NCBI GenBank assembly: GCA_023301705.1 | Contig: JALZUE010000010.1 | Coordinates: forward strand, 1 to 45,085 | Source of the DNA: Alteromonadaceae bacterium | Lineage (GTDB): Bacteria; Pseudomonadota; Gammaproteobacteria; Enterobacterales; Alteromonadaceae | Length of the DNA: 45,085 bases | Reading direction: 5' to 3' | In this document: in pieces, positions 1 to 45,085 of the stretch | Position numbering within the stretch: position 1 is the stretch's first letter | Layout of the letters: each line of letters begins with the position of its first letter | The notes under the pieces: model-generated | What the model was told of the DNA's origin: nothing | What the model saw: only the letters and a program-made list of their open reading frames with translations | Databases searched by the model: none | Program-made: the position numbers and the translations under genes

Positions 1-1203
1 GATCGATACGCACGTCCAATCGAGTTGAGCGACAAATCAGCTAACCAACATACGTTGGTGCTGGGAACAACTGGCTCTGGTAAAACGGTGACGGTTTGTA
101 ACATTGTTGAAAGTGCTATTAATCGTGGCATACCGCTTATCTATATTGATGGAAAAGGAGATTATGATCTGGCTTGCCGTGTTGCCCGCTACGGGCAAAA
201 GCGAGATAAGCCTGTCTCTGTATTTTCCATGAAGGGTGAAAGCTTAAGCTATAACCCTCTATCCACTGGAGGGTTCACCTCTAAAAAAGATCGTATTATT
301 GAACTGAGAGAATGGACGGAAGAACATTATAAGAAATTGGCCGAAGGCTATTTACAATGCGTCTTTAAGGTTATGGAGCAATGCAATATCCCCTGTAATC
401 TTCATAGTCTGTCTGAGAACCTTGATTTAAAGAAGCTTAAATCATTGGTACGTCTGAATGAGGCTAATATACCAAATGCTCAAAAACTTATGGATGAGTT
501 GAATAATCAAGATCAAGCCTCAAAAAGTATTGAAAGCCTTGTGGCTGAAATTCGTAATTTTACCTCTTCAGAAATTGGCGCATTATTTGAGATTGAAGAC
601 GGTAAACCAGTTTTAACTTTGGAAGATGTCATTAAGAATAATGGTGTGGCTTATTTTTGCTTACCTGCTTTGGAATTTCCTTCTATGTCCAAAACATTGG
701 GACGTTTGATTGTAAATGATTTAAAAGCCACGATGGCGCAGAGCTTGTCTAATTCTAATATCAAGGATGTCTACGTCATCTTTGATGAGTTTTCAGTATT
801 TGCGGGGGAACAAGTTTTGAACGTGATTAATATGGGACGTAGTGCGGGTATTCATGCAGTATTATCAACACAGAGCCTGTCTGATATTGCATCAGGGCGT
901 AAAGAAAACGCAGATCATTTTGTTAATCAAGTCGTTGGAAACTGTAATAACTTCATATTGCACCGCCAGAACTCACCAGAAGATGCAGAGAAACTGGCTG
1001 AAATGATGGGAACAAGAAACACGTTAGAATATACAGCGCAAGTCAGCCAAGTCGGCCCAACAAATATGGGAACGGTGCGAAGAACGCGGGGGTTTATTGC
1101 CCACCCTGATGATATCAAATCATTACAAACAGGCGAAGCTTTTTTCTTTTCTAAAGAAGGCAATAAAGTCACAAAAATGAAAGCGAGGATGAGTAAAATA
1201 TGA
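1..1203 (+). CDS. TraD/VirD4-like conjugative coupling ATPase, 5' truncated by window edge
   Basis: The frame is open from base 1, so the gene begins upstream and the ttg at 25 is not a convincing start. A Walker A motif (GTTGSGKT) lies at 64-87. A Walker B motif (VIFDEF) lies near 775-792 and is followed by the GRSAGI and STQSLSDI motifs usual in TraD/TraG/VirD4 C-terminal domains. Such proteins are hexameric inner-membrane ATPases that deliver DNA-relaxosome complexes to a type IV secretion channel. The N-terminal membrane part would lie outside the window. Its stop overlaps the next gene (ATGA), so the two are probably translationally coupled. Family assignment is fairly sure; the specific subfamily is not. 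Confidence 0.8.
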   Translation, partial: DRYARPIELSDKSANQHTLVLGTTGSGKTVTVCNIVESAINRGIPLIYIDGKGDYDLACRVARYGQKRDKPVSVFSMKGESLSYNPLSTGGFTSKKDRIIELREWTEEHYKKLAEGYLQCVFKVMEQCNIPCNLHSLSENLDLKKLKSLVRLNEANIPNAQKLMDELNNQDQASKSIESLVAEIRNFTSSEIGALFEIEDGKPVLTLEDVIKNNGVAYFCLPALEFPSMSKTLGRLIVNDLKATMAQSLSNSNIKDVYVIFDEFSVFAGEQVLNVINMGRSAGIHAVLSTQSLSDIASGRKENADHFVNQVVGNCNNFILHRQNSPEDAEKLAEMMGTRNTLEYTAQVSQVGPTNMGTVRRTRGFIAHPDDIKSLQTGEAFFFSKEGNKVTKMKARMSKI

Positions 1204-2276
1204 CTAACAGTAATCTTGATAAATCTGCAAGAAACAAAGAAATCCAAAAGATTACAAAGTGGCTGAAATGTCATATTCAGCAAGTTCTAAAGGAAACTGA
1301 AGTAGAAAACATACAATCGTTACATGCCCATTTTTCAGCACACAAAGCACAATATATAAATTTGAAGGAAGAAAAAATTCCATCTGTTGAACATTATATT
1401 TCATTGTTTTTAGACGGCCTTCGTGCAGACCTATCTAGTAAAAAGAAATCTACATATACTGAATTTTATGATCGTTTAATGCAATCGGACATTTCAAGAG
1501 ATTATCTTTATGAATTTTTAAGAAGAACCTATCTTAAACAGTATGAAAGTTTATCAAAAAATAAGCCTGACTTTCAGTCTTCGGAGATTTGGATAGGGCA
1601 GAACAATGCGGATTATGGCTTACTAATTACGCCAAGGTTTAAAGATGGATCGTGGGAAAATGATGAAAGTGAAATAAGGCACTTTGAACAAAGTTACTGG
1701 TCAATCGGACATGTTATTAAAACAGGATTTGTTATTCCAGATAGGGATGAAAAAATAAACTTTTCTAATATAAATGATTATCTAGTTTTTTTTGAACATA
1801 CTTTGGTTCGGCATACTGCTTCTGAATATCAAAGGCAAATAGGTAAACTTTATGCTGACTATGTCAGAAAATCTGATAATCCAGATAATATCTTGTTGCT
1901 AATCCCTGAGCTTCGTTACCAAGGTAGAGACAAGTTGCATAAATATCGTTTGGACTTTTGCGTTATTGATGTGAACTCTAATAATAAGATTGGGTTTGAA
2001 TTGTCACCATGGTCATCCCATGGCCGATTAAGCGGTACCCGTAATAAAAATCAGCAAGAAATTAATAAGGTAGCCTCTAAAAATTTTGAAAATGAAATGA
2101 GAAAACAAAAAGATTATTTTAAAAATTTAGGAATTTTCTACTTAATTTACACAGATACTAATTTAAAAGATACAGGTGCAATTTTTGAAGAAATGAAGTG
2201 CTACTTGGAGCCTAGCCATATTGAAACAAAGATAAAATCTAATTTAATTCAAAGCTTTAGAGAAGGAAAAATATGA
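1200..2276 (+). CDS. Hypothetical protein of the conjugative module, possible nuclease-like C-terminal domain
   Basis: I do not recognise this 358-residue family with certainty. The N-terminal two thirds is charged and helical without membrane segments. The C-terminal third (about residues 235-330) has the order RLDF, then GFELSPWSSHG, then a helix rich in K/Q/N ending in a hydrophobic strand (GIFYLIY). That pattern of acidic-strand, E-x-S, basic helix resembles a restriction-endonuclease-like (PD-(D/E)xK) core, but the expected lysine after the glutamate is replaced. It overlaps both neighbours by 4 bases, so it is probably produced together with the TraD-like ATPase and the M48 protease. 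Function as a DNA-processing factor is only an inference. Confidence 0.6.
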   Translation: MTNSNLDKSARNKEIQKITKWLKCHIQQVLKETEVENIQSLHAHFSAHKAQYINLKEEKIPSVEHYISLFLDGLRADLSSKKKSTYTEFYDRLMQSDISRDYLYEFLRRTYLKQYESLSKNKPDFQSSEIWIGQNNADYGLLITPRFKDGSWENDESEIRHFEQSYWSIGHVIKTGFVIPDRDEKINFSNINDYLVFFEHTLVRHTASEYQRQIGKLYADYVRKSDNPDNILLLIPELRYQGRDKLHKYRLDFCVIDVNSNNKIGFELSPWSSHGRLSGTRNKNQQEINKVASKNFENEMRKQKDYFKNLGIFYLIYTDTNLKDTGAIFEEMKCYLEPSHIETKIKSNLIQSFREGKI

Positions 2277-3193
2277 TGAAATACAGCAAAATTTTTATGT
2301 TGGTCTTTATGGCCTTTTATTCAACAATTCTGATGACATCACTTATCTATTCGATACGTGATGCTTTTCAAGGAGGTCATATCTCTTTAGATATGCCAGT
2401 TGTTTTTAGTTCTTTCCTTTGGAGCGTTGTGATCATGGGCATAGCCTTGGTTATATCAATAAGCTCATACGGCGATAAGATTGCCTCTCTATTCTTAACC
2501 ATGCGTAAAACCAGTTTGCGTGAAGAAGAAAAAATAAATCCAGCCTTGGACATGATTAAAAAGCAGTATCGTCAAAAATTTGGCTCTGATTTAAACATGA
2601 AAATCTATGTAATGGACGAGCCTCATATAAACGGTATAGCTTTGGGTAAGCAAACGGCAGCAGTTTCGACAGGTCTTTTAAAGGTAGGAACAGAAGATGA
2701 AATTATGGGCATCATAGCGCATGAGGCAGGACATTTGCATCATAAAGATGGCGTCTTTAGTTTGGCTTTTATAACGGCCTCTTTGCCGACAGTATTCTTA
2801 AATAATTTGTTACGTAGGTGTTTTGGCATAGGTTTACCATTTAAGTTTATGCCCACAAGTATGCAAGATTTCGGCTGGGCATGGGGCTTTTTCATTGTCA
2901 TCATGTTTATGATGTTTTTCGTTTATTTCTTGGTATTCTTAGTTTTAAGCTTCCCTGTTTTATGGCTTTTACGATCATTTGAAACAATGACGCAATGGCC
3001 TATTGAATATAAGGCTGATCAATTTGCGAATAAGCTTGGACATGGTGAAGCGTTAATTGAATTATTTGAGCGCATTGAAGATGAAGATATTCGGAATGAG
3101 ACAGGATTTTTAAGAAAATATCTCTATTCACATCCGCCAACAGCACTGAGAATTGATAGGATAGAACGTGAAATGTTAGGCGTGGCATCATGA
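2273..3193 (+). CDS. M48 family (HtpX-like) membrane zinc metalloprotease
   Basis: The protein has 306 residues with two N-terminal membrane helices (about 8-28 and 45-65) and another hydrophobic hairpin at about 205-235. The zinc motif HEAGH is at 150-154, and a downstream glutamate in EYKAD (245) fits the third zinc ligand of M48 proteases. The LxxGTEDEIMGIIAHEAGH context is typical of HtpX/Ste24-type enzymes with the active site facing the cytoplasm. It starts inside the stop of the preceding gene (ATGATGA) and overlaps the next start. Its place in a conjugation operon suggests a role in processing or quality control of transfer proteins in the membrane, which is an inference. Confidence 0.85.
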   Translation: MMKYSKIFMLVFMAFYSTILMTSLIYSIRDAFQGGHISLDMPVVFSSFLWSVVIMGIALVISISSYGDKIASLFLTMRKTSLREEEKINPALDMIKKQYRQKFGSDLNMKIYVMDEPHINGIALGKQTAAVSTGLLKVGTEDEIMGIIAHEAGHLHHKDGVFSLAFITASLPTVFLNNLLRRCFGIGLPFKFMPTSMQDFGWAWGFFIVIMFMMFFVYFLVFLVLSFPVLWLLRSFETMTQWPIEYKADQFANKLGHGEALIELFERIEDEDIRNETGFLRKYLYSHPPTALRIDRIEREMLGVAS

Positions 3194-3444
3194 GTAAAGT
3201 AAGTGACGGAATTTTACAAAACATTCAAGATTCCGTTGATTATACAAATGACGATAAAAGCAAAGCCAAAGAACGGATTATCTTTAACGACCCTTTACAG
3301 AGTGAGCAGGAATATGAAGCTTGTTTAAAGCAAGTGGAAAAGATTTTCTTTGCAAAGCCCAATACGCCAAAAGGTGATGAATTAGATAAGCTGTGTAAAT
3401 TGGTTCATGATTATGAAGAAATTCACTGTAAAATAGAAACATAA
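3190..3444 (+). CDS. Small protein resembling the N-terminal half of HigA-type antitoxins, without HTH
   Basis: The protein has 84 residues. From about residue 38 it reads EYEACLKQVEKIFF, AKPNTPKGDELDKL and VHDYEEIHCKI, closely like the N-terminal segment of HigA-family antitoxins (ADYEAAL, PGTPEGDRLDxLxxLVxAYExxHYPI). In those proteins a helix-turn-helix follows; here the gene ends right after this segment. No HigB-type toxin lies beside it. It overlaps the M48 gene (ATGA) and is part of the same operon. It may be a truncated antitoxin, a freestanding toxin-binding module, or a structural homologue with another job. Confidence 0.6.
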   Translation: MSKVSDGILQNIQDSVDYTNDDKSKAKERIIFNDPLQSEQEYEACLKQVEKIFFAKPNTPKGDELDKLCKLVHDYEEIHCKIET

Positions 3445-3456
3445 AGGATATTAAGA

Positions 3457-3657
3457 ATGTTAGAAATTCCACTAGATGAAGCTTTTAAAAATCTTCCAAC
3501 AGATATTCAAGAATCTATAATTGGACTAAAAGACCATTTTTCTGCTGAATACGAAGTTTTAAAATCAATACGCGATGCGTTAGATTTTCCACAAAATGAA
3601 GGAGCAGACTTATTCTTTCTTATTCAGCAACGCATTGCAGGAAAGACATTCTTTTAA
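3457..3657 (+). CDS. Small hypothetical protein
   Basis: A 66-residue acidic protein, not recognised. It begins 12 bases after the preceding stop with an AAAGGA ribosome site at a workable distance, and is the last gene of the + strand operon. It is probably soluble and mostly helical, with no membrane segment or cysteine cluster. Its last four bases overlap the convergent phosphoesterase gene, so the operon ends by running into an opposing gene with no visible terminator. Confidence 0.5.
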   Translation: MLEIPLDEAFKNLPTDIQESIIGLKDHFSAEYEVLKSIRDALDFPQNEGADLFFLIQQRIAGKTFF

Positions 3658-4424
3658 ACAATTATGGGGCATCCTTCTTTTTCAAAACCTGCGCATTCAT
3701 ACATCCCATATCTTAAATGATAACCTAATGGATTTGAAATAATTTGAGTGTTTCCAACCTTTTGGTTATCCCACTCATGCGTATGACCATATATCCAATA
3801 ATCAGGCTGATATTCCTCGATTATTTCAATCATATCTAACGAGTTGAATGCAGGTTGAAGCTGGCTATTTTTAAATTGACTGTTCGGATTGATAACAGGT
3901 GCATGATGCGTCATCACAATGCGAGAGCCTGACAAATCTGTTTCAAACCATTGGATTAAATTGTCTTTAAATTCCCTATGCAAGACAACGCTATCTTCGG
4001 GTTTAAAAATTGTACCGTCATTGTTTACGATATATTTGAAATCAGGCATATTGTGTTGGGCATGTTGCATCGCAAGTGGATTTTCGTCAAAAAAATTAGT
4101 CCACATCGTGCCACCAAAAAATTGATTGCCTCCGATAGTAACGCCCTCATCTTTTAGAAACTGAACTTGCGGGGCATATTCTTTTAAATTTTTCCGTAGA
4201 GCATCTTCACCATCTTGCATTGGCTTGTGAGTGTAATATTCGTGATTGCCTGTAACGTAAAGCACAGGCTTATCCCAGCTTTCTAATAATTGAATTAATG
4301 GGGACGTATTGTTAAGTGAGATTATATCACCCGCTAAAATAAGGACATCGCCCTCAATGTCTTCAGGCAGTTTCCAGCCATGTTCAAATTCTAAATGTAG
4401 GTCACTAAATGTTATGATTTTCAT
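3654..4424 (-). CDS. Calcineurin-like metallophosphoesterase
   Basis: The 256-residue product has the complete metallophosphoesterase signature in order: D8-x-H10 (SDLHLE), D33 in AGDI, GNHE at 59-62, a double histidine in MTHHAP (173-174), and GHTH at 213-216. These residues bind two metal ions and hydrolyse phosphomonoesters or diesters; the substrate cannot be read from the sequence. It is transcribed against the upstream operon, which it overlaps by 4 bases. Stand-alone enzymes of this type are common cargo on integrative elements. The start gives the usual MKIITFSDLH beginning of the family. Confidence 0.88.
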   Translation of the reverse strand: MKIITFSDLHLEFEHGWKLPEDIEGDVLILAGDIISLNNTSPLIQLLESWDKPVLYVTGNHEYYTHKPMQDGEDALRKNLKEYAPQVQFLKDEGVTIGGNQFFGGTMWTNFFDENPLAMQHAQHNMPDFKYIVNNDGTIFKPEDSVVLHREFKDNLIQWFETDLSGSRIVMTHHAPVINPNSQFKNSQLQPAFNSLDMIEIIEEYQPDYWIYGHTHEWDNQKVGNTQIISNPLGYHLRYGMYECAGFEKEGCPIIV

Positions 4425-4609
4425 GCCAAATTATAGCATTTTTAGATGAAGAACTTAAGGTTTAAGTCGATTTAATGGCATATTTATTGACCTGATTTAG
4501 TCAGTTTTTTTTGTAATAATTATTTTTGAAATATTGGCTTATCTTGCGTTCAATTATAAAGATTGGCATCATAATAGGTAAAAACAGGCAATATATAAAA
4601 GGATATAAA

Positions 4610-4882
4610 ATGAAGGTATTTAAAATTGATGAAAAAAATATAAGAGTTATCTATGGCAAGATGTTAAATGAACTAACTTTAGATTGGACAATTAGGGATT
4701 TAGGAGAGCTTAAAAATCAATTAGACTTTGCGCTTGGCTACGAAGACCAGTTACCATCTTTGAAAAAAGCAAAGTACAAAAATCTAAAGATACATAAAGG
4801 CTCAAATCATCTAGACATTATAGATTATCATGTTGGCACGTTAAATTTATTGACCATTGAAGATCATTTTTTCAATAAATAG
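4610..4882 (+). CDS. Small hypothetical protein
   Basis: A 90-residue protein starting at the ATG at 4610, chosen because an AAAAGGA ribosome site lies 6 bases upstream; the frame is open further 5' but has no such site. It is lysine-rich and soluble-looking, and I do not recognise it. It stands alone between the phosphoesterase and the ardA leader. Its base composition is more AT-rich than the tra genes to the left. Confidence 0.45.
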   Translation: MKVFKIDEKNIRVIYGKMLNELTLDWTIRDLGELKNQLDFALGYEDQLPSLKKAKYKNLKIHKGSNHLDIIDYHVGTLNLLTIEDHFFNK

Positions 4883-5012
4883 CACGAAAATACACACCAT
4901 ATAGTTGTGCTTTATAAACGCTATTTGATGTATTGAAGGTTAAAAGCATTTAACTCATAAAAAAACAAGAAAATTTCATGAAATTTAAAGAGCTTCATAG
5001 ATTTAAAGCTAA

Positions 5013-5184
5013 GGGACTTTGTCCCTCGCGCCGCAAGGGTCTGGCGATAAACGCTTATCGGCCTTTTCCCCAATCTTCCTTCATTACATTCCGTGCAGAC
5101 TGGGAGATACCCCTTTAGGCCGAACGCGCCCTGTGCGTTTGCTACCCCACCCTCGGCGGGAGCCAAGGTTGCATATACGCAACC
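5013..5184 (+). promoter_or_regulatory. GC-rich, hairpin-dense leader upstream of ardA
   Basis: This stretch is strikingly GC-rich against AT-rich flanks and contains at least four local hairpins: 5013-5025 (gggac/gtccc), 5045-5060 (cgataa/ttatcg), 5121-5141 (aacgc/gcgtt core) and 5167-5184 (ggttgc/gcaacc). GTCTG near 5040 can also pair with CAGAC near 5096. It ends about 15 bases before the ardA ribosome site. In conjugative plasmids ardA genes lie in the leading region and may be read early from folded single-stranded DNA (Frpo/ssi-type promoters). The similarity of position and structure suggests such a role, but no experimental or alignment evidence is available here. Confidence 0.45.
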
Positions 5185-5206
5185 CATTTCCAAAGAGGAG
5201 AAAAAC

Positions 5207-5713
5207 ATGACAACTTTATTTGCACAACCCTATGATATATGCGCTAAAGGCTTTTATTTTGATACAGCCGAGCAGTATGAGAAAAAATCAAAAAATTTAA
5301 TGAACGACTATGGACAACTTGTTGAAGAATTTGAAATTCAATTCATAGACGGCGAGATCATAAACGCAAAGTTATTTAATGCGTTGGAAGTACACCAAGG
5401 GAATTTAGGCTATTTTTTAGATATAGCCAAAGAATGGGACGAAGACGAAAAAATCAAAGTTATTCTAGCCGTTGGAGAATGTGGCTATAACTTTAATCTT
5501 GGACAGGATGATCCTAATCAATTTGAGATTGATATATATGAAATTGATACAATGCGCGAACTTGCCATTGATTTTGTAGAGCAAGGGCTTTTTGGTGAAA
5601 TTCCTAGCAATATTCAAAATTATCTTGATTATGATGCAATCGCTTATGATTTATCTATGGATTACAGCCAAACAACCATTGATACAGCGCACTATATTTA
5701 CCGCATGGAATAA
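5207..5713 (+). CDS. ardA: ArdA family antirestriction protein
   Basis: A 168-residue very acidic protein. ArdA proteins mimic bent B-form DNA with surface carboxylates and block type I restriction-modification enzymes, protecting incoming conjugative DNA. The family hallmarks are visible: the YEIQFIDGE-like segment (here FEIQFIDGEIINAKLF), the NLGYFLDIAKEWDE region, and the closing NYLDYDAIAYDLSMDY followed by a terminal YIYRME. The ATG at 5207 follows a strong AAAGAGGAG site; the frame extends 5' into the structured leader, where no start fits the family. Its presence supports a conjugative origin for this part of the window. Confidence 0.88.
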   Translation: MTTLFAQPYDICAKGFYFDTAEQYEKKSKNLMNDYGQLVEEFEIQFIDGEIINAKLFNALEVHQGNLGYFLDIAKEWDEDEKIKVILAVGECGYNFNLGQDDPNQFEIDIYEIDTMRELAIDFVEQGLFGEIPSNIQNYLDYDAIAYDLSMDYSQTTIDTAHYIYRME

Positions 5714-5739
5714 AAACCTCAATTAAATCGTATGAAATC

Positions 5740-5769
5740 AGCTAAATTCCCTTAAATGGGAATTTAGCT
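5740..5769. repeat. Perfect 12-bp inverted repeat downstream of ardA
   Basis: Arms agctaaattccc and gggaatttagct are separated by six bases (ttaaat). It lies 26 bases after the ardA stop. It could end the ardA transcript, but no T-tract follows, so a recombination or protein-binding site is equally possible. Confidence 0.5.
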
Positions 5770-6244
5770 AAAGCATGTTTCTATAACAAAATCAGTAATA
5801 AAATGCGATTTAATATCATAAATACGAAAGTTACCAAATAATTGATTAATATAATTTACGCGTTTAAATCATAAGTTTGTGTTGCTATATTGAGCGCTAA
5901 ATTTTTACGGTATCGTTCTCCATTCCTCTCAGCAATGTTGTTCATCGATTAAAAATTATTTGGTGAAACTTTTTTTATGCTCATACGTACATATTACAAG
6001 TGATATAAAAGTATATATACGGTACAGGCTGTATATAATCACAGCTTAATTAGAGTGGATTGGACTTTATTTTCAAATAATTACATTTAATACTATAGAT
6101 TAAGTTGAAAATTATGTACTTTATTAACTATAATTATATTCAGTATTGAACTTCAACACTGAATATCTGTCATAAAAGCGTAATTAATATATGCTTTTAT
6201 GTTTAACGGGAATTAGTTAACGGCATCTATATTGCTACATAAAC
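5770..6244. other. AT-rich gene-free stretch with two further palindromes
   Basis: No credible coding sequence is seen on either strand. Two adjacent inverted repeats stand out: 6136-6166 (tattcagtattga-type arms, one mismatch in 14) and 6171-6201 (cataaaagc/gcttttatg, 11-13 base loop). Short TTAACGG words recur just after. This may hold the end of the integrated element, but no attachment-site duplication can be shown without the other end. Confidence 0.4.
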
Positions 6245-6274
6245 TTGTAATAAGTATATATAAAGTTATATAAT
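6245..6274 (+). promoter_or_regulatory. Probable sigma70 promoter for the 34-residue ORF
   Basis: TTGTAA (4 of 6 matches to the -35 consensus) and a perfect TATAAT are separated by 18 bases. It lies about 75 bases upstream of the small ORF at 6351, leaving a leader with a short hairpin (tacct/aggta near 6285-6299). Promoter-like words are frequent in AT-rich DNA, so this rests on position as much as on match. Confidence 0.5.
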
Positions 6275-6350
6275 CCCGCGCCTGTACCTTTTATAGGTAG
6301 TAAAATTTGCAAACCTAGTTAAGGTGCGAATTAATCTTTGAGGAAATGTT

Positions 6351-6455
6351 ATGAAAAATGTATTTTTAAATAAAACCATGAATGACGGATATTGTGGTCT
6401 TGTAGCGGATGAAGGCTTTTTAGAAGAAGGCTTTTTAGAAATTCGCTGCATGTAA
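6351..6455 (+). CDS. 34-residue peptide ORF, possible leader peptide
   Basis: ATG at 6351 follows a GAGGA ribosome site by 6 bases and opens 34 codons to TAA at 6453. Residues 21-30 are two copies of a five-residue unit (EGFLE) encoded by a perfect 15-bp tandem repeat (gaaggctttttagaa, 6411-6440). It has its own promoter-like sequence upstream and an intrinsic terminator 21 bases downstream, followed at once by the ribosome site of the membrane protein gene. It could be a small functional peptide, a precursor peptide or an attenuator leader peptide. I do not recognise it. Confidence 0.5.
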   Translation: MKNVFLNKTMNDGYCGLVADEGFLEEGFLEIRCM

Positions 6456-6476
6456 CTTACAACTCATTCACACCTC

Positions 6477-6505
6477 AAAAATCTCCATCACGGAGATTTT
6501 TTTAT
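6477..6505 (+). terminator. Intrinsic terminator between the small ORF and the DUF4760-like gene
   Basis: A 10-bp stem (aaaaatctcc/ggagattttt) with a 5-base loop and a T-rich tail. The AAGGAG ribosome site of the next gene begins only a few bases after the tail, so readthrough would be needed to express it unless it has its own promoter. Confidence 0.75.
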
Positions 6506-6524
6506 TTAAGGAGAAAAATATTAG

Positions 6525-7432
6525 ATGGAAACCTATAGCCCTAAGCACACCTTAAAGGAATTTTGCACTCTCGGTAATCCGTCAAACTATGTGTTTTTTT
6601 TCTAAGTATCTTGATTTCATTTTTTATAGGGTTAAGAGAAGTAGATTTATTCAACCTTACTAACGGAGAAAGAATAGCTCTACATCCTGTATATGTTGAA
6701 TACTCATTAGTTTTTTGGTCGATTGCTTGGGCATCGTTCGCTTACAGCCTAACGCTTCCGTTAATTAAAGTTAAAACCAAACCATTTGGTAATAGATTTT
6801 CACTTTTCGGTTTTGCCGTCCTTGGCATGTTATTTGTTACGCTGCTTATTTTTATAGTCACTAATTGGCAAAGTACAGCTACTAACAACCAAGAAGAAAT
6901 GATCTCAATAGTGGGATTGATACTTGCCTCTATTGTTGCTATTTTCGGCTGGTTTGTTCAATACCAAGTTAGTCGTCATAATAATCGTATTAATCATTCT
7001 CTCAATGTCCTACTGCAAACAAGGTTATCTGAAGAGTTCCAGCGGCATAGTCGCGCATCAAGTAGAACATACCCAAATAGAAAGTTTTCAGTAATACCGA
7101 CTGAGGATATCGATTTTTATTTCAGTGGAGATGTTGAAGGTAGTTCATGCCCAAAACAGCAACAAAAAGTAAAAGCTATATCGGCTCAAATATACATAAT
7201 AAACCATTATGAATTTCTATCATGCGGTATAGAGAGCAACGTTCTAGATGAAGAGTTATTATACAAGACATTAGCTGGGATAATTTTACGCCAAATAGAA
7301 AGGTCCGAACACATAATTAATCACTCAAAAAGTATTTCACCTAAAACCTTTGAGCATTTATTAAAAATTAAAGAAAGATGGGCTACTAGACATCATTTTG
7401 AATCTCACGGGAATAACAAAACAGCTGATTAA
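6525..7432 (+). CDS. DUF4760-like membrane protein, reading frame interrupted by an apparent -1 frameshift
   Basis: ATG at 6525 has an AAGGAG site 11 bases upstream and runs 26 codons to TAA at 6603. Right before that stop is a run of eight Ts (6594-6601). A -1 shift there joins NYVFFF to LSILISFFIGLREVDL, giving one continuous first membrane helix and an open frame to 7432. The long frame alone offers only a TTG at 6611 inside that helix and no ribosome site. Three more membrane segments follow (about LVFWSIAWASFAY, LFGFAVLGMLFVTL, ISIVGLILASIVAIFGWF), then a cytoplasmic domain with LLQTRLSEEF and HYEFLSCGI resembling DUF4760. It is either slippage-decoded, recently broken, or a homopolymer sequencing error. 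Confidence 0.6.
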
Positions 7433-7444
7433 CCCTTTTGGGAT

Positions 7445-7699
7445 CTACAAAATTTTACCTGTAAATATTACTTTGCCTACTATGGTGCAGTTACCGTTGA
7501 TTTTTACAAATTTATTTGGCTAGACGGGGTTTAGGGCATTTTTATTACCATAAATAACCAGTTTCTTAAATGTAGCTTGGTTTTCACCACCTAAACAAGC
7601 AACTACATAACGACTATTGTCTACTTGTACTTCTAGATCAAAATAGAGTAAATTAAATTCCGGCGGTATAGGTGATGTACTAAGCAAGCTATCTAACTG
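7445..7699 (-). pseudogene. Remnant of an S24/LexA-like (phage repressor or UmuD type) protease domain
   Basis: On the minus strand 59 open codons, a TAG at 7520-7522, then 24 more codons to TAG at 7445-7447 together read like the C-terminal S24 domain of LexA/CI/UmuD proteins. The recognisable parts are DNSRYVVACLGGENQATFKKLVIYG, with the catalytic-lysine-type ATFKKL, then NPV-stop-PNKFVKINGNCTIVGKVI. The Ser-containing part and any N-terminal DNA-binding domain are missing. It is therefore a truncated and nonsense-mutated copy, presumably the lysogeny- or transfer-type repressor of a lost prophage or of the element to its left. Confidence 0.7.
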
Positions 7700-7718
7700 C
7701 TAATCAGCAGCTAGATAG
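7689..7718. repeat. Imperfect 13-bp inverted repeat at the edge of the accessory region
   Basis: ctatctaactgct and agcagctagatag differ at one pair and are separated by four bases. It sits at the broken 5' edge of the repressor remnant, 60 bases beyond the tex stop. It could be a tex transcript hairpin (no T-tract on either side) or a scar of integration. Confidence 0.4.
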
Positions 7719-7778
7719 GTGTGAACTAGTAGTTGTATCTTGATACTTAAATAATTACCCAAACTTTTGTATTTTTGA

Positions 7779-10157
7779 TTATTTTTTAAGCTTACTAAAT
7801 GCATCAGCAAAAGCATTACCCATTGCGGCGTTTGCTGGTTCTTTAATTTTCTTCTTTGTTTGTTTTGGCTTTGAACTATGATTCTGTGATTTATTCATCG
7901 CCTGTGATGGCGAAGTACTCTTAGTATGATTATTTTCCTTAACTACCTCATCTAATCGCATGGTTAAACTAATGCGTTTACGTTCAGCATCAACTTCTGT
8001 CACTTTAACTTTTACAATATCACCTGCTTTAACAATTTCACGAGGGTCGCTGACAAACTTATTTGTTAACGATGAAATGTGTACTAAACCATCTTGGTGA
8101 ACACCAACATCAACGAAAGCGCCAAAATTAGCAACATTCGAAATAACCCCTTCAAGCACCATGCCCACAGTTAAATCGTGAATAGTTTCAACACCTGCTT
8201 TAAAACTAGCTGTTTTAAACGCCGGACGCGGGTCTCTACCCGGCTTTTCTAACTCGGCAATAATATCTTTAATTGTTAGCTCAGTAAAATGAACATCATC
8301 GCTCTGTTGAATATCAATAACGTTCACTTTTTTTAAGCTTTCAGGTGACGCGATAACATCAGATAAACTTTGATTTAACTGTTGCACAATTTTATCAACA
8401 ATTGGATATGTTTCAGGGTGAACACCCGATTGTTCTAACAAATTTTTACCTTCACGAATTCGTAAAAAGCCAGCCGCTTGTTCATATGCTTTAGGTCCTA
8501 AACGTGCAACGTTCAATAATTGTGTTCGTGTTTCAAAGCGCCCATTTTTTTCACGGTAATCAACAATGTTTTTTGCCATGGTTTTATTTAAACCAGCCAC
8601 GCGTGTTAACAATGACGCTGAAGCACTATTTAAGTCAACCCCAACGCGGTTCACACAATCTTCAACAACATTATCTAATTGCTGGCTTAATTGGCTTTGA
8701 TTTACATCATGTTGATATTGCCCTACGCCTATTGCTTTAGGGTCTATTTTCACGAGCTCTGCTAATGGGTCTTGTAACCTGCGTGCAATTGATACTGCTC
8801 CTCGAATTGATACATCAAGATCAGGAAATTCATTAGCCGCTAGTTCTGACGCTGAATATACCGATGCCCCTGCTTCACTAACAATAATTTTATTAATTTC
8901 AATACCGTATTCGCTATCAATAAGCTGCTTAATTGCATCGCCAGCTAATTTATCACTTTCACGAGAACCCGTACCATTACCAATAGCAATTAATTCAACT
9001 TTAAATTGCTTCGCTAAATTCACTAATGTACGTACTGATTTATCCCAATGGTTTTGTGGTGCATGAGGAAATATCGTAGCCGTTTGTAATACTTTACTGG
9101 TTGCATCAACAATCGCAATTTTACAACCGGTACGTAACCCAGGGTCTATACCCATAGTAACTTTTGAACCGGCTGGTGATGCCATTAATACATCAGATAA
9201 ATTGGTTGAAAACACGTTCATCGCTTCTTGTTCTGCGCTTTCTCGTAATTTTCCTAACAATTCATTTTCTAGTGTTGATTTTAATTTATGTTGCCAAGCA
9301 CTTCGAATAACTTTAGTTATAAAAGCCGCAGCTGGTTGGCTTGATAAACGTAAATGGTAATGATCGGTAATAATTTGTTCTGTACTCGCTACCTGACCTT
9401 TCTCTTGATGTGGATCAACATTTAGCGATAACCTTAGAAAGCCTTCATTACGGCCACGGAACATAGCTAATGCTCGGTGAGAAGGTACTAACTGTAACTT
9501 TTCAGAGTGTTCAAAATAATCTCTATACTTAGCACCTTCTTTTGCTTTACTTTTAATTCCTTTACTCACAACATGTGCTTGTTTTACACAATGATTACGC
9601 AATTTTTGAAGCAAATTTGCATCCTCTGCAAAACGCTCTGACAAAATAGCAATAACGCCATCTAAAACATCATCAACATTGCTAAATAGCTTCTTACTAT
9701 TATCGTTACCCGTTTCATCAACCTGTATATATTGCTTAGCTTCTTGTTCCGGCACTAATTGCCAATTTTGGTATAGAGCATCGGCAAGAGTTAGCAGCCC
9801 TGCTTCAATGGCTATTTGCCCTTTTGTTCTTCGTTTAGGACGAAAAGGTAAATATAAATCTTCGAGGCGTGTTTTATTATCTGCTTTTATTAACTCTGCT
9901 TTTAACGCTTGCGTTAGCTTACCTTGCTCATCAATAGTATTTAAAATCACTTCTCGGCGTTCATTCAAATCACGTAAATACGTTAAACGTTGAGCTAAAT
10001 GACGTAAGTGTCCATCATCTAACCCTTGTGTTTTTTCTTTTCGGTAACGGGCAATAAAAGGCACTGTTGCACCATCATCTAATAAAGCAATAGCAGCAGT
10101 AATTTGCTTAGGCAATACATTTAATTCTTGAGCAATTTGTTCAGCAATAAGAGTCAT
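7779..10157 (-). CDS. tex: Tex, RNA-binding transcription accessory protein
   Basis: About 792 residues, the usual size. The order of domains is the N-terminal Tex helical region (PFIARYRKE, LEDLYLPFRPKRRT), the RNase H-like YqgF domain beginning at MGIDPGLRTGCK, the helix-hairpin-helix pair (VGVDLNSASASLL, GLNKTMAKNIVDYRE), an S1 RNA-binding domain (GMVLEGVISNVANFGAFVDVG) and a lysine-rich tail. Tex binds RNA and associates with transcription complexes; its exact role varies between species. I prefer the ATG at 10157 because MTLIAEQIAQ matches the family N-terminus; the frame extends three codons upstream to another ATG. It is divergent from greB. Confidence 0.95.
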   Translation of the reverse strand: MTLIAEQIAQELNVLPKQITAAIALLDDGATVPFIARYRKEKTQGLDDGHLRHLAQRLTYLRDLNERREVILNTIDEQGKLTQALKAELIKADNKTRLEDLYLPFRPKRRTKGQIAIEAGLLTLADALYQNWQLVPEQEAKQYIQVDETGNDNSKKLFSNVDDVLDGVIAILSERFAEDANLLQKLRNHCVKQAHVVSKGIKSKAKEGAKYRDYFEHSEKLQLVPSHRALAMFRGRNEGFLRLSLNVDPHQEKGQVASTEQIITDHYHLRLSSQPAAAFITKVIRSAWQHKLKSTLENELLGKLRESAEQEAMNVFSTNLSDVLMASPAGSKVTMGIDPGLRTGCKIAIVDATSKVLQTATIFPHAPQNHWDKSVRTLVNLAKQFKVELIAIGNGTGSRESDKLAGDAIKQLIDSEYGIEINKIIVSEAGASVYSASELAANEFPDLDVSIRGAVSIARRLQDPLAELVKIDPKAIGVGQYQHDVNQSQLSQQLDNVVEDCVNRVGVDLNSASASLLTRVAGLNKTMAKNIVDYREKNGRFETRTQLLNVARLGPKAYEQAAGFLRIREGKNLLEQSGVHPETYPIVDKIVQQLNQSLSDVIASPESLKKVNVIDIQQSDDVHFTELTIKDIIAELEKPGRDPRPAFKTASFKAGVETIHDLTVGMVLEGVISNVANFGAFVDVGVHQDGLVHISSLTNKFVSDPREIVKAGDIVKVKVTEVDAERKRISLTMRLDEVVKENNHTKSTSPSQAMNKSQNHSSKPKQTKKKIKEPANAAMGNAFADAFSKLKK

Positions 10158-10366
10158 AAAACACATTTAATTAATACGGTAAAAATAATGCTCATAATTA
10201 TGCGTTAATTACCAAATAACTAAAAGTATTAGCGAGAGAAAAGCAGATAAAACTCTCATACGCCCAATTAAATAAATGATGCTTTTACTTGTTAGATAAA
10301 TTCAATAATAATCAAATGCAATCACATATTTCTTTTTACAAACTCATTAGTAAGTTAGGAACTATA

Positions 10367-10843
10367 TTGAAAAGTCTTTATATAACCCGCGAAGGCTGGG
10401 AGCGCTTAGATCAAGAATTAAAATATTTGTGGAAAGATGAACGCCCTAAAGTGACCCGTGCCGTTTCAGCCGCAGCAGCACTAGGTGACAGAAGTGAAAA
10501 TGCCGAATACATTTACGGTAAAAAACGGTTAAGAGAAATAGATCGTCGAGTACGCTTTTTAATGAAACGCTTAGATGATTTAACCATTGTTTACCCTGAA
10601 AAACAGCAAGAAGGAAAAGTATACTTTGGCGCTTGGGTGACTTTACTCACCGAACAAGATGAAGAAGTTGTTTATCGTATTGTTGGCCCTGATGAATGGG
10701 ATGTCAAAAAAGGAGAAATCAGCATAGACTCGCCAATAGCAAGAGCTTTAATCGGCAAACAAGTAAATGATGAAATTACCGTTACCGTTCCTGAAGGAGA
10801 AAGAATGTTAGAAATATTGAGCATTAAATATCACAATGAATAA
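10367..10843 (+). CDS. greB: Transcription elongation factor GreB
   Basis: The 158-residue form matches GreB in length. Its N-terminal coiled coil, which enters the RNA polymerase secondary channel, contains the acidic tip motif in GDRSENAEY (basic-to-acidic loop with D and E that stimulate transcript cleavage). KKRLREIDRRVRFL and QEGKVYFGAWV are GreB-type rather than GreA-type. I choose the TTG at 10367, preceded by TTAGGA, because LKSLYITREG aligns with the E. coli start (MKTPLVTREG). The frame is open to 10289, so an ATG at 10316 would be the alternative with an unusual 17-residue extension. It is divergent from tex. Confidence 0.9.
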   Translation: MKSLYITREGWERLDQELKYLWKDERPKVTRAVSAAAALGDRSENAEYIYGKKRLREIDRRVRFLMKRLDDLTIVYPEKQQEGKVYFGAWVTLLTEQDEEVVYRIVGPDEWDVKKGEISIDSPIARALIGKQVNDEITVTVPEGERMLEILSIKYHNE

Positions 10844-11150
10844 TAAATAGCTTTCATCTTTATCAATAATACTCTATAAATAACTTACTTCTATAAACGT
10901 TGATTTTATTGAATTATCTTTATGATTTTAACTGTTTTTATGTGCTTTTTTAATTTAATAAACATAATTTATGGTTATTTTTATTAAATTAAATACATAT
11001 TTTTGAAATTTAATTGAATATGCTCAGTTCTTATTAAGCGTGAAGTAAATGAAAAAAAGAAATTTAAAAATATAATGATCACTAATTTTAGCGTGGTTAT
11101 TATCAACAATTAATTATCAACAATTAATTATCAAATGAGGATACGACATT
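10844..11150. promoter_or_regulatory. bufA upstream region with a 14-bp inverted repeat and a 14-bp tandem repeat
   Basis: This AT-rich gap holds an inverted repeat with 14-bp arms at 10949-10962 and 10980-10993 (core taatttaataaa/tttattaaatta), and two exact tandem copies of tatcaacaattaat at 11101-11128, with a third partial copy (tatcaa) running into the bufA ribosome site (GAGG near 11137). The tandem copies may be operator half-sites or a regulatory leader. No ECF sigma or anti-sigma gene, often found with bufferin operons, is next to it. Confidence 0.4.
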
Positions 11151-11501
11151 ATGAATAAGCAACAAGCAAAATTAGCTTTAGTTTTAGGTTGTGCAATTGC
11201 CGCTTCAGGTACCGCAGTTGCGGCTCCAAATGATCAATTAACGCTTGCTGAAAATGCTCCTGAGCAAATTCAACTTGCTGTTTCAGAATGGAAAAAAGGT
11301 ACACGCTTACGTGGCCGTAAAGACAAATGTTTTGGTATTGCACTAGCTGGTGAAAACGATTGTGCTGCTGGCGCAGGTACTAGTTGTGAAGGTACTTCTA
11401 CAGAAGACTTCCAAAAAGATGCGTGGACATATTCACCTAAAGGTTCATGTGAATTTATCAATTCTCCTCATGGTCCAGGTTCTAAAAAGCCTATCTCTTA
11501 A
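11151..11501 (+). CDS. bufA1: Bufferin-type copper-buffering precursor peptide (BufA1/DUF2282)
   Basis: The 116-residue protein has a signal peptide (positive MNKQQAK, hydrophobic core, cleavage near AVAA at 22-25). The mature part carries four cysteines (60, 71, 79, 100) in [22 protein letters not shown] and GSCEF, the DUF2282 pattern. These peptides are modified on cysteines by a DUF692 (MNIO) enzyme with a DUF2063 partner, exported to the periplasm and bind copper. All these partners follow directly, so the assignment is strong. ATG at 11151 has a GAGG site upstream. Confidence 0.9.
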
Positions 11502-11516
11502 TTGAGGGAACGAGCT

Positions 11517-12362
11517 ATGTATAATTCATTGCCAGCAGACGCTGGCATTGGACTTAAACCTGAGTTTTTTTCAGAATTACTGAATTATAATCAACTTGGT
11601 CTTTGGTTTGAAATTCATGCTGAGAATTACTTAATTAGCGGTGGGCCTAGGCTCGATACGTTAATTGAAATAGCTCAAAAAACACCTATTAGTATACATG
11701 GTGTAGGGGCTTCATTAGGAAGCCCTGAACCTATTAGCAATGATCATCTACAACGTATTAAACGTTTGTGTGAATTAGTACCATTTGCTTCATTTTCTGA
11801 ACATATTGCTTGGTCAGGCTTTGAAGGCAATTATTTTAATAATTTAATGCCTGCACCGCTAACAAAAGCAAGTGTAAAGTTCACTTCTGATAATATTAAT
11901 CGTTTACAAGATGTCATTCAACGACCCATTTTAGTTGAAAATCCATCTAATTATATTGAATTAATGTCAGATCTTGGCGAAGCAGATTTTTTAATGCAAT
12001 TAGTCAATAATACTGGTTGCGGTTTATTACTTGATGTAAATAATCTTTATATCAGTGGTAATAATATAAATATAGATGTTCCTGCTTATATCGACACTTT
12101 AGATAAAGATGTTATTGGTGAAATTCATATTGCTGGCCATACTGAAGATCCCAATATTCCTAATCTATTAATTGATTCTCATGATGCACCTATTGCAACA
12201 AATGTATGGGAATTGCTTGATAGTGTTTTACTAAAAACAGGCCCTAAACCAGTTTTAATTGAACGCGATTCAAACCTCCCGCCATTATCAGAATTAATGA
12301 AAGAAAGAGACTTTGCTTCTCAAATTATTCAATCTAGTCGCCAAAGGCTTGCACATGGATGA
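11517..12362 (+). CDS. bufB: BufB, DUF692 family multinuclear non-heme iron oxidase
   Basis: A 281-residue TIM-barrel protein of the DUF692/MNIO family. Hallmarks are GIGLKPEFF near the start, FEIHAENYL, HGVGASLGSPEP, SEHIAW, VENPSNYI, DVNNLYIS, GEIHIAGH and LIERDSNLP, which supply the histidine, aspartate and glutamate iron ligands. The enzyme oxidises cysteines of the BufA precursor to form heterocycles. I take ATG 11517, with GAGGGA eight bases upstream, rather than the ttg at 11502. It begins 15 bases after bufA1 and its stop overlaps the start of bufC. Confidence 0.92.
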   Translation: MYNSLPADAGIGLKPEFFSELLNYNQLGLWFEIHAENYLISGGPRLDTLIEIAQKTPISIHGVGASLGSPEPISNDHLQRIKRLCELVPFASFSEHIAWSGFEGNYFNNLMPAPLTKASVKFTSDNINRLQDVIQRPILVENPSNYIELMSDLGEADFLMQLVNNTGCGLLLDVNNLYISGNNINIDVPAYIDTLDKDVIGEIHIAGHTEDPNIPNLLIDSHDAPIATNVWELLDSVLLKTGPKPVLIERDSNLPPLSELMKERDFASQIIQSSRQRLAHG

Positions 12363-13110
12363 TTATTTTTCGGCATTAGCACAATATGTAAAAAATAATG
12401 ATAGTACCGCTATTCGTTCGTTTCTAAGTAATGATACCGATGAGCAAAAACTTATTATTTTTAGAAATACGTTTCTTTCATCATGTGTTGAAACCTTAAA
12501 AAGAAGATTTCCATCGTGTGTTACTGTTTTAGGTAATGATTTTTTTCATGAAATATCGCGTCAATATGTTGAATTAAATACACCGCGCTCAAAAGTATTA
12601 GCCGACTATGGTGAATCAATGCCTGCTTTTTTAGATAATGCGCTTAAAGCACAAAATTTAGAAAATTTAGGTTATGTTACTGATTTAGCAAAACTAGATA
12701 ATGCATGGAATGAAGTATATTTTGCGTCACGAAATATACTACCAAATGAACAAGACTTAGCACGCTGGATGGAGAATATTGATTCAATATCGCTTTCTTT
12801 GTGTACAAGTGCTTCATTAATTATGACACAATGGGGTGTTTCAAACGTTTGGTCTGCTCTTAAATCAGGTGCACTAACTGAACAATATGAAATAACTCCT
12901 GAAAAAGAATATATTTTAATGTGGAGAGATACTGAAGGCCTTATATTGCATCATTCTTTAACACACGAAGAGTGGTTATTTATCTACAGTATTAAGCAAG
13001 GAAAGTCTCTCACATTAGCAGCAGAAGAAGCATCAGGCACTGGTGAAATAGATATCAGTACAGTTTTTTCTCAACTTATAGCCAATAATTTATTAATTGA
13101 GAAGGTTTAA
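12355..13110 (+). CDS. bufC: BufC, DUF2063 partner protein of the DUF692 enzyme
   Basis: About 251 residues with the DUF2063 domain in the N-terminal 100 residues (FRNTFLSSCVETLKRRFP, VLGNDFFHEISRQYVE, YGESMPAFL), then a winged-helix-like C-terminal half. Proteins of this type bind the BufA leader and present it to the MNIO enzyme. The ATG at 12355 overlaps the bufB stop by 8 bases (ATGGATGA), an arrangement that favours coupled translation and equal amounts of the two partners. The frame is open further upstream inside bufB but that would add an unlikely extension. Confidence 0.9.
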   Translation: MDDYFSALAQYVKNNDSTAIRSFLSNDTDEQKLIIFRNTFLSSCVETLKRRFPSCVTVLGNDFFHEISRQYVELNTPRSKVLADYGESMPAFLDNALKAQNLENLGYVTDLAKLDNAWNEVYFASRNILPNEQDLARWMENIDSISLSLCTSASLIMTQWGVSNVWSALKSGALTEQYEITPEKEYILMWRDTEGLILHHSLTHEEWLFIYSIKQGKSLTLAAEEASGTGEIDISTVFSQLIANNLLIEKV

Positions 13111-13112
13111 CA

Positions 13113-13634
13113 ATGAATTTAATAATTTCTTTATATCAACAGTTTACGGGTTTAGCGAATCGATTCGCTTCAGACATTACATTATTACTTTTGCGCTTAA
13201 TGGTCGCAAAAATATTTTTAGATTCAGGTTTATCTAAATGGACTGGTTTTTTACAGTTTAATCAAGATAAGTATGACTTATTTTTATATGAATTTTTCTG
13301 TCCTGACCCTATACGCGAAGGTGCATTATTGTTATGTAACCCTAAAACTCTAGATTATGTCGATGGTTCTCTAACAGTTTCAATTGTTGAATCATTAGCC
13401 TTAATTGCCGGTGTTATGGAAGTAGTATTGCCAATATTATTAATTCTTGGCATTGCAACGCGTATTGGCGCTGCTGGTCTAATGGGTATGACATTATTCA
13501 TTCAATTGGCTGTTTTCCCAGAATGGTCTCATTGGTGGAATCCAGCAGGATGGTGGTTCTTAACATTACTAGCTATCTTCTCATTTGGCCCAGGTAAACT
13601 TTCTTTAGATAAATTATTAAAGTTAGAAAAATAG
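13113..13634 (+). CDS. DoxX family membrane protein of the bufferin operon
   Basis: A 173-residue DoxX-type protein with four predicted membrane helices (about 22-40, 85-112, 116-135, 145-160). LRLMVAKIFLDSGLSKW and the GVMEVVLPILLILGIATRIGA region are typical of the family. It starts 2 bases after the bufC stop, and a DoxX gene is a usual fourth member of bufferin operons. The role is not established; redox or membrane delivery during copper stress is the usual guess. A cysteine pair (C63, C75) lies in a periplasmic loop (FFCPDP, LLLCNP). Confidence 0.85.
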   Translation: MNLIISLYQQFTGLANRFASDITLLLLRLMVAKIFLDSGLSKWTGFLQFNQDKYDLFLYEFFCPDPIREGALLLCNPKTLDYVDGSLTVSIVESLALIAGVMEVVLPILLILGIATRIGAAGLMGMTLFIQLAVFPEWSHWWNPAGWWFLTLLAIFSFGPGKLSLDKLLKLEK

Positions 13635-13664
13635 TTTCTAATTAAACTAACTGTTTAAACGATA

Positions 13665-13692
13665 AAAAGCAGAGCAAAAGCTCTGCTTTTTT
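13665..13692 (+). terminator. Intrinsic terminator of the bufferin operon
   Basis: An 11-bp perfect stem (aaaagcagagc/gctctgctttt) with a 4-base loop and a run of Ts, 30 bases after the DoxX stop. Confidence 0.9.
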
Positions 13693-13776
13693 GTGCCTAA
13701 AATTAAGATAATTATTGAATTAAATTAGTCGTCATTGGTATTATATTGTTCGTTTTTCTTAATAATACAGCTTCTT

Positions 13777-14478
13777 ATGAACAAAAGTTTAATCACGAAT
13801 GTAATTGCATTGCTTACCACACTTTTAGGTTACTTTTTCCATCAACCTATCATTTTCAATATTGGTATATTTGCATTATCAGGCGCATTTACTAATTGGC
13901 TAGCAGTGCATATGTTATTTGAAAAAATTCCAGGGTTATACGGTTCAGGTATTATTCCTAATCGCTTTGAAGAGTTTAAGGTAGGTATTCGCCAGTTAAT
14001 TTTAGAACAATTTTTTACCGAAGAAAATATTCAGCGTTTTTTAAGTTCAAGCTCTTCAAGTAGTCAATCACTAAACTTAGCTCCTGTCATTGATAGTGTA
14101 GATTTAAATCCGGCTTTTGACGGTTTAGTTGATGTCATCGAAAAGTCTTCATTTGGCGGTATGCTAGCTATGGTCGGCGGCAGTGAGGCCTTACAGCCAA
14201 TGAGAAAGCCATTTATTGAAAAAATGAAACATCAAGTCATTGATATTACACAAACCGATGCATTTAATGAGAGCTTACAAAAACATTTAACTAATAGTAA
14301 TGTCACCGATGGTATATATGACAAAGTAAGCTCAATAATAGAACAACGACTAAACGAATTAACACCTACTTTAGTAAAAGAAATCATTCAAAATATGATT
14401 AAAAAACATTTAGGCTGGTTAGTGGTATGGGGTGGCATCTTTGGTGGAACCTTTGGTTTAATTGCAGCAATAATATAA
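13777..14478 (+). CDS. DUF445 family membrane protein
   Basis: A 233-residue protein. The N-terminal part has two hydrophobic segments ending in the family's best-kept motif (GAFTNWLAVHMLFEKIPGLYGSG, then IIPNRFEEFK). A helical middle part follows, with a serine-rich stretch (SSSSSS, near residue 91), and a final membrane helix (GWLVVWGGIFGGTFGLIAAII). The function of DUF445 proteins is not known. I choose the ATG at 13777 because it begins just before the first membrane helix; the frame is open 14 codons upstream. It is a single-gene unit between two terminators or gaps. Confidence 0.85.
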   Translation: MNKSLITNVIALLTTLLGYFFHQPIIFNIGIFALSGAFTNWLAVHMLFEKIPGLYGSGIIPNRFEEFKVGIRQLILEQFFTEENIQRFLSSSSSSSQSLNLAPVIDSVDLNPAFDGLVDVIEKSSFGGMLAMVGGSEALQPMRKPFIEKMKHQVIDITQTDAFNESLQKHLTNSNVTDGIYDKVSSIIEQRLNELTPTLVKEIIQNMIKKHLGWLVVWGGIFGGTFGLIAAII

Positions 14479-14691
14479 CTCACTCTAGCTCAGGGTTAAG
14501 CTATTAAAACACCTATCTGCGATGTTATTTATGGCAACGTTATGTGATTTTTAGCCAAATATTCAATAACAACGTAAATATGCCATTTAATTGATTACTT
14601 TTTGATACTTGCCCTTTAATTTAAGGCACTTTATCGGTATCCTTGCGGTTTATTTTTGGGAAGATATATTGTCATCACGCAATCATGTGTG

Positions 14692-14716
14692 TAAACAACC
14701 ATCCCGCTATTGTTTA
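14692..14716. promoter_or_regulatory. Inverted repeat just upstream of the aminotransferase start
   Basis: TAAACAA and TTGTTTA are separated by 11 bases and end two bases before the AAGG ribosome site. TyrR boxes (TGTAAA-N6-TTTACA) control tyrB genes in enterobacteria; this spacing does not fit, so a regulator cannot be named. Confidence 0.25.
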
Positions 14717-14732
14717 TAAGGTGATTTGAGCC

Positions 14733-15920
14733 ATGTTTAGTCGCTTACAAGCTTTACCCGCTGATCCTATTTTAGGTTTATCTATTAAATATAAAGCTGA
14801 TACTAACCCTCTTAAAATTGATTTAGGTGTTGGCGTTTATAAAAACGAAGCCGGTGAAACAACTATTTTAAATTGTGTTAAAAAAGCTGAAAAGTTTCGT
14901 TTAGAAAATGAAGTCACCAAAACCTACATTGGTGGTGCTGGCTCTGCATTGTTCAATGAACAAATGACATCATTAATTTTTGGTGATCACAAAGTGATTA
15001 CTGAAAACCGTGTTAAAACAGTTTCAACACCAGGCGGTACTGGTGCATTACGTGTTGCTGCAGAATTTATCAGCCGTTGTAAAACTGGCGCTAAAATTTG
15101 GTTATCAAACCCTACATGGGCAAACCACAAGGGTGTATTCAGTGCAGCTGGTTTAGATATTCAAGAATACGCATATTACGACTACGAAAATAAAACATTA
15201 GATTTTGATGCAATGTTAAATGCATTAAAACAAGTAGGCAAAGACGATTTCGTATTATTGCATGCATGTTGTCATAACCCTTCAGGTATGGATTTATCGC
15301 AAGAGCAATGGCAACAAGTTGCGGCTGTAGCTAAAGATGTTGGCTTTACACCTCTAATTGATATGGCATACCAAGGTTTTGGTGACGGCTTAGAAGAAGA
15401 CGCTTATGGCGTTCGTTTAATGGCTGAAACAGTAACAAACATGATTTTATGTAGTTCATGTTCTAAAAACTTTGGTCTATACCGTGAACGCATTGGCGCA
15501 TGCACAGTTATTGGTGAAACACCAGCAACAACCGAAATTGCATTATCAATTATTGCGAATGTTGCACGTACAATTTACTCTATGCCACCAGCACATGGTG
15601 CTGCAGTTGTTGAAACTATTTTAACATCTGAAGAATTACGTAACGAATGGTATGTAGAGCTTGCTGAAATGCGTAACCGCATTAATGATAACCGAAGTGT
15701 TATTGTTGATAAGTTAAAAGAGAAAGGTGTTACACGTGATTTCAGCCATATCTCTACTCAAAAAGGTATGTTCTCGTTCTTAGGTATAACCGCAGAGCAA
15801 GTACAACGTTTACAAGACGAATACAGTGTTTACATGGTAGGTTCGAGCCGTATGAGTATTGCGGGTATTTCACCGAGTAATGTTGATCATTTAGCTGAAT
15901 CAATTGCAAAAGTACTATAG
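14733..15920 (+). CDS. Aspartate/aromatic amino acid aminotransferase (class I, PLP)
   Basis: The 395-residue length and N-terminus (LPADPILGL) match the AspC/TyrB family. The PLP lysine is in CSSCSKNFGLYRERIGACT, the substrate-stacking tryptophan in NPTWANH, and TPGGTGALRVAAEF, LLHACCHNPSGMD and DMAYQGFGDGLEEDA are the other conserved parts. It moves the amino group between glutamate and oxaloacetate or aromatic keto acids. The residues read somewhat closer to AspC than to TyrB, so I give no symbol. It is a single-gene unit ended by a strong terminator. Confidence 0.92.
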   Translation: MFSRLQALPADPILGLSIKYKADTNPLKIDLGVGVYKNEAGETTILNCVKKAEKFRLENEVTKTYIGGAGSALFNEQMTSLIFGDHKVITENRVKTVSTPGGTGALRVAAEFISRCKTGAKIWLSNPTWANHKGVFSAAGLDIQEYAYYDYENKTLDFDAMLNALKQVGKDDFVLLHACCHNPSGMDLSQEQWQQVAAVAKDVGFTPLIDMAYQGFGDGLEEDAYGVRLMAETVTNMILCSSCSKNFGLYRERIGACTVIGETPATTEIALSIIANVARTIYSMPPAHGAAVVETILTSEELRNEWYVELAEMRNRINDNRSVIVDKLKEKGVTRDFSHISTQKGMFSFLGITAEQVQRLQDEYSVYMVGSSRMSIAGISPSNVDHLAESIAKVL

Positions 15921-15942
15921 TTAGCACTTTTATTATCATATG

Positions 15943-15979
15943 AAAAAAGCCGAATAGATAACTTCTATTCGGCTTTTTT
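15943..15979. terminator. Bidirectional terminator between the aminotransferase and the GGDEF gene
   Basis: A 16-bp perfect stem (core agccgaatag/ctattcggct) flanked by A and T runs, with a 5-base loop. It lies between two converging genes and can end both. Confidence 0.92.
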
Positions 15980-16008
15980 ATTGGATGAATATACGCATTA
16001 ATATACTC

Positions 16009-17124
16009 TTATTTAGCATGAACTGAGAGTAATTCTGAACAATCCGTAATACTATATTCAATTCGATTTCGCCCATTATTTTTTGCCTGATAAAGTAACT
16101 CATCAGCTTGCTTCAAAGCAATATCAATTTCATTAACACAATCAATACTGACACAACCCATACTGACAGTAATATTAACTAAAATATTACCTGTTTTATT
16201 TTCTTTAGTAAAAGGGGTTTTTTCAATAATATTTTTTATTTTTTTAGTGACTTCTAAGCCTTGCTCTAATGATGTGGATGGAAAAATAATTAAAAACTCC
16301 TCACCACCTGTTCTAGCGACAATATCAGTATCACGCGTATTAGTTTTTAATAACATAGCAATATGCTTTAAGACTTCATCACCAATATCATGACCATAGG
16401 TATCATTGACTTTTTTGAAGAAATCAATATCAAGTACAACAAACATTAATGGTAAATAATTCTGTGGCGAAGATATTGCCATTTTAAAAAATATAGACTC
16501 TACAAATCGTCTATTGGGCAAAACGGTTAATGGGTCAGAATTCGCTTGTCTTTGCTTTTCAAAATTCATCATCGCTAACTCTTCATGACTTCGCGATCTA
16601 AAAAATTCATTAATAAAACAGAAAGCCATATTAACAATATATGATGCTATAAATCGTGAAGTTTCTTCCGAACGATACTCAGCAAGAATATATTCAGGGT
16701 TAATAAGCATAACTGCTAAACCAATGAATATAATAATATTTAAAATGAGTCCTTTGACATGACCAAAAAATACAAATAATGTAATTGGTACTAAAAAAAT
16801 CCAATAAAGGCCTGTATTTTCATTCCCACCACTATAAACTATAGATAAGAAGAACGGCGCACTTACAATAGCATACAGAGATAATGCTATATTTAATTTC
16901 TTGTGCCATTGTAATAAAATCACATTAAGGAATAAAAAAGCAGAGCCTGAAAGCAGACTTAATTTTAACAATGGTTGATGATCAAACGAGGCATTCAAAC
17001 CAAAGTAAAGAATAATCAAACCACCGATATAGGTACAAGCATTCAAAACCAACAATTTTCTTTTGATATCAACGCTATCGCTTGACTCTAAACTTATAAA
17101 ATTATTCCACCACTCTAATTGCAC
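16009..17124 (-). CDS. Membrane-bound diguanylate cyclase (GGDEF)
   Basis: A 371-residue protein with about five or six membrane helices in residues 22-175 and a C-terminal GGDEF domain from about 190. The active-site loop is GGEEF at 273-277, the metal-binding aspartates are in VLDIDFFKKVND, and the product-inhibition I-site RDTD (264-267) sits exactly five residues before the loop. It should make cyclic di-GMP from GTP and be feedback inhibited. No known sensor domain is seen besides the membrane part. It is divergent from gmk and convergent with the aminotransferase. Confidence 0.93.
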   Translation of the reverse strand: MQLEWWNNFISLESSDSVDIKRKLLVLNACTYIGGLIILYFGLNASFDHQPLLKLSLLSGSAFLFLNVILLQWHKKLNIALSLYAIVSAPFFLSIVYSGGNENTGLYWIFLVPITLFVFFGHVKGLILNIIIFIGLAVMLINPEYILAEYRSEETSRFIASYIVNMAFCFINEFFRSRSHEELAMMNFEKQRQANSDPLTVLPNRRFVESIFFKMAISSPQNYLPLMFVVLDIDFFKKVNDTYGHDIGDEVLKHIAMLLKTNTRDTDIVARTGGEEFLIIFPSTSLEQGLEVTKKIKNIIEKTPFTKENKTGNILVNITVSMGCVSIDCVNEIDIALKQADELLYQAKNNGRNRIEYSITDCSELLSVHAK

Positions 17125-17353
17125 ATTATATCCTTATATTGAACAGCTCATGATTGTTTATATTATCATCGATTAAGACAAGTTTATTAAATAATATAAA
17201 AGATTTATTTTCTTTTACATACTAACACTCGTTATAATTGCACTATATTTATAAGACATATTATAAATATAGCGTTTAAAAGGCTAAAGTAAAATTAATA
17301 CAACTACTTATGCTGCAATATCAAGTTCTTTAAAACATCCCAGGTAATTAAAA

Positions 17354-17983
17354 ATGATAACAAAAGGTAATTTATTTATTTTATCGGCACCAAGTGGTGC
17401 AGGTAAATCGAGTTTAATAACCGCTTTATTTGAACAAGAATTCAGTTGGCCAATGCAGGTATCTATTTCTCACACGACTCGTGAGCCAAGACCCGGTGAA
17501 GAAGACGGTAAACATTATCATTTTGTATCAAAAAAACATTTTGAACGATTAATTAAAAAGAATGCTTTTTACGAACATGCTCAAGTTTTTGATAATTATT
17601 ACGGTACTTCTGAGCAAGCAATAGACGAGCAACTTGAAAAAGGCATCGATGTATTTCTTGATATAGACTGGCAAGGGGCACAACAGGTTCGTATGAAAAA
17701 GCCTGAAGTAGTTACTATTTTTATTGCTCCACCATCAAAAGCTGAATTAGAGCAACGTTTAATAGGTCGCGGTCAAGACAGTGAGACAGTAATCGCCAGT
17801 AGAATGGCAAAAGCACAAGCAGAATGCTCTCATTATCAGGAATTTGATTATGTCATAATTAATGATGACTTTACGCAAGCATTAAGCGACTTAACAACTA
17901 TCGTGTGTAATCAACGTTTAAAATGCAATCAACAAAAAGAAAAACATCAAGATTTATTTAAAGATCTATTGGCTAACGATTAA
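17354..17983 (+). CDS. gmk: Guanylate kinase
   Basis: A 209-residue enzyme phosphorylating GMP to GDP. The P-loop is [11 protein letters not shown] at residues 11-21, followed by the GMP-binding [19 protein letters not shown] and the [11 protein letters not shown] motif. Length and order are those of the bacterial enzyme. Just as in enterobacteria it heads the block rpoZ-spoT-trmH-recG; the gap of 56 bases to rpoZ permits cotranscription. Confidence 0.97.
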
Positions 17984-18039
17984 GCGCATAGTACAATGGC
18001 CAGCTATTCATAAATAAATTTTAAAATTGGGATGAATTC

Positions 18040-18315
18040 ATGGCTCGCGTAACAGTAGAAGATGCAGTAGAACAAGTAGGTAATCGTTTTGACTTAGTAT
18101 TAATTGCGTCTCGTCGTGCACGTCAAATTGCAACGGGTGGTAAAGAGCCATTAGTTGATGTTGAGAATGATAAACCAACAGTACTTGCGCTTCGTGAAAT
18201 TGAAAAAGGTTTAATTACGACTGACGTAATGGATCAATCAGATAAATACGAGCAAGTACAACAAGAATCAGCAGAGTTAGCAGCAGTTGCTGCGATTGTT
18301 GGTGGCGAAAGCTAA
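18040..18315 (+). CDS. rpoZ: RNA polymerase omega subunit
   Basis: A 91-residue protein starting [20 protein letters not shown], with the conserved [12 protein letters not shown] segment that helps fold and hold the beta' subunit and forms part of a ppGpp site. It lies between gmk and spoT, as expected. A hairpin terminator follows, so spoT may also need its own promoter. Confidence 0.97.
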
Positions 18316-18337
18316 ATCCAAAAAATACTATTAAAAG

Positions 18338-18367
18338 CGTGTAATGTGAATTACACGTTTTTTTTTC
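18338..18367 (+). terminator. Intrinsic terminator after rpoZ
   Basis: An 8-bp stem (cgtgtaat/attacacg) with a 4-base loop followed by nine Ts. It separates rpoZ from spoT, at least partly. Confidence 0.85.
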
Positions 18368-18489
18368 GACTAAATTTAGAAAAAAATCATATTCTCTCAT
18401 TATTGCTAACATTAATGATTGGCATAATACCTAAATAAACGTATTCTTAATTTATTATAACTGTCATTTCTATTTGCAGGAGTTCATCG

Positions 18490-20601
18490 TTGTATCTATT
18501 TGAACCACTTAAAGAGCTTGCCTCAACTTACTTAAACAAAGATCAAGTAAAACTATTAAAAGAGGCTTATATTGTTGCTCGTGATGCTCACGATGGACAA
18601 ATGCGTTCGAGTGGTGATCCGTATATTACACATCCTGTAGCAGTAGCGATTAATCTTGCCAAAATGCATTTAGATCATGAGACATTAATGGCAGCATTAC
18701 TTCATGACGTAATTGAAGACACACCAACAACAGAAGCCGAATTGGCAGAAATGTTTGGTAACACGGTTGCTGAATTGGTTGAAGGTGTCAGTAAGCTCGA
18801 TAAGCTACAATTTAATAACAAAGAAGAGATGCAAGCGGAAAACTTTAGAAAAATGGTTATGGCCATGGTTCAAGATATTCGCGTTATTTTAATCAAATTA
18901 GCAGACCGTACACATAATATGCGTACGCTAGGCTCTTTGCGCCCTGATAAACGTCGACGCATTGCTCGTGAAACTTTAGAAATTTATGCTCCAATAGCAA
19001 ATCGCCTTGGTATACATGATATTAAAAATGAACTTGAATCATTAGGTTTTAAAGCATTATACCCAATGCGTTCTCGTGCATTAAAAAACGCCGTAAAACA
19101 GGCGCGTGGTAACAGAAAAGAAATACTGAACAATATTCAGCAAGAGCTTACTTCTCGCTTAAATGAATGTAATATCAACGCAACCATTACCGGCCGAGAA
19201 AAACATCTTTATTCTATTTATCAAAAAATGTTAAATAAAGAATTATTGTTTAACGAGGTAATGGACGTTTATGCTTTTCGTATTATTGTGCCTAACTCTA
19301 TTGATAGCTGTTACCGAGCTTTAGGCGCTGTTCACAATTTATTTAAACCGATTTCAGCCCGTTTTAAAGACTATATTGCCATACCTAAAACCAATGGTTA
19401 TCAATCATTACATACTTCTTTAATTGGCCCTCATGGTATTCCAGTAGAAATTCAAATTCGTACTCACGATATGGACCAAATGGCTGATAAAGGTGTTGCC
19501 GCACATTGGGTATATAAGGGTGATGGCGAATCTAACTCTCAAACAACTGCACAAGTCAAAGCTCGACACTGGATGCAAAGCTTAATTGATCTTCAGCAAA
19601 GCGCTGGCAGCTCATTTGAATTTATTGAAAACGTAAAATCTGACTTATTTCCTGAAGAAATTTACGTGTTTACCCCAGAAGGTAAAATTATCGAGTTACC
19701 TGTTGGTGCTACCGCGGTTGATTTTGCCTATGCTGTTCATACTGACGTTGGTAATTCTTGTGTTGGTGTTAATGTTGATAGAAAACCGTTTCCGTTAAGC
19801 AAGCCTTTAGTCTCAGGGCAAACATTAAAAGTGGTGACATCACCAACCGCTAGACCAAATGCGTCATGGTTAAACTTTGTTGTTACGGCTAAAGCACGCT
19901 TACAAATACGTACCTATTTACGTTCGCAAGAAAAGAATGAATCTCTTACTTTAGGCAAGCGCTTATTAAGCCATGCTTTAGGTAATACAAAATTTGATGA
20001 TATTGAACAAGAAAAATTCACACAAGTACTTGATGAAACTGGTCACCACTCTTTAGAAGAGTTACTCATTAATATTGGTTTAGGTAATACATTAAGTATT
20101 GGTATTGCTAAGCGTTTAAAAGATGAGTTCACTGATGAACACGAAACATCAGAATCAGCTACTAAAAACAAAATGCCAATCAAAGGCACTGAAGGAATGA
20201 TGGTAAGCTACGGTAAATGCTGTCGACCTATTCCTGGCGATGTTATTGTTGCATACCTTAGCCCAGGCAAAGGTCTTATGGTACATCAACAAAATTGTCG
20301 TAACATTAAAGGCCATGAAGCGAAAAAAGTATTTCCTGTCAAATGGGATTCAGATATTACCCGTAACTTTATTGCCCGTTTACGCATTGAAATTATTAAT
20401 CATCAAGGGGCATTAGCCGCACTAACCAATGTAGTAGCAAAATGTGACTCTGATGTTCATTCATTAAATTCCGGCGAAAAAGATTCAAATCTCTATGCCA
20501 TTGATATGGAAATTACCTGTAGAGACAGAATACACCTTGCCGATATTATTAGAAAAATCAAAGTGATGGTTGACGTACAACGAGTCATCCGTAATAAATA
20601 A
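18490..20601 (+). CDS. spoT: Bifunctional (p)ppGpp synthetase/hydrolase SpoT
   Basis: A 703-residue RSH protein. In order it has the HD hydrolase domain (ITHPVAVA, LLHDVIED), the synthetase domain with the bifunctional RFKDYIAIP signature (RxKD rather than the RelA ExDD) and NGYQSLHTSLIG, a TGS domain (EEIYVFTPEGKIIELPVGATAVDFAYAVH), a conserved-cysteine region (YGKCCRPIPGD) and a C-terminal ACT domain. It sets alarmone levels in response to starvation. The start is TTG at 18490, giving MYLFEPL; E. coli spoT also starts with TTG at the same residue. GCAGGAG lies upstream. Confidence 0.97.
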   Translation: MYLFEPLKELASTYLNKDQVKLLKEAYIVARDAHDGQMRSSGDPYITHPVAVAINLAKMHLDHETLMAALLHDVIEDTPTTEAELAEMFGNTVAELVEGVSKLDKLQFNNKEEMQAENFRKMVMAMVQDIRVILIKLADRTHNMRTLGSLRPDKRRRIARETLEIYAPIANRLGIHDIKNELESLGFKALYPMRSRALKNAVKQARGNRKEILNNIQQELTSRLNECNINATITGREKHLYSIYQKMLNKELLFNEVMDVYAFRIIVPNSIDSCYRALGAVHNLFKPISARFKDYIAIPKTNGYQSLHTSLIGPHGIPVEIQIRTHDMDQMADKGVAAHWVYKGDGESNSQTTAQVKARHWMQSLIDLQQSAGSSFEFIENVKSDLFPEEIYVFTPEGKIIELPVGATAVDFAYAVHTDVGNSCVGVNVDRKPFPLSKPLVSGQTLKVVTSPTARPNASWLNFVVTAKARLQIRTYLRSQEKNESLTLGKRLLSHALGNTKFDDIEQEKFTQVLDETGHHSLEELLINIGLGNTLSIGIAKRLKDEFTDEHETSESATKNKMPIKGTEGMMVSYGKCCRPIPGDVIVAYLSPGKGLMVHQQNCRNIKGHEAKKVFPVKWDSDITRNFIARLRIEIINHQGALAALTNVVAKCDSDVHSLNSGEKDSNLYAIDMEITCRDRIHLADIIRKIKVMVDVQRVIRNK

Positions 20602-20614
20602 CGTAGGATAAACA

Positions 20615-21004
20615 ATGAAAACAATTATTAGCACTGACAAAGCACCTAGCGCCATTGGTACATATAGCCAAGCCGTTAAAGTAGGCAATACAGTTTATTT
20701 ATCTGGCCAAATACCATTAGTTCCTGAAACCATGGAAGTGATTTCAAACAATTTTGAAGAGCAAGCTCATCAAGTATTCAAAAACCTTTCAAATGTTTGT
20801 GAAGCTGCTGGCGGTTGTATTAATGACATGGTAAAAGTGAATATTTTCTTAACTGATTTATCGGTATTTGCTACCGTAAATGAAGTAATGAGTCAGTACT
20901 TTAAAGAACCATACCCTGCACGTGCAGCGATTGAAATTTCAGCATTACCGAAAGGCGTTGCAATTGAAATTGACGGTGTAATGGAAGTACCAAACATTAA
21001 CTAA
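20615..21004 (+). CDS. ridA: RidA, enamine/imine deaminase
   Basis: A 129-residue YjgF/YER057c/UK114 protein that hydrolyses reactive enamines made by PLP enzymes. Typical parts are [25 protein letters not shown] near the start, the active-site arginine in [16 protein letters not shown], and VAIEIDGV at the end. It starts 13 bases after spoT with a TAGGA site, so the two are probably cotranscribed. Its insertion between spoT and trmH differs from the E. coli order. Confidence 0.95.
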
Positions 21005-21046
21005 TAGTTAATCAATGATGAAACGTTCATCATTATTCAATCACAT

Positions 21047-21076
21047 AAAAGCCATGTAATTAATACATGGCTTTTT
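21047..21076 (+). terminator. Intrinsic terminator after ridA
   Basis: A 12-bp stem (aaaagccatgta/tacatggctttt) with a 5-base loop and T-tract. A second hairpin with 9-bp arms (aatgatgaa/ttcatcatt) lies just before it at 21014-21034. It separates spoT-ridA from trmH-recG. Confidence 0.85.
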
Positions 21077-21116
21077 ATAATCACTTACTCAATACCAATG
21101 TAATACGCGAAATAAC

Positions 21117-21824
21117 ATGACTCCAGAAAGACTTGAACGAATTAATGCCATGCTCAATCACCGCCAGCCAGACTTAAGTGTTTGTATGGAAGGTGTTCAT
21201 AAAACTCATAACCTAGCTGCGGTTGTTAGAACCTGTGATGCTATTGGTGTTAGTGATGTACATGCCGTATGGAAAAACGAAGAAATGCAAGTGCTTGGCG
21301 GTAGTGCTGCAGGTAGTCAAAACTGGGTCAATGTAAATAACTATTCAAAAACTGAAGACGCTATTGTGGCGTTAAAGCAACAAGGTATGCAAGTACTCGT
21401 GACCAACCTTTCAGATACTGCGGTTGATTTTCGTGAAATAGATTACACTAAACCAACTGCAATTATTTTAGGGCAAGAAAAGTTCGGTACCTCAGAAAAA
21501 GCGCTTGAATTGGCCGATCAAGATATTGTTATTCCTATGGTTGGTATGGTGCAATCACTTAATGTTTCGGTTGCTTGCTCTGTTGTGCTATACGAAGCTC
21601 AGCGCCAGCGTGATTTAGCTGGCATGTATAACACACCAACAATTTCTGAAGCAGTCAGACAAAAGATATTATTTGAAGGTGGTCACCCTATTTTCGCAGA
21701 AGCTTGTCAACGTAAAGGGCTACCTTACCCACAAGTAAATACTGAAGGCCAAATTGAAGCGCCTGAAAGCTGGTGGCAACAAATGCAAATGACGCCAGAA
21801 GCTTGGCAAAAAATAGACGATTAA
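21117..21824 (+). CDS. trmH: tRNA (guanosine-18-2'-O)-methyltransferase TrmH
   Basis: A 235-residue SPOUT methyltransferase that methylates G18 in the D-loop of tRNAs. Motif 1 includes the catalytic arginine in NLAAVVRTCDA, motif 2 is IILGQEKFGTS, and motif 3 is IPMVGMVQSLNVSVACSVVLYEA, which forms the knotted SAM site. The C-terminal extension with ESWWQQMQMTPEAWQ fits the long TrmH type. It is followed by recG after 9 bases, so they form one unit. Confidence 0.95.
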   Translation: MTPERLERINAMLNHRQPDLSVCMEGVHKTHNLAAVVRTCDAIGVSDVHAVWKNEEMQVLGGSAAGSQNWVNVNNYSKTEDAIVALKQQGMQVLVTNLSDTAVDFREIDYTKPTAIILGQEKFGTSEKALELADQDIVIPMVGMVQSLNVSVACSVVLYEAQRQRDLAGMYNTPTISEAVRQKILFEGGHPIFAEACQRKGLPYPQVNTEGQIEAPESWWQQMQMTPEAWQKIDD

Positions 21825-21833
21825 TCATTTTAT

Positions 21834-23924
21834 ATGAATGAAGGCCTGACCAATTTAGCAACCATTAAAACCAGCACCTTAAAAGGTGTTGGTCCTAGCA
21901 TGGCGACTAAACTTGAAAAAATAGGCCTGCTCACCCTACAAGATTTACTATTTCACTTACCTTTACGCTACGAAGACAGAACACGTATTACCGCTATACG
22001 AGATTTACTTCCCGGTATTCATACCAACATAATAGGCGAAGTTACCAATAACCAAGTTGTACATGGCAAACGTCGAATGCTAATGGTGACCATTAACGAT
22101 GGCAGTGGCTCGGTGGCACTACGGTTTTTTCATTTTTCAGCAGCACAAAAAAATAATTTAGCCGTTGGCACTGAAATTCGTTGTTATGGTGAAATACAAC
22201 GAGGGCCACAAGGCTTTCAAATAGTACACCCTGAATACAAAGCGCTTGATCAAGATACTCAATTAACGCCTGTTGATGAAACCTTAACTCCCGTTTACCC
22301 TACTACTGACGGTTTACGCCAAGCAACTTTGCGCAGTTTAACAAGCCAAGCCCTTCAACGTTTGCAACGAGGCCAAGTACAAGAGCTATTGCCGTCAGAA
22401 TTATTAAGTGAAAACTACAGTTTAGCGCAAGCACTCACGTTAATTCATCGTCCACCTCCAGAAACATCAGTAACAGACTTAGAAGAAGGCAAGCATCCTG
22501 CTCAACGTCGCCTTATTCGTGAAGAATTAATTGCACATAACGTTAGTATGTTAAAGCTAAGGCAATCAAGCATAAAACATCAATCAGTATCGTTGGAATT
22601 AAACCCAACACTTAACCAACAGTTTTTAGATTTACTGCCCTTTTCTCCTACTAATGCTCAGGCGCGTGTGGTTGATGAAGTTCAACAAGACTTACTTAAA
22701 AAAAATCCTATGATGCGCCTAGTACAAGGTGATGTTGGTTCAGGAAAAACATTAGTTGCCGCCCTTTCAGCCATTACAGCAATTGGCCAAGGTTACCAAG
22801 TTGCGTTAATGGCACCCACTGAAATACTAGCAGAACAACACGCGATTAACTTTCAAAAATGGTTTGAGCCTTTAGGTATACAAGTTGGCTGGTTAGCAGG
22901 TAAAACCAAAACAAAAGCAAGACGTTTAGCACTTGAGCAAATGGCAAATGGTGAAATGCAGCTTGCTATTGGTACACATGCTTTATTTCAAGAACAGGTT
23001 ATTTTTAAAAATTTAACCCTAATTATTATTGATGAACAACACCGATTTGGTGTTCATCAGCGCTTAACATTGCGTGAGAAAGGTGTATTTGACAATAATT
23101 ATCCACATCAATTAATTATGACCGCAACACCAATACCCAGAACATTAGCAATGACTGCCTATGCCGATCTTGATACCTCAGTCATTGATGAGCTTCCACC
23201 TGGCAGAACACCAATAACCACAGTTGCACTACCTGACGGCAGAAGAGATGATGTGATTGAAAGAATTCGCAAAGGCAGTGTTAAAGATAACCGTCAAACG
23301 TATTGGGTATGTACATTAATTGAAGAGTCTGAAGTATTACAATGTCAAGCTGCTGAAGATACTGCAACCTATTTACAAGCACAATTACCCGAGTTACACA
23401 TTGGCTTAGTTCATGGGCGTATGAAGCCGCAAGAAAAACAGAAAGTCATGGAAGAGTTTAAAGCAGGTAATTTACATTTATTAGTTGCTACTACCGTTAT
23501 TGAAGTAGGTGTTGATGTACCTAATGCCAGTTTGATGGTGATTGAAAACCCTGAACGATTAGGTCTGGCACAGTTGCATCAATTAAGAGGCCGCGTTGGG
23601 CGTGGTGCCGTTGCGTCACATTGTGTCTTAATGTACAAAAGCCCATTATCTAAAACCGCAACCAAGCGTTTAGGTGTACTACGCGATAGCAATGACGGCT
23701 TTGTTATTGCTCAAAAAGATTTAGAAATTAGAGGGCCTGGTGAACTGCTTGGTACCAAACAAACGGGTCTAGCTGATTTAAAAATAGCAGACCTAGTTCG
23801 TGATGCCGACATTATTGCTGAAGTTAAGCAAAATGCTTACTTATTATGGTCGCAGCACCCGACGTATGTTGACCCTTTAATGCAACGCTGGCTAGGTAAT
23901 AAAGAAAAGTATTCAAACGCTTAA
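21834..23924 (+). CDS. recG: ATP-dependent DNA helicase RecG
   Basis: A 696-residue superfamily 2 helicase that remodels stalled forks and branched DNA. An N-terminal wedge/OB domain (LKGVGPSMATKLEKIGL, LLFHLPLRYEDRT) precedes helicase motifs: I GDVGSGKTLVA, II IIDEQHRFG, III MTATPIPRT, V VATTVIEVGVDVPNA and VI QLRGRVGRG. The C-terminal IRGPGELLGTKQTG and QHPTYVDPL are typical. It is the last gene of the gmk block and converges on a thioesterase. Confidence 0.97.
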   Translation: MNEGLTNLATIKTSTLKGVGPSMATKLEKIGLLTLQDLLFHLPLRYEDRTRITAIRDLLPGIHTNIIGEVTNNQVVHGKRRMLMVTINDGSGSVALRFFHFSAAQKNNLAVGTEIRCYGEIQRGPQGFQIVHPEYKALDQDTQLTPVDETLTPVYPTTDGLRQATLRSLTSQALQRLQRGQVQELLPSELLSENYSLAQALTLIHRPPPETSVTDLEEGKHPAQRRLIREELIAHNVSMLKLRQSSIKHQSVSLELNPTLNQQFLDLLPFSPTNAQARVVDEVQQDLLKKNPMMRLVQGDVGSGKTLVAALSAITAIGQGYQVALMAPTEILAEQHAINFQKWFEPLGIQVGWLAGKTKTKARRLALEQMANGEMQLAIGTHALFQEQVIFKNLTLIIIDEQHRFGVHQRLTLREKGVFDNNYPHQLIMTATPIPRTLAMTAYADLDTSVIDELPPGRTPITTVALPDGRRDDVIERIRKGSVKDNRQTYWVCTLIEESEVLQCQAAEDTATYLQAQLPELHIGLVHGRMKPQEKQKVMEEFKAGNLHLLVATTVIEVGVDVPNASLMVIENPERLGLAQLHQLRGRVGRGAVASHCVLMYKSPLSKTATKRLGVLRDSNDGFVIAQKDLEIRGPGELLGTKQTGLADLKIADLVRDADIIAEVKQNAYLLWSQHPTYVDPLMQRWLGNKEKYSNA

Positions 23925-23961
23925 GCATTGATGAAACAGGCTTATGCACAGTGAAAAATAG

Positions 23962-24417
23962 TTAGCCAACCATATACGTACCTGTACCTACCGCAATATG
24001 TAAACCGTCTTGATTATGTAATTCCATACGCGCAACTGCCACTTTATTTCCACTACGAATGATAGTTGATGTAGCAATAAACTTTTCACCTCGGCCAGGC
24101 CTTAAAAAGTCGGTACGTAAATCAATTGTACCGAGCTTACTTAGATTTTCAACAATAGCATCTTCAGAATGATCTGACATTTGAGCGACAATATTTGCGG
24201 CAGCAACCACCGCACCAGCTAAATCAAGCGAGGTCGCGATAACTCCTCCATGTAAAATTTTTTGAGCTTTGTTACCAATTAATTTGTCATGCCAATCAAA
24301 GTGAATTTCGGCCCGGTCTTTATCACAAAATGTCACTTTCAAACCCAATAGTTGATTAAAAGGCATTTCGTTTGTCCAAGCGTACGCTAATTTTTGGTTA
24401 ATCGTTTCAAGTGTCAT
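23962..24417 (-). CDS. PaaI/YiiD-type hot-dog fold thioesterase
   Basis: A 151-residue single hot-dog domain. ILHGGVIATSLDLAGAVVA is the HGG-x-x-x-x-x-D type helix and active site of PaaI-like acyl-CoA thioesterases, and LRTDFLRPGRGEKF and VGTGTYMVG are the matching strands. It should hydrolyse an acyl-CoA thioester; the acyl chain cannot be told. The insertion SDHSEDAIVENLSKLG in the middle is longer than in short PaaI enzymes. It faces recG and is divergent from recQ. Confidence 0.82.
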   Translation of the reverse strand: MTLETINQKLAYAWTNEMPFNQLLGLKVTFCDKDRAEIHFDWHDKLIGNKAQKILHGGVIATSLDLAGAVVAAANIVAQMSDHSEDAIVENLSKLGTIDLRTDFLRPGRGEKFIATSTIIRSGNKVAVARMELHNQDGLHIAVGTGTYMVG

Positions 24418-24565
24418 AATATGCTTAAATTACCTTTCTGGTCAGATGTGTTTGTTTGGCTAATAACTTACCACTAAAAAAGTCGAATGAAAATAAGCTA
24501 TGATAAACATAGCAAGCTCAGGTAAAATAACAACATACGTTATTTACCTACATTATTGACTTTCA

Positions 24566-26371
24566 GTGCAGCAATCTTCTATTTCAGCAACATTACACCA
24601 AGCATTACAGCATCATTTTGGTTACAGTAGTTTTCGCACAGGTCAACTATCAGTTATTGAGGCCATGCTCAATGGTCAAGATAGTTTAGTATTAATGCCT
24701 ACCGGTGGTGGTAAATCTCTTTGTTATCAATTGCCTGCAACTTTACTTCCTGGTTTAACCATTGTTATATCACCATTAATTGCATTAATGAAAGATCAAG
24801 TAGATGGCTTAGAAAGACAAGGTATTGCTGCCGCTTATATTAATTCAACGCAAACTCCTGAAGCCATTCGTACTATTTTTGATCAAATTACTCAAGGTCA
24901 AATAAAGTTACTGTACATTTCACCCGAGCGTTTAAATAGTCGTTACTTTTTAGACAGTTTACAAAACTTACCGATTAGTTTGTTTGCAATTGATGAAGCT
25001 CACTGTATATCACAATGGGGGCATGATTTTAGACCTGCTTATACAAATATGTGCTGCATTAAACAAAACTTCACTAATATTCCGGTAATGGCGTTAACAG
25101 CAACGGCTGATGTAACGACTCGAAAAGATATTTTACAACAATTACAACTGGTTGATCCTTACGTACATTTAGACAGTTTTGACAGACCTAACATTCGTTT
25201 TACACTCGCCGAAAAATACAGTGGTGAACAGCAAGTCATTGGCTACGTAAAAAATAAAAAAGACGAATGTGGCATTATTTATTGCAATAGCCGTTGGCGT
25301 GTAGAAAAGCTTGCTGAAGTACTTAAAGGTGAAGGTATAAAGGCTGCTGCTTACCATGCAGGTTTAGAAACCAGTTTACGTAATAAAGTACAAGACGATT
25401 TTACGAAAGATAATATTCAAATAGTGGTTGCCACAGTTGCATTTGGTTTAGGTATTAATAAACCCAATATACGTTATGTTTTACATTTTGAACCCCCTAG
25501 AACATTAGAGTCTTATTACCAAGAAATTGGTCGTGCTGGCCGTGATGGCTTAGCTGCTGAAGCAATTTTTTTACATGACGAAAAAGATGTAACTCGCATA
25601 AAAAAATTAATTAGTGAAGGTGATAACGAAGCCCGTGTTGATGTTGAGCTTCAACGCTTTCATGCCATGTCTGGTTTTATTGAATCACAAACATGCCGTC
25701 GCCAAGTGGTATTAAACTATTTTGCTGAGTTCACACAAGATGCATGCGGTAACTGCGATATATGCCTTGATCCACCTAGCCAATTTGATGCAACCGAGCC
25801 AGCTCAAAAAGTATTATCTTGTGTGTATCGAATTAACCAACAAGGTGATATTAACCATGTCATAGAAGTGCTGCGTGGCGAAAAAACACCAAAAGTCATT
25901 CAACATGATCATCATAATGTATCAACTTTTGGCATTGGCAGTAATAAGCCAGCCAGCTATTGGTTCGCCATTATTAGACAATTAATTCATTTGGGGTATT
26001 TACAGCAAGATATCTCAAATAATTCGGCATTGTGTTTAACCGAAGGCTCTCGCAGTATTTTAAAAGCAACAGAGCCTGTTATGCTGGCAGCTCCTCGCTT
26101 ACAAAATGCCAACTATTGGCGCCATAATAAAACAACAAAACAATACGATAAACAGCTGTACACTAAATTACGCAGCTTACGTAAAACCATTGCTGATGCT
26201 GAAGATATTGCACCATTTATTGTATTTAACGATAAAACTCTGATTGAATTAGCCAGAATTCAACCGCAGTCTGAAAGTGAAATGCTAAATATTAGCGGTA
26301 TTGGCAGTACTAAGCTTGCACGCTACGGAAGAGAGTTTTTGGAAATAATTCACGAACATCAAGGCTTTTAG
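24566..26371 (+). CDS. recQ: ATP-dependent DNA helicase RecQ
   Basis: A 601-residue 3'-5' helicase, near the E. coli size. Motifs are 0 (FGYSSFRTGQ), I (MPTGGGKSLCYQLPA), II (AIDEAHCISQWGHDFRP), III (ALTATAD), and VI (QEIGRAGRDG). A zinc-binding set (CRRQVVLNYF, CGNCDIC), a winged helix and a C-terminal HRDC domain (DKQLYTKLRSLRK, LNISGIGSTKLARYG) follow. It starts with GTG at 24566. It acts in RecF-pathway recombination and repair. Confidence 0.97.
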   Translation: MQQSSISATLHQALQHHFGYSSFRTGQLSVIEAMLNGQDSLVLMPTGGGKSLCYQLPATLLPGLTIVISPLIALMKDQVDGLERQGIAAAYINSTQTPEAIRTIFDQITQGQIKLLYISPERLNSRYFLDSLQNLPISLFAIDEAHCISQWGHDFRPAYTNMCCIKQNFTNIPVMALTATADVTTRKDILQQLQLVDPYVHLDSFDRPNIRFTLAEKYSGEQQVIGYVKNKKDECGIIYCNSRWRVEKLAEVLKGEGIKAAAYHAGLETSLRNKVQDDFTKDNIQIVVATVAFGLGINKPNIRYVLHFEPPRTLESYYQEIGRAGRDGLAAEAIFLHDEKDVTRIKKLISEGDNEARVDVELQRFHAMSGFIESQTCRRQVVLNYFAEFTQDACGNCDICLDPPSQFDATEPAQKVLSCVYRINQQGDINHVIEVLRGEKTPKVIQHDHHNVSTFGIGSNKPASYWFAIIRQLIHLGYLQQDISNNSALCLTEGSRSILKATEPVMLAAPRLQNANYWRHNKTTKQYDKQLYTKLRSLRKTIADAEDIAPFIVFNDKTLIELARIQPQSESEMLNISGIGSTKLARYGREFLEIIHEHQGF

Positions 26372-26384
26372 ATAACCTTAACAA

Positions 26385-26420
26385 GATAAACACAGCATAA
26401 AAAAACTGCGTTTATCTTTT
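26385..26420. terminator. Likely terminator between recQ and cytochrome c
   Basis: An 11-bp stem with one mismatch (gataaacacag/ctgcgtttatc), 10-base A-rich loop, then a T-rich tail. It lies between two converging genes and may serve both. Confidence 0.65.
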
Positions 26421-26435
26421 ATTAAAGCAATAGAC

Positions 26436-26735
26436 TTATTTTAAACTCGAAAAATATGCAGCAACATTTGCTATATCTTCTTCTGATAAACTCGCCGCCA
26501 TACTATTCATTGTAGGGTCTTTACGAGCGCCTGATTTAAAGTCTTTTAACTGCTTAATAAGATATTGCTCTTTTTGGCCAGCTAAATTGGGGAAAATAGG
26601 TACTGATGAAACACCTTCTGCACCATGACAACCAGCACATATACCGGTCTTTGCTTTACCAGCAGCAATATCTCCAGCCAGAGCAGGAGCTGACATTAGA
26701 ACAATTGACATTATAGCTATACAGATTTTTTTCAT
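26436..26735 (-). CDS. Small periplasmic class I cytochrome c (c5/c553 type)
   Basis: A 99-residue precursor with a clear signal peptide ([20 protein letters not shown], cleavage after 20). The haem motif CAGCH is at 33-37 and the likely axial methionine at 79 (NSMAASLS). [29 protein letters not shown] is the typical pattern of single-haem cytochromes that carry electrons to oxidases. It stands alone, converging on recQ. Confidence 0.92.
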
Positions 26736-27051
26736 AGCTTCTTTACCTCTACTTTTTTAACCATTTAATTTTTAAACCTATTTTATTATAGGTAAAAAGC
26801 ATTTCTCTGTCGTTGGCTTTTTGCTCATTATAGAAAATAATTGAACTAAATAGTTTATGATTCAGATTATTTTAACCACAAACCAAATAAGACAAAAATG
26901 TTATATCATTAAAGCCTATATTTAGAGGTCAACCCAATGTTTTTAATAACTCAACTAAAATAAGACTAAAATACATTCAACCGTTAAGCTTACGTGTGCA
27001 TCACTTCAAAACTTGTTAAAATATCAAAAGACTAACAACAGAGTAAATACA

Positions 27052-27342
27052 ATGTCCCAACGCTTAATCAGTGCAACAACAGAAGAAAACATCATTGATG
27101 TTCGCTTCCAAGAAGATTGGTATCAAGAAGATATCGCTTATTTAACTCAACTGATTTTTACTCAATTACCTGACGTGAATGTAATTGAAAAACAACTGGG
27201 TGCTGATAGAGAAACTTATCGATTAAATATCGAAGGAAACTATTTAACACTGAATTTTGATTACTATAGTCAGTCATGTTGGATTGAACCGGAAAGTGAA
27301 GGTGACGATTTTATGCAATACGCTCAAGCACTAACTGTTTAA
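27052..27342 (+). CDS. DUF3630-like small protein
   Basis: A 96-residue acidic protein. The pattern DWYQEDIAYLTQLIF, VIEKQLGADRETYRLNIEG and LNFDYYSQSCWIEPE fits the gammaproteobacterial DUF3630 family as I recall it, whose function is unknown. I take ATG 27052 rather than the ttg at 27013, since the family starts just before the beta-rich part. It may form a unit with the TudS-like gene 36 bases downstream. Confidence 0.6.
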   Translation: MSQRLISATTEENIIDVRFQEDWYQEDIAYLTQLIFTQLPDVNVIEKQLGADRETYRLNIEGNYLTLNFDYYSQSCWIEPESEGDDFMQYAQALTV

Positions 27343-27378
27343 CCTAAAACGCCTGTATTATTTATTGAGCTCATAAAC

Positions 27379-27846
27379 ATGCAAAAAATATTAATTAGTG
27401 CTTGTTTCTTAGGTGAAAACGTTCGCTATAACGCCATAATTAAACCGCTAAGCCATCAAATTTTACAACAATGGCAGCTAGAAAATCGTTTAATTATTCA
27501 ATGTCCCGAAGTCAGTGGTGGGCTCTCAACACCTAGAGAGCCAGCAGAAATAAATAGCCTTTCTGGCAAAGTGATTACTGTCAATAATATTGATGTGACA
27601 TCTGCTTTTACACAAGGGGCGAAAAACACATTAACCTTATGTAAAAAACATCATATCAAATACGCGTTACTGAAAGAGTCGAGTCCATCATGTGGAAGTG
27701 AAAGTGTCTACGATGGTAGTTTTTCAAGTAATAAAATAAAGGGAAAAGGCATAACAACACAGCTACTTGAAGCCAATAATATTCAGGTTTATTCTGAAAA
27801 AAATATTGACAAATTAATTGCCGTTATCAACCTAGACAAAACCTAA
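27379..27846 (+). CDS. DUF523 / TudS-like thiouracil desulfidase
   Basis: A 155-residue DUF523 protein. Three cysteines at 9 (ISACFLG), 42 (CPEVSGGL) and 105 (LKESSPSCGS) are the ligands expected for a 4Fe-4S cluster in TudS enzymes, and E44 is the conserved neighbouring acid. TudS removes sulphur from thiouracil, probably salvaging damaged or degraded thiolated RNA bases. Some DUF523 proteins are fused to DUF1722; this one is the single-domain form. Substrate is inferred from family knowledge. Confidence 0.8.
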   Translation: MQKILISACFLGENVRYNAIIKPLSHQILQQWQLENRLIIQCPEVSGGLSTPREPAEINSLSGKVITVNNIDVTSAFTQGAKNTLTLCKKHHIKYALLKESSPSCGSESVYDGSFSSNKIKGKGITTQLLEANNIQVYSEKNIDKLIAVINLDKT

Positions 27847-27887
27847 TAATATTTAGTTTTAACATTCAATTACCAAGTACTTGTAAA

Positions 27888-27913
27888 ACAATGATGCTAA
27901 CGTATATCATTGT
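27888..27913. repeat. 8-bp inverted repeat between the TudS-like and TPR genes
   Basis: acaatgat and atcattgt with a 10-base spacer. It may be an operator for the following gene or a weak terminator; no T-tract is present. Confidence 0.3.
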
Positions 27914-27963
27914 ATTTATAATATACGCACCTAGTTACTAAGCTTAACTTATGGATAAGTCAT

Positions 27964-29805
27964 TTGAGTTTTTCAAAGAAAATCAGTTATGTATTTTTAT
28001 TATGCGCTTTATTGGCATTAAATAGCCACGCTGATACTCAACATATACCTCCATCGGTTAATAACATTAAAAGTAACTTAGCTAAACTCGATAGTCTATT
28101 AAGTATTAACAAGGCCGAGTTGCCGATAGAAGAATCCTTAGCATTATCAACTCATATTATTAAAAAACGTAATTTTTATGATGATAGTACCATTGCAAAA
28201 GCCTATAGGTTGCTATCTGATATTGCAACAAATAGAGGTGATGCATCAAAAGCATTTCAATTTGCAAAAGATGGTTTAAGCTTAAATATTATTGATCCAA
28301 TCATTAAGCTGGATTTACAATTAAAAATTATTGCCAGCTATTACGCTGAAGGTAAATTTCAAGACGTAAAGAATGTCGCCGATAATATAATATCATTCGC
28401 TAATGACGAATCTTTAATTACATATCGTCTTAAAGCACTTGGATACCGCGCCGTTTTTTATGCTTTAACAGTTGATTACCCAAATACATTAAAAGACTTA
28501 CAACAGGTTAAAAGTATATTAGATATTCATAAAAAGTTTTCTGATCACGTTGACTTACTAAAAATTCTTGCCACCGCTCATCATTATTTAGGTGATTATG
28601 AAACGGCAATATCGATTCAGTTAAAAGTATTAAACTTACGTTACGAAATGGCTCAAACAGATACTTTAGGTGAGAGTTATTTTGCGCTAGCATCTGCTTA
28701 CAAAGAACTCGATAGACTTGATGATGCTTACGATACTTTTTGGCAAGCACAGCAACAGGCAAAAAATTCACAATCCCTCATACAGCAAGCATATGCAGAA
28801 TTAGGCTTAGGCGAAGTATTATTATTACAAGGTGAATACAGTTCTTCATTAGCACATTTGAATAAAGCACAAACCTTATTTAGCGGACACAACTTGTCTA
28901 AACCTTATTTAAGTACATTAATATTGTTATCTAAAGTACATATCGCATTAAACAATACCAATATCGCTTATAAACAATTAACAAAAGCGGAATATTTAGC
29001 TAAAAACATTTCTCTTTCAACAGAACAAATCGAGCTATATTATTTATTATCAACTATGTATAAACAGCTAAACCAGCAAGAAAAAGCTTGGGTTATGCTC
29101 AATAAATACACTAAATTATATCGTAATAAAGATAAGCAACGTACTGCGTTATTAGCTGATCAACAAAAAGTAGACCAAGAGAGCCAACAAAATAGAAAAG
29201 CTACACTTCAATTAGCGATAAAAAGCGAGCTACAAATACAGTATCAAGAAAAAGAAAAACAACAAAAAAAGGTAGAGTTACAACTCTTATTTCTTATACT
29301 AATACTGTGTTTTTTTATTATGATGCTTTTATTCAAACATAGACAATATAAACAACAATCAGAGTTTAAAAGTATTATTGCAAATAGCACTGAAACTAAG
29401 CAAATGTATCAAAGTGCATATAAAATGGCTCGTAAATATGAATATAACCTTAGTGTTACTTATTTGGTTATTCATAATTGGAAAGAATTAACCTTTCAAT
29501 CAAATAGAAAAGAATTACTAGAAGTTTGTAGAACAATAGAAACAGTTATTAATGAGTACATTCAAGAGTTTGATTTAGCAGGACAGCTCAACGATGGGCA
29601 ATACTTACTCATTTTTCCACACCAGAAGCCCTCTGACGTTGAAAAGCTAGTTGCTGCATTATCAGAAGCGCTTAAGGTAAGGTTTTTTGGTAACCTAGGA
29701 GAACGAGCTGTCAATATAAACTACAAATTAGATAACTTAAATGTTCAAGACATCGACCCATTTATTTTCTTATCTAAATTAATTGATTCGGTAAAAGACA
29801 CATAA
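27964..29805 (+). CDS. TPR-transmembrane protein with a degenerate GGDEF-like domain
   Basis: The 613-residue protein has a signal sequence (SKKISYVFLLCALLALNSHA), a periplasmic region of TPR-like helical repeats to about residue 390, a glutamine/lysine-rich coiled coil, one membrane helix near 440-460, and a cytoplasmic domain. That layout is common among gammaproteobacterial TPR-GGDEF proteins. However, the GGEEF loop position reads LNDGQY (542-547) and the substrate aspartates are missing, so catalysis is very unlikely. It may bind a partner or nucleotide instead. It starts with TTG at 27964, as the ATG at 27951 is in another frame. Confidence 0.75.
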   Translation: MSFSKKISYVFLLCALLALNSHADTQHIPPSVNNIKSNLAKLDSLLSINKAELPIEESLALSTHIIKKRNFYDDSTIAKAYRLLSDIATNRGDASKAFQFAKDGLSLNIIDPIIKLDLQLKIIASYYAEGKFQDVKNVADNIISFANDESLITYRLKALGYRAVFYALTVDYPNTLKDLQQVKSILDIHKKFSDHVDLLKILATAHHYLGDYETAISIQLKVLNLRYEMAQTDTLGESYFALASAYKELDRLDDAYDTFWQAQQQAKNSQSLIQQAYAELGLGEVLLLQGEYSSSLAHLNKAQTLFSGHNLSKPYLSTLILLSKVHIALNNTNIAYKQLTKAEYLAKNISLSTEQIELYYLLSTMYKQLNQQEKAWVMLNKYTKLYRNKDKQRTALLADQQKVDQESQQNRKATLQLAIKSELQIQYQEKEKQQKKVELQLLFLILILCFFIMMLLFKHRQYKQQSEFKSIIANSTETKQMYQSAYKMARKYEYNLSVTYLVIHNWKELTFQSNRKELLEVCRTIETVINEYIQEFDLAGQLNDGQYLLIFPHQKPSDVEKLVAALSEALKVRFFGNLGERAVNINYKLDNLNVQDIDPFIFLSKLIDSVKDT

Positions 29806-29854
29806 AACCCTCTAATACCTATTTAGTTTTTCTATTGACTTTATTCAAGCCTAA

Positions 29855-30103
29855 TTATCTAAAGCTTAAGTGACTCTCGGTATTAATTTTTCCATGCAAA
29901 CCCACAGTAATTGCTTGCTGATCTTGTAATAATACAGCTAAATCACCATGTTGGCTGCGTCTAATAAAGGCTAATTCATAACCTTCTTGGGTAAAATGAT
30001 TTGCTGAAAATCGTTGCGCTGGTGTTAAGGAGTTCCAAAGTACTTCTTTATTCATATCACCTTGTCGTCTTTCGAGTAAAGCCTCTCTTGTTACCGAATA
30101 CAT
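29855..30103 (-). CDS. Small hypothetical protein
   Basis: An 82-residue soluble protein with a strong GGGAGAA site before the ATG at 30103. The first part is charged (EALLERRQGDMNKEVLWNSLTPAQRFSANHF) and the second is beta-rich (ELAFIRRSQHGDLAVLLQDQQAITVGLHGKI). It stands between the TPR gene and ybdG and probably has its own promoter. I do not recognise the family. Confidence 0.6.
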   Translation of the reverse strand: MYSVTREALLERRQGDMNKEVLWNSLTPAQRFSANHFTQEGYELAFIRRSQHGDLAVLLQDQQAITVGLHGKINTESHLSFR

Positions 30104-30344
30104 TATTTCTCCCTATTAGAGCTTTCATCAGCATCTTATAATTTTTATTATGCTTTTATTTCTATATTAAGTGTGTTTTTTAATCAACGATAAGATAACG
30201 TGAAAAAATCTAGTTTTCAACTGACTAACCACGTTTTTCAAAAGATAGAATATATTGTGAAACTTATGTGATAAAAAACATAATCAAAGCGCTTAGAGAG
30301 TGACATATATGACTTAATTCATACAATTATTAATAAAAAGTAGT

Positions 30345-31586
30345 TTAAGCTTTATTTCGCCAATCAACACCCGTTGGATGTTGAAAAATACGTAAATCAA
30401 ATACTGGAGCCATGGCATATAAATGATCAAAAATATCCGCCTGAATTGCTTCGTAATTTACCCAATTTTGATCATTACTAAAAAAATATAACTCTAGAGG
30501 TAACCCAGTATCCTTGGCTGCTAGCTGTCTAACCATACAAGTCATATTTTTATGTACATTTTCATGTGACGCTAAATAGGCTTCGATATAAGCTCTAAAT
30601 GTACCAATATTAGTTAACTGCCTTGCATTAATTGCATCGTGATTTTCAATACCCTTATCATTACACCAAGTAGTAATTTCTTCATCTTTTTGCACTAAAT
30701 AATTTTTTAGTAAATAAACCTGTGTTAATTTATCAACATCGACTGGTTGATAAAAACGAATACTACTAACATCAACCATAATGGCACGTTTTATACGCCT
30801 ACCGCCTGAAGTAAACATATCACGCCAATTTTTAAATGAGCCTGTAGTTAAAGCATATGTGGGAACAGTAGTAATTGTTTTATCAAAATTTTGAATTTTT
30901 ACCGTATTCAACCCTATTTCAATCACATCACCATCAGCGCCATATTTAGGCAGCTCAACCCAATCTCCAGGTGCTACCATTTTATTAGCTGAAATTTGTA
31001 TACTGGCCACAAAGCCTTTAATTGTATCTTGAAAGATAAGCAATAAAACCGCCGTTAAAGCACCTAAACCACTAAATAAATATAAAGGCGAACGGTCTAT
31101 TAAATAAGAAACCGCTTGAATAGTTGCAATAATATAAAGTATTAACTTTATCACCTGAATAACTGAATTAAGCGGAATATATTTTTGATGTGCCTTGTCT
31201 TGATAAACATGATTAAAGACATTTAATAAAGCGTTAAAACACAAAACAATTTGAAAACATAAAATAATTTTAGTTAACGTGATAATACCGTCATGAATGA
31301 ATGATTTATCGGCAATAATCCAAGGTGTTAACGTAATAATTAATAAACTAGGAACCAGTGCTGCCAAACGAGAAAACACATGGTGTTGAATGAGCTTATC
31401 ATCAAAGGTGTTCTTCGTTCTTTCAGCCCAGCGATGTGCCCAATATAATAATTGAAACTTTGTTAAATAATGCCCAACGATAGCAATACATACAATAAAT
31501 AGTACACCTACAGTTAATACCGCTGAGCTGAGCCATGAATCAAAAATTGAATACGCAGACAACCATTGTGTAATTATTTCATGCAT
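30345..31586 (-). CDS. ybdG: YbdG-type mechanosensitive channel (MscS family)
   Basis: A 413-residue MscS-family channel with about five membrane helices (residues 15-190). The pore-lining helix and beta domain are visible in LGALTAVLLLIFQDTIKGFVASI followed by PGDWVELPKYGADGDVIEIGLNTVKIQNFDKTITTVPTYAL, and the SGGRRIKRAIMVDVSSIRF segment is specific to YbdG. These channels open on hypo-osmotic shock. The ATG at 31586 has AAGGGA 11 bases upstream; a TTG two codons earlier is the alternative. It is read the same way as the acyltransferase upstream. Confidence 0.92.
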   Translation of the reverse strand: MHEIITQWLSAYSIFDSWLSSAVLTVGVLFIVCIAIVGHYLTKFQLLYWAHRWAERTKNTFDDKLIQHHVFSRLAALVPSLLIITLTPWIIADKSFIHDGIITLTKIILCFQIVLCFNALLNVFNHVYQDKAHQKYIPLNSVIQVIKLILYIIATIQAVSYLIDRSPLYLFSGLGALTAVLLLIFQDTIKGFVASIQISANKMVAPGDWVELPKYGADGDVIEIGLNTVKIQNFDKTITTVPTYALTTGSFKNWRDMFTSGGRRIKRAIMVDVSSIRFYQPVDVDKLTQVYLLKNYLVQKDEEITTWCNDKGIENHDAINARQLTNIGTFRAYIEAYLASHENVHKNMTCMVRQLAAKDTGLPLELYFFSNDQNWVNYEAIQADIFDHLYAMAPVFDLRIFQHPTGVDWRNKA

Positions 31587-31646
31587 GAACAAGTATTCCC
31601 TTTTTAGTTTACAAATATAAACGTCACTATTTTATTGATACCAATG

Positions 31647-32546
31647 CTACTTTGACGACTTTTTCTCAAACTCATTAATTAAAGCATCTTTTTCTAGCCA
31701 TTGTTGATTAAGCCATTGCTGAAAGCCATGTTTAAATTGCTTGTCATTAATATAATCACCATTCATTTCTGTTGGAATAGGCTCTATTTTAATATCTACA
31801 TGTATATCTTTTACTCGCCCAGATAAAAAATCTAAAAAGCTTGGAATACCTTCTGGGTAATATATAGTGACATCAACCATTTTGGTTAAATGCTCACCCA
31901 TTGCACTAATAGCAAAACCTATACCGCCAGCTTTTGGGCGAAGTAAATGCTGAAAAGGTGACTTTGATTGCTTATGTTTAACAGTTGTAAAACGTGTGCC
32001 CTCTATAAAATTCATAATACTAACAGGCTTATGTTTAAATTTTTCACACGCTTTGCGTGTTGTTTCAAAATCACTACCAATTAAGTGAGGGTTTTTACGT
32101 AAATAGGCTTGGCTATAACGCTTCATAAATGGAAAGTCTAACGCCCACCAAGCTAAACCTAAAATAGGTACATAAATTAATTCTTTCTTTAAGAAAAACT
32201 TTAAAAACGGAATTCGCCCATTTAACAAACGCTGCAACACCATAATATCTACCCAGCTTTGGTGATTACTCACCACCATGCACCAATCATTAATAGTGGC
32301 TTCTCCAGACCAGCTTGAATGTATTTTTGTCTTTATAAATATACGCTGAATACACGTATTGATAAAGACCCAACCACTCGCACAATTATCAAGTAAATAA
32401 CTTAATATTTTTTGCCATGCACTAATCGGTATTAATGCTTTAAGAATTGAAAAAACAACAATAGGTATTACCCAAAATATTGTATTAATTAAATAAAAAA
32501 CAAATGATAAAAAAGCAATAATAAAAGCAGGTAAAAAATGCAACAT
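31647..32546 (-). CDS. PlsC-type (YihG-like) acyltransferase
   Basis: A 299-residue inner-membrane lysophospholipid acyltransferase. The N-terminal 40 residues hold a hydrophobic anchor, the catalytic NHQSWVD block is near 93-99, and NFIEGTRFT is the acceptor-binding block. RPKAGGIGFAISAMG is typical of the YihG group. It transfers acyl groups to lysophosphatidic acid. Sixty bases separate it from ybdG, so they may form an operon concerned with the membrane. Confidence 0.88.
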   Translation of the reverse strand: MLHFLPAFIIAFLSFVFYLINTIFWVIPIVVFSILKALIPISAWQKILSYLLDNCASGWVFINTCIQRIFIKTKIHSSWSGEATINDWCMVVSNHQSWVDIMVLQRLLNGRIPFLKFFLKKELIYVPILGLAWWALDFPFMKRYSQAYLRKNPHLIGSDFETTRKACEKFKHKPVSIMNFIEGTRFTTVKHKQSKSPFQHLLRPKAGGIGFAISAMGEHLTKMVDVTIYYPEGIPSFLDFLSGRVKDIHVDIKIEPIPTEMNGDYINDKQFKHGFQQWLNQQWLEKDALINEFEKKSSK

Positions 32547-33011
32547 AACAATAAATCTTATATAGAAAAAATAATTAAATGCCTCTCATAAAAAGGCGAA
32601 TATATTCATAATATTAATCTGATTACATATTTTTTTCAGTATAATTATGTAATATCATGATTAATATATAAAAAAAAATGATATAAAAGCACTACATTTA
32701 AGCCTTTGACAATAAAAACCATTAAATCGTTATATTTATAAAACTATATTAAGATAAAAAGATTAAAACTGTTCTACACCAATCTATTTATAAAGGTTTA
32801 ACAAATAAAAATGCAATGGTTACTTTTACGTCAATACACTTACTAAGTAATAAAGATAACGATATATTATTATTTTTAATGTATGAATATCAGCTAAAAA
32901 AACACTTTATTGTTTAAAGCATTTAAAAGTAAGGCTTTTCTGTAAAATTTTTATCATTAAAAACAATCAACCCCTTTATAAATAAGCAATTGCTTAAATT
33001 TTGGAGAATGT
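32547..33011. other. AT-rich intergenic region upstream of proB
   Basis: No gene is seen. It should hold the divergent promoters of the acyltransferase and proBA. A ribosome site (TTGGAGAA) for proB lies at its right end. I see no riboswitch or strong hairpin. Confidence 0.4.
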
Positions 33012-34112
33012 ATGAAATTCAACCGTGTCGTTATTAAAGTAGGTAGCGCATTAATTGCTCCTAATGGTCAGGGTTGCAGCTCTCAATTCGTTGAAAAAAT
33101 TGCACTCTTTATTAACCAATTTCACAAACAAAATATCGATGTTATTTTAGTTTCGTCCGGTAGTGTTGCTGCAGGTAGACACTTAATTCAACATGGTTCC
33201 CCAATACCTTCATTGCCCGCAAAACAAGCAATGGCATCTGTAGGTCAAATGCAAATGATGCAAAATTGGCAAAACCATATTACGCAACCATGCAGTCAAT
33301 TACTGATAACACACGCCGACTTAAAAAATCGTGAACGTTATATTAATATCAAAAACACACTAAGCGTTTTATTAAAAAACAACATATTACCCATCGTGAA
33401 TGAAAATGACACAGTAGCAACAGATGAACTAAAAGTCGGCGATAACGATAACTTAGCCGCACTTATTGCATTAATAAGCGAAGCTGACAGCTTATTTATT
33501 TTAAGTGACATTAATGGTTTGTACGATGCAGACCCTCGTTCAAACCCCAATGCAAAAATGATAAAAGAAGTGCCAAAAATTACTGCAGACATATATAAAA
33601 TGGCAGGAGTTACTACTAATGTTATTGCAACAGGCGGTATGAAAACAAAAATAGAGGCTGCAGATAAAGCAACTGAAAATGGCATTGATACTTATATTAT
33701 TAATGGAAACAACCCGAAGGTATTTGAGCAGCTATTACAAAAAATTAACCCTGGCACTTGCTTCTTAGCTCAACAAAGTACTGCAAAAGCAAAACAACAG
33801 TGGTTGAAACATACCTTAAAAAGCCAAGGTGAGGTATTATTAGATAATGGCGCCAGTAATGCCTTGATAGAAAAAGGCGCTTCATTACTTTCTTCGGGCA
33901 TCACTGAAGTATCTGGTAAGTTTTCCGCTGGTGAAGCGGTTAATATAATTAATAATGAAACCAAGCAAATTATTGCCAAAGGCATTAGCCAATATAATTA
34001 CCTCGATTTAGACAAGGTCAAAGGGCAAAAAAGTGATAAAATCGACGAGATTTTAGGTTATTGTCCAAGTAAAGTCGTTGTACATCGTGATGACATGATC
34101 ATCACCTCGTAA
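33012..34112 (+). CDS. proB: Glutamate 5-kinase with PUA domain
   Basis: A 366-residue enzyme making gamma-glutamyl phosphate, the first step of proline synthesis. The amino-acid-kinase domain starts VVIKVGSALIA and includes VSSGSVAAG, PIVNENDTVATDE, VGDNDNLAALIA and ATGGMKTKIEAADKA. A PUA domain follows from about 275 (LLDNGASNALIEKGASLLSSG). Length is that of the E. coli protein, which is feedback inhibited by proline. It has TTGGAGAA upstream and proA 23 bases downstream. Confidence 0.96.
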   Translation: MKFNRVVIKVGSALIAPNGQGCSSQFVEKIALFINQFHKQNIDVILVSSGSVAAGRHLIQHGSPIPSLPAKQAMASVGQMQMMQNWQNHITQPCSQLLITHADLKNRERYINIKNTLSVLLKNNILPIVNENDTVATDELKVGDNDNLAALIALISEADSLFILSDINGLYDADPRSNPNAKMIKEVPKITADIYKMAGVTTNVIATGGMKTKIEAADKATENGIDTYIINGNNPKVFEQLLQKINPGTCFLAQQSTAKAKQQWLKHTLKSQGEVLLDNGASNALIEKGASLLSSGITEVSGKFSAGEAVNIINNETKQIIAKGISQYNYLDLDKVKGQKSDKIDEILGYCPSKVVVHRDDMIITS

Positions 34113-34135
34113 GCTTATTAAAATAGAGATATAAC

Positions 34136-35392
34136 ATGAACAGTACATTTAACATTGCCGACATGGCTGCACAAACACGAGTAGCAAGCCGAGAAGTTGC
34201 GCAATTAACCACTACCGAAAAAAATGATTTAATATTAGCCATGGCTGCTGGTATTGAAGCACAAGCTGACAATATTCTAAAAGACAATGAATTAGATATT
34301 CAAGCAGGTCGTGACAAAGGTTTATCAGAAGCCATGCTTGATCGTTTATTGCTAACAGAGGCGCGTGTACAAGATATTGCCAGTGCAATGCGTGATATTG
34401 TTAGTTTAGAAGATCCTGTTGGTTCAATGTCGAATGTTAGCTTACGCCCTAACGGTATGCAGGTAGGTAAAATGCGTATTCCTTTAGGTGTTGTTGCCAT
34501 GATTTACGAAGCACGTCCAAATGTAACAGCAGAAGCTGCAGCATTATGCATAAAATCAGGTAACGCAGTTATTTTACGTGGTGGTTCTGAAGCCATTCAC
34601 AGTAACTTAGCACTTGCTAAATGTTTACATAATGTATTATCAGCAAATGGGTTAAACCCAGATATGATTGCGGTAATACCTGATACAAGCCGTTCAGTCA
34701 TTGAAGGGCTATTACAACAACGTGAGTCTATTGATTTAGTGATTCCGCGCGGTGGTGAAGGCTTAATTAACTACGTAACTGAAAACAGTAAAATACCTGT
34801 TATTCAACATTTTAAAGGGGTTTGTCATTTATTTGTTGATAAGTTTGCCGACTTAACAAAAGCCACTAATATTTTAGTGAATGGTAAAACACAGCGCCCA
34901 AGCGCCTGCAATGCACTTGAAACGTTACTGGTTCACCAAGATATTGCAGATAAATTTTTACCTGTTGCCGCTGAGGGTTTAGCTGAGTTTGGTGTAAAGG
35001 TACACGCTTGTGAACAAAGTCAACAATACTTTGCTGATGCAACAATCGCTACCATCGAAGACTTTAATGCAGAATATTTAGCACAAGAAATTGCTGTAAA
35101 AGTTGTAAACGGTTACGACGCAGCTATTGAACACATTAACAAATATACGTCTGATCATACTGAAGTCATTATTACCCAAGATACAACACGTAGCCAAAAA
35201 TTCATTCGTCAAATAAACTCATCGGTAGTGATGGTGAATGCATCATCTCGTTTTTCTGATGGTGGTCAATTAGGTTTAGGTTCAGAAATTGGTATATCAA
35301 CCAGTAAACTTCATGCATACGGACCTATGGGGTTAGCATCATTAACCACTGAAAAGTTTGTTGTGATTGGTGACGGACAAACTCGCGACTAA
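34136..35392 (+). CDS. proA: Gamma-glutamyl phosphate reductase
   Basis: A 418-residue aldehyde-dehydrogenase-fold enzyme that reduces gamma-glutamyl phosphate to the semialdehyde with NADPH. The catalytic cysteine is in KTQRPSACNALETLLVH; MIYEARPNVTAEAAALCIKSGNAVILRGG and SSRFSDGGQLGLGSEIGIST are the family motifs. It follows proB after 23 bases and ends at a terminator, so proBA is a two-gene operon. Confidence 0.97.
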   Translation: MNSTFNIADMAAQTRVASREVAQLTTTEKNDLILAMAAGIEAQADNILKDNELDIQAGRDKGLSEAMLDRLLLTEARVQDIASAMRDIVSLEDPVGSMSNVSLRPNGMQVGKMRIPLGVVAMIYEARPNVTAEAAALCIKSGNAVILRGGSEAIHSNLALAKCLHNVLSANGLNPDMIAVIPDTSRSVIEGLLQQRESIDLVIPRGGEGLINYVTENSKIPVIQHFKGVCHLFVDKFADLTKATNILVNGKTQRPSACNALETLLVHQDIADKFLPVAAEGLAEFGVKVHACEQSQQYFADATIATIEDFNAEYLAQEIAVKVVNGYDAAIEHINKYTSDHTEVIITQDTTRSQKFIRQINSSVVMVNASSRFSDGGQLGLGSEIGISTSKLHAYGPMGLASLTTEKFVVIGDGQTRD

Positions 35393-35422
35393 TTCAACAA
35401 AAAAAATATAAAAAGAACAACC

Positions 35423-35457
35423 AAAAGGCATCTAGTTGTAACACTAGGTGCCTTTTT
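35423..35457 (+). terminator. Intrinsic terminator of proBA
   Basis: Arms aaaaggca-t-ctag and ctag-g-tgcctttt with an 8-base loop and T-tract, 30 bases after the proA stop. Confidence 0.85.
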
Positions 35458-35620
35458 CAACAAATTTTGAACAAGCCTTGCAACACCTTTAATATAATCC
35501 TATCGATAAAAGAAAATACTTTGTAGATAAAAACAAATTATGGTGTAATTCCATTACTTTTAAAGTGGATATTATCTCTTTACTCATACTCTAACACCTA
35601 AAAATAAGTAACTATATAAA

Positions 35621-36865
35621 ATGATTGAATATTTTCTTATCACACTAGCTTTGCTAGCATTACTCAGTGTGGTTTTTGAAGAAGTCACGCACATCAATAA
35701 AGCAAAAACCACCTTATTCTTTGGTTGTATTTCATGGATAACATTATTTATTACTGCTGAACCCAATGATTATCACCATATTACTGAAGGCTTAAAAGAG
35801 AACTTACTTGAAATTGCCGAGCTTTGGTTGTTTTTAATGTCAACAATGACCTTTGTTGCATATTTAAATGCCAAAGGCGTCATTCAATTAGCCGTACAAA
35901 AACTGTTTCCTCAAGAACTTTCTCTGCGAAAGCTAATGTTTCTAGTGGCATTATTCTCAATTGTGCTTTCTGCTCTATGTGACAACGTTACCGCAACACT
36001 TGTATCACTGACGTTATTGCAAACCTTTAACGTAGAACGCAGATACAAGTTGCGTATGGCTATTTTAATTATATTCTCAGTAAACTCTGGCGGCGTTGCA
36101 TTAATTACCGGTGATGTGACTACATTAATGATTTTCTTAGACGGCCACGTAAATATGTCTGAGCTATTCATTTTATTAATTCCAGCCATTATTAGCGTGA
36201 CGTTTTTAGCGACACTATTTTCGTTAAGCGCTAGCGGACGCATTAGTACATCAAAAGTAACCAGTGATTACGAAACAGTAGACATATTAATTGCAGTCAT
36301 ATTCTTCAGTACTATTTTATTTACTATGTTAATGAACGTATGGTTTCATGTACCTCCTGTATTAACCTTTTTAACGGGTTTATCCATTATGTTTTTAGTC
36401 GGTCGTATATACAGAAGCGACACAGAAGAAACACAAATGTTAGAATACGTACGGAAAATAGAATACGATACTTTGCTGTTCTTTTTGGGGATTTTATTGC
36501 TAGTTGGCATGTTAAAAGAAGTTGGAGTACTCAGTATTTTAGCTAATTTATATGCTAACTTTGATCCTAACTTTTCAAGTTACTTTGCGGGCATTGGTTC
36601 GGCTTTAATTGATAACGTGCCATTAACCGCGGCATTATTAAAAGCTCACCCTGAATTAACGACACCAGAGTGGTTAGCATTAACTTACGCTGTTGGTGTT
36701 GGTGGCTCATTATTAGTGATTGGCTCTGCGGCAGGTATAATTGCCATGAGTAAAATAAAAGAAATTACATTTATTTCATACATGCGCTACATCCCCGCCC
36801 TACTAGCGGCATATACTATTGGTTACGTAGTCACGTTATTCTTAAGTGAATATATGTATGGCTAA
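35621..36865 (+). CDS. nhaD: NhaD family Na+/H+ antiporter
   Basis: A 414-residue membrane protein with about 11-12 helices. ALCDNVTATLVSLTLL, NSGGVALITGDVTTLMIF and GSALIDNVPLTAALLKA contain the charged and polar residues inside helices that mark the ion-transporter (IT) superfamily NhaD group. It exchanges sodium for protons and so supports salt tolerance in marine bacteria. It is a single-gene unit after the proBA terminator. The last helix ends a few residues from the stop. Confidence 0.9.
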   Translation: MIEYFLITLALLALLSVVFEEVTHINKAKTTLFFGCISWITLFITAEPNDYHHITEGLKENLLEIAELWLFLMSTMTFVAYLNAKGVIQLAVQKLFPQELSLRKLMFLVALFSIVLSALCDNVTATLVSLTLLQTFNVERRYKLRMAILIIFSVNSGGVALITGDVTTLMIFLDGHVNMSELFILLIPAIISVTFLATLFSLSASGRISTSKVTSDYETVDILIAVIFFSTILFTMLMNVWFHVPPVLTFLTGLSIMFLVGRIYRSDTEETQMLEYVRKIEYDTLLFFLGILLLVGMLKEVGVLSILANLYANFDPNFSSYFAGIGSALIDNVPLTAALLKAHPELTTPEWLALTYAVGVGGSLLVIGSAAGIIAMSKIKEITFISYMRYIPALLAAYTIGYVVTLFLSEYMYG

Positions 36866-36930
36866 ATCTTAATTTCTTACATGTAATAAGGCTTTATATT
36901 TATTCAGGCATTCACCAAGAATGCCTGGCA

Positions 36931-38433
36931 TTATTTAGCTTTTTTCTTATCTGCTCTTTCTTGTTTTCTTTTTTTTGCTTCGATATAAGCAACATCTGTT
37001 TCTTCAATTACCTTTTCTATAAAAATAGAAAAATCAGCCTGCATTGCTTCTGGATCACCAAATGCTTTTGTAAATTGTTTTAAACGAAGATTTCTACCTG
37101 ATTTAGCACGCTCATACTTTGTAGTGCGAGATTTAGCAATAATAGTTAAATATTCTTTAAATTCAGCTGGGTAGTACGTATATAGAAATCGAATGAGTAT
37201 TGAACCAAGTGCATAAATATCTGATTGATTACTTTCATTACTAAACTCTTCATCACTACCATCAAAAGTCACAAGTTGCTTCAGTGTTATTAATGAGCCA
37301 TCGTTAAATCTTTTTTTAATGGGTAATACACGTCTAAATGCATAATTATTAGTATGCGGCCCAAAAGGTTTCTTTATATTATTATACTCAAAGCTTGCTG
37401 ATAAGCCTGCTGTGAACCACCTAGAATATTTAACGTCTAAAGAACGAAGCCCTGTTTTATGCATAACTTGTGCACTTACCGAATGTACAATAGTTTTAGC
37501 GTTCACTTTTAAATTTTTACCTTTTTTATTAACACCTCTTTCAAACATAAAAATAGCTTTTTCTTTAAAAATATACGTACTACTCGAATTATTCGATCCG
37601 TATTTGTCCCCAGTAATAGAACGGTAATATCGGCTGTAATCATCTTTTGATGCTAGAATAACAGCAGTCATTTTTTCTTCTATAGGTTTATTTCTGAGTC
37701 CTAATGCAACTAAAAAGCTAATATTATTTCGATAAGTTGTTTCCATTACTTTAGCTACTTTATTTTTAATATATTTTTTATTGCTCGTCGAATAAATAAT
37801 ACTCCAATGTTCTGTTTCATAGATATGAAACGGTTCTTTAAAGTATTTACTGGCTTTCTTTTGAGCATTAATTGCATGTTGAGTTGTAGGCAAATCTTTA
37901 TCTTCGAATTGCTCAACAAACTCATCACTATTATGTCGTAAATAAAGCTTGTATCTACGAATTGCATTAGCCTTTGCTTCCTCCTCACTTACGCCGTTTA
38001 CTTGCTTTTGTTCCAACGCAGTAATATCTGATAATATAGGTAATAATTCTTCTCCATGTTTACCATATTTCATTTCATATAAGCTCAATAACTCTTTAAA
38101 TATAGTGTGCGCTTTAACTAAGTTTTCTGTCACCTGTAAGTTAAGTGCATAATTGTCTGTCGCCATTAAACGCTGAGGATCAGCAGGCGATAAGTTATCT
38201 TTTGCTAATTGATAACTTTGTTCCGCAAAAATAAGTGCTTGCTGATAATCGCCAGTATTAATTAATTCTTGATGTTGTGAAAATGCAGCATTTATATCTA
38301 CTAACTGATTAATATCATTTTTGTTTATCTTTATATTTTGTTCTGAAGGTTTTTCTATACTGTAAGCATTATTTATTATCGTTAAAAAAAGCAGCAAACT
38401 GTATAACCAAGGTTTCATCTTCGTGAGGTTCAT
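36931..38433 (-). CDS. Secreted DUF1570-like protein with a disabled zinc-protease motif
   Basis: A 500-residue protein with a signal peptide (cleavage near NAYS, residue 25), a TPR-like helical region (45-140), and a C-terminal half laid out like DUF1570 gluzincin proteases (EHWSIIYST, EKMTAVILASKDDYSRYY, then the motif region). The usual HExxHQ reads H317-S-V-S-A-Q, and the downstream W-x-x-EGLA-x-xFE reads W339-F-T-A-G-L-S-A-S-F-E. The catalytic glutamate, second histidine and third ligand are thus replaced, so it should not be an active protease. The tail is lysine-rich. It is divergent from the RHH-EF-hand gene. Confidence 0.65.
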   Translation of the reverse strand: MNLTKMKPWLYSLLLFLTIINNAYSIEKPSEQNIKINKNDINQLVDINAAFSQHQELINTGDYQQALIFAEQSYQLAKDNLSPADPQRLMATDNYALNLQVTENLVKAHTIFKELLSLYEMKYGKHGEELLPILSDITALEQKQVNGVSEEEAKANAIRRYKLYLRHNSDEFVEQFEDKDLPTTQHAINAQKKASKYFKEPFHIYETEHWSIIYSTSNKKYIKNKVAKVMETTYRNNISFLVALGLRNKPIEEKMTAVILASKDDYSRYYRSITGDKYGSNNSSSTYIFKEKAIFMFERGVNKKGKNLKVNAKTIVHSVSAQVMHKTGLRSLDVKYSRWFTAGLSASFEYNNIKKPFGPHTNNYAFRRVLPIKKRFNDGSLITLKQLVTFDGSDEEFSNESNQSDIYALGSILIRFLYTYYPAEFKEYLTIIAKSRTTKYERAKSGRNLRLKQFTKAFGDPEAMQADFSIFIEKVIEETDVAYIEAKKRKQERADKKKAK

Positions 38434-38612
38434 CTCTAGCGCCCTATACTTTATGATTTATTGACTTTCAAAATAAATGTATAGAAAAATAACCGATTAC
38501 ACTAGAAAAACCATGTCAGGACACGTTAATAGTGCCTACAAAGGCTATTCTTTGGTAAATTAATCATATAGCAGAAACCTAAAGCTAACGAATATTAACT
38601 TAGAGAAAAATA
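38434..38612. promoter_or_regulatory. Divergent promoter region of the DUF1570-like and RHH-EF-hand genes
   Basis: This 179-base gap carries the promoters of both genes. No clear operator repeat was found by eye. It is the natural place to look for a binding site of the RHH domain encoded on its right. Confidence 0.4.
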
Positions 38613-39389
38613 GTGCAAAAAAATAATAGTAAAAAAATTGCCAAGGTAGAGGTTCGCATTCCTCCGGAAGTAAAAGAATGCTTTGCAGAAAAATGTGAAA
38701 CTCAAGGGAAAACAGTTAGTGAAACCGTTAGAGATTTTATTCATCAACACATAAATAGCGATCATCTAGATACAGCGAATAATAAAAAAACACTTATTAA
38801 AAAACTATCTATATTATCCATTGCGATAATCAGTATTGTAGTAACTACAAGTTTTATTACTAACTCACAATTATTTAATGATGTACCTGATCCAAAAATT
38901 GTTAATATTTTCAATAAATATGACCGTGATCATAATGGGCTATTAACACTTTCTGATTTCGAAGAATATAAGCATAATAAAATAAATCGCATACGAGAAG
39001 GAAAGAGTAAATACGTCAATAAATCATTTTCCGATGGCCAACCATTTTCATTAATAAGCGCCGAAGGGTTTAATGAAAAATATAACTCCGCACTAAAGTT
39101 GGCAAAATACGATTTGAATGTTGACGGGAAGGTTAATTTAAAAGAGTTTATCCAATCAAAACCAAAATTGAATTACATTTCTTGGGCTTCATTCAATTTA
39201 CTTGATACTAATAAAGACACGATATTATCTAAAGAAGAGTTACTCAATTATGCTAATGAATGGTTCGGTGGATACCCATTACCCCAAAAACGAGCCAGGC
39301 TACATACAAATGCTAGACTGTGGAAATTAGATGACGATAAGAACGGGCAAATATCTTACGAAGAGTTTAAACAATACAAAGAGAATTAA
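38613..39389 (+). CDS. Membrane-tethered ribbon-helix-helix protein with four extracytoplasmic EF-hands
   Basis: A 258-residue protein with three clear parts. Residues 10-47 read as a ribbon-helix-helix DNA-binding domain (beta strand KVEVRIPPEV, helix KECFAEKCETQG, then KTVSETVRDFIHQHI). A lysine-rich stretch and a single membrane helix (65-83) follow. The rest carries four 12-residue EF-hand loops: 104-115 (DRDHNG), 167-178 (DLNVDG), 198-209 (DTNKDT) and 240-251 (DDDKNG). The positive residues before the helix put the DNA-binding part in the cytoplasm and the EF-hands outside. It starts with GTG and ends at a strong terminator. A role as a calcium-sensing one-component regulator is an inference. 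Confidence 0.75.
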   Translation: MQKNNSKKIAKVEVRIPPEVKECFAEKCETQGKTVSETVRDFIHQHINSDHLDTANNKKTLIKKLSILSIAIISIVVTTSFITNSQLFNDVPDPKIVNIFNKYDRDHNGLLTLSDFEEYKHNKINRIREGKSKYVNKSFSDGQPFSLISAEGFNEKYNSALKLAKYDLNVDGKVNLKEFIQSKPKLNYISWASFNLLDTNKDTILSKEELLNYANEWFGGYPLPQKRARLHTNARLWKLDDDKNGQISYEEFKQYKEN

Positions 39390-39438
39390 ATAATGATTAA
39401 TCTTTGTAGTTTTATATAATTTGAACTTATTAAAATAA

Positions 39439-39472
39439 AAAATCGCGTTAAGGCAGCCCTTAACGCGATTTT
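39439..39472. terminator. Bidirectional terminator between the EF-hand gene and the MFS gene
   Basis: A 15-bp perfect stem (aaaatcgcgttaagg and its complement) with a 4-base loop and A/T flanks, between converging genes. Confidence 0.92.
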
Positions 39473-39501
39473 AATTTACTTTATATGAAAGTAATTAACT
39501 A

Positions 39502-40800
39502 TTACTTGTTGCTTTTTAATGGCTCTACTTTTGGAATTAATACCCAAACAGCAAGCATAGCAATCACAGCTAAAGATGCACCAATAACGAATGCTGGTGT
39601 GTAGTTACCGTCTGCAGTAAGAATAGGTACTAAAGACGTTAAACCAACAGCGCCTAACTTAGCAGCCATACCTGAGAATCCAGATAATGTACCAACAGTT
39701 TTCTTACCTAATAAGTCACTAGGAAGAGTTTGTACGTTACCAATAGCAGTTTGGAAACCAAATAAGATAATTGCCATAATAATTACAGCTGTTGTTGGGC
39801 CACCTGGGTTAGCCATAGCTAATAGTGCAGGTAACATAATTAAACAACCTAATGTAATAACTAATTTACGTGTTTTGTTAGTATCCCAACCAGCACTTAA
39901 ACGGTTTTGTGCAAGTAAGCCACCAAACCATGCGCCAAACATAGCACCTACATATGGAACCCAACCGTAAATACCAATAGACTTAACATCCATCGCATAT
40001 ACTTCATTTAAGTAAATTGGAATCCAAAAAACAAATAACCACCAAATAGGGTCAATCGCTGCTGAAGCAATAATTACGCCCCAGCTTTCTTTACGAGAAA
40101 GTAATTCACCAGTGCTTGGGTTATATTCTTCGTACTCTTCAGAATCGTCTTCAGTAACAGGACGTTGACCCGTTAAAATATATTCACGTTCTTCGTCAGT
40201 AATCCAAGGGTGAGTTTTAGGTGGCGCTTTCACTAAAATAATCCAAGGGATAAGCCATAATAAGCCCACTACACCAATAAGAACAAAAACCATTTGCCAG
40301 CTGAAATAAATAGTTAAAGCAGCAATCAATGGAATTGAAATAATACCACCAATAGCAGCACCAGAGTTAAAAATACCCTGAGCTAAAGCACGCTCTTTAG
40401 TTGGAAACCAATCAGCGTTACTTTTAGTTGCACCAGGCCAGTTACCAGCTTCAGCTACACCTAAAATGGCACGAAAAATACTAAAACTAACAATACCTTG
40501 TGCAAAGGCATGTAAAGCAGTAGCAATAGACCAAACACCAATAGATAATACAAAACCTATACGTGTACCAACCCAATCAAAAATCTTACCAAAGATAGCT
40601 TGACCAAATGCATACGAAAATACGAAAACAACAGAAATAGTTGCGTATATTTGTTTACGCTCTAAAGCCGATTTGTCAGGGAATAAATCCTCAACAATAT
40701 CAGGCCAAAGTACGCTAAGCGCTTGGCGATCAATGTAGTTAATCACAGTAGCTAATGCAATTAATGCAATTACCCACCAGCGTAAATTCTTCATTTTCAT
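39502..40800 (-). CDS. MFS transporter of the anion:cation symporter (hexuronate, ExuT-like) family
   Basis: A 432-residue major facilitator protein with 12 predicted helices. NYIDRQALSVLWPDI, GKIFDWVGTRIGF, RAILGVAEAGNWPGATKSNADWFPTKERALAQGIFNSGAAIGG are hallmarks of the ACS family, which takes up hexuronates, glucarate and related sugar acids. A negatively charged central loop (DDSEEYEEY) sits between helices 6 and 7. No uronate-catabolism gene is nearby. The start is ATG 40800, with GAGGGA at the right distance upstream. Confidence 0.85.
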   Translation of the reverse strand: MKMKNLRWWVIALIALATVINYIDRQALSVLWPDIVEDLFPDKSALERKQIYATISVVFVFSYAFGQAIFGKIFDWVGTRIGFVLSIGVWSIATALHAFAQGIVSFSIFRAILGVAEAGNWPGATKSNADWFPTKERALAQGIFNSGAAIGGIISIPLIAALTIYFSWQMVFVLIGVVGLLWLIPWIILVKAPPKTHPWITDEEREYILTGQRPVTEDDSEEYEEYNPSTGELLSRKESWGVIIASAAIDPIWWLFVFWIPIYLNEVYAMDVKSIGIYGWVPYVGAMFGAWFGGLLAQNRLSAGWDTNKTRKLVITLGCLIMLPALLAMANPGGPTTAVIIMAIILFGFQTAIGNVQTLPSDLLGKKTVGTLSGFSGMAAKLGAVGLTSLVPILTADGNYTPAFVIGASLAVIAMLAVWVLIPKVEPLKSNK

Positions 40801-41413
40801 TATTGTTATCCCTCAAAGTAATCTTTACGGCAAAGTAAGTTTTTTAACATAATCCCGTATAAAAAATTGCACTGTATATTACATAAGCACAATACTTGAT
40901 AATTCTGGAAATAGCGTTAAAACTTTCGCTTAGCACACTGTAAATTTCTTCTAGTATTAACAACTAAATAAATTACCTGTTAATAATTATTATCATTACA
41001 TGTGTTATGCGTTTAGTACATTAACAGCATTTACCACGGTGCTAACTTAACATTTAACACGTAAAACCACCACCTTAAAAAACATAAAATATTGCTTTAA
41101 AAACGTAAGAAAAAGTAAATAAGTATGTATTGATTAATATTTATCTAAGAGGCTCTAATCTTTCTAGTATAAACATTATACAAATCGATAATACTCCTGT
41201 TACTCAAGCTTTTTAAAAGCTAAATATGCTATCGGTAACATATTTAAAACAAGGTCTTAAAACTATTCGACAAGTGCTACTATAAATATTTTTTATTGCT
41301 ATTAAAAACATTACTATTATTTATTAAGCTTCTAATACATAAAAAAATGACGGTTAATTAAGCATTAATAATATGCTATACTGTTGAAATAAAACATAAT
41401 AAAAAAGATATAT
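40801..41413. promoter_or_regulatory. Long AT-rich intergenic region between MFS gene and putP, with a Fur-box-like sequence
   Basis: No gene is visible in over 600 bases; it must hold the promoters of both divergent genes. At 40982-41000 the minus strand matches 15 of 19 positions of the E. coli Fur-box consensus. In such AT-rich DNA this can be chance, and neither flanking gene is an obvious iron gene. Confidence 0.25.
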
Positions 41414-42841
41414 ATTATCAGTACTCCGGTAATTACTTCATTCATTTTATACATGCTACTAATGCTTGCGATTGGTGGTTATTTCTATTTTAAAACTCAC
41501 AATTTAAACGATTACGTTTTAGGTGGTAGAAACCTAGGCCCTACTGTCACCGCACTTAGTGCAGGTGCATCAGATATGAGTGGATGGTTATTGCTTGGTT
41601 TACCCGGCATGATATACACATCTGGCTTTAATGGTATTTGGCTCGCCATAGGTTTAGTGATTGGCGCTTATTTGAATTGGCATTATGTAGCTAAAAAACT
41701 ACGTATTACTACACAGCAACTTAATAATGCCATTACTATTCCTGATTACTTATCTAATCGCTTTAACGACAAAGGCAGTTTGCTAAGAGTAATAACGGCA
41801 ATTGTTATTTTACTATTCTATACCTTGTATACTTCTTCAGGCCTAGTAGGTGGGGCAAAACTATTTGAAGCCACCTTTAATTTAGCGTATCAAGATGCTT
41901 TGCTCATTGGCAGTATCATTATTATTTCATATACCTTTTTAGGTGGTTATAACGCTGTTTCGTGGACTGACTTTATACAAGGCATATTAATGTTGCTGGC
42001 CTTACTGATAACACCTTTAGTGGTTATTTTTGAGTTAGGCGGCCTTCAGCAAGGTTTAAACCTTATTCAAACAAATGCACCAGAGCATTTAAATATATTC
42101 AGTGGCGCGACCCTCATTAGCATTATTTCACTAATGGCATGGGGCTTAGGTTATTTTGGTCAACCTCATATATTAGTGCGATTTATGTCTATTAAGCATG
42201 AAAATGATATTGCTAAAGCTAAAACCATTGGTATGAGCTGGATGATTCTTTCAGTGCTTGGTTCATTGTGCGTTGGCTTTTTTGGTTATGCTTATGTGCT
42301 AGCATCAGGCATAGAAATGCATGACAGTGAAAAAGTATTCATTACGTTAACACAACTATTATTTCAGCCATGGATAGCAGGCTTTCTATTGGCAGCGATA
42401 TTAGCTGCTATAATGAGTACAATAGATTCACAATTATTAGTATCGTCTTCGGTATTAACGCGTGATATTTACCAAGCTTTATTCAGAAAACAAGCAAGTG
42501 ACAAAGAGCTTGTTTGGGTTGGCCGTGCAACCGTTATTATAATAGCAATAATTGCTTTGGCATTATCATTTAATGAAAACTCAAGTGTATTAAGCTTAGT
42601 TTCATATGCTTGGGCGGGTTTTGGCGCTGCATTTGGGCCTCTCATTATTTTATCTTTGTACAACAAACACATTAATAAAAGTGGTGCGTTAGCAGGTATT
42701 TTAACCGGAAGTATCACTGTCATTATTTGGAAAAACCTTACTGGTGGAATATTTGATCTTTATGAATTATTTCCTAGTTTCATTCTTGCTTGGCTAGCGA
42801 TATTAATTGTCAGTCGATTAACAAAAACAACGAATGAATAA
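41414..42841 (+). CDS. putP: Sodium/proline symporter PutP, apparent non-canonical start
   Basis: An SSS-family transporter. LGGRNLGPTVTALSAGASDMSGWLLLGLPG, GGYNAVSWTDFIQG, AWGLGYFGQPHILVRFM and KELVWVGRATV match PutP of enterobacteria closely. The first ATG (41453) would cut the first membrane helix, since the codons before it still read STPVITSFILY, matching the E. coli start (MAISTPML). No ATG, GTG or TTG exists between the in-frame stop at 41390 and 41453, so translation probably begins at ATT 41414 (or a nearby ATA/ATC), giving about 475 residues. A second glutamate kinase gene follows after 39 bases. Confidence 0.88.
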   Translation: MISTPVITSFILYMLLMLAIGGYFYFKTHNLNDYVLGGRNLGPTVTALSAGASDMSGWLLLGLPGMIYTSGFNGIWLAIGLVIGAYLNWHYVAKKLRITTQQLNNAITIPDYLSNRFNDKGSLLRVITAIVILLFYTLYTSSGLVGGAKLFEATFNLAYQDALLIGSIIIISYTFLGGYNAVSWTDFIQGILMLLALLITPLVVIFELGGLQQGLNLIQTNAPEHLNIFSGATLISIISLMAWGLGYFGQPHILVRFMSIKHENDIAKAKTIGMSWMILSVLGSLCVGFFGYAYVLASGIEMHDSEKVFITLTQLLFQPWIAGFLLAAILAAIMSTIDSQLLVSSSVLTRDIYQALFRKQASDKELVWVGRATVIIIAIIALALSFNENSSVLSLVSYAWAGFGAAFGPLIILSLYNKHINKSGALAGILTGSITVIIWKNLTGGIFDLYELFPSFILAWLAILIVSRLTKTTNE

Positions 42842-42880
42842 TCTTCCCCTTATTAAATTTAGAAAAGATATTTTTACACT

Positions 42881-43645
42881 ATGAAAAGAATTGTTATTAA
42901 AGTTGGTAGCGCTGTTTTAACTGAAAAAAACAGAATTGCTAAAGAGCGTATGCTCAATTTAGTTACCCTAATAGCTAACTTACGCGTTAAATATAAAGTT
43001 ATTCTTGTTACCTCTGGTGCTGTTGCCGCAGGTTACTCAGCACTAAAACTAGACAAACGTAAACTCATTGGTAAACGTGCATTGGCTGCTGCAGGCCAGC
43101 CAATTTTAATGACGTCATACAAGAAGAAGTTTGATATTTACGAAATAGATACCGCTCAAATTCTCTTAACAGAAGATGACTTTGACTCACGTAAACGTAC
43201 AAAAATGTTTCAAGAAATTATTGACGCACATCTAGAAAATGACATTCTACCTATTGTGAATGAAAACGATATTTCATCAACACCAGAGCAGTTATTTGGT
43301 GATAACGATCAATTATCGGCAAATGTTACGGTTGCTACCCATTCAGAGTTATTAGTTATTTTAAGTGATATCGATGGTTATTATGATAAAAACCCTCATG
43401 AACACTCAGACGCAAATATTAATAAAATTGTTCATAAAATCTCGGCAGAAGCCTTGTTAGATCAATCAACACCAAATGACCCTTTCGCAACAGGTGGTAT
43501 AGTCACAAAACTTAAAGCAGCAGACTTTTTACTTAAAAAAGGTAAAAAAATGTTGTTATGTAATGGCTTTAATTTAAGTTCTGCCGAATCATTCTTATTA
43601 CACGACGACCACCAACTGGGTACCTTATTTAAACCCGCAGAGTAA
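42881..43645 (+). CDS. Second glutamate 5-kinase-like protein, lacking the PUA domain
   Basis: A 254-residue amino-acid kinase. RIVIKVGSAVLTE, LVTSGAVAAGYSA, LAAAGQPILMTSY, PIVNENDISSTPEQLFGDNDQLSA and DPFATGGIVTKLKAADF match glutamate 5-kinase throughout, but the protein ends where the PUA domain would start. Such short forms occur as the only ProB in epsilonproteobacteria. Here a full proBA lies 9 kb away. It follows putP in the same direction, so it probably belongs to proline or osmotic balance. Loss of PUA may change its feedback control. It could instead act on a related substrate. Confidence 0.85.
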   Translation: MKRIVIKVGSAVLTEKNRIAKERMLNLVTLIANLRVKYKVILVTSGAVAAGYSALKLDKRKLIGKRALAAAGQPILMTSYKKKFDIYEIDTAQILLTEDDFDSRKRTKMFQEIIDAHLENDILPIVNENDISSTPEQLFGDNDQLSANVTVATHSELLVILSDIDGYYDKNPHEHSDANINKIVHKISAEALLDQSTPNDPFATGGIVTKLKAADFLLKKGKKMLLCNGFNLSSAESFLLHDDHQLGTLFKPAE

Positions 43646-43672
43646 TTCACTTATGCTTTAATTAAGCATGAA

Positions 43673-43709
43673 AAAAAGCCGTTAACAACATAGTTGCTAA
43701 CGGCTTTTT
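43673..43709. terminator. Terminator after the putP-kinase unit
   Basis: Outer arms aaaaagccgtta/taacggcttttt (12 bp) with an inner caac/gttg stem, flanked by A and T runs. It can also serve ppnP from the other side. Confidence 0.9.
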
Positions 43710-43744
43710 CTTCAATGATATTAGCGTAAGCTAATACTCATATA

Positions 43745-44062
43745 TTATTCACTAAGGTATGAACAACAGTAATCAATAATTGTTTTTGCTTTTACATCAA
43801 ATGAAGCATTCGCAGGTACGTAAAAAGACTCACCGCCTTTAATTGTTTGCCATTGAGTTTCACCAGGTAATAAAATATCTAATTCACCTGCAGAAATTTC
43901 CATTAATTCTTTTTCTACAGTACCAAATGTATATTCACCCGCAGCCATAATACCTAATGTTTTAAAACTGCCGTCTGCAAATGTTACTTTACGAGAAGTT
44001 ACTGCACCATCAAAATAAACATTCGCTTCACGTGTAATAGTTACGTTATTAAATTCACTCAT
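43745..44062 (-). CDS. ppnP: Pyrimidine/purine nucleoside phosphorylase PpnP
   Basis: A 105-residue single-cupin protein (DUF1255). NVYFDGAVTSRKVTFADGSFKTLGIMAAGEYTFGTVEKELMEI and LLPGETQWQTIKGGESFYVPANASF match E. coli PpnP (YaiE), which splits several nucleosides with phosphate. The tail (TIIDYCCSYL) is also typical. It is on the same strand as the TSUP permease and ilvC but with its own gap, so it is probably separate. Confidence 0.93.
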   Translation of the reverse strand: MSEFNNVTITREANVYFDGAVTSRKVTFADGSFKTLGIMAAGEYTFGTVEKELMEISAGELDILLPGETQWQTIKGGESFYVPANASFDVKAKTIIDYCCSYLSE

Positions 44063-44126
44063 TTTTATTTACCTTCTAATTTTAAATTACCTCAATCATC
44101 ACAATGAATTGATGACCGATTGAAAA

Positions 44127-44885
44127 CTATAATAATAATGCCGCAATACTTGCTACTATTGTCATTATTAATACTAAAATCTTTAATGTTCTAGGCTTCA
44201 CATCAATAGACCATTTTACAGAAACTATTGCACCAACAATACTGCCAATCGCTAAATAAATACCAGCCATCCAAGCAACCTGATCTCTAAATATAAAAAC
44301 AATCAGTGATACTGTTGTAAAGAGTAATGCCGCTACAACCTTCAAAGCGTTAGCTTTTAGTAAGTCATATTTTAACACACCAACAAATACCGCAATTAAA
44401 ACAAAGCCAACACCCGCTTGTATAAAACCACCATAAAAGCCTGCAATAAATGTGGTTAAGAACCCCCATTTATTGTCTGAACACTGAATCACCTGATTAT
44501 GTGTATTTTTTGAATCACTTTTAAATACCACCCATAACGACACTGCAACCATAGTGACTAGTAATACAGGTTTTAAAATTTCAACACTTAAATACGAAGC
44601 GACAATTGCGCCTACCAAACCACCTAATAAAATAGGAACAATAATGTTCTTTATAGAACCTATTTCTAGCTTGTCTTTTTTATAATAACCATGACTTGCT
44701 GTCAGTGATTGCATGAAAATAGCAACCCGATTGGTTGCATTGGCCACATCAGCAGGTAAACCAACCATCATCAAAGCTGGTAATGATAAGTTAGAACCAC
44801 CACCAGCGAATGTATTAATTGCTCCGGCAATAAAGCCTATACCAATCAACATAATAATTTGTGTTAGTTCAACAGCTTCAAACAT
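44127..44885 (-). CDS. TSUP (TauE/SafE) family permease
   Basis: A 252-residue protein with about eight membrane helices. The two family repeats are visible: GFIAGAINTFAGGGSNLSLPALMMVGLPADVANATNR and GFYGGFIQAGVGFVLIAVFVGVLKYDLLKANALK. TSUP proteins export or import sulphite, sulphonates and other anions; the substrate is not clear. The ATG at 44885 has GGGTGA upstream; a TTG four codons earlier is the alternative. Confidence 0.88.
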   Translation of the reverse strand: MFEAVELTQIIMLIGIGFIAGAINTFAGGGSNLSLPALMMVGLPADVANATNRVAIFMQSLTASHGYYKKDKLEIGSIKNIIVPILLGGLVGAIVASYLSVEILKPVLLVTMVAVSLWVVFKSDSKNTHNQVIQCSDNKWGFLTTFIAGFYGGFIQAGVGFVLIAVFVGVLKYDLLKANALKVVAALLFTTVSLIVFIFRDQVAWMAGIYLAIGSIVGAIVSVKWSIDVKPRTLKILVLIMTIVASIAALLL

Positions 44886-44913
44886 ATATTCACCCAAAAA
44901 ACATTAGTAACAA

Positions 44914-44948
44914 AAAAGCGGTATTAGCTTTCACTAAATACCGCTTTT
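44914..44948 (-). terminator. Intrinsic terminator of ilvC
   Basis: A 12-bp stem (aaaagcggtatt/aataccgctttt) with an 11-base loop; read on the minus strand a T-run follows, 20 bases after the ilvC stop. Confidence 0.85.
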
Positions 44949-44968
44949 AAAATTAGTAAAAGGTTAAA

Positions 44969-45085
44969 TTAACCTTCAACAATTTTCTTCATGTCTGTCA
45001 TGTAGCCACGTAATTCTTTACCAATAACTTCAACGCCATGGCTGCGAATTTCTTCGTTAACTTCAATTAAACGCTTGTTATCAAC
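44969..45085 (-). CDS. ilvC: Ketol-acid reductoisomerase, C-terminal end only
   Basis: The last 38 codons of a gene that enters from the right edge. [18 protein letters not shown] and [12 protein letters not shown] match the C-terminus of the long (class II, enterobacterial) IlvC, which makes dihydroxy acids in branched-chain amino acid synthesis. The stop is at 44969-44971 and a terminator follows. It is too short for the ORF length limit but the match is clear. Confidence 0.9.

Follow-up and report, generated by a model that had tools for sequence, protein, structure and literature searches.

By what route calcium outside the cell acts on bacterial gene expression is still an open question. 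Could a single chain carry both the calcium-binding and the DNA-binding end of such a route? A gene of an Alteromonadaceae bacterium raises this possibility. It lies on contig JALZUE010000010.1 of assembly GCA_023301705.1, of which positions 1 to 45,085 were analysed (45,085 nucleotides, hereafter the window). A first-pass annotation had read the open reading frame 38613-39389 as a ribbon-helix-helix (RHH) domain, one membrane helix and four EF-hand loops with calcium ligands; sea-water or periplasmic calcium was thought to change dimerisation and so DNA binding. The coordinates proved exact, re-translation giving 258 residues, and both the three-part architecture and the four loops were borne out by profiles, shuffled controls, hydropathy and relatives of equal design (Table 1). 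Most likely, judging from its sequence, the protein belongs among the transmembrane transcription regulators (TTRs), and the combination of RHH and EF-hands is what appears to be new.

The annotated frame is favoured by codon preference in all three parts, weakly in the EF-hand part, and the stop-codon frequency of the window gives a chance of about 1e-8 for an open frame of such length. From the GTG start up to the hydrophobic helix the frame holds no further ATG, GTG or TTG, so that the EF-hand part could not easily be a separate secreted gene. Given the terminator-like hairpin that follows the coding sequence, the gene probably ends its own transcript.

Table 1. Features of the RHH-EF-hand gene and its immediate surroundings (positions in the window)
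Feature	Position	Strand	Basis and remarks
CDS, RHH - one membrane helix - four EF-hands	38613..39389	+	258 aa, GTG start; ORF list, Pfam, codon preference
RHH domain, residues 7-50	38631..38762	+	Pfam sub-threshold, custom profiles, alignment; strand ~10-17, helices 18-31 and 35-48 (moderate-confidence model)
Predicted membrane helix, residues 65-83	38805..38861	+	Hydropathy, family alignment
EF-hand loop 1, residues 104-115, DRDHNGLLTLSD	38922..38957	+	Pfam, loop alignment
EF-hand loop 2, residues 167-178, DLNVDGKVNLKE	39111..39146	+	Pfam, loop alignment
EF-hand loop 3, residues 198-209, DTNKDTILSKEE	39204..39239	+	Pfam, loop alignment; T where loop position 6 normally has G
EF-hand loop 4, residues 240-251, DDDKNGQISYEE	39330..39365	+	Pfam, loop alignment
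Divergent neighbour, 500 aa, putative signal peptide, TPR then DUF1570 (peptidase-MA-like)	36931..38433	-	ORF list, Pfam; candidate target gene
Intergenic region, 179 bp, common to the divergent gene; candidate operator region	38434..38612	.	Sequence, repeat search
Terminator-like hairpin, bidirectional, 3' of the CDS	39439..39472	.	Hairpin search

In the C-terminal part, Pfam EF-hand_1 matches four stretches (E 8.2e-18), and the X, Y, Z and -Z positions are occupied by D, N or E in all four loops. These are 12-residue loops with acidic ligands lying between helices, as is characteristic of the EF-hand superfamily. The model of the XopAW family calcium-binding protein (NF041410) matches the EF-hand part only and scores 35.1 bits against a curated 120, so the protein is not a member of that family.

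At the N-terminus (first 93 aa), the Pfam models stay below their cut-offs, with 20.4 bits against 23.4 for RHH_9 and 18.8 against 20.5 for RHH_1. A profile of free-standing RHH relatives scores this segment at 45.1 bits, the best of 20,000 shuffles reaching 14.0, and it is the single strong match among the 272 ORFs of the window (no other exceeds 5.2). A second profile, built on the RHH segments of the remaining members without that of the window protein, gives 49.7 bits (best of 20,000 shuffles, 13.7). Free-standing RHH proteins can also fall short of Pfam: of five scanned, three pass the cut-off (RHH_9 or RelB) and two are below it, while among the membrane-bound relatives described below the cut-off is reached in L175. 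The window protein thus combines the strand-helix-helix pattern of the RHH superfamily with a profile match, and shares the usual helix-B anchor with the Arc/MetJ/CopG group (RHH_9, RHH_1). AF2 models were made from the single sequence; that of the whole protein is too poor for use (pLDDT 34.5), and that of residues 1-62 (pLDDT 62) places the two helices where an RHH has them. With the latter model, Foldseek returned weak PDB matches only, to AvtR, which we take to be an RHH regulator (two chains, E above 2), and to a chain of the F plasmid relaxosome.

Where else does this architecture occur? No full-length homologue was found in 41 relatives, 397 genomes of the family, 395 of the order, viral contigs, GTDB contigs, plasmids or phages, which suggested an orphan gene. 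A match in G234 (12-212), with two stops inside, and those to MacB-like ABC proteins in G427, G512 and G537 (4-89) were set aside as chance. A class-wide search with the RHH profile (312 genomes) yielded 19 best and 20 further matches for inspection, the latter mostly with longer frames, and none had a membrane helix after the RHH. Since this profile detects every known member, the family would be rare or absent in the sampled class. The orphan reading was ruled out by a phylum-wide search (388 genomes), in which a match over residues 4-212 (E 1.1e-8) and others were obtained. The fusion sought in related genomes is therefore present in the phylum, in several families outside the window's class, but was not found in the genomes searched of its own family, order or class.

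After translation, the domain order RHH-membrane helix-EF-hands was seen in L175, L176, L177, L178, L180, L181 and L182, and a 198-aa protein, L179 (G1328:C38:1020942-1021094), carries TonB_C (E 1.2e-7) behind the RHH and the helix. Follow-up in one family added four paralogues, one genome having three copies and another two; one of the three, L205 (7879-8897), is split into two frames and is perhaps a decaying paralogue. The family thus comprises 13 members including the window protein: 11 with at least two EF loops, the split gene, and the TonB_C protein. All 12 others keep the RHH segment, as the first-pass reading required, and 11 of them the complete domain order, TonB_C replacing the EF-hands in the twelfth. 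Four canonical loops are found in seven members (the window protein included), two clear loops in four, and one before the break in the split gene. The out-of-class genomes are, by their gene content, probably Alphaproteobacteria. In a tree of RHH domains the membrane-bound ones cluster (2 changes versus 9.3 in shuffles); this tree, too short to resolve, is compatible with one origin, and an independent fusion may have occurred in the window's lineage. By its sequences, the architecture looks like a real, undescribed family.

The hydrophobic helix is present in all 13 members, always between residues 54 and 96, and in the window protein has a mean Kyte-Doolittle value of 2.23 with a charge of +2 before and 0 after. 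In 12 of 13 members the segment preceding the helix carries a higher charge than the one following it, and in the remaining member the two are equal. Cysteines after the helix are even in number in six members, single in one and absent in six; even counts in six of the seven tails having any are consistent with periplasmic disulfides. Both patterns support, as a prediction rather than a proof, the topology assumed in the first-pass annotation, with the N-terminus inside and the C-terminus outside.

The RHH part carries seven residues invariant in 13/13 members (K7, K8, E13, R15, K21, S36 and R40), and G32 in 12/13. Positions 11, 13 and 15 presumably correspond to the DNA-reading Q9, N11 and R13 of Arc, which would make E13 and R15 the counterparts of N11 and R13, and G32-T34-S36 aligns with what we take, from Arc, to be the N-terminus of helix B that grips the DNA backbone. 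The invariant Glu-Arg pair suggests that all members may read one common kind of operator. Free-standing RHH relatives, which are present in the window's class, differ in having no membrane helix, no EF-hands and no invariant E13; in those compared, this position is L, V, T, Q or R, never E. An invariant acidic residue on the DNA-facing strand is unusual and counts against the reading as a DNA-binding regulator.

How does the protein compare with known systems? In the main text of a census of TTRs, proteins such as ToxR, CadC and TcpP are described as combining a DNA-binding domain and a membrane segment, mostly single-pass, in one protein that senses the outside and regulates from the membrane, the known ones being mostly of HTH type (PMC10269533). 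The window protein is likewise one chain with a putative DNA-binding domain and a membrane segment, and differs by its RHH and EF-hands. Of the two elements in the definition given there, the membrane segment corresponds to the predicted helix, and the DNA-binding domain is recognised at 45-50 bits by the custom RHH models and below threshold by Pfam (PMC10269533). The N-terminal winged-helix (OmpR-like) domain of the ToxR family is not matched by Pfam or NCBIfam, an RHH standing in its place. In EfhP of Pseudomonas aeruginosa (PMC11559002, PMC9132961) and CaBP of Caulobacter (PMC13171946), periplasmic EF-hand proteins exert a Ca2+-responsive influence on transcription; no DNA-binding domain is described in them, and their link to transcription is unresolved (PMC11559002, PMC13171946), whereas the window protein has both ends, EF-hand and RHH, in one chain. 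A precedent for an RHH on a membrane domain is found in VanZ-1 lipocone membrane domains fused to RHH or HTH, for which transcription regulation has been proposed (PMC12419801); these have a VanZ domain instead of a single helix and carry no EF-hands. In agreement with the first-pass annotation, which knew of no described family with this fusion, no Pfam or NCBIfam model covers the whole protein and no paper joining RHH and EF-hand was found in the literature searched; RHH, EF-hands and calcium are all absent from the main text of the TTR census, whose supplementary tables may hold an entry (PMC10269533).

The three-part architecture and its specific RHH signature are conserved in distant bacteria; beyond this, we infer metal binding, signal transfer, DNA binding and targets. 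The protein is probably a membrane-tethered one-component transcription regulator, the EF-hand domain in the periplasm governing the state of an RHH dimer in the cytoplasm. The RHH would bind its operator as a dimer in the cytoplasm, the single helix would cross the inner membrane, and the C-terminal domain with its four EF-hands would lie in the periplasm. A metal, most likely Ca2+, bound to the EF-hands would alter how the periplasmic domains fold or pair, a change that the helix would relay to the RHH dimer and thereby to DNA binding. In RHH proteins the DNA-reading strand pair is made by two chains, so joining or parting the periplasmic domains could switch DNA binding directly. That the outer module is exchanged (EF-hands or TonB_C) on a constant base of RHH and helix is the pattern of a receptor.

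Candidate targets would be the divergent DUF1570 gene and the regulator's own promoter, and because of this divergent arrangement an operator would first be sought in the intergenic region; a repeat search there revealed weak repeats only and no operator. In the divergent protein, the HExxH of peptidase-MA has apparently been lost, HSVSA (VHSVSAQVMHK) standing at the corresponding place in an alignment made by eye, so that it is probably inactive as a peptidase; it has no homologue in 60 related genomes. The wider surroundings comprise proB, proA, an NhaD-like antiporter, the divergent TPR-DUF1570 gene and, further on, genes for an MFS transporter and PutP and a second, short proB; the proline genes flanking the gene thus amount to two proB (one short, 254 aa), proA and putP, at 33012-35392 and 41453-43645. 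The nhaD of the window has its nearest counterparts in Thalassotalea, Pseudocolwellia, Psychrosphaera and Shewanella, which makes a marine gammaproteobacterium the probable source. Synteny around nhaD in named relatives was rejected, none of the other window genes being found in 80 loci. The RHH-EF gene of L201 adjoins proB, proC, proA and putP, a resemblance to the window that, with these two cases, is perhaps due to chance. Directly upstream of the RHH-EF gene lie a BON-MscS protein in L195 and a secreted metallo-beta-lactamase-fold protein in L197; no neighbour is common to all the family loci compared. Elsewhere in the window (11151-13634), a DUF2282 peptide, an MbnB/TglH/ChrH-type enzyme, DUF2063 and DoxX are consecutive and make up a bufferin-like RiPP cluster, a kind already known.

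What does the outer domain sense? Sea water holds about 10 mM Ca2+, nearly constant, and sites of ordinary affinity would remain loaded, which makes the sea-water calcium signal of the first-pass annotation doubtful; Ca2+ depletion, another metal, a protein or an envelope signal is as plausible. It is possible, although unlikely, that the tethered regulator has structural EF-hands, always filled in sea water, and that its cue is a rarer metal (a lanthanide, for example), a protein, envelope stress or a change in osmolarity. Besides the constancy of marine calcium, the variation in loop number from one to four between members, the match of the L177 EF part to lanmodulin (below cut-off) and the location of the window gene among proline and Na+ transport genes point this way, but all four loops of the window protein, and of six relatives, have well-preserved ligands, and the tail is strongly acidic in most members.

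Alternatively, by analogy with the proteolysis of anti-sigma factors or membrane-bound transcription factors, the helix might be an internal signal-peptide-like segment, at which EF-gated periplasmic cleavage would release the EF part and free or remove the RHH. AxA-type motifs, possible signal-peptidase sites, lie just past the hydrophobic core in several out-of-class members (SKA, VAA, ANA, SIA), and three two-EF-hand members are tail-to-tail with the same secreted metallopeptidase of 342-369 aa, which has an invariant HExxH, 34-45% identity and no Pfam family (L201 8992-10086, L204 8040-9149, L206 6662-7690). In L198, a TraB/GumN gene follows directly downstream. Such cleavage is nonetheless quite unlikely: no good site follows the core in the window protein, L178, L181 or L186, an adjoining peptidase is lacking at most loci, and the window's seemingly inactive DUF1570 neighbour, once considered as a homologue of the three HExxH peptidases, is not alignable to them.

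It is also conceivable, but likewise quite unlikely, that the RHH is a cytoplasmic pairing or docking device that does not bind DNA, the whole being anchored in the membrane to bind Ca2+ or act like a chaperone in the periplasm. Contacts between proteins are another use of RHH folds, the invariant E13 puts an acidic residue on the DNA-facing strand, and the TonB_C member suggests a structural periplasmic role; R15 and the helix-B anchors G32, T34 and S36, however, are needs of DNA binding and superfluous for pairing. Finally, a fusion of two genes by faulty assembly or annotation is hardly credible for the window, despite a source genome that is a fragmentary metagenome assembly, 80% complete, in 225 contigs and the sole one of its genus among those compared, because codon preference is continuous and the fusion recurs in complete, independent genomes, which already refutes an artefact for the family as a whole.

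The reading as a membrane-tethered regulator may, more tentatively, be widened to an undescribed family of single-chain Ca2+-gated transcription factors. In each, an RHH that reads DNA through a conserved Glu/Arg pair would be mounted on a membrane helix, the periplasmic module (EF-hands or TonB_C) being interchangeable; the family would extend over two or more classes of Pseudomonadota, some genomes having several copies. If this is true, the RHH, a dimer whose pairing itself reads DNA, would enlarge the set of domains known from membrane-bound regulators, and its outer part would be modular. An EF-hand domain and a DNA-binding fold in one chain would then be the shortest possible route from calcium to gene, and one that is directly testable.
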